Below the pieces are notes generated by a model. That model worked only from the letters and a program-made list of their open reading frames with translations. It had not been told where the DNA came from and made no database searches. The position numbers and the translations under genes were made by a program. Shown piece after piece: positions 1 to 63,675 of a stretch of DNA of 63,675 bases. The stretch is from NCBI GenBank assembly GCA_021204625.1, contig JAJPZA010000059.1, positions 1 to 63,675 of the forward strand. Reading direction: 5' to 3'. Source of the stretch: Clostridia bacterium. Lineage in GTDB: Bacteria > Bacillota > Clostridia > Christensenellales > Borkfalkiaceae. The number at the start of each line of letters is the position of its first letter. Position 1 is the first letter of the stretch.

Positions 1-273
1 AAATACGTGACCGGTTCATTCGTCTAAATGGTGACAAAATCATACATCACTGACAATAAACAACAGAGTGCTGTATATCTCTTATATAAACAGGCGGAAA
101 TTCATGCAGGCCGGGCAGATAATCTTCACGTATTATATAATGCCGGTTCATTCCTGCATGTGGTCAAACAAGGCGGTTGGCTCATTTTTTGCGGACAATT
201 CTGTTTGTTCCGTGTTCTTCCGGACCGGAAGGTTTGCAAGGGAAGCAGTTTTACGCAGAGCTTGCTCAAACGC

Positions 274-303
274 TTGCAGGAAGGCGGCTTCAGGTGATAT
301 AAT
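274..303 (+). promoter_or_regulatory. Putative sigma-A promoter of ruvX (TTGCAG-18-TATAAT), start codon 6 nt after the -10
   Basis: TTGCAG 274-279 and TATAAT 298-303; ATG at 310. Confidence 0.6.
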
Positions 304-309
304 CCAGGC

Positions 310-1125
310 ATGGAAAGATATGTGGCTTTTGACATCGGAGACAGAAGGATAGGAGTGGCCATATCGGATCCGGGCAACACGTACGCCCTTCCGTCCGAAA
401 CCTATTTCCGCAAGGGCTTTAAAGAAGACGTCGCGGCTGTGGCAAGGATTGCGGGAGAGAAAGGGGCCACGTGCGTTGTCTGCGGGCTGCCGGTGAATTT
501 TGACGGCTCCGAATCAATCCAGACGGAGAGGGCCAGAGGGTTCATACGGGAGCTGGAGAAGCAGCTTTCATGCCCCGTTGTCTGCGTGGATGAGAGGTTC
601 ACCACGGTGATGGCGGATGACACATTGAAGAGCGAAGGGATGAAGGGCGAGAAGCGCAAAAAGTATGTGGACGCCCTGGCGGCCGCCAACATCCTGGACG
701 GATATCTTTCCAGGCTGCAGGCACAGAAAAAGACAGAGGAGACGGATATGAACAGCGATTTGGATGACGAGACGGAAGATGACGAAGAATACGAGGAAGG
801 CATCATAGAGCTCATAGACGACCAGGGCGAGACCGTGAAGTTCACGCAGATCGGGACCATGGAGTACAAGGACGTGCCCTACGTGTTCCTTGTCCTTGCA
901 GAGCCCAAGGAAGGGTATTCGGACGAGGATATCTTCGTTTTCAGATATGAACAGAGGCTTTTGAAGCCCGGCGATGACGGCTATGTGGAAGGCGAGGACA
1001 ACGTTGCGGGAATGCTTTATCCCATAGAGGACGAGGCCCTCATGGAAGAGGTCTTCGAGGCTTTCCAGAACGAGACGGACGATGAGGACGATGAATACGA
1101 TGATGACGAGGACATTCCTCTCTAA
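310..1125 (+). CDS. ruvX: Holliday junction resolvase-like RuvX/YqgF fused to a C-terminal DUF1292 domain
   Basis: N-terminus MERYVAFDIGDRRIGVAISDP and VDERFTT motif are YqgF-like; residues from about 147 (MNSDLDDETEDDEEYEEGIIELIDDQGE...) resemble DUF1292 (YrzB). Confidence 0.9.
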   Translation: MERYVAFDIGDRRIGVAISDPGNTYALPSETYFRKGFKEDVAAVARIAGEKGATCVVCGLPVNFDGSESIQTERARGFIRELEKQLSCPVVCVDERFTTVMADDTLKSEGMKGEKRKKYVDALAAANILDGYLSRLQAQKKTEETDMNSDLDDETEDDEEYEEGIIELIDDQGETVKFTQIGTMEYKDVPYVFLVLAEPKEGYSDEDIFVFRYEQRLLKPGDDGYVEGEDNVAGMLYPIEDEALMEEVFEAFQNETDDEDDEYDDDEDIPL

Positions 1126-1220
1126 CATCGCATTGCCCCGCGGATATGCCAAATCCGCGCCAAGTAAAACCGGTAAAAGGCGCGGAATCTTACACAGAAG
1201 CCTGATGTTGTGCAGAAAAG

Positions 1221-1256
1221 AAAGACCCGTGCGGCTTATGCCGTGCGGGTCTTTGT
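1221..1256 (+). terminator. Intrinsic terminator downstream of ruvX-DUF1292
   Basis: AAAGACCCG...CGGGTCTTT inverted repeat followed by a short T-rich stretch. Confidence 0.7.
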
Positions 1257-1310
1257 TATCAATAGGAGGATTTGCGCTTCACTCATGGACTGTGAAGCAA
1301 AATGGAGGGA

Positions 1311-1724
1311 TTACTCTATATCTATGAAGTGTGAGTCGCTTCCCCTCGGCGCTGCCTTGGGAACCTCGAGGGACAGGATGCCGTTATTATACTTGGCCTT
1401 GATATCCTTTTCCGTGATGTCCGCGCCCACGTAGTAGCTGCGCTGGCAGGACTCGCTTATCTCCCTGCGGATGTAGTGCTTGTCCTTGGATTCTTCCTTT
1501 ACTTCCTTCTTGGCAGACACGGTTATATACCCGTTCTCCAGTGAAATCTTGATCTGGTCTTTGTCATAGCCGGGCATTTCAAGCTCCAGCTCGTAAGCGT
1601 TCTCGCCCTCTTTTATGTTGGTGCGAAGTGCATTTGGCTCATCGTAGAAAGCAGGCATGAAGAAGTCATCAAACGCATCGAACAGATCGTAGGGTGTGGT
1701 TCTCTTTGAAAGTGAGTTTTTCAT
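1311..1724 (-). CDS. Hsp20/alpha-crystallin small heat shock protein
   Basis: ELELEMPGYDKDQIKISLENGYITVSAKK and ADITEKDIKAKYNNGILSLEVPK are typical alpha-crystallin domain motifs. Confidence 0.92.
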   Translation of the reverse strand: MKNSLSKRTTPYDLFDAFDDFFMPAFYDEPNALRTNIKEGENAYELELEMPGYDKDQIKISLENGYITVSAKKEVKEESKDKHYIRREISESCQRSYYVGADITEKDIKAKYNNGILSLEVPKAAPRGSDSHFIDIE

Positions 1725-1890
1725 AATAAATCTGTCTCCTTATACGTTTTATGATCGGATCCGCAAGCCCCGGTCGCTTTCATCTCCTTTCACTATAGTA
1801 TATAAAGCAAAAATCCGGCGCTTAAACACAAATCCCCGTTTATTTCACAAAATCATAACAAAACCCGGAATTCTTTCACGCAGTTTTAAC

Positions 1891-1926
1891 AAAGCCCCTC
1901 ATCCAAACGGACAAGGGGCTTCTTTT
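1891..1926 (-). terminator. Bidirectional intrinsic terminator, likely for hsp20 and/or the region upstream of kdgK
   Basis: AAGCCCCT...AGGGGCTT stem; T-rich on both sides. Confidence 0.55.
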
Positions 1927-1970
1927 CCGGGTTTCTGTACCGTGTAATGCCTTCCAACTGTGCCGAGCTG

Positions 1971-3017
1971 TTATCTCTTGATGTCGTAATTCTGGTTCAT
2001 TAGGGTCTTTATGGACTCCTCGTCATCCGTGATGTTGAAGTCTCCGTGCATTGTGTGCTTTATAACGGATGAGGCCACCGCGAAGTTCACTAGGGTGTCC
2101 GGGTCCATCTCGCGCATCATGCCGTAGATCATTCCACTTGCGAACGCATCCCCTCCGCCAACGCGGTCCAGGATGGAGAAGCGGAAGAGGTTGCTCTCAA
2201 AGGTCTCCCCGTCATACCACATGAAAGCCTTGAGGGAGTTCTCGCTGCCGCTGTGGACGTATCTCAAATGACGGCCAATGGCCTTGAAATTGTACCTGTT
2301 GTGCAGCTCGCGGAAGATCCTGTCCTGCTCCTTGTATGAAGGGTACGGGGGCAGGGAATCCTTCATGTCCACGCCGTTGGCATCCTTGAGGTTCAGAGGC
2401 TCTATGCCGAACAGCACGTCTATGTACGGCAGGTATGTGGTTATGCAGTCCCTTGCTTCCTGCCATCCCCAAAGGGCGGAGCGGAAGTTGCAGTCAAAGG
2501 AAACGGTAAGCCCCAGGTCCTTTGCGGCCTTCAGGGCATACATGGTAAGGTCCCTGCAGTTCGGTGAAAGCGCCGGCGTGATGCCGGACATGTGGAGCCA
2601 TGTGAAGCCATTGAGAATCTTCTCAAAGTCCACCTGTGAGTAGTCATATCTTGAGAAGGCGGAACCCTTGCGGTCATAGAACACCTTCGAGGCTCTCACG
2701 CCGAAGCCTTCCTCCAGGTAGTATATTCCAAGCCTGCCGCCCTGCGCATAGATGCAGGGGGAGCAGTGCACGTCATTGGATCTCAAATATCTTATAGCGG
2801 CTTTTCCGAGCGCCGTGTCCGGCACTACGGAGAAGTATGTGGCATCCACGCCGAGGTTTGCGAGAGCCGCGGCCACGTTGGCCTCCGCGCCGCCGTAAGT
2901 TATTCCGAATGTTGTGGCGTTCTTCAGTTTCTCATAGTTCGGAGGGGTGAGCCTCATCATGACCTCTCCCATAGTTATGAATCTGGTTCCGGCCAGACTC
3001 TTTTCCTGCTGTTCCAT
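1971..3017 (-). CDS. kdgK: PfkB-family sugar kinase, likely 2-keto-3-deoxygluconate kinase
   Basis: Start MEQQEKSLAGTRFITMGEVMMRLTPP preceded by AAGGAG; TYGGAEANVAAALANLG and RVGGGDAFASGMIYG PfkB signatures. Confidence 0.85.
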   Translation of the reverse strand: MEQQEKSLAGTRFITMGEVMMRLTPPNYEKLKNATTFGITYGGAEANVAAALANLGVDATYFSVVPDTALGKAAIRYLRSNDVHCSPCIYAQGGRLGIYYLEEGFGVRASKVFYDRKGSAFSRYDYSQVDFEKILNGFTWLHMSGITPALSPNCRDLTMYALKAAKDLGLTVSFDCNFRSALWGWQEARDCITTYLPYIDVLFGIEPLNLKDANGVDMKDSLPPYPSYKEQDRIFRELHNRYNFKAIGRHLRYVHSGSENSLKAFMWYDGETFESNLFRFSILDRVGGGDAFASGMIYGMMREMDPDTLVNFAVASSVIKHTMHGDFNITDDEESIKTLMNQNYDIKR

Positions 3018-3191
3018 TCTGTCTCTCCTTGATGCGAGTGATTTTGACATTAAATTTCCTGCGGGCAAATCTCTTTGCCCAATCATTATACACCGCATGT
3101 CTCATTTTGTACAGGGGGCAAAATTTGCACCGCATTTCCAATGACATGGCATCCCGCTCATCCCTGCGGGTACTCCGGCCGCCGATTTTTG

Positions 3192-3220
3192 TTGCTATCC
3201 CGTTCGGATTGTCCTATAAT
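3192..3220 (+). promoter_or_regulatory. Putative promoter TTGCTA-17-TATAAT for the duplicated-domain orphan gene
   Basis: TTGCTA 3192-3197 and TATAAT 3215-3220. Confidence 0.5.
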
Positions 3221-3271
3221 TTAGGCACACTGGAGAGCATGATGTTCTCCTGGCAGAGAGGGTACAGAGGC

Positions 3272-4060
3272 ATGGGAATATTGCAACTGCCGGATTTTAG
3301 ATTCTATGATGACCATGAGAATGATGGAGACATCACTATATTTCTATGGCCTACTGTACAGGATGGCATTCATGTCTGGCCTGGATATTTCCGTGACGTG
3401 CTGAAGCATGCGGATAAAAACAGCGATAACTGGACCGGATTCACAAGGGATTGGCTGATGGAAGAAAGGACTATGGACCCGAATGAACCGTGGGTTCAAG
3501 TAGAAGATCCGGATGAGTATATTGCGGATTGGAAGCAATATGCGGACAAAGCATTTGAACTGCCGGAGACCAAGGAATGTTACAATTTCATCCTGACATT
3601 TCTGGAAGAGGGCAGGAGCACTGGACGGAAAATCTATGTTACATATCGCCAGACTCTTAACTGGAAACCTGTTGGAGGCACCGGGCTGCCTGTCCTGCCG
3701 GACTGGAGATTTTACAGAGGCTACGAGGGAGAACCGGAACTTATATTGACATATGATAATGTGAAGGACATGTCACTGCATATCTGGGATGGATATATCT
3801 ATGATATTTTATGCAAACCTGACTTGAGCGGAAACGGATGGGATGGTTTTACACGGGATTACCAGCAGGGAGAAAGGACATTTGACTGGCATAATGATAA
3901 TGTTCCAATAGAAGATTTAGACGAGTACATCATTGATCTGAAGCAATATTATGACAGAGAGTTCATGTTTGTGGAGACCAGAAAATGCCTGGACTTAATT
4001 GTCGCTTTTCTGGAGGAGGCCAAGAAATCCCATCACACAGTATATGTGAACTATGATTAA
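3272..4060 (+). CDS. Hypothetical protein made of two tandem ~125-aa repeats
   Basis: LPDFRFY...IHVWPGYFRDVL...NWTGFTRDW...EERT...VEDPDEYIADWKQYADKAFELPETKECYNFILTFLEEG aligns with LPDWRFY...LHIWDGYIYDIL...GWDGFTRDYQQGERT...IEDLDEYIIDLKQYYDREFMFVETRKCLDLIVAFLEEA in the same ORF. Confidence 0.8.
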   Translation: MGILQLPDFRFYDDHENDGDITIFLWPTVQDGIHVWPGYFRDVLKHADKNSDNWTGFTRDWLMEERTMDPNEPWVQVEDPDEYIADWKQYADKAFELPETKECYNFILTFLEEGRSTGRKIYVTYRQTLNWKPVGGTGLPVLPDWRFYRGYEGEPELILTYDNVKDMSLHIWDGYIYDILCKPDLSGNGWDGFTRDYQQGERTFDWHNDNVPIEDLDEYIIDLKQYYDREFMFVETRKCLDLIVAFLEEAKKSHHTVYVNYD

Positions 4061-4098
4061 GAAGATTTCATTCATAGCAAAGATGCTCAGGAGACACA

Positions 4099-5043
4099 AT
4101 GAAAGTTGCTTTGGACATAAGCGCCGTTACATGCGGGGACATAGACTTCACGCCCTTTGAGGAAATTGGGGAGGTTGTGCTCTTCAATGAGCCGACGAAG
4201 GCGGAGCTGTATTCCCTTGCCGCGGACATAGACGCCATCATAGTGAACAAGGTTCCCGTGGACAGGGACCTTCTGGAGCATGCGCAGAAACTCAGATATG
4301 TGGGGCTCTTTGCAACGGGGTACAACAATATAGACCTGCAGGCGTGCAGGGAGAGGGGCATCGTTGTTTCAAACGTGCCCGCATATTCCACAAACGCCGT
4401 TACGCAGCATGTATTCGCGCTACTGCTTTGCCTTTTGGGGAAGATACCGGAATATGCCGCATCTGTTCAAAACGGAGACTGGATCCGCAGCAAAGCGTTC
4501 TGCTATTTCCCGTGGCCTACGTATGAGATTTCCGGGAAGACTTTCGGCATCATAGGATACGGAAGCATAGGCAGAAGCGTTGCAAAAGTGGCGGACGCTT
4601 TCGGCGCCAGGGTTATCGTAAACACACGCACGAAGCCTGCAGACTGTCAGTATGACTTAGTTTCCAAGGAGGAGATTTTCCGCACGGCAGACATCGTTTC
4701 CCTGCACTGTCCGCTCACGGAGCAGACCGCAAAGCTTGTGAACGCAGAGACGCTTGCCATGATGAAGCCCACAGCATATCTCATAAACGCCGCCCGCGGA
4801 GGCCTCGTGGACGAGCCGGCTCTTGCCAAAGCTCTCAACGAAGGCCACATTGCCGGAGCGGGAGTGGACACTATCTCGGAAGAACCAATGAATCCGGCCA
4901 ATCCTTTGCTTGGCGCAAAGGACTGCATCATCACGCCCCATATAGCCTGGGTGCCGCATGAGACCAGGGAAAGGCTGGTGCAGACAGCCCTCGCAAACCT
5001 CAAGGCATTCCTTGCCGGAAAGCCGCAGAACGTAGTCTCGTAA
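4099..5043 (+). CDS. D-isomer specific 2-hydroxyacid dehydrogenase (glycerate dehydrogenase-like)
   Basis: GIIGYGSIGRSVAKVADAFGARV NAD-binding motif; INAARGGLVDEPALAKAL; HIAWVPHETRERL. Confidence 0.9.
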   Translation: MKVALDISAVTCGDIDFTPFEEIGEVVLFNEPTKAELYSLAADIDAIIVNKVPVDRDLLEHAQKLRYVGLFATGYNNIDLQACRERGIVVSNVPAYSTNAVTQHVFALLLCLLGKIPEYAASVQNGDWIRSKAFCYFPWPTYEISGKTFGIIGYGSIGRSVAKVADAFGARVIVNTRTKPADCQYDLVSKEEIFRTADIVSLHCPLTEQTAKLVNAETLAMMKPTAYLINAARGGLVDEPALAKALNEGHIAGAGVDTISEEPMNPANPLLGAKDCIITPHIAWVPHETRERLVQTALANLKAFLAGKPQNVVS

Positions 5044-5076
5044 TTGCAATTCATAGCCAAATATGCTCCATTCACA

Positions 5077-5107
5077 CCCGTCCGGACCTTCCGGACGGGA
5101 TTGTTTG
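5077..5107 (+). terminator. Intrinsic terminator of the 2-hydroxyacid dehydrogenase gene
   Basis: CCCGTCCGGaccttCCGGACGGG followed by ATTGTTTG. Confidence 0.7.
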
Positions 5108-5116
5108 GGGAAAATC

Positions 5117-5234
5117 ACGAACAAATGTTTCTTAGATGGTCTATTTATGAACTTTAATGCATTAGTGCGGTAAAGTGCTGTCTTCCATTGGCTCTGCGCA
5201 GTTGGGTTTTACGAACAGTTGGACATCGGAATCC
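5117..5234. repeat. Dispersed intergenic structured element, copy A
   Basis: Aligns over about 118 bp with 49465-49579; shared ACTTTAAT...GTAAAGTGCT, GGGTTTTACG-ACAGTTG and CGGAATCC blocks. Confidence 0.75.
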
Positions 5235-5248
5235 GTTTCCGTGGATAA

Positions 5249-5282
5249 AAGAAGCTCCCCCGGCAAGCGGGAGAGCTGGAAG
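5249..5282 (-). terminator. Intrinsic terminator of the minus-strand lipoprotein gene
   Basis: Minus strand: AGCTCTCCCGcttgcCGGGGGAGCTTCTTTT. Confidence 0.75.
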
Positions 5283-5306
5283 TTCATATGGTGTTTTCTG
5301 CGGGCG

Positions 5307-6458
5307 TCAGTCTTCTGTGGTAATTCCGTCCCAGAGGGTGCTGTTTATGCTGGAGAGCGTGTACTTGAGGGTTCCGAGGCTGTATGAGAGCGGGGATGAA
5401 ATTCCAAGCATTGTTGCCCTGCCCAGATTGTTGGTGCGGCTTTCAATTTCAGCGAACCAGTAAGTCTGGTATATGCTTGCAAGGTTTCCTGTGCCTTCCA
5501 CGGAAACGGCCACGGTGCCCACGGTGCTGGTGACGGTGTTGCCGTCATTATCCTTTGTTGTCGTCGGCCTGAAGAGGTCCTGCTCTGCGAGAAGTGATGA
5601 TACGGATGCGAGGTCTTCATCATCCATCGCCGTGTCTTCGCCTATATAATAGTAGGTAAGCATTCCGGCCTTCGGAACAAAGAGGCTCACGGACTGGGAG
5701 AGGGAGTCTGAGAGGTCGCTCATCGCCCTTATGGAGATCTCCATGCAGCTGTTGTCGAAGAAAGTGTCGTCGGCGTCAATATCATACTCTGTGCTGTCGC
5801 TGTTGGAGCTGTCCAGATTGTCCACGTACTTCACTGTGGCGTTATAGCCGTCATAGGTGTAATAGGTGGTGTATGTGCAATCGACGTTCATGTATGCGTC
5901 ATCGATGGATTCGGGTTCGTATGCTGCGGGAGAGTGGCTCACAATTTCCTGCCTTGAGTACAGCGGCCTGAGGTAATCATCGCATGAGAGGAAGTAGCAT
6001 TCCGTAATGGCCTTGTCCCCGTCAAATGATTTGGTTTCCCCGGAAGCCATGGTGAAAGTCACTGAGTCAAATGTGAGCTCCGTCTTGTAATAATATGCGG
6101 TTATGGATCCGGCCTCTGAGTATGATTCTGCGTAATCGCTAAGCACATATGCGCTGGTGTCGAACGTAGTGCCATGGAATGTGGTCTTGTAGTGCCCGCC
6201 CTGGTAATCCACGCTGTAGTAGGGGTTGGAAGCTGCGCTGTCATCAAAGGACACGTCAAACTCAAGCTCCTCGCCGGAGTAATACTTGCTTCCGCTGTCT
6301 TCAACAAAATAATCCTGGAATCCTTTGGACCTGGTGTATCTGTACCAGTTGGAGTCCAGGGCAAGCTTTACGGCCGTTGAGCTTGAAGAGCATCCCGCAA
6401 GGCCTACTATGCAGCATATGGCTATTGTGGCTGGTATGAGAAAGAGCCTTTTTTTCAT
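5307..6458 (-). CDS. Hypothetical lipoprotein (Ser/Asp/Tyr-rich)
   Basis: MKKRLFLIPATIAICCIVGLAGC lipobox; no recognised domain. Confidence 0.75.
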   Translation of the reverse strand: MKKRLFLIPATIAICCIVGLAGCSSSSTAVKLALDSNWYRYTRSKGFQDYFVEDSGSKYYSGEELEFDVSFDDSAASNPYYSVDYQGGHYKTTFHGTTFDTSAYVLSDYAESYSEAGSITAYYYKTELTFDSVTFTMASGETKSFDGDKAITECYFLSCDDYLRPLYSRQEIVSHSPAAYEPESIDDAYMNVDCTYTTYYTYDGYNATVKYVDNLDSSNSDSTEYDIDADDTFFDNSCMEISIRAMSDLSDSLSQSVSLFVPKAGMLTYYYIGEDTAMDDEDLASVSSLLAEQDLFRPTTTKDNDGNTVTSTVGTVAVSVEGTGNLASIYQTYWFAEIESRTNNLGRATMLGISSPLSYSLGTLKYTLSSINSTLWDGITTED

Positions 6459-6679
6459 TGTCTTCCCATGGGCAGATGACTGCCTGAAAAAATTTCGCAA
6501 ACATTATATCATACAAATCGGCAATTGTAAAAGCATTTGATTCAGCCTTTTTGGCAGAATCTGCCCCAAAGGGGCGTATATCGCAAAAATTTCACAGAGG
6601 CTAGGAGACTTGCGGAAAATTTGGCCGGCAGACAGGCAGCAGAGGCCGGATTAAGGACCGGATTATGTGCACTATTCGC

Positions 6680-6708
6680 TTGACACCCCTTATGTGCGTG
6701 GATATAAT
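6680..6708 (+). promoter_or_regulatory. Consensus promoter TTGACA-17-TATAAT for the riboswitch-ribU transcript
   Basis: TTGACA 6680-6685, TATAAT 6703-6708. Confidence 0.85.
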
Positions 6709-6719
6709 ATAGCCGAAAG

Positions 6720-6840
6720 TTGTTCTTTGAGGCGTGGTGCAAGTCCACACCGGCAGTAAAGTCTGCAAAGATGGGTATCCCATCCCGAACAGGTGAAATT
6801 CCTGTACCGACGGTCACAGTCCGGATGGTAAAAGGATGCA
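6720..6840 (+). ncRNA. FMN riboswitch (RFN element)
   Basis: Conserved blocks GAGGCGTGGTGCAAGTCCACACCGGCAGTAAAGTCTGC, ACAGGTGAAATTCCTGTACCGACGGTCACAGTCCGGATGG, located upstream of a RibU-like gene. Confidence 0.92.
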
Positions 6841-6854
6841 TTCTTTTAGCGTAT

Positions 6855-6887
6855 TCCCGCCTCTCAGTCAATGGGAGGCTTTTTTCG
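6855..6887 (+). terminator. Riboswitch-controlled terminator (expression platform)
   Basis: CCGCCTCTCAGTCAATGGGAGGCTTTTTT between aptamer and ribU. Confidence 0.8.
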
Positions 6888-6926
6888 TGAGAGGGCAGCT
6901 TTTAAATCCATAAAGGGAGCTTTATT

Positions 6927-7724
6927 ATGGAAAACGAGAACGTGCGGAATTTTGCGGCTCTGCACGACGCGGGATCTGCGGAAGAAGATACGGAAGCAAA
7001 GCAGGACACGGCGCCTGCGGACATGCCGGAGCAGAATGCGGCGGTGCAGGCCGTCGGCGCAGAAGCGGAGCAGGCGGTGACAACGGTTCCCCGCAGGAAG
7101 ACGGCGGGTGAGAGGTTCGCCGGATACTTCACGGCCACAAGGATAGCGTACATAGCCATCTTCACGGCCCTGTCCTATGTCTTGGGCCTTTTTGATTTCT
7201 CCGTCATCCCTGCCGTGGCCTTCCTCAAGGTGGACTTCTCCAACACCTTCGTCATGATAGCCGGCTTCTCCCTGGGGCCAGTTGCAGGCACCATAGTGGC
7301 CGTTTTGAAGGAGCTTCTGCATGCGATAACCTTCGGCCAGACAGCGTTCGTGGGAGAACTCGCCAACATACTGCTGGTTCTGCCGTACATGCTCATTCCC
7401 GCCATAGCATACCGCAAGCACAAGGGAATAAAGGCCGTAATCATAACGCTCATCCTCGGATGCGTCGCCCAGTGCATTGTATGCATCCCGGTAAACTGGC
7501 TCCTCAACTTTCCCGCATACCTCATGGCCTTCACGGGCACCACATGGAAAGAGGGAATGGATTATTTTTGGGATCTCTGGTACTTCGCCCTGGCGTTCAA
7601 CGCCATCAAGACGGTGCTCGTATCCGTGGCAACCCTCATCATATACAAGCCCCTTTCCAAGCTCATAAAGCTTACGGCCGCCAAGTTTGACAAGGCCAAA
7701 GCCAGGAGAAAGAAGAACAGGTAA
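6927..7724 (+). CDS. ribU: Riboflavin ECF transporter S component RibU with ~60-aa acidic N-terminal extension
   Basis: ALSYVLGLFDFSVIPAVAFLKVDFSNTFVMIAGFSLGPVAG...; preceded by FMN riboswitch. Confidence 0.88.
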   Translation: MENENVRNFAALHDAGSAEEDTEAKQDTAPADMPEQNAAVQAVGAEAEQAVTTVPRRKTAGERFAGYFTATRIAYIAIFTALSYVLGLFDFSVIPAVAFLKVDFSNTFVMIAGFSLGPVAGTIVAVLKELLHAITFGQTAFVGELANILLVLPYMLIPAIAYRKHKGIKAVIITLILGCVAQCIVCIPVNWLLNFPAYLMAFTGTTWKEGMDYFWDLWYFALAFNAIKTVLVSVATLIIYKPLSKLIKLTAAKFDKAKARRKKNR

Positions 7725-7766
7725 TCCCGCACGCAAGACGCCGGCGGAAAGCATAGAACATCATAT

Positions 7767-7797
7767 ATCCCGCACTCAATGAGAGCGCGGGATTTTC
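7767..7797 (+). terminator. Intrinsic terminator of ribU
   Basis: ATCCCGC-ACTC-AAT-GAGA-GCGCGGGATTTT. Confidence 0.65.
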
Positions 7798-7977
7798 ATA
7801 CGGCCTGGGGCAAATGCGTTATGCGGCAGACTGCCGCATATCATGGGGTCTTTGGCCTGCCCGGCATGAAAGGCGGCCGGATATGCGCCTTTGAAGGCAG
7901 CGGGAGGGCGCGGCGTCCTTTTGGACGCGGCATATGGCAAAAGCCGGAAATCAGGATAAAAATATGCGGCAAATAAA

Positions 7978-8006
7978 TTGCAAAATGAAAATCATGTGTT
8001 TATAAT
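7978..8006 (+). promoter_or_regulatory. Putative promoter of the tsaE operon (TTGCAA-17-TATAAT)
   Basis: TTGCAA 7978-7983, TATAAT 8001-8006; ATG at 8013. Confidence 0.65.
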
Positions 8007-8012
8007 ATAGTT

Positions 8013-8417
8013 ATGGCTGAATTCGTATCACACAGCGCGGAAGAGACGGTGTCTTTTGCGGCGGAATATGCAAAGCGCCTGAAGGGCGGGGATATAGTGC
8101 TGCTTAAAGGAGACCTGGGGGCCGGGAAGACGGTTTTCTGCAAGGGCCTGGCTAAAGGGCTCGGAGTGGAGGACGAGATCCTGAGCCCCACATATGCCTA
8201 TATGAACGATTACAGCGGGAAGCTGTACCACTTTGACTGCTACCGCCTGTCCTGCGGGGAGCAGGCCGAAGGGCTGGGGCTTACGGATTATTTCTATATG
8301 GACGGCATATGCGTCATAGAATGGGCCGAGAACATTGCCTCCGTTCTGCCCTCCGGGTGCAGGGAAGTGAGGCTGGAAAAGACCGGCGAAAACGAGAGGC
8401 TAATCATTTATGAATGA
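8013..8417 (+). CDS. tsaE: tRNA t6A biosynthesis ATPase TsaE (YjeE)
   Basis: GDIVLLKGDLGAGKTVFCKGLAKGLG...SPTYAYMNDY...HFDCYRL. Confidence 0.93.
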   Translation: MAEFVSHSAEETVSFAAEYAKRLKGGDIVLLKGDLGAGKTVFCKGLAKGLGVEDEILSPTYAYMNDYSGKLYHFDCYRLSCGEQAEGLGLTDYFYMDGICVIEWAENIASVLPSGCREVRLEKTGENERLIIYE

Positions 8418-9021
8418 TTCCGTTAGCTATATTGCTGTGGACACATCCTCCAGATACCTCACCGTGCTGGTTAAAAACAGGGCCAAAAGCGTCTTAAGAT
8501 ACACCCCGGAGTGCGCCATGCGCCATTCCGTGATTTTAATGGACGAGATAGACGCAGCGCTTAAAGAGGCCGGCATGGAGCCGGGCGAGGCGGACTTTTT
8601 CGCGGCCGTAACCGGCCCGGGGTCCTTTACCGGGATACGCATAGGGATATCCGCCGTCAAAGGCTTTGCGCTCGCCTGCTGCAGGCCCATGATGGGCATA
8701 ACCTCCTTTGAGTTGTTTGCAGACAGCATAGAAGACGAGTCCTTTTACGTGGTCATAGACGCCGGCCATGACCATTATTACGTCCAGGGCTTCAGACAGG
8801 GAGAAGAGATGCAGCCGGCTTTCCTTCCGGGAGACATTGTGCGTGCGTACAGGGAGCCGCTGTACGGCTTTGAAGACCTTCCCCTGGAGCATTACAGAAA
8901 GCTTAGCCCCGGGGATATGCTGGAAAGAGCGGTGGAGAGCGGCAGGCATCCGCTTGGAGAAAGAATAGGAGCGCTGTACGTGAGGAAGTCCCAGGCGGAG
9001 GAGGCCAGGGAATGCAGATAA
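8410..9021 (+). CDS. tsaB: tRNA t6A biosynthesis protein TsaB
   Basis: IAVDTSSRYLTVLV, VTGPGSFTGIRIGISAVKGFA. Confidence 0.92.
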   Translation: MNDSVSYIAVDTSSRYLTVLVKNRAKSVLRYTPECAMRHSVILMDEIDAALKEAGMEPGEADFFAAVTGPGSFTGIRIGISAVKGFALACCRPMMGITSFELFADSIEDESFYVVIDAGHDHYYVQGFRQGEEMQPAFLPGDIVRAYREPLYGFEDLPLEHYRKLSPGDMLERAVESGRHPLGERIGALYVRKSQAEEARECR

Positions 9022-9449
9022 GAGCGTGGAGATACAGGGATATACTTAAAATATCCGAGATGGAGAAGGAATGCTTTCCGCAGGAGCCGTGGAGCTTCCA
9101 TACGCTTGTGAACTGCTTTGAGCAGGACTCTTTCTCCGGCATTGTGTCGGAAGAGGAGGACGGGGAGATCACCGGGTACGCCGGCATCTCGGTCGCCGCG
9201 GACGAGGCGGATGTGCAGAACATCGCCGTTACGGAGGCGTACAGAAAAAGCGGCGTGGGAACGGCTCTTTTGGACGCGCTTTTGAAGATAGCAAAAGAGA
9301 AAGGCGTGAAGAAGGCCTTTCTTGAGGTCCGGGTGTCCAACAGCCCGGCCATGAGCCTGTACCTGAAGGCCGGCTTCAAGGGCGTGTACGCAAGAACGAG
9401 ATATTACACGGACGGCGAGGACTGCCTCGTCATGGCCAAAGATATATAA
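9012..9449 (+). CDS. rimI: Ribosomal protein S18-alanine N-acetyltransferase RimI
   Basis: GNAT motifs NIAVTEAYRKSGVGTALLDALL, AFLEVRVSNSPAMSLYLKAGFK; adjacent to tsaB. Confidence 0.9.
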   Translation: MQIRAWRYRDILKISEMEKECFPQEPWSFHTLVNCFEQDSFSGIVSEEEDGEITGYAGISVAADEADVQNIAVTEAYRKSGVGTALLDALLKIAKEKGVKKAFLEVRVSNSPAMSLYLKAGFKGVYARTRYYTDGEDCLVMAKDI

Positions 9450-9527
9450 TGTATAAAGGGATATATAAAGTTCAGGGATAAAGGCCGGTCCTGTTCGTGA
9501 GGGGCGGAAGACAGACAGGAAGACGTG

Positions 9528-11120
9528 ATGGGAATTTTCATTTCTGTGGGTAAGACAGTGGAGTGCATCATAGTGGCCTTGGTGCTTGCCGGGCTGCTTG
9601 CGGGATGCTCATACAGGGTGCTTGGGGTAATCCAGTCCGCCGGCTTTTCCGGCAAGCGGGCTTTTACATGGCTCAGGAAAAAGGACAACCACACCTTCGG
9701 CAGGCATCTCATACTTTTCACCCTGTGCGCCCTGGCTACGGCCGTCGCGGGCCTTTGCTTCGCGTTTGCGGGCGAATGGGGAGGAGTGTGCTCGCTGGCT
9801 GCCATGATAGCCCTCATGATAGTATACATATGGGCGGACAACACAAGGGCCGTTGAAGTGTACGTGGAGAAGGGCCCGCGCATCGTGCGGGTCATGGTAA
9901 TCATATTCGTGCTGTGGGCGATTTTCTGCTACATAGCCGTGGCCCTTCTGAACTTTGCGGATTACATGTGGGGCAGCCTTATCTTCAGCGCATTGAGGTA
10001 CGTGCCCATGGCGCTTTTCGCCCTGCTCATAATTCCCGTTGCCCTTTTGGGCAATCTCATCTCCAAGGCGTATGACGTTCCCCACGGCAACAAGATTATA
10101 AAGGCCGCAAAGGATAAGATTGCGGCCTCCAGCGTAAAGATAATAGGAATAAGCGGCAGCGCCGGGAAGACGGTCACCAAGGCCGTCCTTCATGACCTCC
10201 TGGACAGAAAGTACAGCGTGTTCTCAACCGTCCGCGCGCATACCACGCCCTTCGGAATCTCCAAGGCCCTGACCGGCGTGAACATAGCGGACTATGACAT
10301 ATTCATCGTGGAGATGAAGGCCCGCTACGCGGGAGACGTCGCCCGTCTTTGCGACGTCCTTCCCCCGGATTATTCCATAACCACAGGCATCTGCCCGGAG
10401 CATGCCGAAGCCTTCGGCACCAAAGAGGAAATGGTGGCCGCCAACGCGGAGCTCCTCACACGCACCAAGGGCGTCAGCATGATAGCTGCCTCCTGCTGGG
10501 ATGATTTCAGCTCATATGACGTTCCCAAGGAAAAGGAGGACTGCGTATCCGGCATCCGCTGCTCCCTGGACGGCACAATATTCACCCTCACATTAGGCGG
10601 GGAGACCAGAGAGGTCCATACCAAATTCCTCGGAGAGTACGCGGCGCGCTGCACCGGCCTTGCGGCCCAGATGGCGTATGACCTCGGGATTGCAATAGAC
10701 GAGATAGCGGAAACTCTTGCAACCACGGACTGCGTGGAGCACAGGCTCACGCACACCGTAAAAGACGGCGTCTTAATTCTGGATGACATGAACGCCTCAA
10801 CCCTTGTGGAGGCGGAATCCGCAGCCGGCGTCCTTGCCAGTCATCCCGGCCGCAAGATTATAGTCACCGGAGGCTTGACGGAGCTCGGCGTCCTGGAGCC
10901 GGAGGAGAATCAGAAGCTCGGAGCAGCCTTTCTTTGCGCGGATGAAGTCATCTTAATCGGCACCACTCTCATAAAGGACGTCCAGAAAGGATACCACAAA
11001 GCCGGCGGCAAGGAGGAGAACGTCAAGATCTTCAACACAGAGCGCAAGGCAAAGGAATACCTTGCCGGCATCCAGACAGCCGGGGACTGCGTCCTGTACC
11101 TGGCCGTGGAATCTATGTAA
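9528..11120 (+). CDS. Mur ligase family protein (MurF-like) with N-terminal multi-pass membrane domain
   Basis: N-terminal half has several hydrophobic segments; GISGSAGKTVTKAVLHDLL P-loop; LDDMNASTLVEAESAAGVL. Confidence 0.8.
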   Translation: MGIFISVGKTVECIIVALVLAGLLAGCSYRVLGVIQSAGFSGKRAFTWLRKKDNHTFGRHLILFTLCALATAVAGLCFAFAGEWGGVCSLAAMIALMIVYIWADNTRAVEVYVEKGPRIVRVMVIIFVLWAIFCYIAVALLNFADYMWGSLIFSALRYVPMALFALLIIPVALLGNLISKAYDVPHGNKIIKAAKDKIAASSVKIIGISGSAGKTVTKAVLHDLLDRKYSVFSTVRAHTTPFGISKALTGVNIADYDIFIVEMKARYAGDVARLCDVLPPDYSITTGICPEHAEAFGTKEEMVAANAELLTRTKGVSMIAASCWDDFSSYDVPKEKEDCVSGIRCSLDGTIFTLTLGGETREVHTKFLGEYAARCTGLAAQMAYDLGIAIDEIAETLATTDCVEHRLTHTVKDGVLILDDMNASTLVEAESAAGVLASHPGRKIIVTGGLTELGVLEPEENQKLGAAFLCADEVILIGTTLIKDVQKGYHKAGGKEENVKIFNTERKAKEYLAGIQTAGDCVLYLAVESM

Positions 11121-11166
11121 TTCCCTTATGCGCACGCGCGCGTATAACCTTATATATGGCATCACC

Positions 11167-11192
11167 GCCCGGCTTGTCTGCCGGGCCTTTTC
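11167..11192 (+). terminator. Intrinsic terminator of the Mur ligase operon
   Basis: GCCCGGCttgtctGCCGGGCCTTTT. Confidence 0.75.
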
Positions 11193-11373
11193 ACGCCCCG
11201 GAGCCTGAAGCGCATAAGCGCGGGTGCCTGCAGGTGCATTTGCCCGCAGAAATCTCCGGGATTGCCGGCCTGGCCTTGCCCGCATTGCTTTTCCCTGCGG
11301 CATCCGCTGTTCCCCGGTGGAATGGCTCTTCTGTTTCGCTCTGTTTTGCCCGGGCTTTTGGGCGTTCAAACGC

Positions 11374-11403
11374 TTGCTAAAGGCGGGGGAGATAGGATAT
11401 AAT
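11374..11403 (+). promoter_or_regulatory. Putative icd promoter TTGCTA-18-TATAAT
   Basis: TTGCTA 11374-11379, TATAAT 11398-11403. Confidence 0.6.
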
Positions 11404-11447
11404 TCGGGCAGAAGATACAGAAATCATATGCGTTTTCAGGAGGCATC

Positions 11448-12662
11448 ATGGCTAAGATTCAGATGAAGACGCCCATTGTGGAGATGGACGGAGACGAGAT
11501 GACCAGGATTCTGTGGGGATGGATTAAGGACATTCTCATCAAGCCGTACGTGGATCTCAGGACGGAGTATTATGACCTCTCGCTCGTCAAGAGGGACGAG
11601 ACGGAGGACCAGATAACCATAGACGCCGCAGAGGCCACAAAGCGTCTCGGGGTTGCTGTGAAGTGCGCCACAATAACCCCCAATGCGCAGAGAGTGGAGG
11701 AGTACCATCTCAAGAAGATGTGGAAGAGCCCCAACGGCACGGTGCGCCGCATACTGGACGGCACCGTTTTCCGCAAGCCCATCCTGGTAAAAGGCATAAC
11801 CCCGTACGTTCCCGGCTGGACCAAGCCCATCGCCATAGCCCGTCACGCATACGGAGACATATACAACTCCGTTGAGGCCAAAGTTCCCGCAGGAGATTCC
11901 GCATATCTCGTAATCACGGACAAGGAAGGAAATGAAGTCTCCCGCCAGCTCATACACTCCTTCAATACCGGAGACGGAATCGTGCAGGGCATACACAACC
12001 TGGATGACTCCATCCGCGCCTTTGCGAGAAGCTGCTTCAATTACGGCCTTTCCGAGAAGCTTCCAGTATGGTTCGGCGCAAAGGACACCATCTCCAAGAC
12101 CTATGACCACCGCTTCAAGGACATTTTCAACGAGATATACGAGACGGAGTACAAGGAGGCTTTTGAGGAGGCCGGGCTGTATTTCATGTACACTCTCATA
12201 GACGACATCGTGGCCCGCGTCATGCGCTCCGAAGGCGGCATGCTCTGGGTATGCAGGAATTATGACGGAGACGTCATGAGCGACATGGTGGCCACTGCAT
12301 ACGGCTCCCTCGGCATGATGAGCTCTGTCCTCGTTTCCCCGGACGGAAAGTATGAATACGAGGCGGCCCACGGCACAGTAACCCGCCATTACTACAAGTA
12401 CCTCAAGGGCGAGGTGACCTCCACAAACTCTGTGGCAACCATCTGGGCCTGGACCGGAGCCCTTGCCAAGCGCGGCGAGCTGGACGGCATCCCTGAGCTC
12501 ATAACATTTGCAAAGAAGCTTGAGAAGGCCACGCTGGACACCATAGAGAGCGGCTATATGACCGGAGACCTCATTCCCATGTTCCGCTCCGAAGGCATCA
12601 CGCCCGTAAAGATGAACTCCATCCAGTTCCTGCAGGCCATAGCCTCCAGGCTGGAGAAGTGA
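11448..12662 (+). CDS. icd: NADP-dependent isocitrate dehydrogenase
   Basis: MAKIQMKTPIVEMDGDEMTRILWGWIKDILI; YEAAHGTVTRHYYKYLKGEVTSTNSVATIWAWTGAL. Confidence 0.95.
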   Translation: MAKIQMKTPIVEMDGDEMTRILWGWIKDILIKPYVDLRTEYYDLSLVKRDETEDQITIDAAEATKRLGVAVKCATITPNAQRVEEYHLKKMWKSPNGTVRRILDGTVFRKPILVKGITPYVPGWTKPIAIARHAYGDIYNSVEAKVPAGDSAYLVITDKEGNEVSRQLIHSFNTGDGIVQGIHNLDDSIRAFARSCFNYGLSEKLPVWFGAKDTISKTYDHRFKDIFNEIYETEYKEAFEEAGLYFMYTLIDDIVARVMRSEGGMLWVCRNYDGDVMSDMVATAYGSLGMMSSVLVSPDGKYEYEAAHGTVTRHYYKYLKGEVTSTNSVATIWAWTGALAKRGELDGIPELITFAKKLEKATLDTIESGYMTGDLIPMFRSEGITPVKMNSIQFLQAIASRLEK

Positions 12663-12710
12663 CTTCCGCAGCAGCAAATCCTGCAGACACAAATCCATGG
12701 AAAATACCAA

Positions 12711-12740
12711 ATCCCCCGGATAAAAATCCGGGGGGTTTTC
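12711..12740 (+). terminator. Intrinsic terminator of icd
   Basis: CCCCCGGATAAAAATCCGGGGGGTTTTC. Confidence 0.8.
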
Positions 12741-12830
12741 TTAAAACTGCAGATAAAAATCCGGGGCAATTTCAAAAATTGCCCGTATATGTGCGGTGTT
12801 CGGTTTCCAGAGACTGGATAAAAATCCGGG
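12719..12830 (+). repeat. Three copies of a (G)ATAAAAATCCGGG(G) motif
   Basis: Copies at 12719-12733, 12752-12766 and 12816-12830; a further perfect 9-bp hairpin GGGCAATTT-CAA-AAATTGCCC at 12764-12784. Confidence 0.7.
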
Positions 12831-12880
12831 ATCCGTGGGAGACCGGATATAAATCTTTGGAAAAGCTTCATAAGCGGCAG

Positions 12881-12910
12881 TTGACACAGCCCCTTCATAA
12901 GCCGTATACT
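12881..12910 (+). promoter_or_regulatory. Promoter TTGACA-18-TATACT for the zinc-ribbon gene
   Basis: TTGACA 12881-12886, TATACT 12905-12910. Confidence 0.7.
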
Positions 12911-12967
12911 TTACGCAGAGAGACCAAGAAAAATCCCGCTTTAAATGGCGGGAGGGGAGCTGCCTGA

Positions 12968-13435
12968 ATGTACTGCAAGAAATGCGGAGCGAAAATAGAT
13001 GATGACTCATTGTTCTGCCCAATGTGCGGAACGCCCGTATCCCAGCCGAACCAGCCGAGGGCGGGCCTGGATTCGGATGACCCGTTTGACATTCCGGAGC
13101 CCAATGCCTCCGGCGGACAGACACAGCAGGGCCAGCCGAACCAGCAGAACCAGTACCGGCAGAATCCGGAGCCGAACGGAGGCTATTACCCGCCGCCCCC
13201 GTATTATCCGTATCCTCCTCAGCCCGCTCAGCCCGGTCCGCTTGACAAAAAGAGCGGAGGGTTTGCGGCGCTGTGCTTCTTCTTTCCCATTGTGGGCCTC
13301 ATCCTGTTCATCGTATGGCATGACTCGCTTCCTCTCAGGGCCAGATCCTGCGGCAAGGGCGCCCTTGCCGGGGTAATAACCTATGTGTGCCTTGTCGTGA
13401 TTTTATACGTCATCATCTTTATAGCCTTGGTTTGA
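12968..13435 (+). CDS. Zinc-ribbon protein with Pro/Gln-rich linker and two C-terminal TM helices
   Basis: MYCKKCGAKIDDDSLFCPMCGTPV zinc ribbon; PPPPYYPYPPQPAQPGP linker; two hydrophobic segments. Confidence 0.85.
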   Translation: MYCKKCGAKIDDDSLFCPMCGTPVSQPNQPRAGLDSDDPFDIPEPNASGGQTQQGQPNQQNQYRQNPEPNGGYYPPPPYYPYPPQPAQPGPLDKKSGGFAALCFFFPIVGLILFIVWHDSLPLRARSCGKGALAGVITYVCLVVILYVIIFIALV

Positions 13436-13606
13436 ACCTGAATTTCCGCAGGCACAGATCCAGGCAAACTGAATATGGCAAGACAAGCAAGGGCCGTCCC
13501 GCAAAGGGGCGGCCTGCTGGTTTTCCTGCAGACAAAAAGGCGGCGGCAGAGAATTCCCTGTCCTTCCTTAACATATCCCGGACAGAGGGAGGATGGGGCG
13601 GAAGAC

Positions 13607-13635
13607 AAAAAAAACTGCGCCAACAAGTGGCGCAG
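13607..13635 (-). terminator. Strong intrinsic terminator of the minus-strand orphan transcript
   Basis: Minus strand CTGCGCC-ACTTGTT-GGCGCAG-TTTTTTTT. Confidence 0.9.
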
Positions 13636-13753
13636 GAAAAATTTTCTTATGAAGTTGTTTTTCTTGCGGGAATCGCCGCCATCACGACTTACTTTTGGTT
13701 TTGGAACCATGCAGCCACTAATTGCCACTGCAAATCATGTGTCGCCCTAGGAA

Positions 13754-13780
13754 TCAGATTCCCTCCTTAAAGCTGTTCAT
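13754..13780 (-). CDS. Micro-ORF 2, MNSFKEGI
   Basis: ATG preceded by AAGGAGGT at 9-nt spacing; SD overlaps the stop of micro-ORF 1 (TAAGGAGG). Confidence 0.4.
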   Translation of the reverse strand: MNSFKEGI

Positions 13781-13795
13781 TGGCAAGGTACCTCC

Positions 13796-13843
13796 TTACT
13801 CTTCTATCGCATGGGATAAGCAAAGTCTTTCAAAATGAATCAT
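13796..13843 (-). CDS. Micro-ORF 1, MIHFERLCLSHAIEE
   Basis: ATG preceded by near-perfect SD AGGAGGTG. Confidence 0.45.
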   Translation of the reverse strand: MIHFERLCLSHAIEE

Positions 13844-13987
13844 GGCTTCACCTCCTACGATATCCCCTATCATAAAGAGACGTCTTATGAAAATTTTTTA
13901 TCTCGTTCAAAGAAACTTTCCAAAATCCGTTAAAAATTTTTGTTGGCGCCTAACATTTTTTGTTAGTTTCTTTCTCTTTCTGGCCTA

Positions 13988-14015
13988 ATTATAGCACATT
14001 GAGTTCAGATGTCAA
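13988..14015 (-). promoter_or_regulatory. Consensus promoter TTGACA-16-TATAAT (minus strand)
   Basis: Plus-strand TGTCAA 14010-14015 and ATTATA 13988-13993. Confidence 0.8.
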
Positions 14016-14400
14016 TACCCTTTTCAAAAAAAATTTTGTGAAAATTTCCCATCCCGGCCAAAATTGTGCACTTTGCTTATCTAATCCAACAATCCTGTGA
14101 CCTTTGTAGGGGCAGACTGCATGAGACAGGGCAAAATGCATACATATGTCAGCTCTTTCACTGCATTTGGCAGCGGCGGGCATTCCCTTGCTGCGGCTGC
14201 GGCCGGACGGGAGAGAGGGCCTGTGAACGGCAGACAGAGCCGGATACTGTTAAAAATGCAATATTCTTGTGTAAATATTGCAGAATTGTTTGTTAATTTT
14301 TAACAAAACCGCCCGAATGAACATATTCGCCCTTTTAATTTACATTTCACATGCGCCGGTGCTATACTGTGTGCAAATTCTGGAAGGAGGTCTGAATGTC

Positions 14401-15876
14401 ATGTTCTCCGGCAATTCAACGCTTGGTTTCGTTGCCGTTCTCGCCATTATTCTTGCATTCACCAAACTGTTCGGACTTATCTTCCACAAGATAGGCCTGC
14501 CGCAGGTGCTCGGCTATATAGTTGCCGGCATTCTCATAGGCCCGGCCCTCTTCGGAGATTTCTGCGGATTCTGTCTCATAGGCTTTGAGGGCTCCGGATA
14601 CACCGCTCTGTTCACCCTTCCGGCCAGCGCGGCGGACGGCACCGGATTCAACGTGTCCAACGCCTTGGACATCTTCTCCAAGATAGGCGTCCTGCTTCTC
14701 ATGTTCTCCACGGGACTGGAGACGGACATCCACCAGATGAGGAAGACAGGTGTCACGGCGCTTCTCGTTGCCCTTGTTGGCGTCCTCGTGCCCTTCGCTC
14801 TCGGCATTGTCATTTCGCTCCCGTTCGGCAACATAGGGCTCGGATTTGAGACTCCCGCTAACCTCTACAGGTGCATCTTCGTGGGCACCATTCTCACGGC
14901 CACAAGCGTGGCCATAACAGTCTCCGTTTTAAAGGAACTGGGAAAGATAAACACAAAGCTGGGGACCACTATAGTCTCGGCCGCAATAATAGATGACGTC
15001 ATAGGCATCGTCCTTCTGTCCATCGTCACAGGCATCGCGGAGGCTTCCACGGAGCAGGAGTACGAGAACGGATTCGAGGCTTTCAAGGGCACCATATACG
15101 GCACGATCATAATGATAATAGCCTTCTTCGTCTTCGCCGTGGCTGCCGGGTGGGTCCTTTCCAAGCTCTTCAAATGGATGGACAAGAGATGGCCCAACCA
15201 TCACAGAATCCCAATCTTCTCTATCGCCGTATGCTTCGCGTACGCATGGATAGCTGATGAAATCTTCGGCGTTGCGGACATCACAGGGGCGTTCCTTGCA
15301 GGAATCGTCCTTTCCACAGACCACAGGGCAAGCCAGTACACGGACAAGAAGGTGGACGTGAACTCGTACATGATCTTCGCCCCCGTATTCTTCGCCAACA
15401 TAGGAATTTCCAACATAACCTTCGCAGGCCTTGACCCCACGATTCTTCTGTGGGCGTTCCTGGCGGTAATCATGGGGCTCATAGGAAAGGTAGTAGGCTG
15501 CGGAGCCGTCTTCAAATGCTTCAAGTACAACTGGCGCCAGAGCACCATAGGCGGCGTGGGAATGATGGCCCGTGGCGAAGTGGCCCTCATAATCACGTCC
15601 ACAGTGACAAGCTCCGCTCTCGGCGAATACGCCCTGCCGTCTGAGTTCATGATAATGACGGTGCTTCTCATTCTGTTCTCCTCGATCCTCACGCCCATCA
15701 TGCTGAAGGTCTTCTACAAGGGAGACAAGGACGGCTTGCCTTTGGGCGGCGGCGGTGGCATGCCGGAGCCTCTTCCTGATTCCGGCGGAGCTCCGGCTCC
15801 GGGCACAAACCCTGGCGGCTCAGCGAATCCTTCCGGACAAGCCGCAGAGCCTGCGGCCCCGAACGGCAACGGCTGA
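14401..15876 (+). CDS. Cation:proton antiporter (Kef/CPA2 type) with Gly/Pro-rich C-terminal tail
   Basis: GLPQVLGYIVAGILIGP, TSVAITVSVLKELGKI, AAIIDDVIGIVLLSIVTG; SD GGAGG upstream of ATG 14401. Confidence 0.9.
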   Translation: MFSGNSTLGFVAVLAIILAFTKLFGLIFHKIGLPQVLGYIVAGILIGPALFGDFCGFCLIGFEGSGYTALFTLPASAADGTGFNVSNALDIFSKIGVLLLMFSTGLETDIHQMRKTGVTALLVALVGVLVPFALGIVISLPFGNIGLGFETPANLYRCIFVGTILTATSVAITVSVLKELGKINTKLGTTIVSAAIIDDVIGIVLLSIVTGIAEASTEQEYENGFEAFKGTIYGTIIMIIAFFVFAVAAGWVLSKLFKWMDKRWPNHHRIPIFSIAVCFAYAWIADEIFGVADITGAFLAGIVLSTDHRASQYTDKKVDVNSYMIFAPVFFANIGISNITFAGLDPTILLWAFLAVIMGLIGKVVGCGAVFKCFKYNWRQSTIGGVGMMARGEVALIITSTVTSSALGEYALPSEFMIMTVLLILFSSILTPIMLKVFYKGDKDGLPLGGGGGMPEPLPDSGGAPAPGTNPGGSANPSGQAAEPAAPNGNG

Positions 15877-15965
15877 CAGATGACAGACATCCGGTCTCAA
15901 GCCAGCCCAAGCCAGCCTAAGCCAAACCGATCCAAACCAATCCGATTCAATTCACAAGCAACACA

Positions 15966-15995
15966 AAACCCGCAGAGGAAACTCTGCGGGTTTTT
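15966..15995 (+). terminator. Intrinsic terminator of the antiporter gene
   Basis: AACCCGCAGAggaaacTCTGCGGGTTTTT. Confidence 0.85.
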
Positions 15996-16038
15996 GGATG
16001 TTGTTTTCATTCATGCCGCCGGTAGTGCGGCAGGGCGC

Positions 16039-16269
16039 TTATCTGGAAAGCACCCAGGACCTTACATCCGCCTTGGCTATAGGCGTTATGCTTTCCTGAG
16101 GGTATTTGGATTTGTATCCGCCGTAGGTGTATATGAAGTAAAGCCCGTCATTTGTGATGTATAAAGTCTCTTCATAGCCGTATGGATCGCCGGGAACACC
16201 GCAGGTGAATTTTTTGTCTATCACGGAGGTCGCCGTGTCGTAAATGACCCCGTCTATGGCCTTGCGCAT
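16039..16269 (-). CDS. Small conserved protein of unknown function (76 aa)
   Basis: MRKAIDGVIYDTATS...EETLYITNDGLYFIYTYGGYKSKY...ITPIAKADVRSWV resembles a widespread small gut-bacterial family I recall only by pattern. Confidence 0.6.
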   Translation of the reverse strand: MRKAIDGVIYDTATSVIDKKFTCGVPGDPYGYEETLYITNDGLYFIYTYGGYKSKYPQESITPIAKADVRSWVLSR

Positions 16270-16375
16270 AAAAATTCACTCTCCATCTAATCGTATCTTA
16301 TACTGCGAGTTGAAGTTTAGCATAAGCCATTTTTTCTGTCAAACGGCGCAAAACACATTTTCTCCGGCCCGCTTC

Positions 16376-16395
16376 TTTTGTGAGATTTCACAAAA
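16376..16395. promoter_or_regulatory. Perfect 8-bp inverted repeat, operator-like
   Basis: TTTTGTGA-GATT-TCACAAAA. Confidence 0.45.
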
Positions 16396-16669
16396 AATTG
16401 TTAGTACAACGCAGCCTCATGCGTCTTTTTACATGCCTCTTGCGCCTGTCCGCCATACCGACCTTCGGGTTTGCACCATGTCCGGCCTGCATGACATCAA
16501 TCAGCGGACAGCCGCACCAGGCACCGCCCAGGCGTCCATCCCCCGGCCGGAAGGCGGGACATATGCATCACTCTGTCTGTTATCTTTCAAAATGCTTGTC
16601 TGTGCAGTGAAGAATATTGTGAAATTATAACATTTTCATTCAATAATGTGAGAAAATAACATTTCCGTA

Positions 16670-16699
16670 TTGCAAAGCGCACAAATCATGGATTATAAT
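16670..16699 (+). promoter_or_regulatory. Putative promoter TTGCAA-18-TATAAT for the giant repeat-protein gene
   Basis: TTGCAA 16670-16675, TATAAT 16694-16699; implies ~210-nt 5'UTR. Confidence 0.6.
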
Positions 16700-16916
16700 C
16701 ATTAACGTGGGAGTATGTCATATCCCGTTTTCTGCGCCTGGAATTATGCAATTATGCCGCCGGTCCGGCGGATGCATGGGCAGAATGCGGGATGATAAAC
16801 ACGGGCATGTGAAAACACGGCGCGGGTAACCCGTTTGAAAGTTTGGACCGCAGAAGGCTGCTGCGGGCAGCCGGAATCCTTTGGCCGGCCGGGCCAAAGG
16901 GCATGGGGGAGTATTG

Positions 16917-19900
16917 ATGAGAAAACGGTCTTCAAAGAGCCTGCTTGCAGCAATCCTGGCTCTTCTTGCAGCATGCTGCATTGTCATTGCGGCGGCCTGC
17001 ACGCTCACGGGCGTTGAGATATCCCTGGACGGGGATGAAGGCATAACATTCCTTGAAGAGGACAATAAGGCAATAATAGGAAGAGGGCGCACTCTGGACG
17101 TGGAACGGGACATTCCGTACACTTTGGACGTGGGCTATTCCATAGAATCATGGACTTTGGAAGTGGACGGCGAGGAGACGGATTTCGACGGCACCGTCCG
17201 CATTGCGTACGGCAGGACGTACAGTCTGTACGCCCATCTCATATACACGTCCAATGACATAGCCATCTCCGCCGAAGGGCAGGACGGCATAACCATAAAT
17301 ACCTCCGTGGTCAATTGGCCAGTCGGAGGAACTTTTGATGTCTCCGAAGATCTTCCGGAAGGCTGCTGCACCCTTGAGACCGGATACACCCTGACAGGCT
17401 GGACGCTGTACACAGACGGAGCGGCCCAGGACTTGGCCGGAGCCTTCCTCGTGGAGAAAGACGTCTCATACGTCCTTGTGCCTTCCGTGGACCTTGCGGA
17501 CATAACGGTCCGGATAGAGTCCCCGAGCGGCGAGGCCCTGGGTGGTCCCATCGTGCAGAAATACGGGACAACCCTGGATCTTGGCAGCATAAACTACACC
17601 CCGCCGAAGGGCTATGAGCTCACAGGCTGGACCCTCACGATAGACGGCGAGCCTGCGAATGACCGGATACAGGATGGCTCCATAACCTTGAACCAGCTGG
17701 CGGACTATGTCCTCACCCCGGTCCTTGATCAGGTCTACATATACGTAACGCTTTCCGTCTCGGAAGACAGCTCATCCTTCATCCAAATCCTTGAGGAATC
17801 CATCCGCGCGGCCGTAGGCTCCACGGTGGACATCTCCGCAGCAACAGAGAAAGACATCACATATGCCGTATCATACGGCTATGAAGTGACCTGGTCCCTT
17901 CTTGTGAACGGCGAGAAGACGGAATCCTTCAACGGGACTTTTGCCGTGGAAAAAGGCGGCACATATGAGCTTGTGGCCAGCGCTTCCCCCGTGGACGTGA
18001 CAGTCACCGTGAACGTCACAGGCGTGGACGGAACGGAGCCCTGGACAGTCACCAAGTCATACGGAGACACATTCTCAATAGCGGAGGACATAGAATACGT
18101 CCCTGAGACCGGCTACGAGGTAAAGGGATACAAAGTGCAGGAGGGAGACGGCACGGCCAGGACCCTCGGCTCCGGCGAGACGGAGTTTGCCATAGAATCC
18201 ACGGACGGGTACACCGTAACCATAGAAGTGGGCTACATCGAGCTTGCCTATACCTTATACCGGGATGACGGGGAGACCGTCATAGAGACCGGCACCACTC
18301 ATTACATGGCCGAGGTGGACCTGTCCAATGCGGACCTTTCCTGGATTGAGGAGCCGTACGCCCTCGGATACTGGGAGATTCTAATCCGGACGGAAGACGG
18401 TGAAATCACCGGAAACCTTGCCGGAGACACGCTCATAGTCCGTGAGGTGGGAACCTTCCATCTCACGGCAAAGCTCATAGACACCACGCTTAACCTCATT
18501 ATATATGAGGAGGAATACGAAGAAGGGAAGACGGACTATGTCGTGTTCAGCTCCCAGGATGACATAACTCTGAATGAAGCCGTAAACTTAAGCGACATCA
18601 GCTACACCCCTCCCGTGTCCATCTATGACGGGGACTATGAACTGGTTGGCTGGAAGCTCATAGCAGAGTATGTGGATGACACATCTTATACTAATGACTA
18701 TGGTCTGGACGGCTCATTCACCATTACCCGTAACGGCTCATACCATCTGTACCCCATACTGAACAGAATAACGGTATCCTTTACTATTTCCGCAAGCGAG
18801 GATGACGCAGACCTCATATCCGTATCCACAGCAGAAGACTCCTGTCTGTCCGGAGAAGACTACAGCGTGGAGGGCATTGAGTATGAGATGCTGGATTCCA
18901 ACTATGCCCTTTCCGGATGGACCCTTGTCATAACAGATTCCGAAGGCAATGCAACAACGCAGTTCATCCCTGCAGACGGGTCATTCGTTGTAAAAGCAGG
19001 CAGCACATACAGCCTTGTGGCAGCAGTGGAGCAGGTTCGCTCCGCCATATCCCTGGGCGTCTCAGACGGCAGCGCAGGCCAGATTACGATAGCAGACGGA
19101 GCATCCATAACAAAAGATGTTGGATCCGTATTTGACGTCTCCGCAGACATTGCAGACAGCTTATACGCATTTGCAGATGACTACTCATACGGCTACGTGG
19201 TTTCCTGGATCTTGACAGTGGACGGCGTTGAAACAGCCATGGAAGGCGGCACCTTCACTGTTGAGGCCGGAAAGTCATATGAGCTTCTGGCTGTTGTAAG
19301 CCCGGCTGAGGTTAATATAACCGTCATAATAGAGGGCGTTGCAGCAGACGGCGAAACCATAACCAGGCACTACGGGGACACCTTCAGCCTCACAGATGCA
19401 TCATTTGATGTAAGCGAATACACCGGCTATGAGATAAAGGGCTATACAGTACAGCACGGGTCATCCTCTGAAAGCCTTGATGCAGACGCTGCATCCTTCA
19501 CAATTGATTCCACAGATGATTACACGCTCACAATCTCTGTGGGCTATACAGACCTCACGTATTCACTGTACCAGGAAAACCGGCAGACACTCATAACCTC
19601 GGGCACAACCCATTATGAGGGAACCATAGACCTCAGCGGCATAGAATACACGCCGGCGGAAACGGACAGCTTCATCTATGAGCTGGATGGATGGCAGGTA
19701 TATGTTTATGACGGCTCTTCATATGAATACCTTGAGACCATATCCGCGAATGGAAGCATTGAGGCAGGATACGTTCGGAACTATGTCTTAATTGCCGTGG
19801 CCAGGGAGACTTATGCCAAGGTTTCCGTGAGCGTGGCGGAAGGATACAATGATTACATTGTGTCCGTGACCTCCGAACCCATTGCTGTGGCGGTCGGAGA

Positions 19901-22900
19901 ATCTTTTGACACAGGCACGGATGCTGCATCCGGCATATGTGAAGCCAGATACGGCTACAATCTCGTCTGGAGCCTGATGGTGGACGGGGCTGAAGATGCT
20001 TCATTCGACGGATCATTTACTGTAGAGAAAGGCAATACATACAAGCTGGTTGTAAGCACTGAGCCTAAGACTGTTACGATTAATATTGAAGTATCCGGTG
20101 TTGAAGCAACCGTTGAATCTGTTACCAAGAACTTTGGAGATACATTCAGCCTAACGGATGATGTGGCCTTTGACGTTAGCAACTATACCGGCTACGAGAT
20201 AAAGGGCTACAGTCTGCAGATTGGCGAAGAGGAAGCCAAGGCAATTACAGAGGACTTCCGGATTGATTCCATAGAGGATTACACTCTCACAGTCTCTGTG
20301 GATTATATAGTTCTGTCCTATACTTTCTACGACGAGGACGGCACTACAGTAGTTGCCTCCGGAACCACGCATTACGGAGATGCATTGGATCTGTCTGCGG
20401 TGGTATATACGCCGCCTGCAGGATGGTCTCTGTCATCCTGGATTGCAAAGGTGGACGGAACAACCGTCGGCCAGCCCAGCGCTTCAGCAACCGCATATGA
20501 AATCACACAGGTAGGCACCTATACATTCACAGCTGTTCTCCTTCATGACGAGCTCCATGTTGTCGCATATACGGATGATTCTGATTCAGCTCATGCCGTA
20601 TATACGAACAACCATGTATATGTTGGAGACACGATTGAAATGTCCTCCATAGATTACACGCCGGAAGAGGATGCATACGGCACGTACGAACTGACCGGAT
20701 GGAAGCTTTATATAGATGAAGAATACAGCAGGACAATAGATGCGGCGGGCAGCCTTTACATTGACGCTGAAGCGTCATACGTCCTTATCGCCGTCACAAA
20801 CCAGATAACGGCCAGGATTACGCTGTCTGCGGATGAGAGCAGCGGAAGCATTATAAGCTTCACAAGCGGGCAATTATATGCAACCCTGATGGAAGAGGGA
20901 GGCACAACATTCACATTAAGCACCGGCCTGGCGGATGCCTACAGTCTCACGGATTCCGTGAACTATTCCGTATCCTGGACGCTCAAGACAAACGGCGAGA
21001 CCGCTGATGATTTTGACGGCTCATCCTTTGCCGTAGCAAAGGGGACCACATATGAGCTTATAGCCGCTGTCACAAGGATTCCTGTAGATATATCTCTGGC
21101 AGTGAAGGATGGCGAAGAGGGCATCATATCCATTGATACAGGCTCATCCATCACAGTTGAGTCCGGCGTGGAATTCAGTGTGTCAGGCATATTATGCAGC
21201 ATGCTGGATTCAAATTATGAGCTCGCCGGATGGACATGGTACGTGGACGGAGCCGCCCAGGGAGAGACAGTCTCCACAGACGGAACAGTAACGGCAACAG
21301 CCGGACACACCTATACGCTGGAGGCGGCAGTGGTCCAGGTCCGCTCTGCAATATCCCTCGGCGTATCAAGCGGCAGCACGGATTGCATCACAATTACAGA
21401 AGGTGCATCCATAACCAAGAATATTGGAGATTCCTTTGACGTCTCAACGGATATAACCTCCGGCATGTATGCGTTCACGTCAGACTACTCATACGGTTAT
21501 GTGGTTTCCTGGACATTGACCGCAGACGGAGTTGAGACTGCCATGACAGACGGCACGTTCACCGTTGAGGCCGGAAATGCATATGAGCTTCTTGCGGTTG
21601 TCAGCCCTGCACAGGTCAATATAACAGTGACCATAGACGGCGTGCCTGCGGGCAATGAGACAATAATCAAGTCATACGGAGAAACCTTCAGCCTCACGGA
21701 TGATGTGACATTTGATGTAGGTGGCTATACCGGATATGAGATTAAGGGCTACAGCCTGCAGATAGGCACTGGCTCTGATGATGCAATAACAGAGGATTTC
21801 CGGATTGAGTCCATTGATGATTACACGCTCACAATTTCTGTGGGTTATATAGACTTAACCTACATCATATACCAGGCAGACGGCACTACAGAGATAACCT
21901 CCGGAACAACCTACTACGGTGATGAAATAACCATAACATCCTATGAACCCGCAGAGGATTCATACGGCACATATGAAGTGTCCGGATGGACTGTTTATAT
22001 AGGCAGCGATGCCGTTGGCGCGGATATAGGCAATATAACAACCTACACAATAGGGTCTGTCGCAGATTACAGGTTTGTGGCTCAAACAGAGCAGATAACG
22101 GCAAAAGTGATACTTGCGGCGGACAGCGACAGTGCAGGCCTCATTGATTTCAGCACAAGCGTTATTTACAAGGCAATCAGTGACGGATCCTTCAGCATAG
22201 ATGCAGATATCACGGCTGAAATGTATGAGCTCACAAATTCCACGGATTATGAGATTTCCGGCTGGACGCTGTATGAGAACGGATTTGCGGCCGAGATGGA
22301 TAATGGCTCATTCACCATAGCAAAAGGAACCGCATACCAGCTTCAGGCTGCTGTGGAGAGAATCCCTGTAGCCATTACGATTGAGGCCGGAGATGATAAC
22401 GGCGCTATCATTTCAGTCACTACAGCCACATGCACAGCCGGTTCCGGAACGGATTATTCTGTATCCGTCATTGAGTACATGATGCTGAATTCCAACTATC
22501 AGCTTGCAGGCTGGAAGCTGTACATAGACGGAAGTGCCCAGGAAGGCACAGTAGCTGTAGACGGCAGCTTCACAGTAACAGCGGGGAAAGAGTATAAGCT
22601 CGAAGCTGTAGTAGAGAGAATTCCTGTGACCATCTCCATTGAGGCAAATACCGGAGACTCCGGGCGCATTGAAATAGTAACAGACAGTGCCACTGTAGAC
22701 TCCGGCCTTGAATACACAATTCCTACGGGTCTGTATACAATCACGGACACCAATTATGAAGTAACAGGCTGGCTTCTGTATACCAACGGTTCTGCAGAAG
22801 CGGATTCCTATAACACAGGTGATTCATTCACAGTAACCGCAGGCAATACATACAAGCTTGTTCCTGTTGTATCTCAGATCCAGGTTGAGATAACCATCAC

Positions 22901-25900
22901 AAGCGCGGATGGCCAGTCAAGCCTTATAACCATCACAACGGAATCCGCTACAGTGGGATCCGGCGATTCATATAGCGTATCCAACATCGAATATAGTACA
23001 AATGAAAACTACCAGCTCACTGGCTGGACGCTGTACATAGACAATGAGGCCCAGGAAGGCGCAATAGCCATAACAGGCAGCGTTTCGGTATCGGCAGGCC
23101 ATTCATACAAGCTTGAGGCAGTAGTAGAGAGAATACCTGTTGAAATTTCCATAGAAGCAAGCAGCGAAGATTCAGACCGTATTACGATTACTACATCCAG
23201 TGATACAGAGGGCTCCGGTCTTGAATACACTATATCCGATAGCCTGTATGTCATTACAAACTTCAATTACGAAGTGACCGGCTGGCTTCTGTATATCAAC
23301 GGTTCTGCAGAGGGAATCTCATACAGCACAGGCTCTTCATTCCCGGTTTCCACAGGCAATACCTACAGGCTTGTTCCTGTCGTGGAAGGAGTGGAGGTAA
23401 CCATTCTGATACAGGATGGCAATGAGGGAACTCTTGGATCTTATACATCAAGAGTAGGAAACAGCGCCACGGTTGCTGACATTGTAGCAGATGCTTCAGA
23501 ATACATTCCTGCAGAATGGCATTACCAGGATGGTTGGGTTGTTGCTATAGGAGATTCAAGCTCTGTAGTAAAGGCAGATGAAGCGGATACGGCCACTGTG
23601 GAAATTACGGATTCAACGATAACATATCTCCTCACGCCGTACCTCGTGGAATATGGCAAGGTAACCGTCACGCTTGAAGGCATGACGGCAAATAAGGATA
23701 AGATAACTCTTGGCTCGGCCACTGACCATTATGATGGTGAGACCTACATCTTAGTTGGAGAATCATACGAGCTTCCTGTAGAGACATCCGAGTACATTCT
23801 TTCACTGGCTTCAACATACGGCATAAAGGGATGGGCTCTTTGCAACGAGGATGGAGATATAGTTGCAACATATGATAACGTACTGGTTGGAGTTCAAGAT
23901 GTTCTTACCCTTGAATCCGGCGGGGCATACACGCTCGTTCCCATAGTGGACCACTACTATACAGTAAACCTTGCAGACGGCGTGGACGGCTTCGGGCTTA
24001 CAGAGATTAGAGTGTATGACTCTGATGAAGACGGCCTTGTGCTTCCTTTAGCAGACTCTGCATACATAACCGATAATTCAACCGGAAGAACTCTTGTTGG
24101 ATGGTACCTTGAAACAGAGGACGGGGAAATCATAACAGCGGAAGGCGGCGCCAGCGGCATCTATAATCTGGGAGCAGCTGTTGGGGCGGTAACGGGCAAT
24201 CTCATCGTCTGGCCTGTGCTGGCGGACACTGATTATCCTCTGTCCACGAACGGAAACTGGCTTGATATCAAAGGCAGTACCATTGCAATGACGGACCATG
24301 CCGGAACCGTCCTGGGCGTGGACAGCTATACGGATGTCTGGCATTACATCTCCGACACATACATGTATGACAAGGAAGACAATGTAGCCGATTACACAAT
24401 CATCAATGTGGCCAGCGATACCGGGCTGACAAAAACCCTGGTTTCCGGATACTGGTTCAGGCTTAACACGTCCGCCGAAGTGACCCTTGTCCAGGGGAGT
24501 TATTATGACATCTACTTCGCGCTCACGAACTTCAGCTCGCAAGACATTACCCTCACGCTGTATGTCTGCACCAACGGATATCTCGGAACAAGCGACACGT
24601 CCACGTCCAGCAATCATACAGATGGCTATACGGTAACAATTCTTGCCGGAGATGCGGTTGAGTTCGCTTTCTACGGATTCCAGGAAACAGTAGCGGTAAA
24701 CACATCCCAGAACAATTTCATAACGGTAATCCAGCTCGAAAGCCAGTGCACGGAAATGGCCCTCGGCGTGAGAATTAATGTGACGGAAGAGGACACAGAA
24801 GCAAAGGGCACTGTATATGTTCAGGCTGCGGACGGAATTGCATTTGACACATCCGAAGGCGAATGGACCTCATACGGCGATTGGCTTTCCAAGGATTATT
24901 CCATCGGCGAGTCCGTACAGCTTGCAGACGGAAGCAACTATTCCTTGGATACGGATGGAGGCTATATCCTCCTCGGATGGTACATGCTTGACAACAACGG
25001 CAACGTGATAGGAAATCTCCAGGACACAGACTTCACCTTCACACTAACATCCAGTGCGGTATATCTGAAGCCTTATGTGCTTTTAGGCTCCGAGGCCTAC
25101 GGCCATGTCTCACTTACAGCCGATGTGACAGGCGTAACCCTTGACGCTTCCTATGCTGATGGGACAAATGACTACTTCAGCTTTGTGGACAATGCAGCAG
25201 CAGTGCTGCCTGCGGCGGAGCAGGTAAATTACACGGGCGACAATACGCTTACCGGCTGGTATGTTGAGACTGAGGCCGGAGATACTGTGGGATTCTATGA
25301 TTTGGGCGGATCTGTTCCGGGCATGACCACGAACCTTGTCATATGGCCTGTTTTCGGAAGGTCATTCTTCAAGCTGGAGGTCAATGACGGCAACACCAGT
25401 TCAACGTCGGACGTTGCGGGCACCACGCTCGGAACGAACGGAGGATCAAGCTACACTGCGCTCATCACCAGCACGAACATGTACAACAAGGTGGATTTGG
25501 TCAAGGAATATACCATAACCAATGCTTCCGGACAGACGCTGCCTGAAGGCTACTGGTTCAGAACAAACACCTTCGTTACAAGCGGATCCTGCAGATCTTC
25601 CGATTCCACAGAAGTATTCCTCGAGGGCGGCCTTGTCTCCGGACATTACTACAATATCTACTATGCCCTTACAAACTATGGCGACATAGATATAACCTTC
25701 ACAATCTACCATTGCACCAACGGATATTTTGGAACCGGTTCTTACGCAACAAACAATTACGTACAGCAAGAAGTAACCATAAAGCCTGGTGAGACGGTAT
25801 ATGTCTCCTTCATGGATTTCTGTGAGAAAAACACGAATGCCAACAACTTTATAACTATCTACCAGCTCTCAGATGACTGCAGCGATTTCCAGCTTGGAAT

Positions 25901-27332
25901 GAGAATCTGGATAGAGGAAGAACCTGTAAGCGTTAATATAGAACCCGTAGACGGTTTCACTCTCACAAACACGGATGACTGGTCTTCCATGACCGCATAC
26001 AAGACCTCAACCATAACTGTTCCCGTATACGGCGAGGACTTCACAATCTCCAGCGGTTATGTATTCCTCGGCTGGTATATTGTGGACAACAATGGAAATA
26101 TCCTTGATTTCATTGAAGACGGCGGCTCGTTCACTGTCTCTGACTCGAATACATGCCAGATTGATGAATACTATCAGCAGGTTCTTCTGATGCCGTATGT
26201 AATAACGGAAGACGAGGCCACCAAGACAATAACGATAGATTCATCCGTAGACTCCAGCACATTCTCCTTGACAAGCGGTATCACTTTCCAGATTGGCAGT
26301 ACGTCTTCCGCGATAACTCTTCCCACAGCGGATGACGTTTCAAATGACACCGGCAGAACCCTTTCCGGATGGTATGTGGAGGACTCCCAGGGCAATATCT
26401 TTGGAACCAGCGCAAACGGGGTTTACGATCTGGGGGCAGAGTTCACTGTAGATGCATTCACAGACAGCCTTGTTATCTGGCCGGTTTTAAGCGATGACAC
26501 ATATCAGCTCGAGGCCAACGGATATAACAGGGAAAACAATCATGTCACCACAGATGAGTCCGGCACTGTTTTCGGCTCTTACGACAGGAGCAATAACCTC
26601 AACAGCAGCTTCAGCGATACGGAGATGTACAACAAGACGGACAACGTTCTGGAGTACGTTGTGCTCAACAAAAATTCCGGCGGCAGCCTTGTGCCTCTCA
26701 GCTCAGGGAGCTGGTTCAGATTCAACACATATGCCGCAAGCGTGACAGACGGCCATCTCAATGACGGTTCATACTATAACTTCTACTATGCCGTCACCAA
26801 CTACAGCGATACGGCCATTACCATAACAATTTACCATTGCACCAACAGCTACGGGGATTCGGGCACGTACGGCATGGTTTCCCGGCAGGTCACCATACAG
26901 CCGCAGAGCACAGAGTATGTGCTGTTCGCATACTTCTGCCAGCCCAGCACATCATCCTCATTAAGCTATACAGAGAATTTCATAACGGTTATAGAGCTCA
27001 ATCAGGATGTGGATACCCTCATGCTTGGCGTAAGGATACAGGCAGAGGATTTCACGGCCGGCACAGTCTCCGCAGCTGTAAGAGTGGATGCCGCGGGATA
27101 TGATTTCACAGTATCCGGATGGACAACGGACGGCTATTATGCCGGAAGCACCTGCTATGTGCCCGCATCTTCAGAGTATGCAAATGACACAGGCATGACC
27201 CTCTCCGGATGGGAGTATTATGATGAGAACGGAAGCCTGGTGGAAACAGTGGAGGCAGAGGGTTCATTCGTGATTCAGTCCACGGCAGTTGTCCTTGTGC
27301 CTGTATTCACGGACAGCGCGGATACGGACTGA
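16917..27332 (+). CDS. Giant (3471-aa) exported repeat protein, probable lipoprotein or N-terminally anchored surface protein
   Basis: MRKRSSKSLLAAILALLAAC export signal; many GW-x-LYxDG...GSFTVxAGxxYxLxAVV beta-repeats; three C-terminal modules with 1134-nt spacing; no LPXTG at the C-terminus. Confidence 0.85.
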   Translation: MRKRSSKSLLAAILALLAACCIVIAAACTLTGVEISLDGDEGITFLEEDNKAIIGRGRTLDVERDIPYTLDVGYSIESWTLEVDGEETDFDGTVRIAYGRTYSLYAHLIYTSNDIAISAEGQDGITINTSVVNWPVGGTFDVSEDLPEGCCTLETGYTLTGWTLYTDGAAQDLAGAFLVEKDVSYVLVPSVDLADITVRIESPSGEALGGPIVQKYGTTLDLGSINYTPPKGYELTGWTLTIDGEPANDRIQDGSITLNQLADYVLTPVLDQVYIYVTLSVSEDSSSFIQILEESIRAAVGSTVDISAATEKDITYAVSYGYEVTWSLLVNGEKTESFNGTFAVEKGGTYELVASASPVDVTVTVNVTGVDGTEPWTVTKSYGDTFSIAEDIEYVPETGYEVKGYKVQEGDGTARTLGSGETEFAIESTDGYTVTIEVGYIELAYTLYRDDGETVIETGTTHYMAEVDLSNADLSWIEEPYALGYWEILIRTEDGEITGNLAGDTLIVREVGTFHLTAKLIDTTLNLIIYEEEYEEGKTDYVVFSSQDDITLNEAVNLSDISYTPPVSIYDGDYELVGWKLIAEYVDDTSYTNDYGLDGSFTITRNGSYHLYPILNRITVSFTISASEDDADLISVSTAEDSCLSGEDYSVEGIEYEMLDSNYALSGWTLVITDSEGNATTQFIPADGSFVVKAGSTYSLVAAVEQVRSAISLGVSDGSAGQITIADGASITKDVGSVFDVSADIADSLYAFADDYSYGYVVSWILTVDGVETAMEGGTFTVEAGKSYELLAVVSPAEVNITVIIEGVAADGETITRHYGDTFSLTDASFDVSEYTGYEIKGYTVQHGSSSESLDADAASFTIDSTDDYTLTISVGYTDLTYSLYQENRQTLITSGTTHYEGTIDLSGIEYTPAETDSFIYELDGWQVYVYDGSSYEYLETISANGSIEAGYVRNYVLIAVARETYAKVSVSVAEGYNDYIVSVTSEPIAVAVGESFDTGTDAASGICEARYGYNLVWSLMVDGAEDASFDGSFTVEKGNTYKLVVSTEPKTVTINIEVSGVEATVESVTKNFGDTFSLTDDVAFDVSNYTGYEIKGYSLQIGEEEAKAITEDFRIDSIEDYTLTVSVDYIVLSYTFYDEDGTTVVASGTTHYGDALDLSAVVYTPPAGWSLSSWIAKVDGTTVGQPSASATAYEITQVGTYTFTAVLLHDELHVVAYTDDSDSAHAVYTNNHVYVGDTIEMSSIDYTPEEDAYGTYELTGWKLYIDEEYSRTIDAAGSLYIDAEASYVLIAVTNQITARITLSADESSGSIISFTSGQLYATLMEEGGTTFTLSTGLADAYSLTDSVNYSVSWTLKTNGETADDFDGSSFAVAKGTTYELIAAVTRIPVDISLAVKDGEEGIISIDTGSSITVESGVEFSVSGILCSMLDSNYELAGWTWYVDGAAQGETVSTDGTVTATAGHTYTLEAAVVQVRSAISLGVSSGSTDCITITEGASITKNIGDSFDVSTDITSGMYAFTSDYSYGYVVSWTLTADGVETAMTDGTFTVEAGNAYELLAVVSPAQVNITVTIDGVPAGNETIIKSYGETFSLTDDVTFDVGGYTGYEIKGYSLQIGTGSDDAITEDFRIESIDDYTLTISVGYIDLTYIIYQADGTTEITSGTTYYGDEITITSYEPAEDSYGTYEVSGWTVYIGSDAVGADIGNITTYTIGSVADYRFVAQTEQITAKVILAADSDSAGLIDFSTSVIYKAISDGSFSIDADITAEMYELTNSTDYEISGWTLYENGFAAEMDNGSFTIAKGTAYQLQAAVERIPVAITIEAGDDNGAIISVTTATCTAGSGTDYSVSVIEYMMLNSNYQLAGWKLYIDGSAQEGTVAVDGSFTVTAGKEYKLEAVVERIPVTISIEANTGDSGRIEIVTDSATVDSGLEYTIPTGLYTITDTNYEVTGWLLYTNGSAEADSYNTGDSFTVTAGNTYKLVPVVSQIQVEITITSADGQSSLITITTESATVGSGDSYSVSNIEYSTNENYQLTGWTLYIDNEAQEGAIAITGSVSVSAGHSYKLEAVVERIPVEISIEASSEDSDRITITTSSDTEGSGLEYTISDSLYVITNFNYEVTGWLLYINGSAEGISYSTGSSFPVSTGNTYRLVPVVEGVEVTILIQDGNEGTLGSYTSRVGNSATVADIVADASEYIPAEWHYQDGWVVAIGDSSSVVKADEADTATVEITDSTITYLLTPYLVEYGKVTVTLEGMTANKDKITLGSATDHYDGETYILVGESYELPVETSEYILSLASTYGIKGWALCNEDGDIVATYDNVLVGVQDVLTLESGGAYTLVPIVDHYYTVNLADGVDGFGLTEIRVYDSDEDGLVLPLADSAYITDNSTGRTLVGWYLETEDGEIITAEGGASGIYNLGAAVGAVTGNLIVWPVLADTDYPLSTNGNWLDIKGSTIAMTDHAGTVLGVDSYTDVWHYISDTYMYDKEDNVADYTIINVASDTGLTKTLVSGYWFRLNTSAEVTLVQGSYYDIYFALTNFSSQDITLTLYVCTNGYLGTSDTSTSSNHTDGYTVTILAGDAVEFAFYGFQETVAVNTSQNNFITVIQLESQCTEMALGVRINVTEEDTEAKGTVYVQAADGIAFDTSEGEWTSYGDWLSKDYSIGESVQLADGSNYSLDTDGGYILLGWYMLDNNGNVIGNLQDTDFTFTLTSSAVYLKPYVLLGSEAYGHVSLTADVTGVTLDASYADGTNDYFSFVDNAAAVLPAAEQVNYTGDNTLTGWYVETEAGDTVGFYDLGGSVPGMTTNLVIWPVFGRSFFKLEVNDGNTSSTSDVAGTTLGTNGGSSYTALITSTNMYNKVDLVKEYTITNASGQTLPEGYWFRTNTFVTSGSCRSSDSTEVFLEGGLVSGHYYNIYYALTNYGDIDITFTIYHCTNGYFGTGSYATNNYVQQEVTIKPGETVYVSFMDFCEKNTNANNFITIYQLSDDCSDFQLGMRIWIEEEPVSVNIEPVDGFTLTNTDDWSSMTAYKTSTITVPVYGEDFTISSGYVFLGWYIVDNNGNILDFIEDGGSFTVSDSNTCQIDEYYQQVLLMPYVITEDEATKTITIDSSVDSSTFSLTSGITFQIGSTSSAITLPTADDVSNDTGRTLSGWYVEDSQGNIFGTSANGVYDLGAEFTVDAFTDSLVIWPVLSDDTYQLEANGYNRENNHVTTDESGTVFGSYDRSNNLNSSFSDTEMYNKTDNVLEYVVLNKNSGGSLVPLSSGSWFRFNTYAASVTDGHLNDGSYYNFYYAVTNYSDTAITITIYHCTNSYGDSGTYGMVSRQVTIQPQSTEYVLFAYFCQPSTSSSLSYTENFITVIELNQDVDTLMLGVRIQAEDFTAGTVSAAVRVDAAGYDFTVSGWTTDGYYAGSTCYVPASSEYANDTGMTLSGWEYYDENGSLVETVEAEGSFVIQSTAVVLVPVFTDSADTD

Positions 27333-27403
27333 TCTTCTCTTCAAATCTGCCGCTTTGGCGGAAAAAACGGGAATAATCCTGCGCCAACCGGTTGAAAATG
27401 AAC

Positions 27404-27436
27404 AGGCTGTCAAGCGAAATGGCTTGACAGCCTTTG
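27404..27436 (+). terminator. Intrinsic terminator between giant gene and ylxM
   Basis: AGGCTGTCAAGCgaaatgGCTTGACAGCCTTTGTTT. Confidence 0.85.
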
Positions 27437-27490
27437 TTTCGGAGTGTATACTTTGGGGTAAAGTAATGGAACTTTACAGGCATCCGTATT

Positions 27491-27856
27491 ATGGACAAGT
27501 TGGAATTCATGAAGCTGTGGGATCTGTACCAGCCTCTGCTTACGGACACGCAGCGTGAAATCACTGATCTGTACTTCAATCTGGATCTGACCGCTTCGGA
27601 GATTGCAGAGCAGAAGGGCGTCTCAAGGCAGGCGGTGTCGGAGTGCCTCCGGACATGCAAGCAGGAGCTTGCGGACCTGGAGGACAAGCTTCAGTTCGCG
27701 GCCAGGATAAAGGAGATGGGCCGGGCGAAGGATGAGATTGTAAAGGGCGTAGAGGAATGGAGGGTGTGCTTCATGGGAAGGCATCCGGAATATTCCAAAG
27801 AGGCGGAAGAGCTGTCCGGGATAGTAAGGGGAACGGGCAGAGCCATGGTGAAATAA
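27491..27856 (+). CDS. ylxM: YlxM/UPF0122 HTH protein
   Basis: LLTDTQREITDLYFNLDLTASEIAEQKGVSRQAVSECLRTC; directly upstream of ffh. Confidence 0.92.
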   Translation: MDKLEFMKLWDLYQPLLTDTQREITDLYFNLDLTASEIAEQKGVSRQAVSECLRTCKQELADLEDKLQFAARIKEMGRAKDEIVKGVEEWRVCFMGRHPEYSKEAEELSGIVRGTGRAMVK

Positions 27857-27872
27857 GGAACGCAGGTGGCGT

Positions 27873-29201
27873 ATGGGAGCATTTTCCTCTCTCTCAGAGA
27901 GACTTAACCACATATTTTCCAAGCTTACCAAGAGGGGCAAACTTACAGAGCTTGAGATAAAGCAGGCAATGCGCGAAGTCCGCGTGGCTCTTCTGGAGGC
28001 GGACGTCAACGTGCAGGTTGCCAAGAAGTTCTGTGCGGACGTGTCAGAGAAGGCCGTAGGGCAGGAGATACTCAAGAGCCTCAATCCCTCCCAGCAGGTC
28101 ATTGCCATCGTAAGGGATGAGATGGTGGAGCTCATGGGCTCCAAGAACCAGAAGCTCAACATAGCTAACAAGCCTCCCACGGTTATCATGATGTGCGGCC
28201 TTCAGGGCGCCGGCAAGACAACCCTTTGCGGCAAGCTTGCAACGCTCCTCAAAAAGCAGGGCAAGAAGCCCTTGCTTGTGGCGTGCGACATATACAGGCC
28301 GGCGGCCATAAACCAGCTGCAGGTCGTAGGCAAGAACGCCGGGGCCGAGGTCTTTGAAAAGGGCACGCAGAATCCGGTGAAGACGGCAAAAGAGGCGGTG
28401 GAGTACGCGAAGTCATACGGTTTTGATCCGGTAATCCTGGATACGGCCGGAAGGCTTGAGCTGGACGAGAACCTCATGCAGGAGCTGGAGAACATAAAAA
28501 AGGCCGTGGATGTCACGGAGATACTTCTCACCGTGGACAGCATGATGGGCCAGGTTGCGGTAAACGTGGCGAAAACCTTCAACGAGAGGCTTGAGATCAC
28601 GGGCGTCGTTCTCACCAAGCTGGACGGCGATACAAGGGGCGGCGCGTGCCTTTCCATAAAGGCCGTGACAGGCAAGCCCATAAAGTTCATAGGCGTGGGC
28701 GAAAAGCTCACGGACCTGGAGCCCTTCTATCCGGACAGGATGGCGTCCAGAATCCTCGGGATGGGAGACGTTCTGACTCTCATAGACAAGGCGCAGGAGG
28801 CCGTGTCCGAGAAAGAAGCCAAGGAAATGCAGAAGAAGATGATGGAGAACACCTTCACCCTCGAGGATTACCTTGTGCAGTTTGAAAACATCACCAAGAT
28901 GGGCGGCGTGCAGAACCTGCTCAGCATGATGCCCGGCGGAAACAAGATAAACGCCGGCGACATAGACGAGAAGAAGATTGCCCACACGAAGGCAATCATC
29001 CTCTCCATGACGAAGCAGGAGCGCATAGAGCCCGCTATCATAAACTCTTCCCGCCGCAAGCGCATAGCCGCAGGCTCCGGCACAACGGTGCAGGAAGTGA
29101 ACCAGCTGCTGCGGTCCTTCGAGCAGACCAAGCAGATGATGAAGCAGATGAAGAACGGCGGCAAGCCCGGCAAGAACATGCGCCGCATACAGTACCGCTG
29201 A
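27873..29201 (+). CDS. ffh: Signal recognition particle protein Ffh
   Basis: GLQGAGKTTLCGKLA, DTAGRLELDENLMQEL, C-terminal Met-rich M domain. Confidence 0.98.
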   Translation: MGAFSSLSERLNHIFSKLTKRGKLTELEIKQAMREVRVALLEADVNVQVAKKFCADVSEKAVGQEILKSLNPSQQVIAIVRDEMVELMGSKNQKLNIANKPPTVIMMCGLQGAGKTTLCGKLATLLKKQGKKPLLVACDIYRPAAINQLQVVGKNAGAEVFEKGTQNPVKTAKEAVEYAKSYGFDPVILDTAGRLELDENLMQELENIKKAVDVTEILLTVDSMMGQVAVNVAKTFNERLEITGVVLTKLDGDTRGGACLSIKAVTGKPIKFIGVGEKLTDLEPFYPDRMASRILGMGDVLTLIDKAQEAVSEKEAKEMQKKMMENTFTLEDYLVQFENITKMGGVQNLLSMMPGGNKINAGDIDEKKIAHTKAIILSMTKQERIEPAIINSSRRKRIAAGSGTTVQEVNQLLRSFEQTKQMMKQMKNGGKPGKNMRRIQYR

Positions 29202-29393
29202 TTCCCACGCAAAAGCAGCATCCATGCTGCTCCCGCAAACATAAGCCTCCGGCTTTCTCCGGGGCTTTGAATCCGGATTCCAGAACCCGGGGTCCGGGAG
29301 CTCTAAGGGCGCGGATATGGCGCGTCCAAGGCGTAAAAATAAGGCAGAAATTTTAATTTTTATAGCCGAAAAGGCAAAAGGAGTTACTAGATT

Positions 29394-29690
29394 ATGGCAG
29401 TTAAGATGAGACTTACCAGAATGGGAGACAAGAAGAGTCCGTTCTACCGCATTGTGGTTGTGGATTCTCACAAGGCGCGTTCCGGCGAGTACCTTGACAA
29501 GGTCGGCTCATATGACCCTCTTACAGAGCCCGCGACAATCGTTCTTGACGTTGAGAAAGCAAAGAAGTGGCTTGCAGCCGGCGTGCAGCCTACAGAGACC
29601 GTGCGCAATATCCTTGTAAAGCAGGGAGCCATGGCGCCTTCCGAGAAGCTTTCCGTTCCCAAGACGAACAACAAGAGAAAGAAGAACTGA
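29394..29690 (+). CDS. rpsP: 30S ribosomal protein S16
   Basis: MAVKMRLTRMGDKKSPFYRIVVVDS. Confidence 0.98.
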   Translation: MAVKMRLTRMGDKKSPFYRIVVVDSHKARSGEYLDKVGSYDPLTEPATIVLDVEKAKKWLAAGVQPTETVRNILVKQGAMAPSEKLSVPKTNNKRKKN

Positions 29691-29735
29691 TCCGCCATAC
29701 GCCATTCCTGAATCTGAATGGCCGGGAGATGCATT

Positions 29736-29987
29736 ATGGAAAACAACAACACGCTTGAACTCGTTAAGTATATAGTGGGCAGCTTTGCAGAGAAGGCAGA
29801 CGAAGTGGAGTACACCGTAGAGGACAAGGACAACGTCACCGAGATCACCGTCTATCTTGCAGAGAGCGACATGGGCAAGGTCATCGGCAAGCAGGGCAAG
29901 ATTGCAAAGGCCATGAGGACCCTTGTCACAGCCGCAACTCCACGCAACGCAAAGAGAACCATCGTATCCATAAAAGAGAAGGCCTGA
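29736..29987 (+). CDS. khpA: KH-domain RNA-binding protein KhpA (YlqC)
   Basis: GKVIGKQGKIAKAMRTLV KH motif; located between rpsP and rimM. Confidence 0.92.
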   Translation: MENNNTLELVKYIVGSFAEKADEVEYTVEDKDNVTEITVYLAESDMGKVIGKQGKIAKAMRTLVTAATPRNAKRTIVSIKEKA

Positions 29988-30286
29988 CTCCCAAGGGCCG
30001 GTGCCTCCCCTTAACGGACAACAGTATATGAACGGCCTTCGGGCCGCAGGATGCCGCACGAGCAAAGCCCCTGAAAGGGGCGATCCTTGCTGCGGGCATT
30101 TGTCTTATTCCCGCTCAAAGCCGCTTCAAAAGCCGGCCGGGGCGGGCGCCCTCCGGGGCAGAAAATTTTCCGGACGGACCGGAGCAGAAACATATGTTTC
30201 TAAACGGATCCGTTCATTCCGTAGCGCATGGATTATGCGCGATTCACGCGCCCATTGGGCGCATGTCCGGCAGAAAAAGGTATTGA

Positions 30287-30787
30287 ATGAGTGAAGACAG
30301 ACTGGCCGTGGCGTCCGTTCTGAAGCCCCAGGGCATCTGCGGGGAGATAAAGGCCAAAGTGTATCTGGACAGCGCGGAAGACCTGAAGAAAGTCAAAAGG
30401 CTGTACATAGACGGCAGGGAGTATGAAGTCCTGCACGTGAGGGGAGACGGGGACATGGCGTACATCTCCCTCAAAGGCGTGCCGGACAGGAACGCCGCGG
30501 AGCTTTTAAGAGGCAAGGAGATTGAGGCAAACCGGAAAGACCTTCCGGAGCCTCCGGACGGCTCATACTACATAGCGGACCTTCTGGGATGCGAGGTTGT
30601 GTATGAGAGCGGGGAGACCGTCGGCACCGTCTCGTCCGTGATTCCCTCCCGCACGACCATATATTACCTGGACACCCCGAAGGGCGAGCTGTCCTTCGTA
30701 GCGGCTGAGGGGGTTATACTGGACGTTGACATCCGGGAGAAGAGGATCACCGTCTCAAAGAAGCGTTTCAAGGAAGTGTCCGTGTGA
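30287..30787 (+). CDS. rimM: 16S rRNA processing protein RimM
   Basis: VLKPQGICGEIKAKVYLD; operon position before trmD. Confidence 0.95.
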   Translation: MSEDRLAVASVLKPQGICGEIKAKVYLDSAEDLKKVKRLYIDGREYEVLHVRGDGDMAYISLKGVPDRNAAELLRGKEIEANRKDLPEPPDGSYYIADLLGCEVVYESGETVGTVSSVIPSRTTIYYLDTPKGELSFVAAEGVILDVDIREKRITVSKKRFKEVSV

Positions 30788-31491
30788 AGATAACTATTCT
30801 CACCCTTTTCCCGGAGATGTTCATACCTCTTAGAGAGAGCATCATAGGCCGGGCGGTTAAGGGCGGAAAACTGGATATACAGACGGTCAACATCCGTGAC
30901 TTCGCCGAGAACAAGCACTCGAAGTGCGACGATTATCCTTTCGGCGGGGGAGCCGGGATGGTCATGATGCCCCAGCCCATAGGCTCGTGCTTTGACGCAC
31001 TGGACCCGGATCACAAGGCATACCACATATACCTTTCCCCGAAGGGCAAGGTCTTCACGCAGAGCAAGGCCTTCGAGCTTCTCTCCCACGAGGACATCAT
31101 AATGCTCTGCGGGCATTACGAGGGAGTGGACCAGCGCGTAATAGACCTGTACATAGACGAGGAGATTTCCATAGGAGACTACGTCTTGACGGGAGGCGAG
31201 CTTCCCGCCATGGTTGTCTGCGACTGCATCGCCCGCTACGTGGACGGCGTCCTCTCGGACGGCTCCCTTGTGGACGAGAGCATTTCCTCCGGTCTTCTGG
31301 AATATCCGCAGTACACCCGTCCTGCGGAATACAAAGGCCTCAGGGTCCCGGAAGTCCTTCTTTCCGGAGACCACGCCAAAACGGATGAATGGCGCCGGCA
31401 GGAAAGCCTCCGCTTAACCCGCGAGATGCGTCCGGACCTTCTCGGCCCGGCCAACGTGAATCCGGACAAAAACCCGTCCGGGGCATTCTGA
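30784..31491 (+). CDS. trmD: tRNA (guanine-N1)-methyltransferase TrmD
   Basis: ITILTLFPEMFIPL, YPFGGGAGMVM, GHYEGVDQRV, SIGDYVLTGGELPAM. Confidence 0.98.
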   Translation: MKITILTLFPEMFIPLRESIIGRAVKGGKLDIQTVNIRDFAENKHSKCDDYPFGGGAGMVMMPQPIGSCFDALDPDHKAYHIYLSPKGKVFTQSKAFELLSHEDIIMLCGHYEGVDQRVIDLYIDEEISIGDYVLTGGELPAMVVCDCIARYVDGVLSDGSLVDESISSGLLEYPQYTRPAEYKGLRVPEVLLSGDHAKTDEWRRQESLRLTREMRPDLLGPANVNPDKNPSGAF

Positions 31492-31650
31492 GCCGCTCTA
31501 AAGCGGCTTGCGCCAAGAGGCCCGCATTCCAGACGTATTCCGGAGCCAGTTCGCATCCGTGTGCAAATATGCGCGCTATGCCAAACAGGGCCGCATTACA
31601 GCCAAAACGCATGATATGCGGGGAAGAATGAGATTCGGGAGGGCAAGCAT

Positions 31651-32505
31651 ATGAAGAAAATACAATGGTATCCCGGTCACATGACGAAGGCGATGAGGAT
31701 GATGGAAAGCAGCCTGTCCATAGTGGACGGCGTTGTCTTCATCCTGGACGCCCGCTGCCCGGCATCATCCTTCAACTTCAGGCTAAAGAAAATGGCAGGC
31801 TCCAAGCCTGTTTTATACATCCTCAACAAATCAGACCTTGCGGACGAGCGCGCGGACATTCTTCTGAAGAAGATCCAGGCCTCGGGAGCGGAGGCCATAA
31901 AGTGCAATGCCGCCAAGGCCTCATCAAAGCGGGATATTGCGGGGGCAATCGCAAAAATCACGGAAGAGAAGAGGGCCCGTGCGGAAGCGCGCGGGCAGAC
32001 CAGAGTCTTCCGCTTCATGATAGCGGGCGTGCCCAACACCGGGAAGAGCACCATAATAAACCTGCTGGCGGGCGTGAAGCGCGCGGACACGGGAAACAAG
32101 GCCGGCGTGACGCGCGGAAAGCAGTGGATCTCCTGTGACGGCTTTGACCTCCTGGACACCCCGGGCACCATGCCTCCGGATTTCACCAACCAGACATTCG
32201 CCCGCAGGCTCGCATACATCGGCTCCATAAACGACGATATCCTGGACATGGATGACATAGCCCTGGCGCTCATAGAAGACCTCCAGGCCCGTTACAGCTC
32301 CCGTTTGGAGGAGCGGTACGGAAAGGGAGACGGCACACCCCTGGAAATCCTGGACGCCGTATGCCGCACGAGGGGCTTCCTTTTGAAGGGCGGCGAACTG
32401 GATTATGACCGCGGCGAAAGGGCCGTGATAGATGATTTCCGCAAAGGGCGTCTGGGGCGCATAACCCTGGATTTCCCGGAAGACATGGACAATCTCAAGT
32501 TCTGA
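31651..32505 (+). CDS. ylqF: Ribosome biogenesis GTPase YlqF/RbgA
   Basis: IQWYPGHMTKAMRMM; circularly permuted GTPase motifs NKSDL, GVPNTGKSTIIN, DTPGTMPP. Confidence 0.96.
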   Translation: MKKIQWYPGHMTKAMRMMESSLSIVDGVVFILDARCPASSFNFRLKKMAGSKPVLYILNKSDLADERADILLKKIQASGAEAIKCNAAKASSKRDIAGAIAKITEEKRARAEARGQTRVFRFMIAGVPNTGKSTIINLLAGVKRADTGNKAGVTRGKQWISCDGFDLLDTPGTMPPDFTNQTFARRLAYIGSINDDILDMDDIALALIEDLQARYSSRLEERYGKGDGTPLEILDAVCRTRGFLLKGGELDYDRGERAVIDDFRKGRLGRITLDFPEDMDNLKF

Positions 32506-32582
32506 CTAAAGTCCATTATTTCAGGCCTATATTCCGGGCCAGTTTTCCGGCCCGGATTGCAGGGCCGCAACCGGAGGCGCGT

Positions 32583-33227
32583 ATGAGCACCAGATCCAAA
32601 GACCAGTCCTTGGAAGCCGCGGACAAGCTCTGTATAGAGCATGAGCTGCAGGCATACGGCTGCAGGTACATCTGCGGCGTGGATGAAGTCGGCAGGGGGC
32701 CGCTGGCGGGACCGGTAATCTGCGCGGCCGTCATAATGCCTCTGGATGAGGATTCCCTGATCCCGGGCATAGATGACAGCAAAAAGCTTTCCGAGACAAA
32801 GCGCTGCACTCTTGCGGAGCAGATACGCTCCAGGGCCATATGCTACCGCATAGGCAGCAAGAGCCCGGAGGACATAGACAGGGTCAACATACTGGAGGCC
32901 ACAAAGCTTGCCATGAAGGAAGCCATAGAGAGCCTTCCCGTAAAGCCGGACTTCGTCATAACGGACGGCAACATGACCCTGGACATCTCTCTTCCGCAAA
33001 GGCACGTCATAAAGGGGGATGCCAAGAGCTACACCATAGGCGCGGCCTCAATCCTGGCCAAAACGTACCGGGATGACCTCATGACCCGGCTTTCTGCCCG
33101 GTACCCGGAATACAGCTTCGCAAAGAACAAGGGATATCCTTCAAAAGAGCATATCCAGGCCATATTGGACCATGGCCTCTGCCCGGAGCACCGCCGCTCT
33201 TTCACGGAGAAATGGGCCAAAGACTAA
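32583..33227 (+). CDS. rnhB: Ribonuclease HII
   Basis: ICGVDEVGRGPLAGPVICAAVIM, DSKKLSE, AASILAKTYRD. Confidence 0.97.
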   Translation: MSTRSKDQSLEAADKLCIEHELQAYGCRYICGVDEVGRGPLAGPVICAAVIMPLDEDSLIPGIDDSKKLSETKRCTLAEQIRSRAICYRIGSKSPEDIDRVNILEATKLAMKEAIESLPVKPDFVITDGNMTLDISLPQRHVIKGDAKSYTIGAASILAKTYRDDLMTRLSARYPEYSFAKNKGYPSKEHIQAILDHGLCPEHRRSFTEKWAKD

Positions 33228-33438
33228 ACCCTTGAACCAGGGCTTTCATACAGGCTCATGCAGGCGCATGCGGCGCCGTACAGGCACCGTCCAATAATCC
33301 GGGCGCGCAATTCCGCGCCGGTTAAAACTTAAGAACACACGCGCAGCAGAGCCAAACGCAAGGCTCCTCTGCAGAATCCATATAAATTACTTACACATTA
33401 TTATATAGTAATGCGCTTAAGACAAGGGGGATACGAGT

Positions 33439-34065
33439 ATGGAGCATGCATATGAACTGCGTTCAACCATACGCCGCGAAGTGAGCATAGAGGTAATACC
33501 AGGCCACTTTGCAACAAAGAACTCGCACATAAGCCACTTTGTGGACATGTACAAAGTGAAGTGCCAGCTCAGGGAAGCCAAGGCAGCCGCAAGGATGTTC
33601 ACGGACATTCTCATGGGCACGCCCATTGAGAGCATAATCTCGCTGGACAGGATGAAGATGGTCGGAGCCTACATGGCTGAATTCCTTTCCAGCAGCATGA
33701 GCGCAAGCTCCAGGCAGAACATTTCCGTCCTTTCGCCGGAGGTAACGGACGGAATCCTCATTTTAAGGGACAACGTCATGCAGTACGTCCGCGGCAAAAG
33801 GGTCCTCATTCTCACGGACTCCGCCACGACGGGAAAGTCCGTGCACAGCATAGCGGACGGCGTCCGTTATTACGGCGGCATCCCCGTGGCCATCGCAGCG
33901 GTTTTCGGCGGGGAATTCGAGAGCGACCTTCGCGTGGTGAAGCTCTTCGGCCTCAAGGACATACCCACGTACTGCTCATACTCTCCTTTGGAGTGCCCGC
34001 TTTGCAAGAAGGGCGTGAGAGTGGACGCCGTTGTGAACAGCTACGGCTACAGCAAAATAGACTGA
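33439..34065 (+). CDS. Phosphoribosyltransferase family protein
   Basis: VLILTDSATTGKSVHSIADGVRYYGG PRPP-binding-like motif. Confidence 0.75.
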   Translation: MEHAYELRSTIRREVSIEVIPGHFATKNSHISHFVDMYKVKCQLREAKAAARMFTDILMGTPIESIISLDRMKMVGAYMAEFLSSSMSASSRQNISVLSPEVTDGILILRDNVMQYVRGKRVLILTDSATTGKSVHSIADGVRYYGGIPVAIAAVFGGEFESDLRVVKLFGLKDIPTYCSYSPLECPLCKKGVRVDAVVNSYGYSKID

Positions 34066-34089
34066 GACCCGCTATCCGGCATCCATTAA

Positions 34090-34797
34090 GTGCCGGATGC
34101 AGAAGGAAGAGGGAGTGCGGCTGTGGACTTAATCGTCATAATCGTCATTGTGGTCATCGTCTTCGTCCTCATCCTGTCCTCGTACAGCAAGGGGAAGCAT
34201 GTGCCCAAGGACGTGAAGCCCAAAGACAAGCCGGCAGATGAAGACCACAGGTACATCGAGGTCCGGGCCACGGAAGACCAGCTGAAGGAGCTCGAGGAGG
34301 ATTTCAAAAAGCAGGGCTGGGAGTTTGAGTCCAGGGAACTCAAGCCAAACACCAAAATGTTCAGCTCGGACGTCTGGATCCTCTCATTCCACAGGATGCC
34401 TCCTCCGCCCGCAGAGCCTGCGGAGCCGGCTCCACAGTCCATAACGGAAGACCCGTTCGGCATGCAGCCTGTCATTCCGGAGCAGGCTGCGGATGCGGAT
34501 GCATACGGCCTTGTTCCCCTGACCCAGGTTCCTGCGGAAGCCCCTTTCACGGAGCATCCCCTGGATGAAGACCCGTTTGGGATAGACCCGGCCGTGGCAG
34601 AGGAAGACCCCTTCGGGGATGAGCTCACCCCTGTGCCTCCCGCAGATGATCCTTTGTCGCAGAATCCTGCGGAAGAACAGACGGAACTGCCAGCGGAAGG
34701 GCAGCCGGAACGGCCGGCGGAAAAGCAGACGGAAGGGCAGCCGGAAGATCCTCCGGTGGAAGAGGACGGGAATGAAGCGCCGAAGGATGAAGGTTAG
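34090..34797 (+). CDS. Single-pass membrane protein with disordered Pro/Glu-rich tail
   Basis: VDLIVIIVIVVIVFVLILSSY TM segment; C-terminal repeats of (E)DPFG; start may be GTG 34123. Confidence 0.65.
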   Translation: MPDAEGRGSAAVDLIVIIVIVVIVFVLILSSYSKGKHVPKDVKPKDKPADEDHRYIEVRATEDQLKELEEDFKKQGWEFESRELKPNTKMFSSDVWILSFHRMPPPPAEPAEPAPQSITEDPFGMQPVIPEQAADADAYGLVPLTQVPAEAPFTEHPLDEDPFGIDPAVAEEDPFGDELTPVPPADDPLSQNPAEEQTELPAEGQPERPAEKQTEGQPEDPPVEEDGNEAPKDEG

Positions 34798-34999
34798 CGC
34801 ATGCGTGAGGGGCTTGAAAAAGGCGGAATTTATATATGGTAAAGGGCATGAATTTTTTGCCCGGCGCCCGAATTCGCCTGAAAAGCGGCGTAAAATGAGT
34901 TGATTTTTTCAAAAGCATTTGTTAATATTAGTTTCGACTTCGGGGCAGTCCGCTGCAGAAGAGTGCATGAATGCCTTGGTATATTTTGGAGGTTAGATC

Positions 35000-35344
35000 A
35001 TGAATGGATTAATAGAGGCCATAGAGAGAGAAGGCATGAAGACGGATGTCCCCAAGTTCAATGTGGGGGACACAGTGAGAGTGGGCTTCAAGGTCGTCGA
35101 GGGAACCAAGGAGAGAATCCAGAACTTCGAGGGCGTGGTAATTGCCAAGAAGCACGGCGGGATCCGTGAGACATTCACTGTAAGGCGTCTTTCCTTCGGC
35201 GTAGGCGTGGAGAGAACATTCCCTCTTCACTCCCCTAAGATTTCAGACATCTCTGTGGTTCGCCGCGGCAAGGTAAGAAGGGCAAAGCTGTATTACCTGA
35301 GAGGACTTACCGGAAAGGCTGCCAAGATAAAGGAAATCAGATAA
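35000..35344 (+). CDS. rplS: 50S ribosomal protein L19
   Basis: [62 protein letters not shown]. Confidence 0.98.
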
Positions 35345-35352
35345 GATTAAAT

Positions 35353-35382
35353 AAGCTCCCGCTATGCGCGGGGGCTTTTATT
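35353..35382 (+). terminator. Intrinsic terminator of rplS
   Basis: AAGCTCCCGCtatGCGCGGGGGCTTTTATT. Confidence 0.75.
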
Positions 35383-35675
35383 AACACAGGGGCTTTTGCA
35401 CCCTCGGCGCTTCTTTGGCGGCACCGCTGCGGAGCTTTGGCCCAAGGCCTGTATTTCAAGCCGGCAGGTGCCGGAATGGTTGTGCAATGTGCACAATTTC
35501 CGTGAGAAAAAGAAGTTTTTTGCGCCTCCGGCGTTTGAAACGGCTGGAAGTGCTTTAAATATAATTATGCAGGCCCGAAAGGGAAAGGCCGCTGATATGC
35601 AGGCCCGCGAAGGAGGGCCGCTTAACGGGTAAAGGATAGACCGCGGCCGGAAGGCCGGGCGTTTAAGGAGATCAT

Positions 35676-38036
35676 ATGGATCTTATAATTGTAGAGTCGC
35701 CGTCCAAGGCGAAGACAATTTCAAAGTATCTCAAGGGGAAGTTCAGGGTGGACGCTTCCGGCGGACACGTGAGGGACCTTCCGGAGAAGAGCCTCGGCTT
35801 CCGCATTGAGGAGGGATTCGAGCCCAAGTATGAGGTCACGGACAGCAAGAAGGAGACCATCAAGAAGCTCAAGGACGAGGCCAGGAAGGCGGGCAGGGTT
35901 TATCTTGCGACAGACCCGGACCGCGAGGGGGAGGCCATCTCCTGGCACCTGCAGGAAGTTCTGGGGCTGGATCCCAATGAGGACAGCAGGATAGAGTTCA
36001 ACGAGATCTCGCAGAAGGCAGTGACTGCCGCCCTGCAGCATCCCAGGAAGATCAACCTCAACCTGGTCAACGCCCAGCAGGCCAGAAGGGTGCTGGACAG
36101 AATCGTGGGATACAAGCTCTCCCCGCTCGTGAACAAGCGCATACAGACGGGCCTTTCCGCAGGAAGGGTTCAGTCCGTGGCTTTAAGGCTCATCGTGGAC
36201 AGGGAGCGCGAGATACAGGCGTTCAAGCCGGAGCAGTACTGGATGCTCACTGCGGACCTTCAGGACAAGTACGGCCAGTACGCGCCTTTCAAGGCTACAT
36301 GCCAGCTCAAGAAGAAGGGGGCAAACGTTTCGGCCGAGACGGCCGGCGACGTTGAGAGCAAGGTGAAGGCAGGCACCTTCTATGTGAAGAAGGTCACAAG
36401 GTCCGTAAAGTCCCAGGGCGCGCCCCCGCCTTTCACAACGTCCTCCCTGCAGCAGGACGCGTACAACAAGCTTGGCCTCACTTCCCCGGACACCATGGCC
36501 GTGGCGCAGCACCTGTATGAAGGAATGGAAGTGGGCGGGGAGCTCATGGCTCTCGTAACGTACATCCGTACGGATTCCGTGCGCGTGGCATCCGAGGCGC
36601 AGGCGGCCGCAAGAAGCTTCATAGGCACAAGCTTCGGCCCGGAATATGTGCCGGCCAAGCCCAATTATTTCGCCACAAAGAAGGGGGCGCAGGACGCCCA
36701 CGAGGCCATAAGGCCCATAAACCTTGAGATAACCCCCGCCAAGGTGAAGAACTTCCTGGACAGGAAGCACTACGGCGTGTACAAGCTCATATATGACCGT
36801 TTCCTCGCATCCCAGATGGCTCCCGCCAAGTACGACTCCATGCAGATAGAGGCCGTCTCCGGCGGAACCACCTTCAAGGCCAGCGGCAGGTCCATGATAT
36901 TCGCAGGCTATACGGCCGCATACCAGGATGTGAAGACGGACACGGACGAGGAAGAGCCTGTGGCAAAGCTTCTTCCCCCGCTTGAGGAAGGGGACAGGCT
37001 CACGCTTTTAGGGCTCAAGAAGGAAGAGAAGTTCACCGCTCCTCCGAAGAGATACTCGGACGCCTCCCTTGTAAAGACGATGGAGGACAGCGGCATAGGC
37101 CGCCCTTCCACGTACGCATCCATAATTTCCGTTCTCACCAAGCGCAAGTACGTGAAGAAGGAAGGGAAGACAATGGTGCCCACAGAAGTGGCGTACCAGC
37201 TTACGGACTTCCTTGTGAAGTATTTCCCGGACATCATGGACGTGGGCTTCACGGCCCATATGGAGAACGAGCTGGACAGCGTGGAGGACGGCGGCGTGGA
37301 CTGGAAGAGGATGATTCTGGATTTCTATCCTCCGTTCAGCGAAGAGCTCAACACTGCCAACACGGGCGAGGACGAGATGACGGACATCTTGTGCCCCAAG
37401 TGCGGCTCCCCCATGATACGCAGGCCCGGCCGCCACGGCACATACCTCGCATGCTCCAACTTCCCCGCGTGCAGGAACATAATCTCTGAGACCGAGGCGG
37501 AAGTTTCGGACACCAAGTGCCCTCTTTGCGGGGCCAACATGGTGGTTAAGAGCGGCAAGTACGGCAAGTTCCTTGCCTGCCCCAACTATCCCAAGTGCAA
37601 GGGCAAGCTCCCCATAGACGCTGTCCTTTCGGATGAGAAGTGCGCCTGCGGAGGAGCCATGTACCTCAAGCACGGGCGCTATGGAGACTACCTGGAGTGC
37701 GTGGCCTGCGGAACCCGCAAGCCCCTTCCCAAAGCCTCGTCTTCCGGAGACGCAGATGGCTCCGGAGCAGCAGAGAAGTTTGCAGGCACCTGCCCCAAGT
37801 GCGGCAAGCCCATGCGTCGCCTGCGCGCCAAGTCAAAGAAGATATACTACGGGTGCACCGGCTATCCCGCTTGTGATTTCCGCAGCTGGGATCTTCCCAC
37901 AGGAAAGCTCTGCCCGCTCTGCGGCGAAGCCCTCGTTGTGAGGGGCAAGAAGGTTGTCTGCTCCGCCAAGGGATGCCAGTACTCCGAACCCATTTCCTCC
38001 GAACTCGCTGCCAAGCTTGGCAAGGATGAGGACTGA
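35676..38036 (+). CDS. topA: DNA topoisomerase I with multiple C-terminal zinc ribbons
   Basis: LIIVESPSKAKTISKYL; ITYIRTDSVR-type active site (VTYIRTDSVRV); several CPxCG...C zinc fingers. Confidence 0.97.
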   Translation: MDLIIVESPSKAKTISKYLKGKFRVDASGGHVRDLPEKSLGFRIEEGFEPKYEVTDSKKETIKKLKDEARKAGRVYLATDPDREGEAISWHLQEVLGLDPNEDSRIEFNEISQKAVTAALQHPRKINLNLVNAQQARRVLDRIVGYKLSPLVNKRIQTGLSAGRVQSVALRLIVDREREIQAFKPEQYWMLTADLQDKYGQYAPFKATCQLKKKGANVSAETAGDVESKVKAGTFYVKKVTRSVKSQGAPPPFTTSSLQQDAYNKLGLTSPDTMAVAQHLYEGMEVGGELMALVTYIRTDSVRVASEAQAAARSFIGTSFGPEYVPAKPNYFATKKGAQDAHEAIRPINLEITPAKVKNFLDRKHYGVYKLIYDRFLASQMAPAKYDSMQIEAVSGGTTFKASGRSMIFAGYTAAYQDVKTDTDEEEPVAKLLPPLEEGDRLTLLGLKKEEKFTAPPKRYSDASLVKTMEDSGIGRPSTYASIISVLTKRKYVKKEGKTMVPTEVAYQLTDFLVKYFPDIMDVGFTAHMENELDSVEDGGVDWKRMILDFYPPFSEELNTANTGEDEMTDILCPKCGSPMIRRPGRHGTYLACSNFPACRNIISETEAEVSDTKCPLCGANMVVKSGKYGKFLACPNYPKCKGKLPIDAVLSDEKCACGGAMYLKHGRYGDYLECVACGTRKPLPKASSSGDADGSGAAEKFAGTCPKCGKPMRRLRAKSKKIYYGCTGYPACDFRSWDLPTGKLCPLCGEALVVRGKKVVCSAKGCQYSEPISSELAAKLGKDED

Positions 38037-38040
38037 CGTC

Positions 38041-39408
38041 ATGCCCGTGGACAATATGCCCGCATTTTCCGGCTCCGCTACGGAGTCCGCGGGTTCTGTG
38101 ACATCCCCGGATTCCCCTGTGGAGATACAGGTGATAGGCGCGGGCCTTGCAGGCTGCGAGGCAGCCCTGCAGCTTGCGAACGCCGGATGCCGTGTCCTTT
38201 TGAAGGACATAAAGCCCGGCTCTTTCACGCCCGCCCACACGAATCCGGATTTTGCGGAGCTCGTATGCTCCAACTCCCTCAAAGGCGAGGACCCGTACTC
38301 CAACGCCTGCGGCCTTTTAAAGGCTGAGATGAGAGCCTTCGGCTCTGTCATGACGGAAGCCGCAGACCATACAAGAGTGCCGGCCGGAGGAGCGCTGGCC
38401 GTGGACCGGGACAAATTCGCCCGGTACATAACAGACAGGATACAATCCAGCCCCAATATCCGCACCGCATGCGAGGAAGTGCAGGCCGTGCCCGCGGGCC
38501 CCTGCATAATCTGCACAGGGCCGCTTACATCCGGCCCTTTGAACGGGGATATCTCAAGGATATGCGGCTCCCCGCTGCATTTCTATGACGCCTCGGCTCC
38601 CATAGTCTCCAGGGAGAGCATAGACATGTCTCATGCCTTTTACGGAGACCGGTACGGCAAAGGCGGGGACGACTACATAAACTGCCCGCTCACGAAGGAC
38701 GAATACTACGCCTTCGTTGAAGCCCTTCTTTCCGCGGAGAAAGCTGAGCTCCATTCATTTGAGAAGAGCGAGATTTTTGAGGGCTGCATGCCCGTGGAGG
38801 TCATGGCCTCCCGCGGCAGGGACTCGCTTCGCTTTGCAAATTTCAAGCCGGTTGGCTTAAGCGGTCCGGACGGGCAGCGGCATTTCGCCGTTTTGCAGCT
38901 TAGAAAGGAGACGGAATCCGGAGAGGCGTACAACCTTGTGGGCTGCCAGACCAACCTGAAGTTCGGAGAACAGAAGCGTGTCTTTTCCATGATTCCGGCC
39001 CTCCGTGACGCGGACTTCTTAAGATACGGAGTCATGCACCGGAACACCTTCCTGAACTCCCCGGAATGCCTTAACGCGGACTTCTCCCTGAAAACAGACC
39101 CTCTGGTGTTTTTCGCGGGCCAGATAACGGGAGTGGAAGGGTACGTGGAGAGCGCGGCAAGCGGCATTCTGGCCGCCCGCCATCTCATCTCCCGCCTGCA
39201 GGGCAAAGCCCCTGCGATTCCCGGGGATGACACAGTGATGGGAGCGCTTTCAAGGCACATATCCGCCGCTTCATCCGATTTCCAGCCAATGAACGCGAAT
39301 TACGGCATCCTGCGCCCTCTGGACACCCCGGCCCGGGACAAGAAGGCAAGATACCGCGCCCTCTCCGAAAGGGCCCTTGCCAGCATCCGGGCGTACCTTT
39401 GCGAGTAG
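38041..39408 (+). CDS. trmFO: Methylenetetrahydrofolate-tRNA uracil-5 methyltransferase TrmFO
   Basis: IQVIGAGLAGCEAALQLANAGCRVLLKDIKPGSFTPAHTNPDFAELVCSNSLK; follows topA. Confidence 0.95.
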   Translation: MPVDNMPAFSGSATESAGSVTSPDSPVEIQVIGAGLAGCEAALQLANAGCRVLLKDIKPGSFTPAHTNPDFAELVCSNSLKGEDPYSNACGLLKAEMRAFGSVMTEAADHTRVPAGGALAVDRDKFARYITDRIQSSPNIRTACEEVQAVPAGPCIICTGPLTSGPLNGDISRICGSPLHFYDASAPIVSRESIDMSHAFYGDRYGKGGDDYINCPLTKDEYYAFVEALLSAEKAELHSFEKSEIFEGCMPVEVMASRGRDSLRFANFKPVGLSGPDGQRHFAVLQLRKETESGEAYNLVGCQTNLKFGEQKRVFSMIPALRDADFLRYGVMHRNTFLNSPECLNADFSLKTDPLVFFAGQITGVEGYVESAASGILAARHLISRLQGKAPAIPGDDTVMGALSRHISAASSDFQPMNANYGILRPLDTPARDKKARYRALSERALASIRAYLCE

Positions 39409-39647
39409 TGAGGCGGCGGGCTCTGCCAGGCTGATATTACAGGGCCATTGTAAAGGCCATTGTATTCCGGGGATTTTTCTGCAACAAAACAAGCGCGAAA
39501 CCGCAGTTTTATGGAATATCTGTGAAAAAAACGGGGTTTTGGTTTTAGATCCGCCGGAAAGTGTTTATATAACATAGTGAGGGGCAAAGCACTCTCATGC
39601 AGATGCAGGACGGAAATTACAGGACAATAATTTAGGTGAGAATCAAT

Positions 39648-40184
39648 ATGTCAGAATTTCATGCTACGACAATATGCGGCGTCAAGAAGGACGGCGTTAC
39701 GGCCATAGCCGGAGACGGCCAGGTCACAATGGGCGAGAACGTCATATTCAAGACATCGGCGCAGAAGGTAAGGAGGATATACGGAGGCAAGGTGATTTTA
39801 GGCTTTGCAGGCTCCGTTTCGGACGCCTTCTCCCTTTCCGAGAAGTTTGAGGGGATGCTCAACAAGTTCTCAGGAAATCTCATGCGCTCCGCAGTGGAGC
39901 TCGCGGAGCTCTGGCGCGGAGACAAGGCTGCCCGCCAGCTCAACGCCATGATGATAATAGCGGACAAGGACGTGATGCTCGTGGTGTCCGGAACCGGCGA
40001 AGTCATTGAGCCGGACGGAGGGGTCATAGCCATCGGCTCCGGCGGAAACTACGCATTGGCCGCTGCCCGCGCCCTTGTGCAGAACACGGACATGGATGCG
40101 CCCACAATCGCTACAAAGGCTCTCAAGATAGCCAGCGAGATCTGCGTCTTCACGAACGACAACATCAGGTGCGAGACCGTCTGA
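39648..40184 (+). CDS. hslV: ATP-dependent protease subunit HslV
   Basis: [35 protein letters not shown]. Confidence 0.96.
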
Positions 40185-40309
40185 AGCCAGCCTTGGCTTT
40201 GCGGCCTTTGGCCTTTAACGCGCTGTAAGTCTATTCATGCGGGCAGACATGCCATTATGCGGCATGCCCGGATTGGAACATGATCCCGCCAAAGGACAGG
40301 AGATAATTT

Positions 40310-41626
40310 ATGGATCTTACCCCCAAGCAGATAGTGCATGAGCTTAACAAGCACATAATAGGGCAGGACGAGGCCAAGAGGTCTGTGGCCATAGCCCTCA
40401 GAAACAGATACAGAAGGTCGCAGCTCTCACCTGAGCTGCAGGAGGAAATCACTCCCAAGAACATCATCATGAAGGGCCCCACGGGCGTAGGAAAGACGGA
40501 GATTGCAAGGCGCCTTGCCAAGCTTGTCCGCGCTCCGTTCATTAAGGTTGAAGCCACCAAATACACGGAGGTGGGCTATGTGGGCAGGGATGTTGAGTCC
40601 ATGGTCCGCGACCTTGCGGAGTGCGCGATACGCCTCGTGAAGGAAGAGAAGACCGAGGAGGTCTCCATGAAGGCCACAGCGGCTGCGGAGAAGAAGATTC
40701 TCAAGGTCCTTGCGGAGGCCAAGCGCGAGGAGCGCGGCGAGACCGCGAAGGAAGTCTTCGAGCGCCAGCTTCTGGACGATATCCATGACGGCAAGTATGA
40801 CTCCGTGGTCATTGAGATAGACGTTCCGGACGAGCCCAAGCCTTTGGATCTCTCTGCCGGCGGAGGCGCTTCCATTGACCTCGGCTCCATCATGGGAGGC
40901 ATGGGTCTTGGCAAGCGCCACAAGAAGCGCAAGATAACCGTGGCCGAAGCCCGCCGGCTTCTCATAGAGGACGAGGCGGACAAGCTCATAGACAATGACG
41001 CCGTGAACACGGAAGCCCTTAAGCGGGCCGAGAATGACGGCATAATCTTCATAGACGAGATAGACAAGATTGCGGGAGCCGGGAACACCAGCGGCGCGGA
41101 CGTGTCCCGTGAAGGCGTGCAGAGGGACATCCTGCCCATAGTCGAGGGGTGCACGGTGAACACCAAGTACGGCCCCGTGAAGACGGACTATATCCTTTTC
41201 ATCGCGGCAGGCGCGTTCAACGTCTCCAAGATAGAGGACCTGATCCCCGAGCTTTTAGGGCGCTTCCCCATCCAGGTTGAGCTCAAGAGCCTTACAAAAG
41301 AAGACTTCGTCAAGATCCTCGCCCAGCCGGAGAACTCCCTCACCATGCAGTACTCGGCTCTTCTGGCCGTGGACAACATAGACCTGCATTTCACTCCGGA
41401 CGCCCTGGACCGCATAGCCGAGATAGCCGCGGACATCAACATGACGTCAGAGGACATCGGCGCCCGCCGTCTCCACACCGTAATGGAGTCCCTTCTTTCG
41501 GACATCTCTTACGAGGCCGGCGGAAACGACTACCCTGTCGTTCCCCTCACCGTGGACAGCAAGTACGTGGACGAGCATCTCAGCAACATCATCCAGAACA
41601 GGGACCTCATGAAGTACGTCCTGTAA
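40310..41626 (+). CDS. hslU: ATP-dependent protease ATPase subunit HslU
   Basis: LTPKQIVHELNKHIIGQDEAKRSVAIALRNRYRR; MKGPTGVGKTEIARRLAKL. Confidence 0.98.
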   Translation: MDLTPKQIVHELNKHIIGQDEAKRSVAIALRNRYRRSQLSPELQEEITPKNIIMKGPTGVGKTEIARRLAKLVRAPFIKVEATKYTEVGYVGRDVESMVRDLAECAIRLVKEEKTEEVSMKATAAAEKKILKVLAEAKREERGETAKEVFERQLLDDIHDGKYDSVVIEIDVPDEPKPLDLSAGGGASIDLGSIMGGMGLGKRHKKRKITVAEARRLLIEDEADKLIDNDAVNTEALKRAENDGIIFIDEIDKIAGAGNTSGADVSREGVQRDILPIVEGCTVNTKYGPVKTDYILFIAAGAFNVSKIEDLIPELLGRFPIQVELKSLTKEDFVKILAQPENSLTMQYSALLAVDNIDLHFTPDALDRIAEIAADINMTSEDIGARRLHTVMESLLSDISYEAGGNDYPVVPLTVDSKYVDEHLSNIIQNRDLMKYVL

Positions 41627-41651
41627 TCCGGAGCCGGAATTCCGGCATCCG

Positions 41652-41673
41652 CCGCAGGCCTGCAGGCCTGCGG
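41652..41673. repeat. 22-bp perfect palindrome in hslU-hisS intergenic region
   Basis: CCGCAGGCCTGCAGGCCTGCGG. Confidence 0.85.
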
Positions 41674-41790
41674 GCCGGAAAAGCCCAGCATGGATGTGCA
41701 GGCAGGAAAACCCTGACCTGCACGCAGGGAACCTGCAAGCGGCATAAGCCAGACAGGCTGAGCCGCGCATATGCGCGGTTCAAGGCATAT

Positions 41791-41820
41791 AACACACAAC
41801 ACATAACACATAACACATAA
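41791..41820 (+). repeat. Short tandem repeat (ACACATAA)n adjacent to the hisS Shine-Dalgarno
   Basis: AACACACAACACATAACACATAACACATAA immediately before AGGAG. Confidence 0.85.
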
Positions 41821-41832
41821 AGGAGTCATCCT

Positions 41833-43140
41833 GTGATAAACATACCCAAAGGCACGAAGGACGTTCTGCCGGACCAGTCATACAAGTGGAGATTCATAGA
41901 AGACACGGCAAGGGAAGTGGCGAGAGCATACAATCTCAAGGAGATACGCACGCCCACCTTTGAATACACGGAGCTGTTCCAGCGCGGAGTGGGAGAGACC
42001 ACGGACGTCGTGAACAAGGAGATGTACACCTTCGAGGACAAGCACGGCAGGAGCATAACGCTCAAGCCGGAAGGCACGGCGGGAGCCGTGCGCATGTTCA
42101 TAGAGAACGGACTGTCGTCATGCCCTCTTCCCGTGAAAACGTATTATTTCACGCCGGCGTTCCGTTATGAGCGCCCGCAGGCAGGGCGCCTGCGCGAATT
42201 CCACCAGTTCGGCATAGAGGTCTTCGGATCTAAGAGCCCGGACACGGACGCCGAAGTCATTTTCGCCGCTTCGTCATTCCTCAAAAAGCTCGGCCTCAGG
42301 GATTACAGGCTGGAGATAAACTCCATAGGCTGCCCGGTATGCCGCGCGGAGTACAACAAAGCCCTCAGGGAATATTTCATTCCCCGCAGGGACGTGCTTT
42401 GCCCCACATGCCGGGAGAGGCTGGAAAAGAATCCGCTGCGCATTCTGGACTGCAAGGAAGAGAAGTGCCAGGAGATCTGCGAGGACGCGCCCCGCATACT
42501 GGATTTCCTCTGTGATGACTGCGCCACGCACTTTGACAGGGTCCGCCACCGCTTGGACACACAGGGGATGGCATATACCGTAAATCCGGACATAGTCCGC
42601 GGGCTGGACTATTACACCAAGACCGTTTTCGAGTTCGTCTCGACAAAGATAGGAGCCCAGGGCACAATCTGCGGCGGAGGCAGGTATGACAACCTCGTGG
42701 AGCAACTGGGAGGCCCGTCGGTGCCTGCCATAGGCTTTGCCGCGGGCATAGAGCGCCTCATGCTTCTCATGGAGAACACGGGCTGCAGGTTCGTGGAGCC
42801 CAGGGGCGTGGACGTGTATCTGGCCGGCGCGGACGGCGCAGGCAGGGATGCGGCAATGACCCTTGCGGAGATTTTACGGGACGCAAACATATGCGCTGAG
42901 ACGGATCATATGGAAAGGTCCGTGAAGGCGCAGCTGAAGTTCGCGGACAAGATAGGCGCCCGCTATGTGGCAGTAATAGGATCAAACGAGACTGAGTCCA
43001 GGGAAATCAAGCTCAAGCGCATGTCGGACGGCACCGAGACCCCCGTCCGGATGGACGGCCTCAAGGCATTCATGCAGAGGGATATCCTTGAGTACATGAT
43101 GCGGCAGGCCCAGCTTATGGGTCCGGACAGCGGCGATTAA
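41833..43140 (+). CDS. hisS: Histidyl-tRNA synthetase (GTG start)
   Basis: INIPKGTKDVLPDQSYKWRFIEDTAREVA; GGRYDNLVEQLGG. Confidence 0.96.
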   Translation: MINIPKGTKDVLPDQSYKWRFIEDTAREVARAYNLKEIRTPTFEYTELFQRGVGETTDVVNKEMYTFEDKHGRSITLKPEGTAGAVRMFIENGLSSCPLPVKTYYFTPAFRYERPQAGRLREFHQFGIEVFGSKSPDTDAEVIFAASSFLKKLGLRDYRLEINSIGCPVCRAEYNKALREYFIPRRDVLCPTCRERLEKNPLRILDCKEEKCQEICEDAPRILDFLCDDCATHFDRVRHRLDTQGMAYTVNPDIVRGLDYYTKTVFEFVSTKIGAQGTICGGGRYDNLVEQLGGPSVPAIGFAAGIERLMLLMENTGCRFVEPRGVDVYLAGADGAGRDAAMTLAEILRDANICAETDHMERSVKAQLKFADKIGARYVAVIGSNETESREIKLKRMSDGTETPVRMDGLKAFMQRDILEYMMRQAQLMGPDSGD

Positions 43141-43207
43141 TTCTGCCGCTTTAACATGCGGCAGTTCAGATACAGCCGGAAGCCCGCGTGCGGGCCGGGA
43201 GGATATT

Positions 43208-43522
43208 ATGGTAAAAGAGATAGACGCAAAAGAGTTCAAGGATCTCCTTGACAGCAAGAAGAAGTTCGTGTGCGATTTCTTCGCCACATGGTGCGGGCCC
43301 TGCAGGATGCTGGCTCCCGTAATGGAGAAGGTGTCCGTGAAGCACCCGGACATAACCTTTGTGAAGATGGACATAGACAAGAACATGGAGATTGCCGTGG
43401 AGTACGGCATCATGAGCATTCCCCTGGTCATGGCTTTTGAGGGCGGACAGGACGTAAACAAGACTTTGGGCTTCATGCCGGAAGACGAAGTGGAGGACTT
43501 CCTCACGGACTCCGGGTTTTAA
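43208..43522 (+). CDS. trxA: Thioredoxin
   Basis: CDFFATWCGPCRMLAPVMEKV. Confidence 0.96.
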   Translation: MVKEIDAKEFKDLLDSKKKFVCDFFATWCGPCRMLAPVMEKVSVKHPDITFVKMDIDKNMEIAVEYGIMSIPLVMAFEGGQDVNKTLGFMPEDEVEDFLTDSGF

Positions 43523-43738
43523 GCCTTAAGCCCTTCATATCCGCGCGAAGCCTAAGCGCCGCATGAAGAAAAAATCCGCCGGCGGGCATGCAATCGTTAG
43601 CAGTTTTATCGGCTGCTGTGATATAATGCTTCGCGGCCGAAGGCAAAATTTCACACGAAAAAGACAACCCATGCAGGCCAAAAGGCCTTGTGTGGGCTGT
43701 GGCATTTAATCATCTGTACGTTTCCGGGAGGGATTTTT

Positions 43739-44800
43739 ATGAGAATCGGAATGCTCACAAGCGGCGGAGACTGCCCCGGGCTCAACGGCACAATAAGAGG
43801 CTTCTGCAAGTACATCTTCAACAGGTTCCCGGACGCCGAGATACTCGGCTTCAGGGAAGGGTATGCAGGCCTTATGAACGCGGACTACATGGTCATTCAT
43901 CCCGCGGACATAGAAAACATTCTGGACAAAGGCGGCACAATCCTCGGATCCTCCAGACAGCCGTACAAGCTTATGACGGTGTCGGAAAACGGCGCTCCCA
44001 CGAAGCTGTCCCAGATGGTTGCAAATTACCGGTCTCTCGGGCTGGATTATCTCATTACCCTCGGCGGAGCCGGAACGCACAAGACGGCATCCCTTCTGGC
44101 AGTGGAAGGATGCAAGGTCATTGGCTGCCCCAAGACCATAGACGATGACCTCTTCGGCACGGACGTGACATTCGGATTCGAGACAGCAGTCCAGATAGCC
44201 TCGGACGAGATGAAGCGCATACGCACAACCGCGGAAAGCCACTCAAGGGTGTTCTTCGTGGAAATCATGGGCAACAAAGTGGGCTGGCTCACACTGCACG
44301 CAGGCATTGCCGCGGGAGCGGACGCAATCCTCATTCCTGAAATCCCCTACGATGACGACGCCCTGGCAGCCTACATCCTGGAGCGCAAAAAGACGGCCCG
44401 CTCAACGGTCATAGCCGTAGCGGAAGGCGTCATGTCAAAGACAGAGGCCGCCATGACAAAGAAGACCCGCAAGGAATACACGGCCCAGGAAGGCTCCGCC
44501 ACGGCAAGGCTTGTCAAGAGCGTCAGGGACCGCACGGGAATAGAGTGCTACGCAACGGTTTTGGGCCATGTTCAAAGAGGCGGGGAGCCCTGCGCGTATG
44601 ACAAGGTCATTACCACGGAGATAGGCGCATATGCGGCATCCCTTGTGGAGAAAGGAATATGCGGCGTAACGGTATGCGTCCGCGGCACGCGGCTCGCGTA
44701 CAACCATCTCACAGAAATCGCCGGCAAGACAAAATTCGTGCCTGCGGACGGGCAGCTTGTCACCCTTGCAAGATCCATGGGCATCTTCATGGGAGACTGA
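43739..44800 (+). CDS. pfkA: 6-phosphofructokinase family protein
   Basis: MRIGMLTSGGDCPGLNGTIRGF; PKTIDDDLFGTDVTFGFETA; LGHVQRGGEPCAYD. Confidence 0.9.
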   Translation: MRIGMLTSGGDCPGLNGTIRGFCKYIFNRFPDAEILGFREGYAGLMNADYMVIHPADIENILDKGGTILGSSRQPYKLMTVSENGAPTKLSQMVANYRSLGLDYLITLGGAGTHKTASLLAVEGCKVIGCPKTIDDDLFGTDVTFGFETAVQIASDEMKRIRTTAESHSRVFFVEIMGNKVGWLTLHAGIAAGADAILIPEIPYDDDALAAYILERKKTARSTVIAVAEGVMSKTEAAMTKKTRKEYTAQEGSATARLVKSVRDRTGIECYATVLGHVQRGGEPCAYDKVITTEIGAYAASLVEKGICGVTVCVRGTRLAYNHLTEIAGKTKFVPADGQLVTLARSMGIFMGD

Positions 44801-44904
44801 AGCCGGGCCCCGGAAGCCGGGCATATATCATCCATTCATCCGGTCCGGCATCAATTCCGCTATACAGATACAGGACAAGGCACTGAGGCAAACAGAAAAG
44901 ACAT

Positions 44905-46044
44905 ATGGTCAATGCAGTCATAGACATCAGCTCAACAGGAGTATCCCTTCTCATACAGTCAGATGACGGGGATTACTCATACACCCGCCGCGAAGGCTTT
45001 CCCTCTCTCCGTTACACGGAGGACGGAAGGCTCAATGCGGACGGCATAATCAAGATCTGCGAGAAGGTCATGCTGCTGCAGAAAATCTGCCAGCACATGT
45101 CGGACACCATCGTGGACAACCTGTACGTTTTGGCCACGGCGTCCCTTCGCTACATAACGAATTCAGAGGACGTCATAGAGGTCATAAAGAAGTACACAGG
45201 CGCGGAGGTCAACATTGTGGACGCGGAGATGGAGGGCAAATGCTCCCTTGCGTCCAATGAAAGATACAGAGGAATGGGAGACCCCGTCATAATAGACATA
45301 GGCGGCTCCAGCATTGAGATGGGAAGCTACTCATCCAATGAAATCTGCTGTCTGGACTTCGGTGCGCTTTCGCTCAAGGACCGTTTCGTGGCAGGCGCAT
45401 ATCCGGACCTGGAAGAGTACAAGCAGATCAAGAAGTACATAAAAGGCGCCCTTCTGGACTTTGACGTCACGGAGCTCTGCGATGACAGCGACGAGCGCAT
45501 GGCTGTCTTTTCCGGCACGCTCTCAAGCTCCATATACAGGCTGTACTGCAAGGTCTTCAACGAGCCTCTGGACGAGGACCGCATCGCGGACCCGGACAAG
45601 CTTTCCAAACTTGCCAAAAAGGTGCTCACTTCAGACCGCCGCTCGCAGCTTTTGATTGAGGCCGCTTCCGGCAACGTGGAGTACCTCGGCGTAGCGCTGG
45701 TTATCATTTCCAGAATGGTGAAGGAGCTGGATTTCCGCAAGGTCTGCTTCTCGGAAAACGGCGTCAAAGAGGGCTTTTTAAGGCTTCTCGAGGCCGGCGA
45801 GATAGAGGCCATGCCCTCCGCATACGGGCCCGCGCCTTCGGAGGACAGCAAGATTGATACCCTGGAGGACCTCACAAAGGCCATCAAAAAGCGCGCCAAA
45901 AAGGCTCCTCCCAAAGTGGTTGAGGCCAAAAAGCCCGCCCAGGCGTCTCCGGACGGCAAGAAGGCCAAGGACAGGAAGGACAAGGCTAAGAAAGAGTCCA
46001 GGCAGGATTTCAAGCCGGATTCCAAACATAAGGACGGCGAATAG
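44905..46044 (+). CDS. Ppx/GppA phosphatase family protein with Lys-rich tail
   Basis: VIDIGGSSIEMG actin-like ATPase motif; LATASLRYITNSEDVI; adjacent to ppk1. Confidence 0.85.
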   Translation: MVNAVIDISSTGVSLLIQSDDGDYSYTRREGFPSLRYTEDGRLNADGIIKICEKVMLLQKICQHMSDTIVDNLYVLATASLRYITNSEDVIEVIKKYTGAEVNIVDAEMEGKCSLASNERYRGMGDPVIIDIGGSSIEMGSYSSNEICCLDFGALSLKDRFVAGAYPDLEEYKQIKKYIKGALLDFDVTELCDDSDERMAVFSGTLSSSIYRLYCKVFNEPLDEDRIADPDKLSKLAKKVLTSDRRSQLLIEAASGNVEYLGVALVIISRMVKELDFRKVCFSENGVKEGFLRLLEAGEIEAMPSAYGPAPSEDSKIDTLEDLTKAIKKRAKKAPPKVVEAKKPAQASPDGKKAKDRKDKAKKESRQDFKPDSKHKDGE

Positions 46045-46223
46045 GCCTTCATTCATGCATATTCCGCATGATATGGCATGAATCCCGCGCAGAAGAGACC
46101 GGAGGAGGGATGTGTATCTTCATTCTGCTGTCTCCCGCGGGCAATTGAACATGAACAGGATAAGGGTGCCGCGTGCCGCCGGATGCGGCGTGTGGCCGGA
46201 AATACAGATGGTATAAAGGAATT

Positions 46224-48329
46224 ATGGCAAGCAGCAAGAAGTCTACCAAGTCTCCCAAGAAGCAGGGGGAGAAACAGCTGAAGATGCAGAAGGGCATATA
46301 CGTAAACCGCGAATATGCCTGGCTCAAATTTGATCTCAGAGTCCTGGAGCAGTCCATGGACGAGCAGACGCCGCTTCTGGAGAGGGGCAAGTTCCTCTCA
46401 ATTTTCTGCTCCAACATGGATGAGTTCTTCATGGTGCGCATGGGCAGCATGTACAATGATGACAAGCTCAACCCGGAGGCAAAGGAAGACAAGACGAACC
46501 TCACTCCCGGCGAGCAGATAAAGGGCATGTCCCAGAGGATTGCCCGCGTGTATGACATGAAGGAGAGGGCGTATGTGAAGCTCAAGGCGGATCTTGCGGA
46601 GGCCGGAATCAACCTTTTCACATGCGGGCAGCTTTCATCTTCCAGAAAGGACGAGATCCTGCGCTATTTCAAGGCGAAAATCCTGCCCCTTCTTTCCCCT
46701 ATGGTAATAGACGCAAAGCACCCTCTGTTCCGTTTTGACAACAAGGCCTGCTACATGGTGTACAGGCTCAAAAAAGCGGAGCACACCATGATAGGCGTCA
46801 TGCAGTTCCCGGACAAGATAGACGCCCTGTACAAGTTCCAGTCCGGCAAGAAGCCTTCCTTCATAACCATGGAGGACGTCATAGAGAATCTCGGCTATCT
46901 CGCGTTCCCGGGATACACGGTAACGGCTTCAATCGCCATCCGCACAACCCGCAACACGGATTATGACGCCCAGCTCGCGGAGGCGGACACGGAGTTCAAC
47001 AACGATTTCTCCAAGTACCTTAGATCCAAGGTTGAGACCAACATGCTCCAGAACGTCATCCGCCTGGAAGTGAAGGGGGACAACAAGTCTCTCATAAAGT
47101 TCGTCTCGGAAGTGGTGGGCGTGCCGGACAACCTGGTATACAGGATTGAGAGCAACTTCTCGTTCAAGTACATGTACTCCCTGCCCAAGATGCTGGACAA
47201 GGAGCTCTCCAAATCCTTGAGCTATGTTCCGTTCCATCCCGTAATGCCGGAGCGTCTCGCGCATGCGGATTCCATAGTGGAGGAAATACGCAAGAAGGAT
47301 CTTCTTCTGCGCTATCCGTATGATTCCATGGACGCGCTCATTAAGCTTCTCAACGAGTGCGCAGAGCGCAAGGACTGCAGGTCCATCAAGATCACCATAT
47401 ACCGCTTGGCGGACCACTCCAAGATTGTGGACGCCCTCACCAAGGCCAGCGAAAACGGCATAGACGTAACCGTCGTGATAGAGCTCACCGCCCGTTTCGA
47501 CGAGGAGAACAACCTCTATAACGCCAACCTTCTGCAGGAGGCCGGCTGCGACATCATATACGGAATGGAGAATTACAAGGTCCACTCCAAGATCTTAAGC
47601 ATCGTCTTCTCGGAAGAGGACGGCGGCATAAGCTACATAACGCATCTCGGCACCGGCAATTACAACGAGAGCACGGCGAAGCAGTACACGGACCTCAACG
47701 TCATAACGGCGGACAGGGAGATAGGAGAGGATGCGGCGGAGTTCTTCCGCAACGTGGCAATCTCCAACGTGGAGGGGGATTACAAGAGGCTCTGCATAGC
47801 ACCCAAGTATTTCAAGCCCCAGATCATGAATCTTCTGGACCGCGAGATATCCAAGGCCCAGTCCGGCGGCAAGGGCCTGTTCATTGGCAAAATGAACGCC
47901 CTCACGGACAAGGAAATCATGGACAAGATTGTGGAGGCGTCCTGCGCGGGAGTCCACGTATATCTCATTATCCGCGGCATGTGCTGCCTGCTTCCTGAAA
48001 AGGTGGGGCGCACGGACAACGTCCACGTCATCAGCATCGTAGGCCGTTTCCTTGAACACTCCAGGATATACTGCTTCGGCGAGGAAGAGGACCGCATCAT
48101 GTACATCTCATCCGCGGACCTCATGACACGCAACACCAAGAAGCGCGTGGAAATAGCCACGCCCATCCTGGACAAGGACATCCAGGCCGCCATCTACGAG
48201 ATGATAGACACCATGCTCCATGACAACGTCAACGCCCGTCATCTCACAGCCTCCGGCCGCTACGAAGAGATTCTCACCACCAGCGAGCGCATAGACTCCC
48301 AGGGCAAGTATCTCACATACGACACCTGA
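46224..48329 (+). CDS. ppk1: Polyphosphate kinase 1
   Basis: YVNREYAWLKFDLRVLEQSMDEQTPLLERGKFLSIFCSNMDEFFMVRMG; LTARFDEENN; HLGTGNYNESTAKQYTDL. Confidence 0.96.
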   Translation: MASSKKSTKSPKKQGEKQLKMQKGIYVNREYAWLKFDLRVLEQSMDEQTPLLERGKFLSIFCSNMDEFFMVRMGSMYNDDKLNPEAKEDKTNLTPGEQIKGMSQRIARVYDMKERAYVKLKADLAEAGINLFTCGQLSSSRKDEILRYFKAKILPLLSPMVIDAKHPLFRFDNKACYMVYRLKKAEHTMIGVMQFPDKIDALYKFQSGKKPSFITMEDVIENLGYLAFPGYTVTASIAIRTTRNTDYDAQLAEADTEFNNDFSKYLRSKVETNMLQNVIRLEVKGDNKSLIKFVSEVVGVPDNLVYRIESNFSFKYMYSLPKMLDKELSKSLSYVPFHPVMPERLAHADSIVEEIRKKDLLLRYPYDSMDALIKLLNECAERKDCRSIKITIYRLADHSKIVDALTKASENGIDVTVVIELTARFDEENNLYNANLLQEAGCDIIYGMENYKVHSKILSIVFSEEDGGISYITHLGTGNYNESTAKQYTDLNVITADREIGEDAAEFFRNVAISNVEGDYKRLCIAPKYFKPQIMNLLDREISKAQSGGKGLFIGKMNALTDKEIMDKIVEASCAGVHVYLIIRGMCCLLPEKVGRTDNVHVISIVGRFLEHSRIYCFGEEEDRIMYISSADLMTRNTKKRVEIATPILDKDIQAAIYEMIDTMLHDNVNARHLTASGRYEEILTTSERIDSQGKYLTYDT

Positions 48330-48353
48330 CAACAGGCAACAGACAACAGGCCC

Positions 48354-48382
48354 CAAGAGCCTGCCTTCCGGCAGGCTCTTGT
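48354..48382 (+). terminator. Perfect hairpin downstream of ppk1 (terminator-like, weak T tract)
   Basis: CAAGAGCCTGCCttccGGCAGGCTCTTG. Confidence 0.5.
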
Positions 48383-48474
48383 CACAGGATAGAGAAACAA
48401 AAGGGCCGCGCCTGTCCCGGGCCCAATGAAAGGGCCCTGCACAATGATACAGGGCCGGATATACGGAGAACATC

Positions 48475-48984
48475 ATGAAAGAAGCCGGAATAGAAGAGCT
48501 CTCATTCAACCCGTTCACCATCTTCTCGGAGAAGTGGATGCTTCTTACCGCAGGGGATGAATCCAAAGCCAACTCCATGACAGTCTCATGGGGCCACTTG
48601 GGCTCCATCTGGGGAGGCCTCGGAAACGCCACAGCCATAGCGTACGTGCGCCCCCAGCGCTACACCCGCGGGTTCATGGACACGCAGGACTGCTATTCCC
48701 TTTCCGTCTTCATGAAAGGCATGCGCAGGGAGCTTGCATACATGGGAGCCCACAGCGGAAGGGACGGAGACAAGATGAAAGCCTGCGGAATGGAGTATGA
48801 TTACTATAACGGCGTGCCCTACGTGAAGGGTGCGGACATGGTCTTCATCTGCCGCAAGCAGTACGTCTCCCAGCTGAAGGAAGAAGGATTCCTGGACCCT
48901 GAAACCGTCTCCCGCAATTACCCGGAGAAGGACTTCCATTGCGTCTACGTGGGCAATATAGAGAAGGTCCTCGTGAAAGACTGA
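48475..48984 (+). CDS. Flavin reductase family protein
   Basis: NPFTIFSEKWMLLTAGDESKANSMTVSWGHLGSIWG. Confidence 0.88.
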   Translation: MKEAGIEELSFNPFTIFSEKWMLLTAGDESKANSMTVSWGHLGSIWGGLGNATAIAYVRPQRYTRGFMDTQDCYSLSVFMKGMRRELAYMGAHSGRDGDKMKACGMEYDYYNGVPYVKGADMVFICRKQYVSQLKEEGFLDPETVSRNYPEKDFHCVYVGNIEKVLVKD

Positions 48985-49049
48985 GAAGGCAGGCGGAGGG
49001 GCCGTTTGCGGGCTGTCTCCCCCAGGCCAATAAATATAAATCATGGCAT

Positions 49050-49083
49050 GAAAAAGGTGCGCATCCGAAAAGATGCGCACCTT
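49050..49083 (-). terminator. Bidirectional terminator between flavin reductase and rpmB
   Basis: AAGGTGCGCATC-cgaaaa-GATGCGCACCTT perfect 12-bp stem; TTTTTC on minus strand. Confidence 0.85.
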
Positions 49084-49104
49084 GAATTTTCTGTACGTTA
49101 AAAC

Positions 49105-49287
49105 TTATGCTCTCTCGATGCTCTTCATGCATCTGGCGCATACATAACCAGTGACCACCTTGCCGTCCTTTACGTAAGCGATTTTCTGGACGTTGGGTCT
49201 GAATGTCCTGTTGGTTCTGATCTTGGAGTGGCTTACCAGATGGCCAGTCTGCTGTCCCTTTCCGCAGACGCTGCATACTCTTGACAT
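49105..49287 (-). CDS. rpmB: 50S ribosomal protein L28 (Cys-containing form)
   Basis: MSRVCSVCGKGQQTGHLVSHSKIRTNRTFRPNVQKI...CARCMKSI. Confidence 0.97.
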   Translation of the reverse strand: MSRVCSVCGKGQQTGHLVSHSKIRTNRTFRPNVQKIAYVKDGKVVTGYVCARCMKSIERA

Positions 49288-49385
49288 ATCTATACCTCCC
49301 TCTCTGTATGGGTAATTTACACAGTTAAAAAGAAACCGCTTCAACGGTCTTGTCTAATATAACACAGCAAAACAGAAAAAACAAG

Positions 49386-49413
49386 CAAAAACGCCTCTCA
49401 ATCCGGGCGTTTC
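49386..49413 (-). terminator. Minus-strand intrinsic terminator
   Basis: Minus strand AAACGCCcggattgagaGGCGTTTTTGC. Confidence 0.7.
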
Positions 49414-49464
49414 TCAGCCCAAACGCAAAATTTCTCAAAATTGCGGGCCGCCGAACCTCCGTTT

Positions 49465-49579
49465 ACGAACTGTTGTTCGTACTTTGGCCCATTCATGTAC
49501 TTTAATACACTGCCGCAGTAAAGTGCTTTTCCGGATGGTCCGGCGAAGCCGGGTTTTACGGACAGTTGTCCCGGAATCC
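49465..49579. repeat. Dispersed intergenic structured element, copy B
   Basis: Aligns with 5117-5234; hairpins CGAACtgttGTTCG, ACTTTA...TAAAGT, CCGGCgaagCCGG, GGACagttGTCC. Confidence 0.75.
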
Positions 49580-49717
49580 ATTATGAACCGTCCGGGTCTG
49601 GCGTCCGGACAAAAAGGCGCCGGAACGGGGAGCGGAGGGGCTAGCTTCTCTTCCAGCGGCGGAAGACGCCGTCACGGCAATGCACAAAACCAGCGCTGTA
49701 ATTTCCCTGAACTTCAT
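49556..49717 (-). CDS. Small ORF (53 aa) with N-terminal signal-peptide-like segment
   Basis: MKFREITALVLCIAVTASSAAGREASPSAPRSGAFLSGRQTRTVHNGFRDNCP; preceded by TTGACA-17-TAAACT. Confidence 0.4.
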   Translation of the reverse strand: MKFREITALVLCIAVTASSAAGREASPSAPRSGAFLSGRQTRTVHNGFRDNCP

Positions 49718-49738
49718 AAAACACACCTGTATGCATAC

Positions 49739-49767
49739 AGTTTAGCCTTTGCTTAGAGGGATGTCAA
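49739..49767 (-). promoter_or_regulatory. Putative promoter TTGACA-17-TAAACT (minus strand)
   Basis: Plus-strand TGTCAA 49762-49767 and AGTTTA 49739-49744. Confidence 0.6.
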
Positions 49768-49863
49768 CAGCACTGCATTGCTCTCATGTCTTGCCATTTG
49801 CCTGCAGAAATGGTACAATGCCCGTAGAAATGAAAGGCCCCTCAGGGGCGGGAGATGCTGCAT

Positions 49864-50709
49864 ATGTCCGTAATGCTTCAGAAGGATAAGAAAACGGGTG
49901 AGACTCTCGTATATGAGACAACCAATTACAGAGACAAGAAAACCGGCAAGTCCGGCACAAAGAAGGAGCTTTTAGGGAGGCTGTATACTTCGTCGCTGGA
50001 GCAGGATATAGATGATGTGAGCACGATGTTTGATGAGGCTCCCCATGTCTGGGGAGACATCTCGGCGCTGTATGAAAAGACGGTTTCCGGGGCTGAAGAA
50101 CTGACGCATATGCTGGACAAGACGAAGGGAGTGTACACGCTGGCAGATTTTTTGCCTCTCCTTGAGAAGTTCATGGAGATAAGCGCAGAAAAGGATGAGG
50201 CTTTCAACAAGCTTGGCGTTTACACCAAGGAGATTGTAATGAAGGCGGCGGAGGTTGCGCGGGATAATAAGTTATATAAGCAGGATTTGGCAACTGTCCG
50301 GGAAGGCAAAACCAGGGACGAATGGAACTCCACATGGATGGCGAAGGAAATTGAGACATACGAAAAACTTGAACAAAACAATGCGGAATTAAAGGAAATC
50401 TCGGAAAAGCTTATTGCCGAACAGAAAGACACCATCGAGTTTTATAAGAAGTATGTTGATGAACTCAATGAATCGCGGGAAATCAAGCAGAATCTTATAG
50501 ACAACCAGGATAAACTCATTGCTAATCAGGACAATATTATAAGCAGTCATATTGGGATTATAAACAGTATTCTGGACAGTCTCAGCAAGTATGAAGATGT
50601 ATCCGAGTGGGATTTTGTAAAAGAGGATAACGAAATCTGGCTAGCGGCGCTGAAACAGTCTAAATCAAGGGATGCCGTGGATGACTCCTCTGTGGAAGAT
50701 TCAGACTGA
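49864..50709 (+). CDS. Coiled-coil protein, tandem paralog family member 1
   Basis: MSVMLQKDKKTGETLVYETTNYRDKKTGKS N-terminus; LSKYEDVSEWD C-terminus. Confidence 0.8.
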   Translation: MSVMLQKDKKTGETLVYETTNYRDKKTGKSGTKKELLGRLYTSSLEQDIDDVSTMFDEAPHVWGDISALYEKTVSGAEELTHMLDKTKGVYTLADFLPLLEKFMEISAEKDEAFNKLGVYTKEIVMKAAEVARDNKLYKQDLATVREGKTRDEWNSTWMAKEIETYEKLEQNNAELKEISEKLIAEQKDTIEFYKKYVDELNESREIKQNLIDNQDKLIANQDNIISSHIGIINSILDSLSKYEDVSEWDFVKEDNEIWLAALKQSKSRDAVDDSSVEDSD

Positions 50710-50781
50710 GGCGTATTGGATTCAGCAAGCAATCAGAAAGGGGAGTGTGGTGCAGACAGCAGCCCGCTCCCGCCGTTAAGC

Positions 50782-50795
50782 GCCGCATATGCGGC
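50782..50795. repeat. Perfect 14-bp CATATG-centred palindrome
   Basis: GCCGCATATGCGGC. Confidence 0.8.
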
Positions 50796-50812
50796 AATCA
50801 AGAGGGATTGAT

Positions 50813-51526
50813 ATGGCTATCAAACTGGAAAAGGATAAAATCACTGGCGAGACTCTCGTATATGAGGTGACAAGCGTTACGGACAAGAGCACCGGCAAGT
50901 CAGCTGAACAGAGAGTGCTTAAGGGCCGGCTGCATCCCTTCACCGAGGAAGAGGACCATGAGGCCATAAGCGGGCTGTTTGCTGTTGCTGACGGCAAAGA
51001 GCCCGTCATGCTGGAAGATCTGGACCGCGCGCACGAGAACGCTACGGAAGCCATAAGAGACGTGGTTGAATCGGTTTCGCCGGATGAGGACGTGTACTCG
51101 TGGCTTGAAGTAAGTGCTATGATGAAAGAGATTGCGGATGCCGTCATAGTCAAGGACAACAGTTACAGAACGCTTAAAACCGCATACAAGGACCTTGTGG
51201 CGTATGCCGCGGACGAGGTCCGCAGGAATGAGACGCTGGGAAAAGAGAACAGCAAGCTTGCAAAGAGCAATGAGAAGCTCAGGAAGAGGGCAGAGGACCG
51301 GCAAAGGGAAGGGCTTGAAAATCTTCTGGAGTACAAGCAGATGATGGATAAAATTGAGTCATACAAGGAGATTATCTCCAAAAGCGAACAGCTTGAGGAT
51401 ACTATGAAAGAGGTTATAAGCAAACAGGGCGAACTCATTAATGCACTGGTGAAAGGATACAATGATCTCAAAAGCCATCTCAGCAGGTATGAGGATGTGT
51501 CCGGTTGGGATGATGTGCAGGAATAA
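50813..51526 (+). CDS. Coiled-coil protein, tandem paralog family member 2
   Basis: MAIKLEKDKITGETLVYEVTSVTDKSTGKS; LSRYEDVSGWDDV. Confidence 0.8.
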   Translation: MAIKLEKDKITGETLVYEVTSVTDKSTGKSAEQRVLKGRLHPFTEEEDHEAISGLFAVADGKEPVMLEDLDRAHENATEAIRDVVESVSPDEDVYSWLEVSAMMKEIADAVIVKDNSYRTLKTAYKDLVAYAADEVRRNETLGKENSKLAKSNEKLRKRAEDRQREGLENLLEYKQMMDKIESYKEIISKSEQLEDTMKEVISKQGELINALVKGYNDLKSHLSRYEDVSGWDDVQE

Positions 51527-51574
51527 CCGGAAGAATCGGCATATTCCGTTTGAGTTGCAGTCAAGGAGGATATT

Positions 51575-51952
51575 ATGGCTATAGAGCTGCAGCCGGATTT
51601 TGAGACAGGGGAGACCCTCGTGGTCAAGACGCGCACGCATAAGAATAAGGAAACAGGCGAAGTCACTATAGACTGCGAGCTGCTGGGAGGATTGTATCCC
51701 ATTGCAGAGGATACGGAGAAGAACAGGGCGGACTTCGCAGACAAGGCGCAGCTGCAAAGAATGGCTCATGACCTTGAAGCGTATGAAAAGGCATTGGCCG
51801 GGAGCGAAGAGATAAGCGGCCGGCAGCAGCGGTTTATAATCGAGCAGGAAAAGGTCATTATGAAACTTAAAAAGGGCGTGAAGGAGCTCATTTCGCGTCT
51901 GAGCAAGTATGAGGAAGTGTCCAGGTGGAAAGACCTGGAGAATATCAGATAG
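51575..51952 (+). CDS. Coiled-coil protein, tandem paralog family member 3 (short)
   Basis: MAIELQPDFETGETLVVKTRTHKNKETGEV; LSKYEEVSRWKDL. Confidence 0.78.
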   Translation: MAIELQPDFETGETLVVKTRTHKNKETGEVTIDCELLGGLYPIAEDTEKNRADFADKAQLQRMAHDLEAYEKALAGSEEISGRQQRFIIEQEKVIMKLKKGVKELISRLSKYEEVSRWKDLENIR

Positions 51953-52245
51953 CCTCTTCCCCTGTGGATTTCTGCATGATGCAGGCTCTCATTTGCCTCG
52001 GACGGAGGCGGAGCAAGACCGGATTTAAGGCCGCATTTCGGGCAAGTTTCGCAACAGTTTTAGACAAAGCGTTGATTATCTTTGTGATTTTGGGTGTGAT
52101 TTTAGTGAAAAATCGCATCATATATGCTTGCAAAGCCGCCAGATAGGAAAAAACAGTTGCAATAATCAGGGCGATGGTATAAAATAAGCGCATAGCTTTT
52201 ATAGAGAAACAGGTGACCGCTTCATGGGGTCACATCGGAGAGACT

Positions 52246-52596
52246 ATGTCTGTCAACACACACAACGGATTGGGTAAAATTTCAATAGAGGATCAGGCCA
52301 TCGCGAAGGTGGTCAAGTCTGTTGCGCTTGAGTGCTACGGCATAGTAGACACCGTCTCAAGAGGAATCAAGGATTCCGTGTGGGAGCTTCTCAGAAGACA
52401 GCCGGATGGCAAGGGCGTTAAGGTGGTCACGTCCGGAGACAGGATTTACATAACCGTCAACGTCATCCTAAAGTACGGCGTTTCTTTAATGGCAGTGGCT
52501 GAATCTTTGAAGGCTAGCATCAAGTACAGCGTTGAGAGATTTACAGGCATGATCGTGGACACGGTCAACGTCAACATTGTTGGCGTGAAGCTTTAA
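52246..52596 (+). CDS. Asp23/Gls24 family envelope stress protein
   Basis: GKISIEDQAIAKVVKSVALECYGIVD; located between rpmB and a DAK2-domain gene. Confidence 0.92.
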   Translation: MSVNTHNGLGKISIEDQAIAKVVKSVALECYGIVDTVSRGIKDSVWELLRRQPDGKGVKVVTSGDRIYITVNVILKYGVSLMAVAESLKASIKYSVERFTGMIVDTVNVNIVGVKL

Positions 52597-52689
52597 GCGT
52601 TTCTGGGGCCGCGCGGCCGCTCTTGCGGCCGGAGCGATACGTGTCATGGGCGCCACTGGGAGGCGCCGCTTGCCTGAGAAAGGAGTATT

Positions 52690-54348
52690 ATGCAGAAAAC
52701 GGTAAACAGCGCCGAATTCAGAAAAATGATTATATCCGGGTCAAGGCTGCTTGATCAGAACCGGTCCAAGATCGATTCCCTCAACGTCTTCCCGGTTCCT
52801 GACGGTGACACAGGAACAAATATGTCACTTACGCTTCAGTCCGCGGTGAAGGAGATGGGAGCTGTCTCATCGCAGCAGTTCGCGGACATATGCAACGCAG
52901 TATCCAAAGGAGCGCTTCGCGGCGCGCGCGGAAATTCCGGCGTCATCTCCTCCCAGATATTCCGCGGCATATGCTCATCGCTGAAGGACACGAAGGAATC
53001 GTTCACAACCAAGAATTTCGCAAAGGCCCTTGAGGAAGGGACCAAGGTGGCGTACGGTGCTGTGTCCGTCCCCAAGGAAGGGACGATTCTCACGGTCGTA
53101 AGAAGCATGAGCGAGGCGGCCGGAAAGCTTGCGGCAAAATACAAGGATTTCGACGAGTTCTTAAAGGCGGTCATTGAGGTCGGGGACGAAGCCCTCGCCC
53201 ATACGCCTGAGCTTCTGCCCGTGCTCAAAAAGGCGGGCGTCGTGGATTCCGGCGGCGTCGGTCTCATGACCATAATGAGAGGCTTCCTCGCGGCTTTCAC
53301 AGAGGATACCGGAAATATTGAGGACATACCCACGGACGCAAGCGCGGCCAATGCCAAAAGCGACGAGGATGTCTTCGGAGACAATTCAGAGGTCATTAAC
53401 CTGGATCTCGGCGAGATAGAGTTCGCATACTGCACGGAGTTCTTCGTAATCCATATCAAGCCCTCAACCACTATGGCGGACATAGACAGGCTCAAGGAAA
53501 AGCTCATGGGCATAGGTGATTCCGTCATATGCATAGGCGATTTGGAGCTCATAAAAGTCCATGTGCACACGAACACCCCCGGAAGGGCGCTCGGGTTTGC
53601 CCTGGAGCTCGGCGAGCTGGACCGCATAAAGATCGAGAACATGCTTGAGGAGAACAGGGAAATCAAGGCCAAGATGGAGGCCGAGAAGAAAGAGATGGGC
53701 ATGCTGGCCATCTGCTCCGGAAAGGGCCTCGAGGAGATCTTCAAGGACCTCATGTGCGACAGGGTCATGGAGGGCGGCCAGACAATGAACCCTTCGGCCC
53801 AGGACATAGCGTATGCAGTGCAGAAGATAAACGCGGCAAACGTCTTCGTATTCCCCAATAACGGCAACATAATACTTGCGGCGGAGCAGGCAAAGGAACT
53901 GGTTACCAACCGCACAATACACGTAATCCCCACAAAGAGCATCCCGCAGGGCTTTGCGGCTGCCCTTGCGTTCAACCCCGAAGAATCCGTCTCCGAGAAC
54001 AAGACCAACATGGTGCACGCCATAGACAACGTCCTTTCCGGACAGGTCACGTACGCCGTGCGCAACACGAAGATGAACGGCTTCAGCCTCAAGGAAGGGG
54101 ACATCATAGCCCTGGACAACAAGAAGATACTTGCCAAGGGAGCGGACATAGAGGAGACCACGCTCAAGCTCATAAAGCATCTCAAGAACGATGACCACGA
54201 GATGATAACCCTCTACTACGGCAACGGCGTGAAGGAAGAGGACGCCAACGACCTCATGGATAAGGTCCAGCAGGAGTTCCCGGACTGCGACGTGGACTGC
54301 CATTACGGCGGCCAGCCCGTTTATTACTACATCGTCTCCCTTGAGTGA
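52690..54348 (+). CDS. fakA: DAK2/DegV-associated fatty acid kinase FakA-like
   Basis: IDSLNVFPVPDGDTGTNMSLTLQSA; GARGNSGVISSQIFRG. Confidence 0.93.
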   Translation: MQKTVNSAEFRKMIISGSRLLDQNRSKIDSLNVFPVPDGDTGTNMSLTLQSAVKEMGAVSSQQFADICNAVSKGALRGARGNSGVISSQIFRGICSSLKDTKESFTTKNFAKALEEGTKVAYGAVSVPKEGTILTVVRSMSEAAGKLAAKYKDFDEFLKAVIEVGDEALAHTPELLPVLKKAGVVDSGGVGLMTIMRGFLAAFTEDTGNIEDIPTDASAANAKSDEDVFGDNSEVINLDLGEIEFAYCTEFFVIHIKPSTTMADIDRLKEKLMGIGDSVICIGDLELIKVHVHTNTPGRALGFALELGELDRIKIENMLEENREIKAKMEAEKKEMGMLAICSGKGLEEIFKDLMCDRVMEGGQTMNPSAQDIAYAVQKINAANVFVFPNNGNIILAAEQAKELVTNRTIHVIPTKSIPQGFAAALAFNPEESVSENKTNMVHAIDNVLSGQVTYAVRNTKMNGFSLKEGDIIALDNKKILAKGADIEETTLKLIKHLKNDDHEMITLYYGNGVKEEDANDLMDKVQQEFPDCDVDCHYGGQPVYYYIVSLE

Positions 54349-54707
54349 CTACCCAGCCCCTGGATTTTTTGGCGCTTTGCAATAAAAACCCGGCACATAT
54401 GCCGCAGGTTTTCAGAAAACTTCCCAAAACCTGTTTAAACGCGCGAAAAAGAGGTTATAATAATTATGCGGGTATCCCGTCATCGCACAGCGGTGGCGGG
54501 GTTTTGTTTCCAGGCATCGGCGCACGCGCCGGACATCCGGCACATGACATGGTCCAAAGATCCGGCAGGGGCAAAACAGCACACATCCCGGGCCGCAATC
54601 CATAATACAGCCATATATACAGCCGTGCAGGCGGCTCGCTCTGCCCGTCCAGTCCGGAGCCGGCAGAAAAGGAAGGGAGGGAAAAGGCCCGCAATTACGG
54701 GGGATTT

Positions 54708-56714
54708 ATGCAGATAACATCCTTGAAGCTTATATCAGACAAGAGAGAGAAAGATTTCAATAAGCTGGGCATATACACGGTGGAAGACCTTGCCCGGCAT
54801 TTTCCGAAGGACTACCTGGACCTTCGCAACATAACGCCCATATCCCAGGTGTATCACAATGACGTGGTGCTCACCTGCGGGGAAATTTTGACCGTGGAAT
54901 GCAACAAGTACGCGAGGCGTCCGTACGTCAAGGCCAGGTGCAGGCAGGGGGACTGCCTGTTCACTGCCATATGGTTCAACCAGGTGTATGTGGCGGACAA
55001 GCTCCATCCCGGGGAGTTTCTCTTCTACGGCCGTGTCCAGAACAAGTTCGGCCTGGAGCTCACCATAGTGAACCCCACTTTTGAGCCTGCGGAAAGCAAG
55101 TCCAAACTGCAGGGCATAATTCCTGTATATTCCCTTTCCGGCAAGCTTACGCAGAAGCTCATGAGATATGAGCTCTCGCAGGCTCTGGACAAGCTCCAGC
55201 TGCTTTCCTGCATCCCGTATGACATCCAGCGCAAGTATGAGCTCATAAAGCTCAAGGACGCGTACAGGAAGGTGCATTTCCCGGAGACGGTGGAGGATTA
55301 CCAGCAGGGCGCGAACAGGATAGCCCTGGAGGAATACTTCCTGCTAATCTCGGCGTTCAAGGTAATAAAGGGCGGTTCGGATGACGCCCGTCTCAACCAG
55401 TACCCTGTTACAAGGGCAGATCTGGACTCCTTCATTTCCAGATTTCCGTTCACCTTCACTCCCGGGCAGAAGGGAGCCGTGGAGGACATCTGGAACAATC
55501 TCAAGGGCCCGCACAGGATGAACAGGCTCATACAGGGAGACGTAGGGTCCGGCAAGACCGCGGTTGCAATGGCAGCCATATATATGGCGGTGAAGTCCGG
55601 ATACCAGGCCGCAATGCTGGCCCCCACGGAAGTGCTTGCGCAGCAGAACGCATCCGTGCTAAAGACCTACTTTCCGGACTGCAATGTGGTATGCCTCACC
55701 GGTTCCATGACAGCCAGGGAAAAGAAGCTCACTAAGGCTCTTATCCAGGGCGGCATGGCCCACATAGTGTGCGGCACGCACGCCATCCTGCAGGAGGATG
55801 TGGTTTTTGCGAACCTTTCCCTCGTTGTATGCGACGAGCAGCAGCGTTTCGGCGTGGCCCAGAGGGCATCGCTTACGGACAAGGGCGAGAGCTGCGACGT
55901 CATCGTCATGTCGGCAACCCCCATTCCCAGAACGCTCAACCTTATATTCTACGGAGACCTGGACGTAACCACCATAAAGGACAAGCCCAGGGACCGCCAG
56001 GAGATCTCCACATCCATAATTCCGGAGCGCAAGTACACGGACATGCTCCGCTATGTCTCGGAGCAGTCCAGGCTCGGCTGCCAGACCTATTTCGTCTGCC
56101 CCAAGATAGAGGAGGATGAAGAGGGCACCATCATGTCCGTAACGGAGCTGTACGAGGATCTCAAGGCCAAGATGCCGGACGTGCGCCTCGCCCTCCTTCA
56201 CGGCAAGATGAAGGAGAAGGAGAAGAACGCCATCATGGATGACTTCAAGGCCAAGAAGTATGACTGCCTTGTCTCAACCACGGTCATAGAAGTGGGCGTG
56301 GACGTTCCGGACGCAACCATCATGATCATATACAATGCAGAGCGTTTCGGCCTCTCGCAGCTGCACCAGCTCCGCGGGCGCGTGGGGCGCAGCTCCAGAA
56401 AGAGCTACTGCTTCCTTCTCATGGGCGTTGAATCCGAAGAGGCCAGACGGCGCCTCACGGTCCTCAAAACCTGCTCGGACGGCTTCCGCATAGCGGAGGA
56501 GGACCTCAAGATCCGCGGAGGCGGGGATTTTCTCGGGACCCGCCAGTCCGGCCGCATGCTCTCCGAGATCAAGAACCTCAGGTTCCCCGTCGAGACCGTC
56601 TTCACCGCCAAGGCCCTCGTGGACGAAGCCTTCGCCTCTACCGCAGACCTCACTGCACTCAAGAAGCTTGCCGCCGGCAAGTACGAGAGCCTCAAGGACG
56701 TAGTCCTCAACTGA
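54708..56714 (+). CDS. recG: ATP-dependent DNA helicase RecG
   Basis: RLIQGDVGSGKTAVAMAAIYMA; TEVLAQQ; ATPIPRTLNLIFYGDLDVTTI; HQLRGRVGRS. Confidence 0.97.
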   Translation: MQITSLKLISDKREKDFNKLGIYTVEDLARHFPKDYLDLRNITPISQVYHNDVVLTCGEILTVECNKYARRPYVKARCRQGDCLFTAIWFNQVYVADKLHPGEFLFYGRVQNKFGLELTIVNPTFEPAESKSKLQGIIPVYSLSGKLTQKLMRYELSQALDKLQLLSCIPYDIQRKYELIKLKDAYRKVHFPETVEDYQQGANRIALEEYFLLISAFKVIKGGSDDARLNQYPVTRADLDSFISRFPFTFTPGQKGAVEDIWNNLKGPHRMNRLIQGDVGSGKTAVAMAAIYMAVKSGYQAAMLAPTEVLAQQNASVLKTYFPDCNVVCLTGSMTAREKKLTKALIQGGMAHIVCGTHAILQEDVVFANLSLVVCDEQQRFGVAQRASLTDKGESCDVIVMSATPIPRTLNLIFYGDLDVTTIKDKPRDRQEISTSIIPERKYTDMLRYVSEQSRLGCQTYFVCPKIEEDEEGTIMSVTELYEDLKAKMPDVRLALLHGKMKEKEKNAIMDDFKAKKYDCLVSTTVIEVGVDVPDATIMIIYNAERFGLSQLHQLRGRVGRSSRKSYCFLLMGVESEEARRRLTVLKTCSDGFRIAEEDLKIRGGGDFLGTRQSGRMLSEIKNLRFPVETVFTAKALVDEAFASTADLTALKKLAAGKYESLKDVVLN

Positions 56715-56764
56715 AGCCCGTTTCTTGTGGCTATTATTCATATCCACACAGGCACATATGGCCA

Positions 56765-56837
56765 ATCCAAGCCGTTCCGTCACCGGAGCGGCTTTTTCCC
56801 ACTCAAGCCGGTTCCTGGCCCGTTTTCCCCACTCAAA
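56765..56837 (+). repeat. 73-bp direct repeat (upstream copy); includes recG terminator
   Basis: ATCCAAGCCGTTCCGTCACCGGAGCGGCTTTTTCCCACTCAA...CACTCAAA, ungapped alignment with 59081-59153. Confidence 0.85.
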
Positions 56838-57068
56838 ATAAGCTTACAAAGGCTAAGAGGGAGATAATCTTGTGATATAGTTTTTATGTAAAAAGCATGT
56901 CATAGTAGATTTAATGAATTTCAATGGATGTACTAAAACATAATCTAATATAATCAATCAATATCTTGTATTTCAATGTGAAATTTGCAGATTTTATGCA
57001 AATTCTATTGTCAAGTCTATTTTATTGTGCTATCATGTTTGTATATTATAAAAAGGTGGGTAAAGAAA

Positions 57069-58328
57069 ATGCTTCTTGAGTTTTCATGTTCAAATCATAA
57101 GTCAATAAGAAAGAAGGTATTGTTCTCTGCCATTGCTACTCCGGATACTTCAAATGAGGAGAATCTGATTCCCTATGGCAAAGACCGTATTTTGAAGTCT
57201 GCTGTGATTTATGGAGCTAATGGGTCAGGCAAGACTAACCTGCTTAGTGCAATTTCTTATGTTAAAATGATGGTAATGAACAGTATTGGCCATCAGCCTA
57301 ACGAGAAGATTAATCAAATGCCCCACAAACTGGAGGGATTTGATAAAGACAGCACGTATGCAATTCAGTTTACAATCAAGGATATAAGGTATGCATACGG
57401 ATTTACTTTGACGAACAGGATTGTGACTGATGAGTATCTTTATTATTTTCCAAAGGGGAGACAGGTATGTGTATTTGAGCGCAATCAAGATGGAGTTATT
57501 CCAGGAAACAGCTTCCGTAACGCATTTAATACATGCAAAGATGTATTGAAGCCCAATCGCCTTATGCTTTCCTGTGCTGCCAATTTCAGCTCAGTGAAAG
57601 AGACCGAAGATGCATACAGATTCTTTGCTGAAGACCTTGTAATATATAATCCTGACAATCAGAATGACTGGATGAATTACTCGCTGTATCAGATTGCTGA
57701 AAATAAAGTGCTTAAGAATACCATCCTTGATTTCATGCGCAGCCTGGATATTAATATCCGTGATATCAAGGTCAAAATAAACAGGACTAATTTTAAGCAT
57801 ACTGGTATCTCGCTGGCACCGCCTGTTTTCTCGGAGGATTTCAATAAGAGCGTGTTGAACAAAGACAAGGATTCAATTACTGCCAGAATTGTGTATGATG
57901 AGTTTGAAACAGATTTGCTGTATGAAGAATCATCCGGAATCCAGAAGCTGGTTAGCCTGCTTTGCCCTTTGATAGATGTTATTACTAACGGCAAGATAAT
58001 GCTATGTGACGAACTTGAATCAGGGCTGCATGAATCCTTGGTGTATGGTCTGATAAAGGAATTCATGAAATCAAATCATAACGGTCAGCAAGCCCAGATT
58101 TTCTTTACAGCTCATGAAACGGCTTTTATTGATACGAATCTCTTCAGAAGAGATCAGATCTGGTTTACTGAGATGAAGAAGGAAGGCCGTGAAACGGATT
58201 TGTATTCTCTGGCAGAGCTGAAGAACATACGCAAAGAAGAGAATTTTGGGAGAGGCTATATTTCAGGCAGATATGGCGCCATCCCCATGCTGAATATTGA
58301 TTTTGCCAATCTTGTGTCGAGTATGTAA
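57069..58328 (+). CDS. AAA-family ATPase (COG1106/AAA_21, RloA/AbiLi-like)
   Basis: VIYGANGSGKTNLLSAISYV Walker A; IMLCDELESGLHESL; FFTAHETAFIDTNLFRRDQIWF; GRYGAIPML C-terminus. Confidence 0.88.
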   Translation: MLLEFSCSNHKSIRKKVLFSAIATPDTSNEENLIPYGKDRILKSAVIYGANGSGKTNLLSAISYVKMMVMNSIGHQPNEKINQMPHKLEGFDKDSTYAIQFTIKDIRYAYGFTLTNRIVTDEYLYYFPKGRQVCVFERNQDGVIPGNSFRNAFNTCKDVLKPNRLMLSCAANFSSVKETEDAYRFFAEDLVIYNPDNQNDWMNYSLYQIAENKVLKNTILDFMRSLDINIRDIKVKINRTNFKHTGISLAPPVFSEDFNKSVLNKDKDSITARIVYDEFETDLLYEESSGIQKLVSLLCPLIDVITNGKIMLCDELESGLHESLVYGLIKEFMKSNHNGQQAQIFFTAHETAFIDTNLFRRDQIWFTEMKKEGRETDLYSLAELKNIRKEENFGRGYISGRYGAIPMLNIDFANLVSSM

Positions 58329-58341
58329 GGGGATGAAGGCT

Positions 58342-59055
58342 ATGGCAGAAAGAGATTTATCATTGACAGGCGTACAGGAAAACTCCAAAGAACATCCTGA
58401 TATCCATCCTCTTCATTTCAGCTTGGCGGACATAAGGAAGCACTTTGATGAAAGCATTGCATTAACAAAACAGCAGTTTGAGATTGCAGACACCTTGATT
58501 GCTGAAGAGCAGATTGAAAAAGCCAAAACAATCTGGAGATCCCAAGTGGTCTTCTTTGAGGGAGTCCTGGATTTCTATTTGCATGAAATCTGTAAATATG
58601 CCTTGTACAAGATCTATGTCGGCGATTGGAACCAGACTGAGAAATATAAGGCTATTACCATTCCTATCCGTGTTGTACAGGATGCCATTAATTCCAGAGA
58701 TGGTGCAGAGTGGTTTTTTGACTTCGTTAATCTCAAGTACAGCAACAGCGTTTTTTTATCTCCAGAAGATATAAAGGATGTCTTGAACATGAGTGGCGTT
58801 GAGTATGTAAAGGTCATGCACAAGGTGTTTCCCACTGTTACTGAGAATGAAGCAAAAAAGCAGGGTGACAAGATTCTTAGAGAACAGTATTCAAGAAGGA
58901 ATCAGATAGCTCATCAAATGGACCGTAGCCATGCATCAGCTGAACAGGCCGATATCACAAAAGAGTATGTAGAACAGTATGCAGAGAATATCATCAAGAT
59001 TGCAGATGCCGTGCAGTGCTTGATTTTGGAGAAAGACAAAGAGCCTTCGTGCTAG
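58342..59055 (+). CDS. HEPN-domain protein (MAE_28990-like), putative RNase effector
   Basis: QYSRRNQIAHQMDRS contains R-x4-H (RNQIAH, 58897-58914); helical; start 13 nt after ATPase stop. Confidence 0.75.
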   Translation: MAERDLSLTGVQENSKEHPDIHPLHFSLADIRKHFDESIALTKQQFEIADTLIAEEQIEKAKTIWRSQVVFFEGVLDFYLHEICKYALYKIYVGDWNQTEKYKAITIPIRVVQDAINSRDGAEWFFDFVNLKYSNSVFLSPEDIKDVLNMSGVEYVKVMHKVFPTVTENEAKKQGDKILREQYSRRNQIAHQMDRSHASAEQADITKEYVEQYAENIIKIADAVQCLILEKDKEPSC

Positions 59056-59080
59056 GTTCAGACAGTATCAGTAAACAAGC

Positions 59081-59153
59081 ATCCAAGCCGTTTTCTTCGG
59101 GAAACGGCTTTTTCCCACTCAAATCAATTTCCGGCCTGTTTTTCCTGCTCAAA
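59081..59153 (+). repeat. 73-bp direct repeat (downstream copy); includes terminator of the ATPase-HEPN operon
   Basis: ATCCAAGCCGTTTTCTTCGGGAAACGGCTTTTTCCCACTCAA...GCTCAAA. Confidence 0.85.
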
Positions 59154-59669
59154 CCTGCTGTCTCCGGGGCAAATAATGCATATATACAGGCATATTTCCA
59201 TTAAAAAAATTTCACTTAAAATATTTTAATGAAAAATTCCAGCTAAAATCAGGCACAATTACTTGCACAGACAAATAAAAGCACGCAGCCGTTCAAGTGG
59301 GTGGCAGATGGAAGTGATTATTTCTGCAACATGCGGTTTGGGAGATGGCAGGTTGTCTCAAAATGCAGGAAAGATATCCCGCCGGGATTACGAAAAATCC
59401 TGCGTAATGGGATAATGCAGGCATAGAGCTGAGGCCGTCCCAGCAAATCCATGAGATTTTACATCAGTCATCTGATCTTTCCTTATTTATTGCAGTCACT
59501 GCCGTCCCGAATCCCCGGGACGGCAATGTCTTTGTACAGGCCCGTTCATCCGGCATGACCTGCAGGCTCCCGGCGGCATAGTGCAAATGGCTGTACTGCT
59601 GCATTCCCGGCCACGGAATTGCAGGCACTTTTTCATGCTTTTTCCCGGATGGCCGCAGCTTCCCCTGTG

Positions 59670-59698
59670 TTGCATACAGGCCGCCTGGGGAGTATAAT
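59670..59698 (+). promoter_or_regulatory. Putative promoter TTGCAT-17-TATAAT
   Basis: TTGCAT 59670-59675, TATAAT 59693-59698. Confidence 0.6.
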
Positions 59699-59723
59699 GC
59701 AAGGCAGGCAAAGGAGACACAGC

Positions 59724-60569
59724 ATGGCTATAAAGGCAGTGGCGCAGTTCCAGCTGGGCACGGTGCTGAACAACAGAAAGCAGGCAATGGACACCTTCCG
59801 GCTTATAAAGGGCGCCGGGTATGAAGGGATAGAGCTCTGCTATTTCATGATTCATCCCACATCCGTATTTTACAAAATCGGCATGAGGGCATCCGGCACG
59901 CCAATAGGCCGCGGCGGATGGATGGACTGGCCTTCCCTTGTGAAGGACTCCGGCCTCAAGGTTGTTTCCGTGCACCAAAACGTGAAGGCCCTTTCAAAGC
60001 ATCTGGAGAAGACTGCGGAGGAGACTCTATCCCTTGGCGCCCGGCGCGTTACCTTAAGCAATTCCCACACGGATTACTCCAGCGAAGGCGCCGTCGCCGC
60101 TCTTGCAGACTGGCTCAGCGAGACAGGCGGGAAGCTTCATGCATACGGCCTGGAGCTCATATACCACAACCACAACGCAGAGTTCCTGCACCCCGTGAAG
60201 GGCAAGACGGCATACCAGCTTCTAATAGAGCAGACAGACCCTGCCCTTGTGGGCTTTGAGCTGGACGGCTTCTGGGCTGCAGACGCCGGAATGGACATCC
60301 TGCAGGTCATGGACATGCTTGGATCCCGTCTCAAGCTGTACCATATCACAGACAGGGGCAGCACCCGCAAGGGAGCGGCTGCCACGCCAATCATCCAATA
60401 CATGGGAGCGGAGCTCGGGAATGGGAACATGAACCTGGAGCCAATGATACGCAAGGCCCTGTGCCTTGGCGTGGAGGCCATTATCCTTGAAACCCACAGA
60501 GGATGGGAGAACGGGGATCCGGTGAAGAGCATGCAGACCAGCGGGGAATATCTCGCTAAGTTCCTCTAG
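59724..60569 (+). CDS. Sugar phosphate isomerase/epimerase (xylose isomerase-like TIM barrel)
   Basis: AMDTFRLIKGAGYEGIELCYF; LELIYHNHNAEF; GFELDGFWAADAGMD; EAIILETHRGWENGDPVKSMQ. Confidence 0.88.
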   Translation: MAIKAVAQFQLGTVLNNRKQAMDTFRLIKGAGYEGIELCYFMIHPTSVFYKIGMRASGTPIGRGGWMDWPSLVKDSGLKVVSVHQNVKALSKHLEKTAEETLSLGARRVTLSNSHTDYSSEGAVAALADWLSETGGKLHAYGLELIYHNHNAEFLHPVKGKTAYQLLIEQTDPALVGFELDGFWAADAGMDILQVMDMLGSRLKLYHITDRGSTRKGAAATPIIQYMGAELGNGNMNLEPMIRKALCLGVEAIILETHRGWENGDPVKSMQTSGEYLAKFL

Positions 60570-60897
60570 CCGCATACAGTGCAAACAGAGAATTTCATGG
60601 CGCCAGGACTCCGGTTCCGGCGCCTTTTCACCAGCACATTTTACAGGCACAACAATAGATTTGTACTATGCATAAAATGCGCGTATATATGGCAGATATT
60701 GGGTGCTGACGCTGCAAACTTGAGATTTTCCCGCCCAAAGACAGCGGAAAAACAAGGTAAAATTCGCCCAAATATTCCCGCTCAAAAAACTCTGTCTGAT
60801 TTTTCCGGATTTTTTGCGAAATGAACTTACAGTTAATGAACATTCGTTTATGCTAAAATCCATTCACAAAACCGGACCTGGCTGGCGGGGAGGGAAT

Positions 60898-61449
60898 ATG
60901 TTCGTTGGAAGAAGGAAGGAGCTGGATGCGCTGGCCCAGTTCCTTGGAAGACCGGGAGGCGCAGCCATTGTGTATGGCAGGAGAGGCAGCGGAAAGTCTG
61001 CTTTGGTGAGAGAGACGATACGTGAGGACGGCAGGGAAGTCATATCATTCCAGGCAATCAAGACCAGCATAGAGAGAAATACGGAGAGATTCGCATCTGC
61101 GGTAATGGATGTCGGCTACTGGTTTGAAGACCCCGGGAACATGACTCTGGATGATCTCTCAAGGCATGCTGCAATCCGTTTCCCTCAGCTTCGCAGGGAG
61201 TATTTCCGTCTGCAGATGGAGAAGGGCTCCCTGGACGGAGCAACGTCCATTGGCACATGGCGCTATGAAAGGGATAATGACGTCAACGGATACAGAGGGT
61301 GCACGGAGTATGAAATAGCCCTTCAGAAGGGAGACGGCATATACGTGTACATCCCCTTCTGCATAAGGGAGAGTGTAACAAGGGATATGCCGGAGAGGGA
61401 GCTCGTGAAGGCGGAACTGGACGTTCCCATGTGGGATTTGTTTCCGTAA
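60898..61449 (+). CDS. Short P-loop ATPase-like protein with unrelated C-terminal region
   Basis: MFVGRRKELDALAQFLGRPGGAAIVYGRRGSGKSALVRETI is the start of an archaeal-type AAA ATPase, but no Walker B or rest of domain follows. Confidence 0.6.
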   Translation: MFVGRRKELDALAQFLGRPGGAAIVYGRRGSGKSALVRETIREDGREVISFQAIKTSIERNTERFASAVMDVGYWFEDPGNMTLDDLSRHAAIRFPQLRREYFRLQMEKGSLDGATSIGTWRYERDNDVNGYRGCTEYEIALQKGDGIYVYIPFCIRESVTRDMPERELVKAELDVPMWDLFP

Positions 61450-61622
61450 GCGGCTATGCCCCGGACTGCGGTGACATACCCAATTTAATTGCCGGCGAGG
61501 ACCTGTACAGGGACTAAGCAGCATATGCAGATAAACAGCACAGGAGCCGTCTTCCTCCGGAGGGCGGCTCATGGATTATTTGGGGATATGGGAAATATGT
61601 TGCGGATATTTTCGCGTATACC

Positions 61623-61651
61623 TTGACATATTTCTTATATTTGGGTATACT
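61623..61651 (+). promoter_or_regulatory. Promoter TTGACA-17-TATACT
   Basis: TTGACA 61623-61628, TATACT 61646-61651. Confidence 0.75.
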
Positions 61652-61679
61652 TTTGCCAAAGGGAGATAATTATACCATT

Positions 61680-63464
61680 ATGAACGAAGACAGGATAAAG
61701 GAACTGCAGGAAAAGATAGATGCGCTCCCCGGAGGGAGCATTGCGCACAAGCGCATACACGGCAAGCTGTATTATTACCACAGGACAACGGTAGACGGCA
61801 AGCGCAAGGAGAAGTTCGTGGACGAGGCGGAGATGCCCGCACTCAAGGCAAGGATAGATGAGAGAAGGGCGTGCATAGCGGAGCTTCGCGCACTGCAGGG
61901 CAAGAAGCCTGCAGTGCGCCGTGAGGCGCAGCCCAAGGTCCAGGACGCTCCGGTGTATACGGAAGAGGATATGACGGATGACGGCCTTGAGGACGCAGCC
62001 GTTGAGGTATACGCAGAGCCTGCTCCCGCTGCTCCTTCATACAGGATGAGCGTCCGCACGGGGGATGACCTTGCCCGCTTTGCAGAGCCGGTGAAGGACA
62101 CAGCAAAGAGGGAGTGTTATTCCAGGCTCACGGAATTCCTGTACGGGGATATGAACGGGAAGGTAATGTTCCTCTGCGGCCTTCGCAGGACAGGCAAGAG
62201 CACCATGGTGCGCCAGGCCATCGCGGAGATGAATGAGGAGAATCTTGCAAAGTGCGCGTATGTGCTTGCCACGCCGAAGGACTCCGTTCATGACCTGGAT
62301 GAGGATGTCCGCACGCTGGAGAGAGGCGGCTGCAGGTACGTCTTCATAGATGAGATAACCGCAATGCCGGATTTCAAGGAGGCATGCTCCCTTCTTGCGG
62401 ATTCGTATGCGGCATGCGGGATGAGGATAGTGCTTTCCGGTTCCAGCTCGCTGGCTTTCATATTCTGCCATGACGAGGGCATGGCAGACAGGTCCGTTAT
62501 CCTGGACACCACGTACATCCCGTACAAGGACTGCGTGAACGTTCTCGGCGCAAAGGATCTGGATGAGTACATGAAGCACGGCGGGACAATGGACCTGGGA
62601 AAAGAATCGGAAGAGGGGTTCGTGTTCGCCACGGATGCGTCCGTCGGCCTGTATGTGGACGCTGCCATCCAGAAGAACATCCAGGACGCCATGCGTTTCA
62701 GGGCGTCCGCGAGCAAAGCCTGCACGGAGCCGGACAGCGTGGAGGATGCGGCCGGCCCGGTTTCCTCTGTGGTGGCGCAGGAGAGCCGTGTGTTCCTCAA
62801 GGATATTCTTGAGACGGAATACAAGACAGGGGATTTAAGCTACATTCCGGACAACCTGCTGGAAATCTTAGGCGCAGCCCTTCACTGCGATGACGTGGAG
62901 ATGGAGCACAGAAGGGAGATAGAGGAGTATCTTGCGCGCATGAACTATCTCCGCCGCACGGAAACGCTCTTCGCGGACACCGGAGAGAAGAGGGAGCACA
63001 GGGTTATAACCACAATGCCCGGCATACGGTACACGCAGGTCAAGGACATGGTGGAGACGTTCATACAGAATGACATGTTCGCGTCCATTCCTGCCCAGAA
63101 GCGCAGGAACGCCCAGAACAAGATAATGAACCAGGTCTCCAAGCACATGATGGATGACATCATTCTCATTGAGACCCTCCTCGCCAACCCGGACAAGAAG
63201 GTCTTCCGTTTCCTGTTCCCGTCCGGCGAATATGATCTGGTTATTGCAGACCCCAGGGAGCTCACCTGCAAGGTGTACGTCATAAAGCACAGCGAGAAGA
63301 CCACGCAGAAGCAGACCAGATACCTTGTGGATGACGAGAAGCTTGCCCAGACGGAGAAGCGTTTCGGCAAGATAACGGAGAGGGGAGTAATATACAGAGG
63401 CAAGTCCGGATATATCGGCAGCATCCGGTACTGGAACGCGGAAGACTGGCTCATGAACCTGTAA
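61680..63464 (+). CDS. AAA family ATPase (AAA_14/DUF4143-like) with N-terminal DUF6788-like segment
   Basis: MFLCGLRRTGKSTMVRQAI Walker A; YVFIDEITAMPDF Walker B; MRIVLSGSSSLAF sensor; C-terminal KVFRFLFPSGEYDLVIADP...YVIKHSE. Confidence 0.8.
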   Translation: MNEDRIKELQEKIDALPGGSIAHKRIHGKLYYYHRTTVDGKRKEKFVDEAEMPALKARIDERRACIAELRALQGKKPAVRREAQPKVQDAPVYTEEDMTDDGLEDAAVEVYAEPAPAAPSYRMSVRTGDDLARFAEPVKDTAKRECYSRLTEFLYGDMNGKVMFLCGLRRTGKSTMVRQAIAEMNEENLAKCAYVLATPKDSVHDLDEDVRTLERGGCRYVFIDEITAMPDFKEACSLLADSYAACGMRIVLSGSSSLAFIFCHDEGMADRSVILDTTYIPYKDCVNVLGAKDLDEYMKHGGTMDLGKESEEGFVFATDASVGLYVDAAIQKNIQDAMRFRASASKACTEPDSVEDAAGPVSSVVAQESRVFLKDILETEYKTGDLSYIPDNLLEILGAALHCDDVEMEHRREIEEYLARMNYLRRTETLFADTGEKREHRVITTMPGIRYTQVKDMVETFIQNDMFASIPAQKRRNAQNKIMNQVSKHMMDDIILIETLLANPDKKVFRFLFPSGEYDLVIADPRELTCKVYVIKHSEKTTQKQTRYLVDDEKLAQTEKRFGKITERGVIYRGKSGYIGSIRYWNAEDWLMNL

Positions 63465-63505
63465 TGCTCTGCAATCCCGCGCCAAAAGAAAGAATACACA
63501 CACCG

Positions 63506-63533
63506 GCCCGGCATTCATCTGCCGGGCATTTTT
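63506..63533 (+). terminator. Intrinsic terminator of the ATPase gene
   Basis: GCCCGGCattcatctGCCGGGCattttt. Confidence 0.75.
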
Positions 63534-63675
63534 GCGGCAGGCACGGGCGGTTTTCTCTTGTGGGCTGTGGCTTTTCACTCATGACGCCCAGTATTGCCGG
63601 GCATGCACCGTCTGCATAAAATTTAGCCCCCCTTTTGCACAGTGCGGATGGAGAGCCTTCTCCGAGGGGGCTAGA

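Follow-up and report, generated by a model that had tools for sequence, protein, structure and literature searches.

The minus strand at positions 13607–13982 almost certainly encodes a member of an undescribed class of structured RNA. The RNA is near-universal in a genus of gut bacteria, and its homologues display conservation, covariation of helices and of a palindromic loop, and a coding signature in a series of micro-ORFs. The window, which here means the whole 63.7-kb stretch of clostridial DNA that was analysed, carries the following features of this element.

13988–14015 (−): promoter TTGACA-N16-TATAAT with an extended −10 TG, read from the sequence; kept in 76/76 scorable homologues
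13607–13982 (−): predicted transcript of ~375 nt, from a predicted start site to the terminator
13965–13974 (−): helix P1, 5′ strand GAAAGAAACT, pairing with AAGTTTCTTT
13950–13966 (−): 5′ hairpin H1, CTAACA-AAAAA-TGTTAG, from sequence and fold
13941–13955 (−): DIS-like hairpin TGTT-A-GGCGCC-AACA, hexamer GGCGCC at 13945–13950; palindrome in 80/81 homologues
13909–13918 (−): helix P1, 3′ strand AAGTTTCTTT, closing the 5′ domain and pairing with GAAAGAAACT
13844–13855 (−): Shine-Dalgarno of ORF2, AGGAGGTG, with spacer; sequence reading
13796–13843 (−): micro-ORF2, MIHFERLCLSHAIEE and stop; in 81/81 genus homologues, with in-frame synonymous excess
13790–13797 (−): Shine-Dalgarno of ORF3, AAGGAGGT, overlapping the ORF2 stop; sequence reading
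13754–13780 (−): micro-ORF3, MNSFKEGI and stop; in 81/81 genus homologues and also in other genera
13757–13763 (−): helix a, 5′ strand GGGAATC, at the end of ORF3; covariation
13741–13745 (−): helix b, 5′ strand GCGAC, weaker (poor alignment register); sequence reading
13697–13731 (−): two variable hairpins within the 3′ domain; fold and reading of relatives
13684–13688 (−): helix b, 3′ strand GTCGT, equally weak
13668–13674 (−): helix a, 3′ strand GATTCCC; covariation
13607–13635 (−): GC-rich intrinsic terminator CTGCGCC-ACTTGTT-GGCGCAG-T8; sequence reading

The promoter, the terminator, both micro-ORFs with their strong Shine-Dalgarno sequences and hairpin H1 had been noted in a preliminary description of this DNA, and all were found where it had placed them. 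The promoter matches the consensus at 12/12 positions in addition to the TG extension. Perfect TTGACA/TATAAT sites occur twice in the window, as compared with 0.04 expected from shuffling, and TTGACA, the N16 spacer and TG are identical in all 76 homologues that could be scored for the promoter. The element is present once in its own genome. The only other perfect promoter of the window lies directly ahead of an FMN riboswitch (89 bits; 6680–6840, +).

A blastn comparison with relatives gave one full-length match (86%) and ~20 matches that were limited to the first 90 bases. Two covariance models were used, R2 for the 5′ module and R1 for ORF3 and the 3′ domain. R2 found the RNA in 81 of the 94 genomes (species) of the genus at one copy per genome, a pattern of vertical retention, and the two modules co-occur in the loci that were fetched. 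The genus takes in Candidatus Coproplasma, with Candidatus Coproplasma excrementipullorum among the named carriers. The conserved order is promoter, 5′ hairpin, micro-ORF1, GAAA-loop hairpin, micro-ORF2, micro-ORF3, variable domain, 3′ strand and terminator. RNA length ranges from ~340 to 770 nt; most of the difference comes from the insert that separates ORF3 from the 3′ strand and spans ~60 to 450 nt in relatives. A weaker second 5′ module is seen ~120 nt downstream of the first in three loci (L050:1627-1709 and L101:327-409 (+), L085:319-412 (+)).

Outside the genus, R1 had no match among 287 genomes of the order. Run on 41 genomes of the family, R2 gave weak matches in other genera, which on reading proved to share the layout although they are highly diverged, and a 5′-end pattern together with a third model, R3 (promoter and 5′ end), revealed the multi-ORF layout in genera g27, g28, g128 and g131. 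With these diverged relatives, the RNA is known from at least four genera of the family besides its own, at least five in total; R3 is too permissive above ~E = 1e-10 to yield a prevalence for the family, and membership is claimed only for other-genus loci whose sequence was read. In these other genera most ORF3 copies retain a start of MY or MN, and short ORFs with strong Shine-Dalgarno sequences number 1.93 in 30 loci as compared with 0.17 after shuffling, about 11-fold. The pattern also matched sequences in other families of the order, all of them ordinary gene promoters or chance occurrences, and locus L018 was a promoter-like chance match ahead of an ABC transporter gene. No DNA similarity to phages or plasmids was found.

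The fold of the window element is better than that of its shuffles (z = −2.5). P1 duplexes formed from strands of the same species gave −6.15, as compared with −5.44 for cross-species duplexes (sd 0.15). H1-like hairpins with different stems are present in other genera of the family, and the GAAA-loop hairpin that follows ORF1 shows two-sided changes at 3/4 pairs, with stems CCGC/GCGG, CGGC/GCCG, CGCC/GGCG and CCCC/GGGG. Helix a pairs the final codons of ORF3 with a strand that in the window lies ~90 nt downstream, and farther away in long members. Its variants are GAAATC/GATTTC, GGAATC/GATTCC, GAGGTC/GACCTC, GAGACC/GGTCTC and, in the window, GGGAATC/GATTCCC. Two-sided changes were seen at 6/6 pairs of helix a, with 92% of cells paired, and at 3/3 pairs of the next helix, counts of cells that overstate independence because the homologues are related. 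The covariation score was 0.390, as compared with 0.204 after shuffling (reached in 0/500); the alignment was fitted to the structure under test and so favours it, yet every slide of the pairing partners lowers the score and the signal collapses. A pseudoknot that would join the helix-b loop to the 3′ tail is modestly suggested by a matched value of −5.45, as compared with −4.82 across species (sd 0.25; 2.5 sd).

Two further elements of the preliminary description read differently. Its possible GGGATA/TATCCC pairing is already lost in L002, the nearest relative at 86% identity, where TTATCCCAT has become TGCACCGGA, and so lacks support; the third Shine-Dalgarno that it saw inside ORF3, AAGGAGGG, is better understood as the 5′ strand of the conserved helix GGGAATC/GATTCCC. 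In the minimum-free-energy fold GGCGCCAACAA pairs over a long stretch with TTGTTGGCGC, the terminator arm, but this pairing is confined to the clade of the window.

The micro-ORFs of the window have 15 codons (ORF2) and 8 codons (ORF3). Two ORFs with strong Shine-Dalgarno sequences are only modestly unlikely in the window sequence by itself (0.21 expected, p ~0.016); over the 81 homologues, short ORFs with strong ribosome-binding sites number 2.04 as compared with 0.13 expected. We therefore count the window micro-ORFs as certain because of their conservation and not because of single-sequence odds. ORF2 (10–20 codons) and ORF3 (8–11 codons) are present in every one of the 81 copies, and in most of them the ORF2 stop overlaps, or is closely coupled to, the ORF3 Shine-Dalgarno. 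In the genus homologues, a fraction of 0.35–0.40 of in-frame single-base differences in ORF1–3 is synonymous, as compared with 0.17–0.21 expected. Out of frame the fraction is mostly 0.15–0.20, the exception being some excess in the +1 frame of ORF3 (0.306 as compared with 0.239). Because of the in-frame excess, the ORFs appear translated and constrained within the genus, and we consider translation of all three very probable. One clade (L004:1549-2166 (+), L023, L024, L031, L034 and L040) has a longer ORF3, for example MYNSTYRGSNS, and is mostly sited away from the antiporter gene described below; L004 has one additional micro-ORF.

What the translation is for can be read in more than one way. 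The main rival to a regulator acting in trans is a decoy for ribosomes or tRNA, in which ORFs of 2–20 codons with strong Shine-Dalgarno sequences would sequester ribosomes or cause the release of peptidyl-tRNA, thereby tuning translation capacity. The model for such action is the phage lambda bar minigenes; minigene drop-off is established (PMC8012679). The other genera fit this reading: their ORF1 has only 2–5 codons (MH, MN, MK, MHK, MDR and similar, each followed by a stop), and the presence of a peptide is kept but its sequence is not. A g131 locus (L133:883-1193, −) repeats an 82-nt module three times at a spacing of 114–115 nt, and every repeat has its own ribosome-binding site and a start codon, followed by two codons and a stop. 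However, ORF2 and ORF3 are under purifying selection within the genus, and a decoy would not need elaborate covarying structure or a palindrome. We regard this explanation as unlikely, although it is the best of the alternatives.

Less likely again is that the micro-peptides themselves are the product, made from a small polycistronic mRNA, and that its structure serves only to control their translation. In favour of this, the synonymous excess extends to all three ORFs, and peptide motifs recur among the 81 homologues (..LYFARTIE.KGR and stop in ORF2, MYKFTxEI and stop in ORF3). Across genera, however, the peptides are hardly alike while the RNA layout persists. ORF1 has just 4 codons (M-x-x-K/T-UAG) in the 58 genus copies that hold it and is lost in the window copy, and a messenger of this kind gives no role to the palindrome or the 3′ helices.

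The palindrome lies in a second 5′ hairpin (13955-13941), absent from the preliminary description, that overlaps H1. The loop has 7 nt with one base unpaired, and its arms, TGTT/AACA, are nearly constant. A perfectly self-complementary hexamer occupies the loop in 80 of the 81 genus homologues and takes 12 different sequences: GGTACC, GCGCGC, AGCGCT, GGCGCC, GACGTC, GCTAGC, ACGCGT, ACCGGT, GTGCAC, CGCGCG, CGTACG and TGCGCA. The sole exception, GCTGGC, self-pairs through a central U-G. Among 29 distinct hairpins all three hexamer pairs covary and are 100% paired. The script that selected hairpins required self-complementarity and omitted, of the 81 loci, 3 whose perfect palindromes sit in a shifted register and another 15 with AGCGCT one base over; all of these are palindromic, and therefore no non-palindromic copy was discarded. 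Among the covarying pairs are the adjacent bases 9 and 10 (UA:12, CG:11, GC:5). Because neighbouring bases cannot pair in cis, this covariation must be intermolecular, and no second copy of its own hexamer was present in any of the genus transcripts checked. This argues strongly for a kissing-loop homodimer in the genus. The palindrome is seen in this genus only, and dimerization is therefore not essential to the RNA class as a whole. The natural variants provide ready-made compensatory mutants for the study of RNA homodimerization in bacteria.

The same palindrome could instead serve as an operator, bound in the DNA by a dimeric repressor, with no RNA dimer loop. Its site, just downstream of the promoter and shortly past the start, would suit an operator, as would the nearly constant arms. 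Operators keep their bases, yet here the centre changes freely while remaining self-complementary, the outer arm pair covaries like an RNA stem (AU, GC, UA), and the unpaired loop base breaks the DNA symmetry. These features make an operator very improbable, and leave the kissing loop as the preferred reading of the hairpin.

Downstream of the window element there is only a convergent zinc-ribbon gene, 12968-13435(+), as the preliminary description had reported. Divergently upstream lies a cation/proton antiporter gene, 14401-15876 (+). A divergent antiporter adjoins the RNA in 57 of the 70 genomes that hold both, and adjacency is missing in 13/70, in some cases owing to contig ends. In the loci read, the downstream genes are convergent or have their own promoters and their identities vary; neighbours differ in other genera of the family. 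The association of RNA and antiporter is one of synteny and not of a shared unit. Elsewhere in the window, stretches resembling GATAAAAATCCGGG are repeated at 12713–12840, between an isocitrate dehydrogenase-like gene and the zinc-ribbon gene, and a 3483-residue ORF at 16881–27332 (+), with many similar repeats and a signal-like N-terminus, probably encodes a giant surface protein.

Two options had been left at the outset, a dual-function small RNA or an orphan leader or attenuator, with a match to an Rfam cis-regulatory family or a lack of conservation named as evidence against that description; conservation is strong, Rfam gave no match, and the apparently autonomous, structured unit with coding signatures in its micro-ORFs supports the first option. 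An orphan cis leader of a lost gene, despite an attenuator-like layout of leader peptides, alternative hairpins and terminator, is barely credible for a unit that is conserved in 81 species with no consistent, regulated, co-directional downstream gene at the loci read and no Rfam cis-regulatory match, since a gene lost everywhere would leave no selection on its leader.

We favour, on evidence that is comparative throughout and as a plausible direction for a full explanation, a dimerizing riboregulator that would act in trans and be remodelled by ribosomes. The locus would encode an abundant structured RNA that stands alone, is strongly transcribed and stops at its own terminator, and in this genus two copies would kiss through their palindromic 5′ hairpin loops to form a homodimer. 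Ribosomes would translate the micro-ORFs serially, with ORF2 feeding ORF3. Because the 3′ end of ORF3 forms one strand of helix a, a ribosome finishing ORF3 would occupy that strand and open the 3′ domain. The fold of the RNA, and probably the exposure of the dimer loop also, would then be set by translation. That ORF3 translation switches the 3′ domain in this way is an evenly balanced proposal; regulatory action in trans is somewhat more likely than not. We suggest more tentatively that the RNA is a self-contained dimerizing device, in which ribosomes on the chain of micro-ORFs are the input and translation status (initiation, charging, release) sets shape, oligomeric state and activity in trans. 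If so, translation status would govern the shape and oligomeric state of an RNA that has no attached gene. The micro-ORF arrays make the idea of an RNA read by ribosomes for shape, and not for protein, directly testable.

Searches with Rfam 15 (4227 families) of the window, 16 genus loci and 10 other-genus loci gave best matches far below threshold. The element does not match 6S RNA (RF00013), and the 6S RNA of the genome itself sits elsewhere (C4:49803-49982). No tmRNA family matched the window element at E<=10, and, assuming that these families are in Rfam 15, no match to OLE, ROOL, GOLLD or raiA at E<=10 for the window element and E<=0.5 for relatives. In the main texts of the open-access literature searched, we found no description of such an RNA, nor of one that has no downstream gene and combines serial translated micro-ORFs with a kissing loop whose hexamer palindrome comes in a dozen natural variants.

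Several known systems share parts of this design. The palindromic loop of HIV-1 DIS is of comparable kind, a GC-rich self-complementary hairpin loop of 6 nt with alternative pairing adjacent, and GUGCAC occurs in both (PMC7357161). The present RNA differs in being bacterial and chromosomal and in having a 7-nt loop with one unpaired base and hexamers of at least 12 kinds; we do not propose that the two are related by descent. The lambda bar minigenes, as cited in PMC8012679, are likewise very short and efficiently initiated, whereas the RNA described here is conserved, structured and chromosomal and has several ORFs. Like rnTrpL/peTrpL, it is small, has a leader-like ORF (~14 codons in rnTrpL) and ends at a terminator, and the rnTrpL/peTrpL products act in trans; however, rnTrpL has one ORF and precedes trpE, while the present RNA has 2–6 micro-ORFs and no downstream operon (PMC7298713). 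OLE, ROOL and GOLLD are also stand-alone structured RNAs, bacterial or phage, with symmetric kissing loops and palindromes that switch between species (PMC12286853). For OLE and GOLLD, switching of adjacent palindromic bases argued for intermolecular contacts, which were seen by cryo-EM (PMC12286853), and within our genus the sequences likewise point to a symmetric kissing loop with a covarying palindrome. In contrast to these ornate RNAs, the present one is shorter and carries serial micro-ORFs with ribosome-binding sites, and its palindrome, a hexamer, exceeds their 2–4 nt palindromes in both length and variability (PMC12286853). It resembles both dual-function small RNAs and ornate homo-oligomeric RNAs, and brings together features that neither kind combines.

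Follow-up and report, generated by a model that had tools for sequence, protein, structure and literature searches.

IS911 encodes a small protein, OrfA, whose N-terminal and zipper regions are also those of the transposase, and this protein regulates transposition (PMC2909936). In multi-ORF IS66 elements, the roles of the extra ORFs have been described as unknown and probably regulatory (PMC3281130). We surveyed OrfA-like proteins by scanning GTDB contigs with P0004, a solo OrfA-like ORF from the genome studied here, and three of its relatives, and found 223 relatives. Architectures were counted in 81 loci, 80 of them from these relatives and one from a viral contig. The N-terminal domain was fused to transposases of ~535 aa in 13 of the 81 loci. 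Standalone genes encode ~98–133 aa, consisting of the N-domain, a basic linker and a short coiled coil, and in 42 cases an ORF of at least 300 aa starts −41 to +47 nt after the stop codon. Downstream ORFs that were scanned belonged to IS66 (19/20) or ISL3 (1/20), and the fused controls to DDE_Tnp_1 (3/3); L128 is IS1634 by NCBIfam. Examples of standalone proteins are L055, L074 and L111 beside IS66 and L048/L124 beside ISL3. No Pfam or NCBIfam model matched the standalone proteins. The ~50-aa domain (Y-x-Y...R-x-L-x-G-x-x-D-P-x-T-G), either fused in IS1634 or encoded upstream of IS66/ISL3, is apparently uncurated, and DDE families that are not related to each other would use it as a module.

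The survey also revealed several unusual loci. OrfA-like genes number at least four in the MAG Bacillota MAG87_KBP, each on a contig of its own (L062, L065, L071, L089); tblastn found no IS66, ISL3 or IS1634 transposase in the available flank of L065, L071 and L089, and the flank of L062 extends only 55 bp downstream. At positions 1477–2598 of L014 (G053:C68; same as L053), an OrfA-like ORF continues in frame into a KDPG-aldolase-like ORF (373 aa, counted from a GTG) with no intervening stop; the two are either truly fused or neighbouring genes that share a frame. Of the IS1634 transposase genes of G181, L049 is split over two reading frames and L050 runs off the contig end. On a 149-kb viral contig (L131, IMGVR_UViG_3300024999_000040), a transposase-like ORF of 556 aa comes after an OrfA-like gene, and this is either an IS within a phage genome or a mis-binned contig.

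Here, we analysed a stretch of 63,675 nt (the window) from an uncultured gut Clostridia bacterium of the Borkfalkiaceae (contig JAJPZA010000059.1). In the window, rpmB (encoding L28; 49105–49287, − strand) and asp23 (52246–52596, + strand) are separated by 2959 bp (2.96 kb), and asp23 is followed by fakA (52690–54348) and recG (54708–56714). rpmB (−) and asp23 (+) are divergent neighbours in 34 congeners, and the gap between them is 225–378 bp in all 34 of these distinct genomes and 136–243 bp in seven other families of the order. When 28 intergenic regions of congeners and the contig ends of the sister species G054 were compared with the window, the inserted segment came out at 49400–52150; these edges are approximate, and the exact boundaries, and with them any target-site duplication, are blurred by divergence. 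Sequence comparable to that of congeners extends from rpmB to about 49400 and begins again near 52150 with the asp23 promoter, where a promoter-like site (52157–52185, +) is intact at the right edge of the insertion and matches congeners. Thus, the inserted cluster lies between two intact promoter regions. A candidate promoter of its own (TTGCCA-17-TACAAT with TG before the second hexamer; 49791–49819, +) comes from a consensus scan only. No inverted repeats were found to bracket the approximately placed ends, tblastn with 22 transposases found no transposase-like sequence anywhere in the window, and Rfam gave no match within the insertion. Over its full length, FakA shares 78–82% identity with the FakA of 14 congeners. 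The contig (C32) is therefore native, and the idea of a contaminant was rejected. The left part of the insertion also holds a 56-aa ORF (49556–49726, −) with a signal-peptide-like start (MKFREITALVLCIAVTASSAAG), possibly a truncated gene.

Further downstream, an AbiL-like pair is located at 56985–59055 (+). Its ATPase matches PADLOC AbiLi at E 6e-82, and its second member is HEPN_RiboL-PSP-like and has a motif of the RxxxxH type. In G054, no DNA match to 56838–60889 was found, and this stretch is therefore probably another accessory island. The genome assembly (G000) is 2.84 Mb versus 1.1–2.4 Mb in congeners, with 5.35% contamination, and represents either a truly larger genome or a mixed bin.

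The insertion between rpmB and asp23 contains three tandem ORFs, all intact and on the + strand: P0001 (281 aa; 49864–50709), P0002 (237 aa; 50813–51526) and P0003 (125 aa; 51575–51952). Each is preceded by a plausible Shine-Dalgarno sequence (GGGAG, AGAGGG and AGGAGG, respectively). P0001 consists of an N-module (49864–50001), a helical middle, a C-signature (LSKYEDVSEWDFV; 50581–50619) and an acidic tail, and P0002 has the same architecture (N-module, 50813–50950; C-signature LSRYEDVSGWDDV, 51479–51517). In P0003, a short coiled coil comes directly after the N-module (51575–51712), the most diverged of the three, and leads to the C-signature (LSKYEEVSRWKDL; 51899–51937). The C-signatures were established by DNA repeat comparison and a shuffle test. 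P0001 and P0002 are homologous at E 4e-18. Pairwise Smith-Waterman scores of the N-modules (residues 1–48) were 130, 94 and 79 versus shuffle maxima of 46–55, and those of the C-terminal ~46 aa were 81, 63 and 79 versus 42–44, or 50–61 when heptads were preserved. For every pair, none of 1000 shuffles, plain or heptad-preserving, reached the scores of either end. This means that the similarity is more than low-complexity coiled coil, a limitation that an earlier note, made from the sequence alone, had raised against its own description of three consecutive genes with a common N-terminal module and C-terminal signature; the description itself holds. Traces of duplication are also visible in the DNA: 56 nt at the three starts are 61–75% identical, and 32 nt of the three C-signatures are 81% identical. 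The middles, which the note had called variable, do differ in length and sequence, but those of P0001 and P0002 are still marginally alignable (score 92, reached by 0/1000 shuffles and 1/1000 heptad shuffles) and most of the middle is absent from P0003. P0001 and P0002 have a hydrophobic period of 3.5, and the AlphaFold2 model of P0002 contains a three-stranded sheet (residues 2–40) and helices at residues 47–58, 65–87 and 97–229.

As judged from its sequence, the N-module is the three-stranded β N-terminal domain of IS1634-family transposases, which is also found in standalone IS66-associated OrfA. An HMM built from 56 standalone OrfA N-domains matched P0001 with 30.4 bits and P0002 with 22.4 bits, gap-free from residue 1, and the best of 3000 shuffles reached 12.2 bits. 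An IS1634-only HMM agreed (29.3 and 24.4 bits, respectively). Reciprocally, an HMM of the cluster N-modules matched OrfA/IS1634 domains with up to 32.6 bits (median 20), the best of 2399 shuffles being 8.3. When 393 genomes of the class were searched with the cluster profile, the only N-domain matches outside the cluster were IS1634 N-termini (E 3e-5). P0003 alone was below the reach of the N-domain HMM, and the domain relationship is shown directly for P0001 and P0002 and through these paralogues only for P0003. This counts against an IS-accessory origin, as does the C-signature, which has no counterpart in OrfA proteins. The N-module query located a fourth place in the same genome, namely P0004, a solo OrfA-like ORF of 123 aa flanked on C221 by secF-like and recJ genes. 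IS1634 transposases carried by plasmids of Carnobacterium and Aliarcobacter match P0004 at their N-termini. In the AlphaFold2 predictions, P0004 and P0002 alike have these three strands and, after them, a long helix. The genome also has intact IS1634-type transposases with a related N-domain. Furthermore, solo OrfA-like genes lie among ordinary genes in several other genomes, and such genes, P0004 included, are plausible intermediates.

Other searches gave little. Foldseek with the P0004 model against PDB and BFVD returned nothing below E 0.001, and an AP2-domain match (7wq5, E 1.9) was too weak to serve as evidence. Fold comparison by VIA-align gave generic rows only (Z≤5.4), and the sheet was not identified. 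With the three cluster proteins, Pfam, NCBIfam, PHROGs and PADLOC gave weak coiled-coil matches only, and no transposase model of Pfam or NCBIfam matched; DUF6809 (E 0.009 to P0002) falls in a helix and is below the cut-off. tblastn with P0001 against plasmids and phages found nothing, and neither did scans of viral and GTDB contigs with P0001, P0002 or A1. Class-level coiled-coil matches (L174/L175) were judged to be chance.

How close are the cluster proteins to known proteins? Like IS66-associated standalone OrfA, they have the N-domain at residue 1 and a coiled coil after it, are encoded by separate small ORFs, and P0003 is nearly equal in size. In contrast to OrfA, they are acidic, carry the C-signature, occur as three paralogues and have no adjoining transposase; the gene directly downstream is asp23. 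The basic linker of OrfA (DGRNRK / GKRGRKKK) is absent, and so is its DPETGEIIPT-GRxGRP sequence. The net charge after residue 46 is −25 in P0001, −16 in P0002 and +2 in P0003, with +2.4 for the OrfA family linker, and the whole-protein charge is −21, −16 and −4, respectively, versus +5 in P0004. In OrfA, the domain is followed by a DPETGEIIPT strand and a basic patch; both are missing here, so that the relationship rests on ~40 residues. The absence of the basic linker and of a downstream transposase sets the cluster outside the OrfA family on two features; its descent from the same domain family nevertheless appears to stand. With IS1634 transposases (NCBIfam NF033559, Pfam DDE_Tnp_1) they have in common the N-terminal domain of ~45 aa, but not the catalytic DDE domain. 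P0004 and its homologue in the congener G053 are likewise solo genes for an N-domain plus coiled coil without a transposase; P0004, however, is single copy, still has the basic linker and scores 115 bits against the full OrfA profile. The resemblance to IS911/IS3 OrfA is a functional analogy only: these are also small proteins with N-terminal and coiled-coil (zipper) parts of a transposase, but IS3 OrfA has a helix-turn-helix instead of this β domain.

In the genus (93 genomes), a profile built from the three proteins matched only the window's own genome and G054, and no further match of the whole architecture turned up in 301 genomes of the family and 393 of the class. The G054 match is a P0003 homologue just upstream of asp23 that is broken off at the contig end (C132), and G054 rpmB lies at the end of another contig (C27), which runs out 149 bp past the rpmB start. 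It follows that the remainder of the G054 copy is unassembled. P0003 and its G054 homologue are 43% identical (pN 0.38, pS 0.68, pN/pS 0.56), whereas the flanking asp23, fakA and recG are 90.5%, 94.2% and 91.3% identical, respectively, with pN of 0.04–0.06 and pS of 0.45–0.52. Since pS is higher for P0003 than for the flanks, the G054 gene may be a paralogue and not the orthologue. Between the N-modules of P0001 and P0002, pN was 0.24 and pS 0.68 (pN/pS 0.36), and pN is thus below pS in both comparisons. The substitution pattern shows a cluster that, so far as sequences tell, changes fast but under constraint. The claim of a diversifying paralogue family inserted between rpmB and asp23 is borne out by the enlarged gap and by this divergence.

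Several explanations of these genes have to be weighed. The cluster could be IS debris, that is, leftover accessory ORFs that are decaying and of no use to the cell. Its restriction to two species of the genus and very fast divergence would agree with decay, and so would the G054 copy, which ends just short of the VSxW part of the C-signature. Debris is nevertheless improbable in our judgement, because the three long frames are intact, with good ribosome sites and conserved ends, pN is clearly below pS in the valid comparisons, and a double duplication that keeps both ends is unusual for debris. We give somewhat less credit still to coiled-coil adaptors or scaffolds used by the host, in which the fixed ends would be docking modules and the middles variable spacers. 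The earlier note had thought of exchangeable proteins of this kind, and conserved ends around variable helical middles with long predicted helices do fit them. Nothing else in support was found: there is no partner, no conserved neighbour and no wider distribution, and the better documented home of the N-module is in transposition proteins.

It is very unlikely that these are phage or defence accessory genes. They are lineage-restricted and fast-evolving, and the AbiL-like ATPase/HEPN pair is only ~5 kb downstream, beyond recG, but housekeeping genes lie in between. Moreover, the search for phage or defence relatives gave no convincing match in PHROGs, PADLOC, phages or viral contigs; the one PADLOC match to a known anti-phage defence protein is to the coiled-coil region of LmuB (E 0.004). 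No more credible is convergence of the N-module and the IS1634/OrfA domain on a small β meander. The likeness spans only ~40 residues, and the family-invariant Y15 is replaced by Leu in P0001, P0002 and P0003, but the alignment is gap-free from residue 1 with an equal register in both directions, the scores are about 2–4 times those of the best shuffle, and the architecture of N-domain plus coiled coil is equal. The note's statement that no known domain could be recognised is superseded for the N-module. Placement in a characterised family by HMM, which the note had named as its refutation, holds by half: the domain has been placed, but no curated family covers the small proteins.

We regard it as well supported, and highly probable, that the cluster derives from accessory proteins of the IS1634/IS66 type. 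The fuller reading, that an orphaned OrfA-type insertion-sequence accessory protein has expanded in tandem in this one lineage, is one we favour at slightly better than even chances. Each protein would have kept the three-stranded β domain of IS1634 transposases and OrfA, followed by a coiled coil, and the source type would be the standalone OrfA of ~100–130 aa that accompanies many clostridial elements of the IS66 type and one of the ISL3 type. The coiled coil may form homo- or hetero-oligomers that present the β modules. The β module might be a protein-protein part or a former DNA-end-recognition part, and the C-signature a lineage-specific contact. Because the basic linker is lost and the proteins are acidic, we propose that binding to a partner protein is likelier than DNA binding. 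Possible partners would be oligomers of transposase or OrfA; alternatively, the C-signature might contact a new host partner. The likeliest single function may be that mixed oligomers regulate or poison transposition, by analogy with the action of IS911 OrfA on OrfAB; control of transposition is nonetheless a tentative assignment, held well short of even odds. It is less likely again, and speculative, that the host captured the β domain, stripped its basic linker, and made it acidic and multiplied it, so that the proteins would be trans-dominant inhibitors of transposases using that domain. This same doubtful reading would include a small β domain that is exchangeable among DDE transposase families, fused in IS1634 and acting in trans in IS66/ISL3.

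The finding would make it possible to track, in what had seemed an orphan family, how accessory genes of mobile elements become free-standing. The uncurated domain common to IS1634, IS66 and ISL3 would make many OrfA-type genes nameable at once, and its occurrence as a fused and an in-trans pair would allow a direct test of the role of the domain in transposition.
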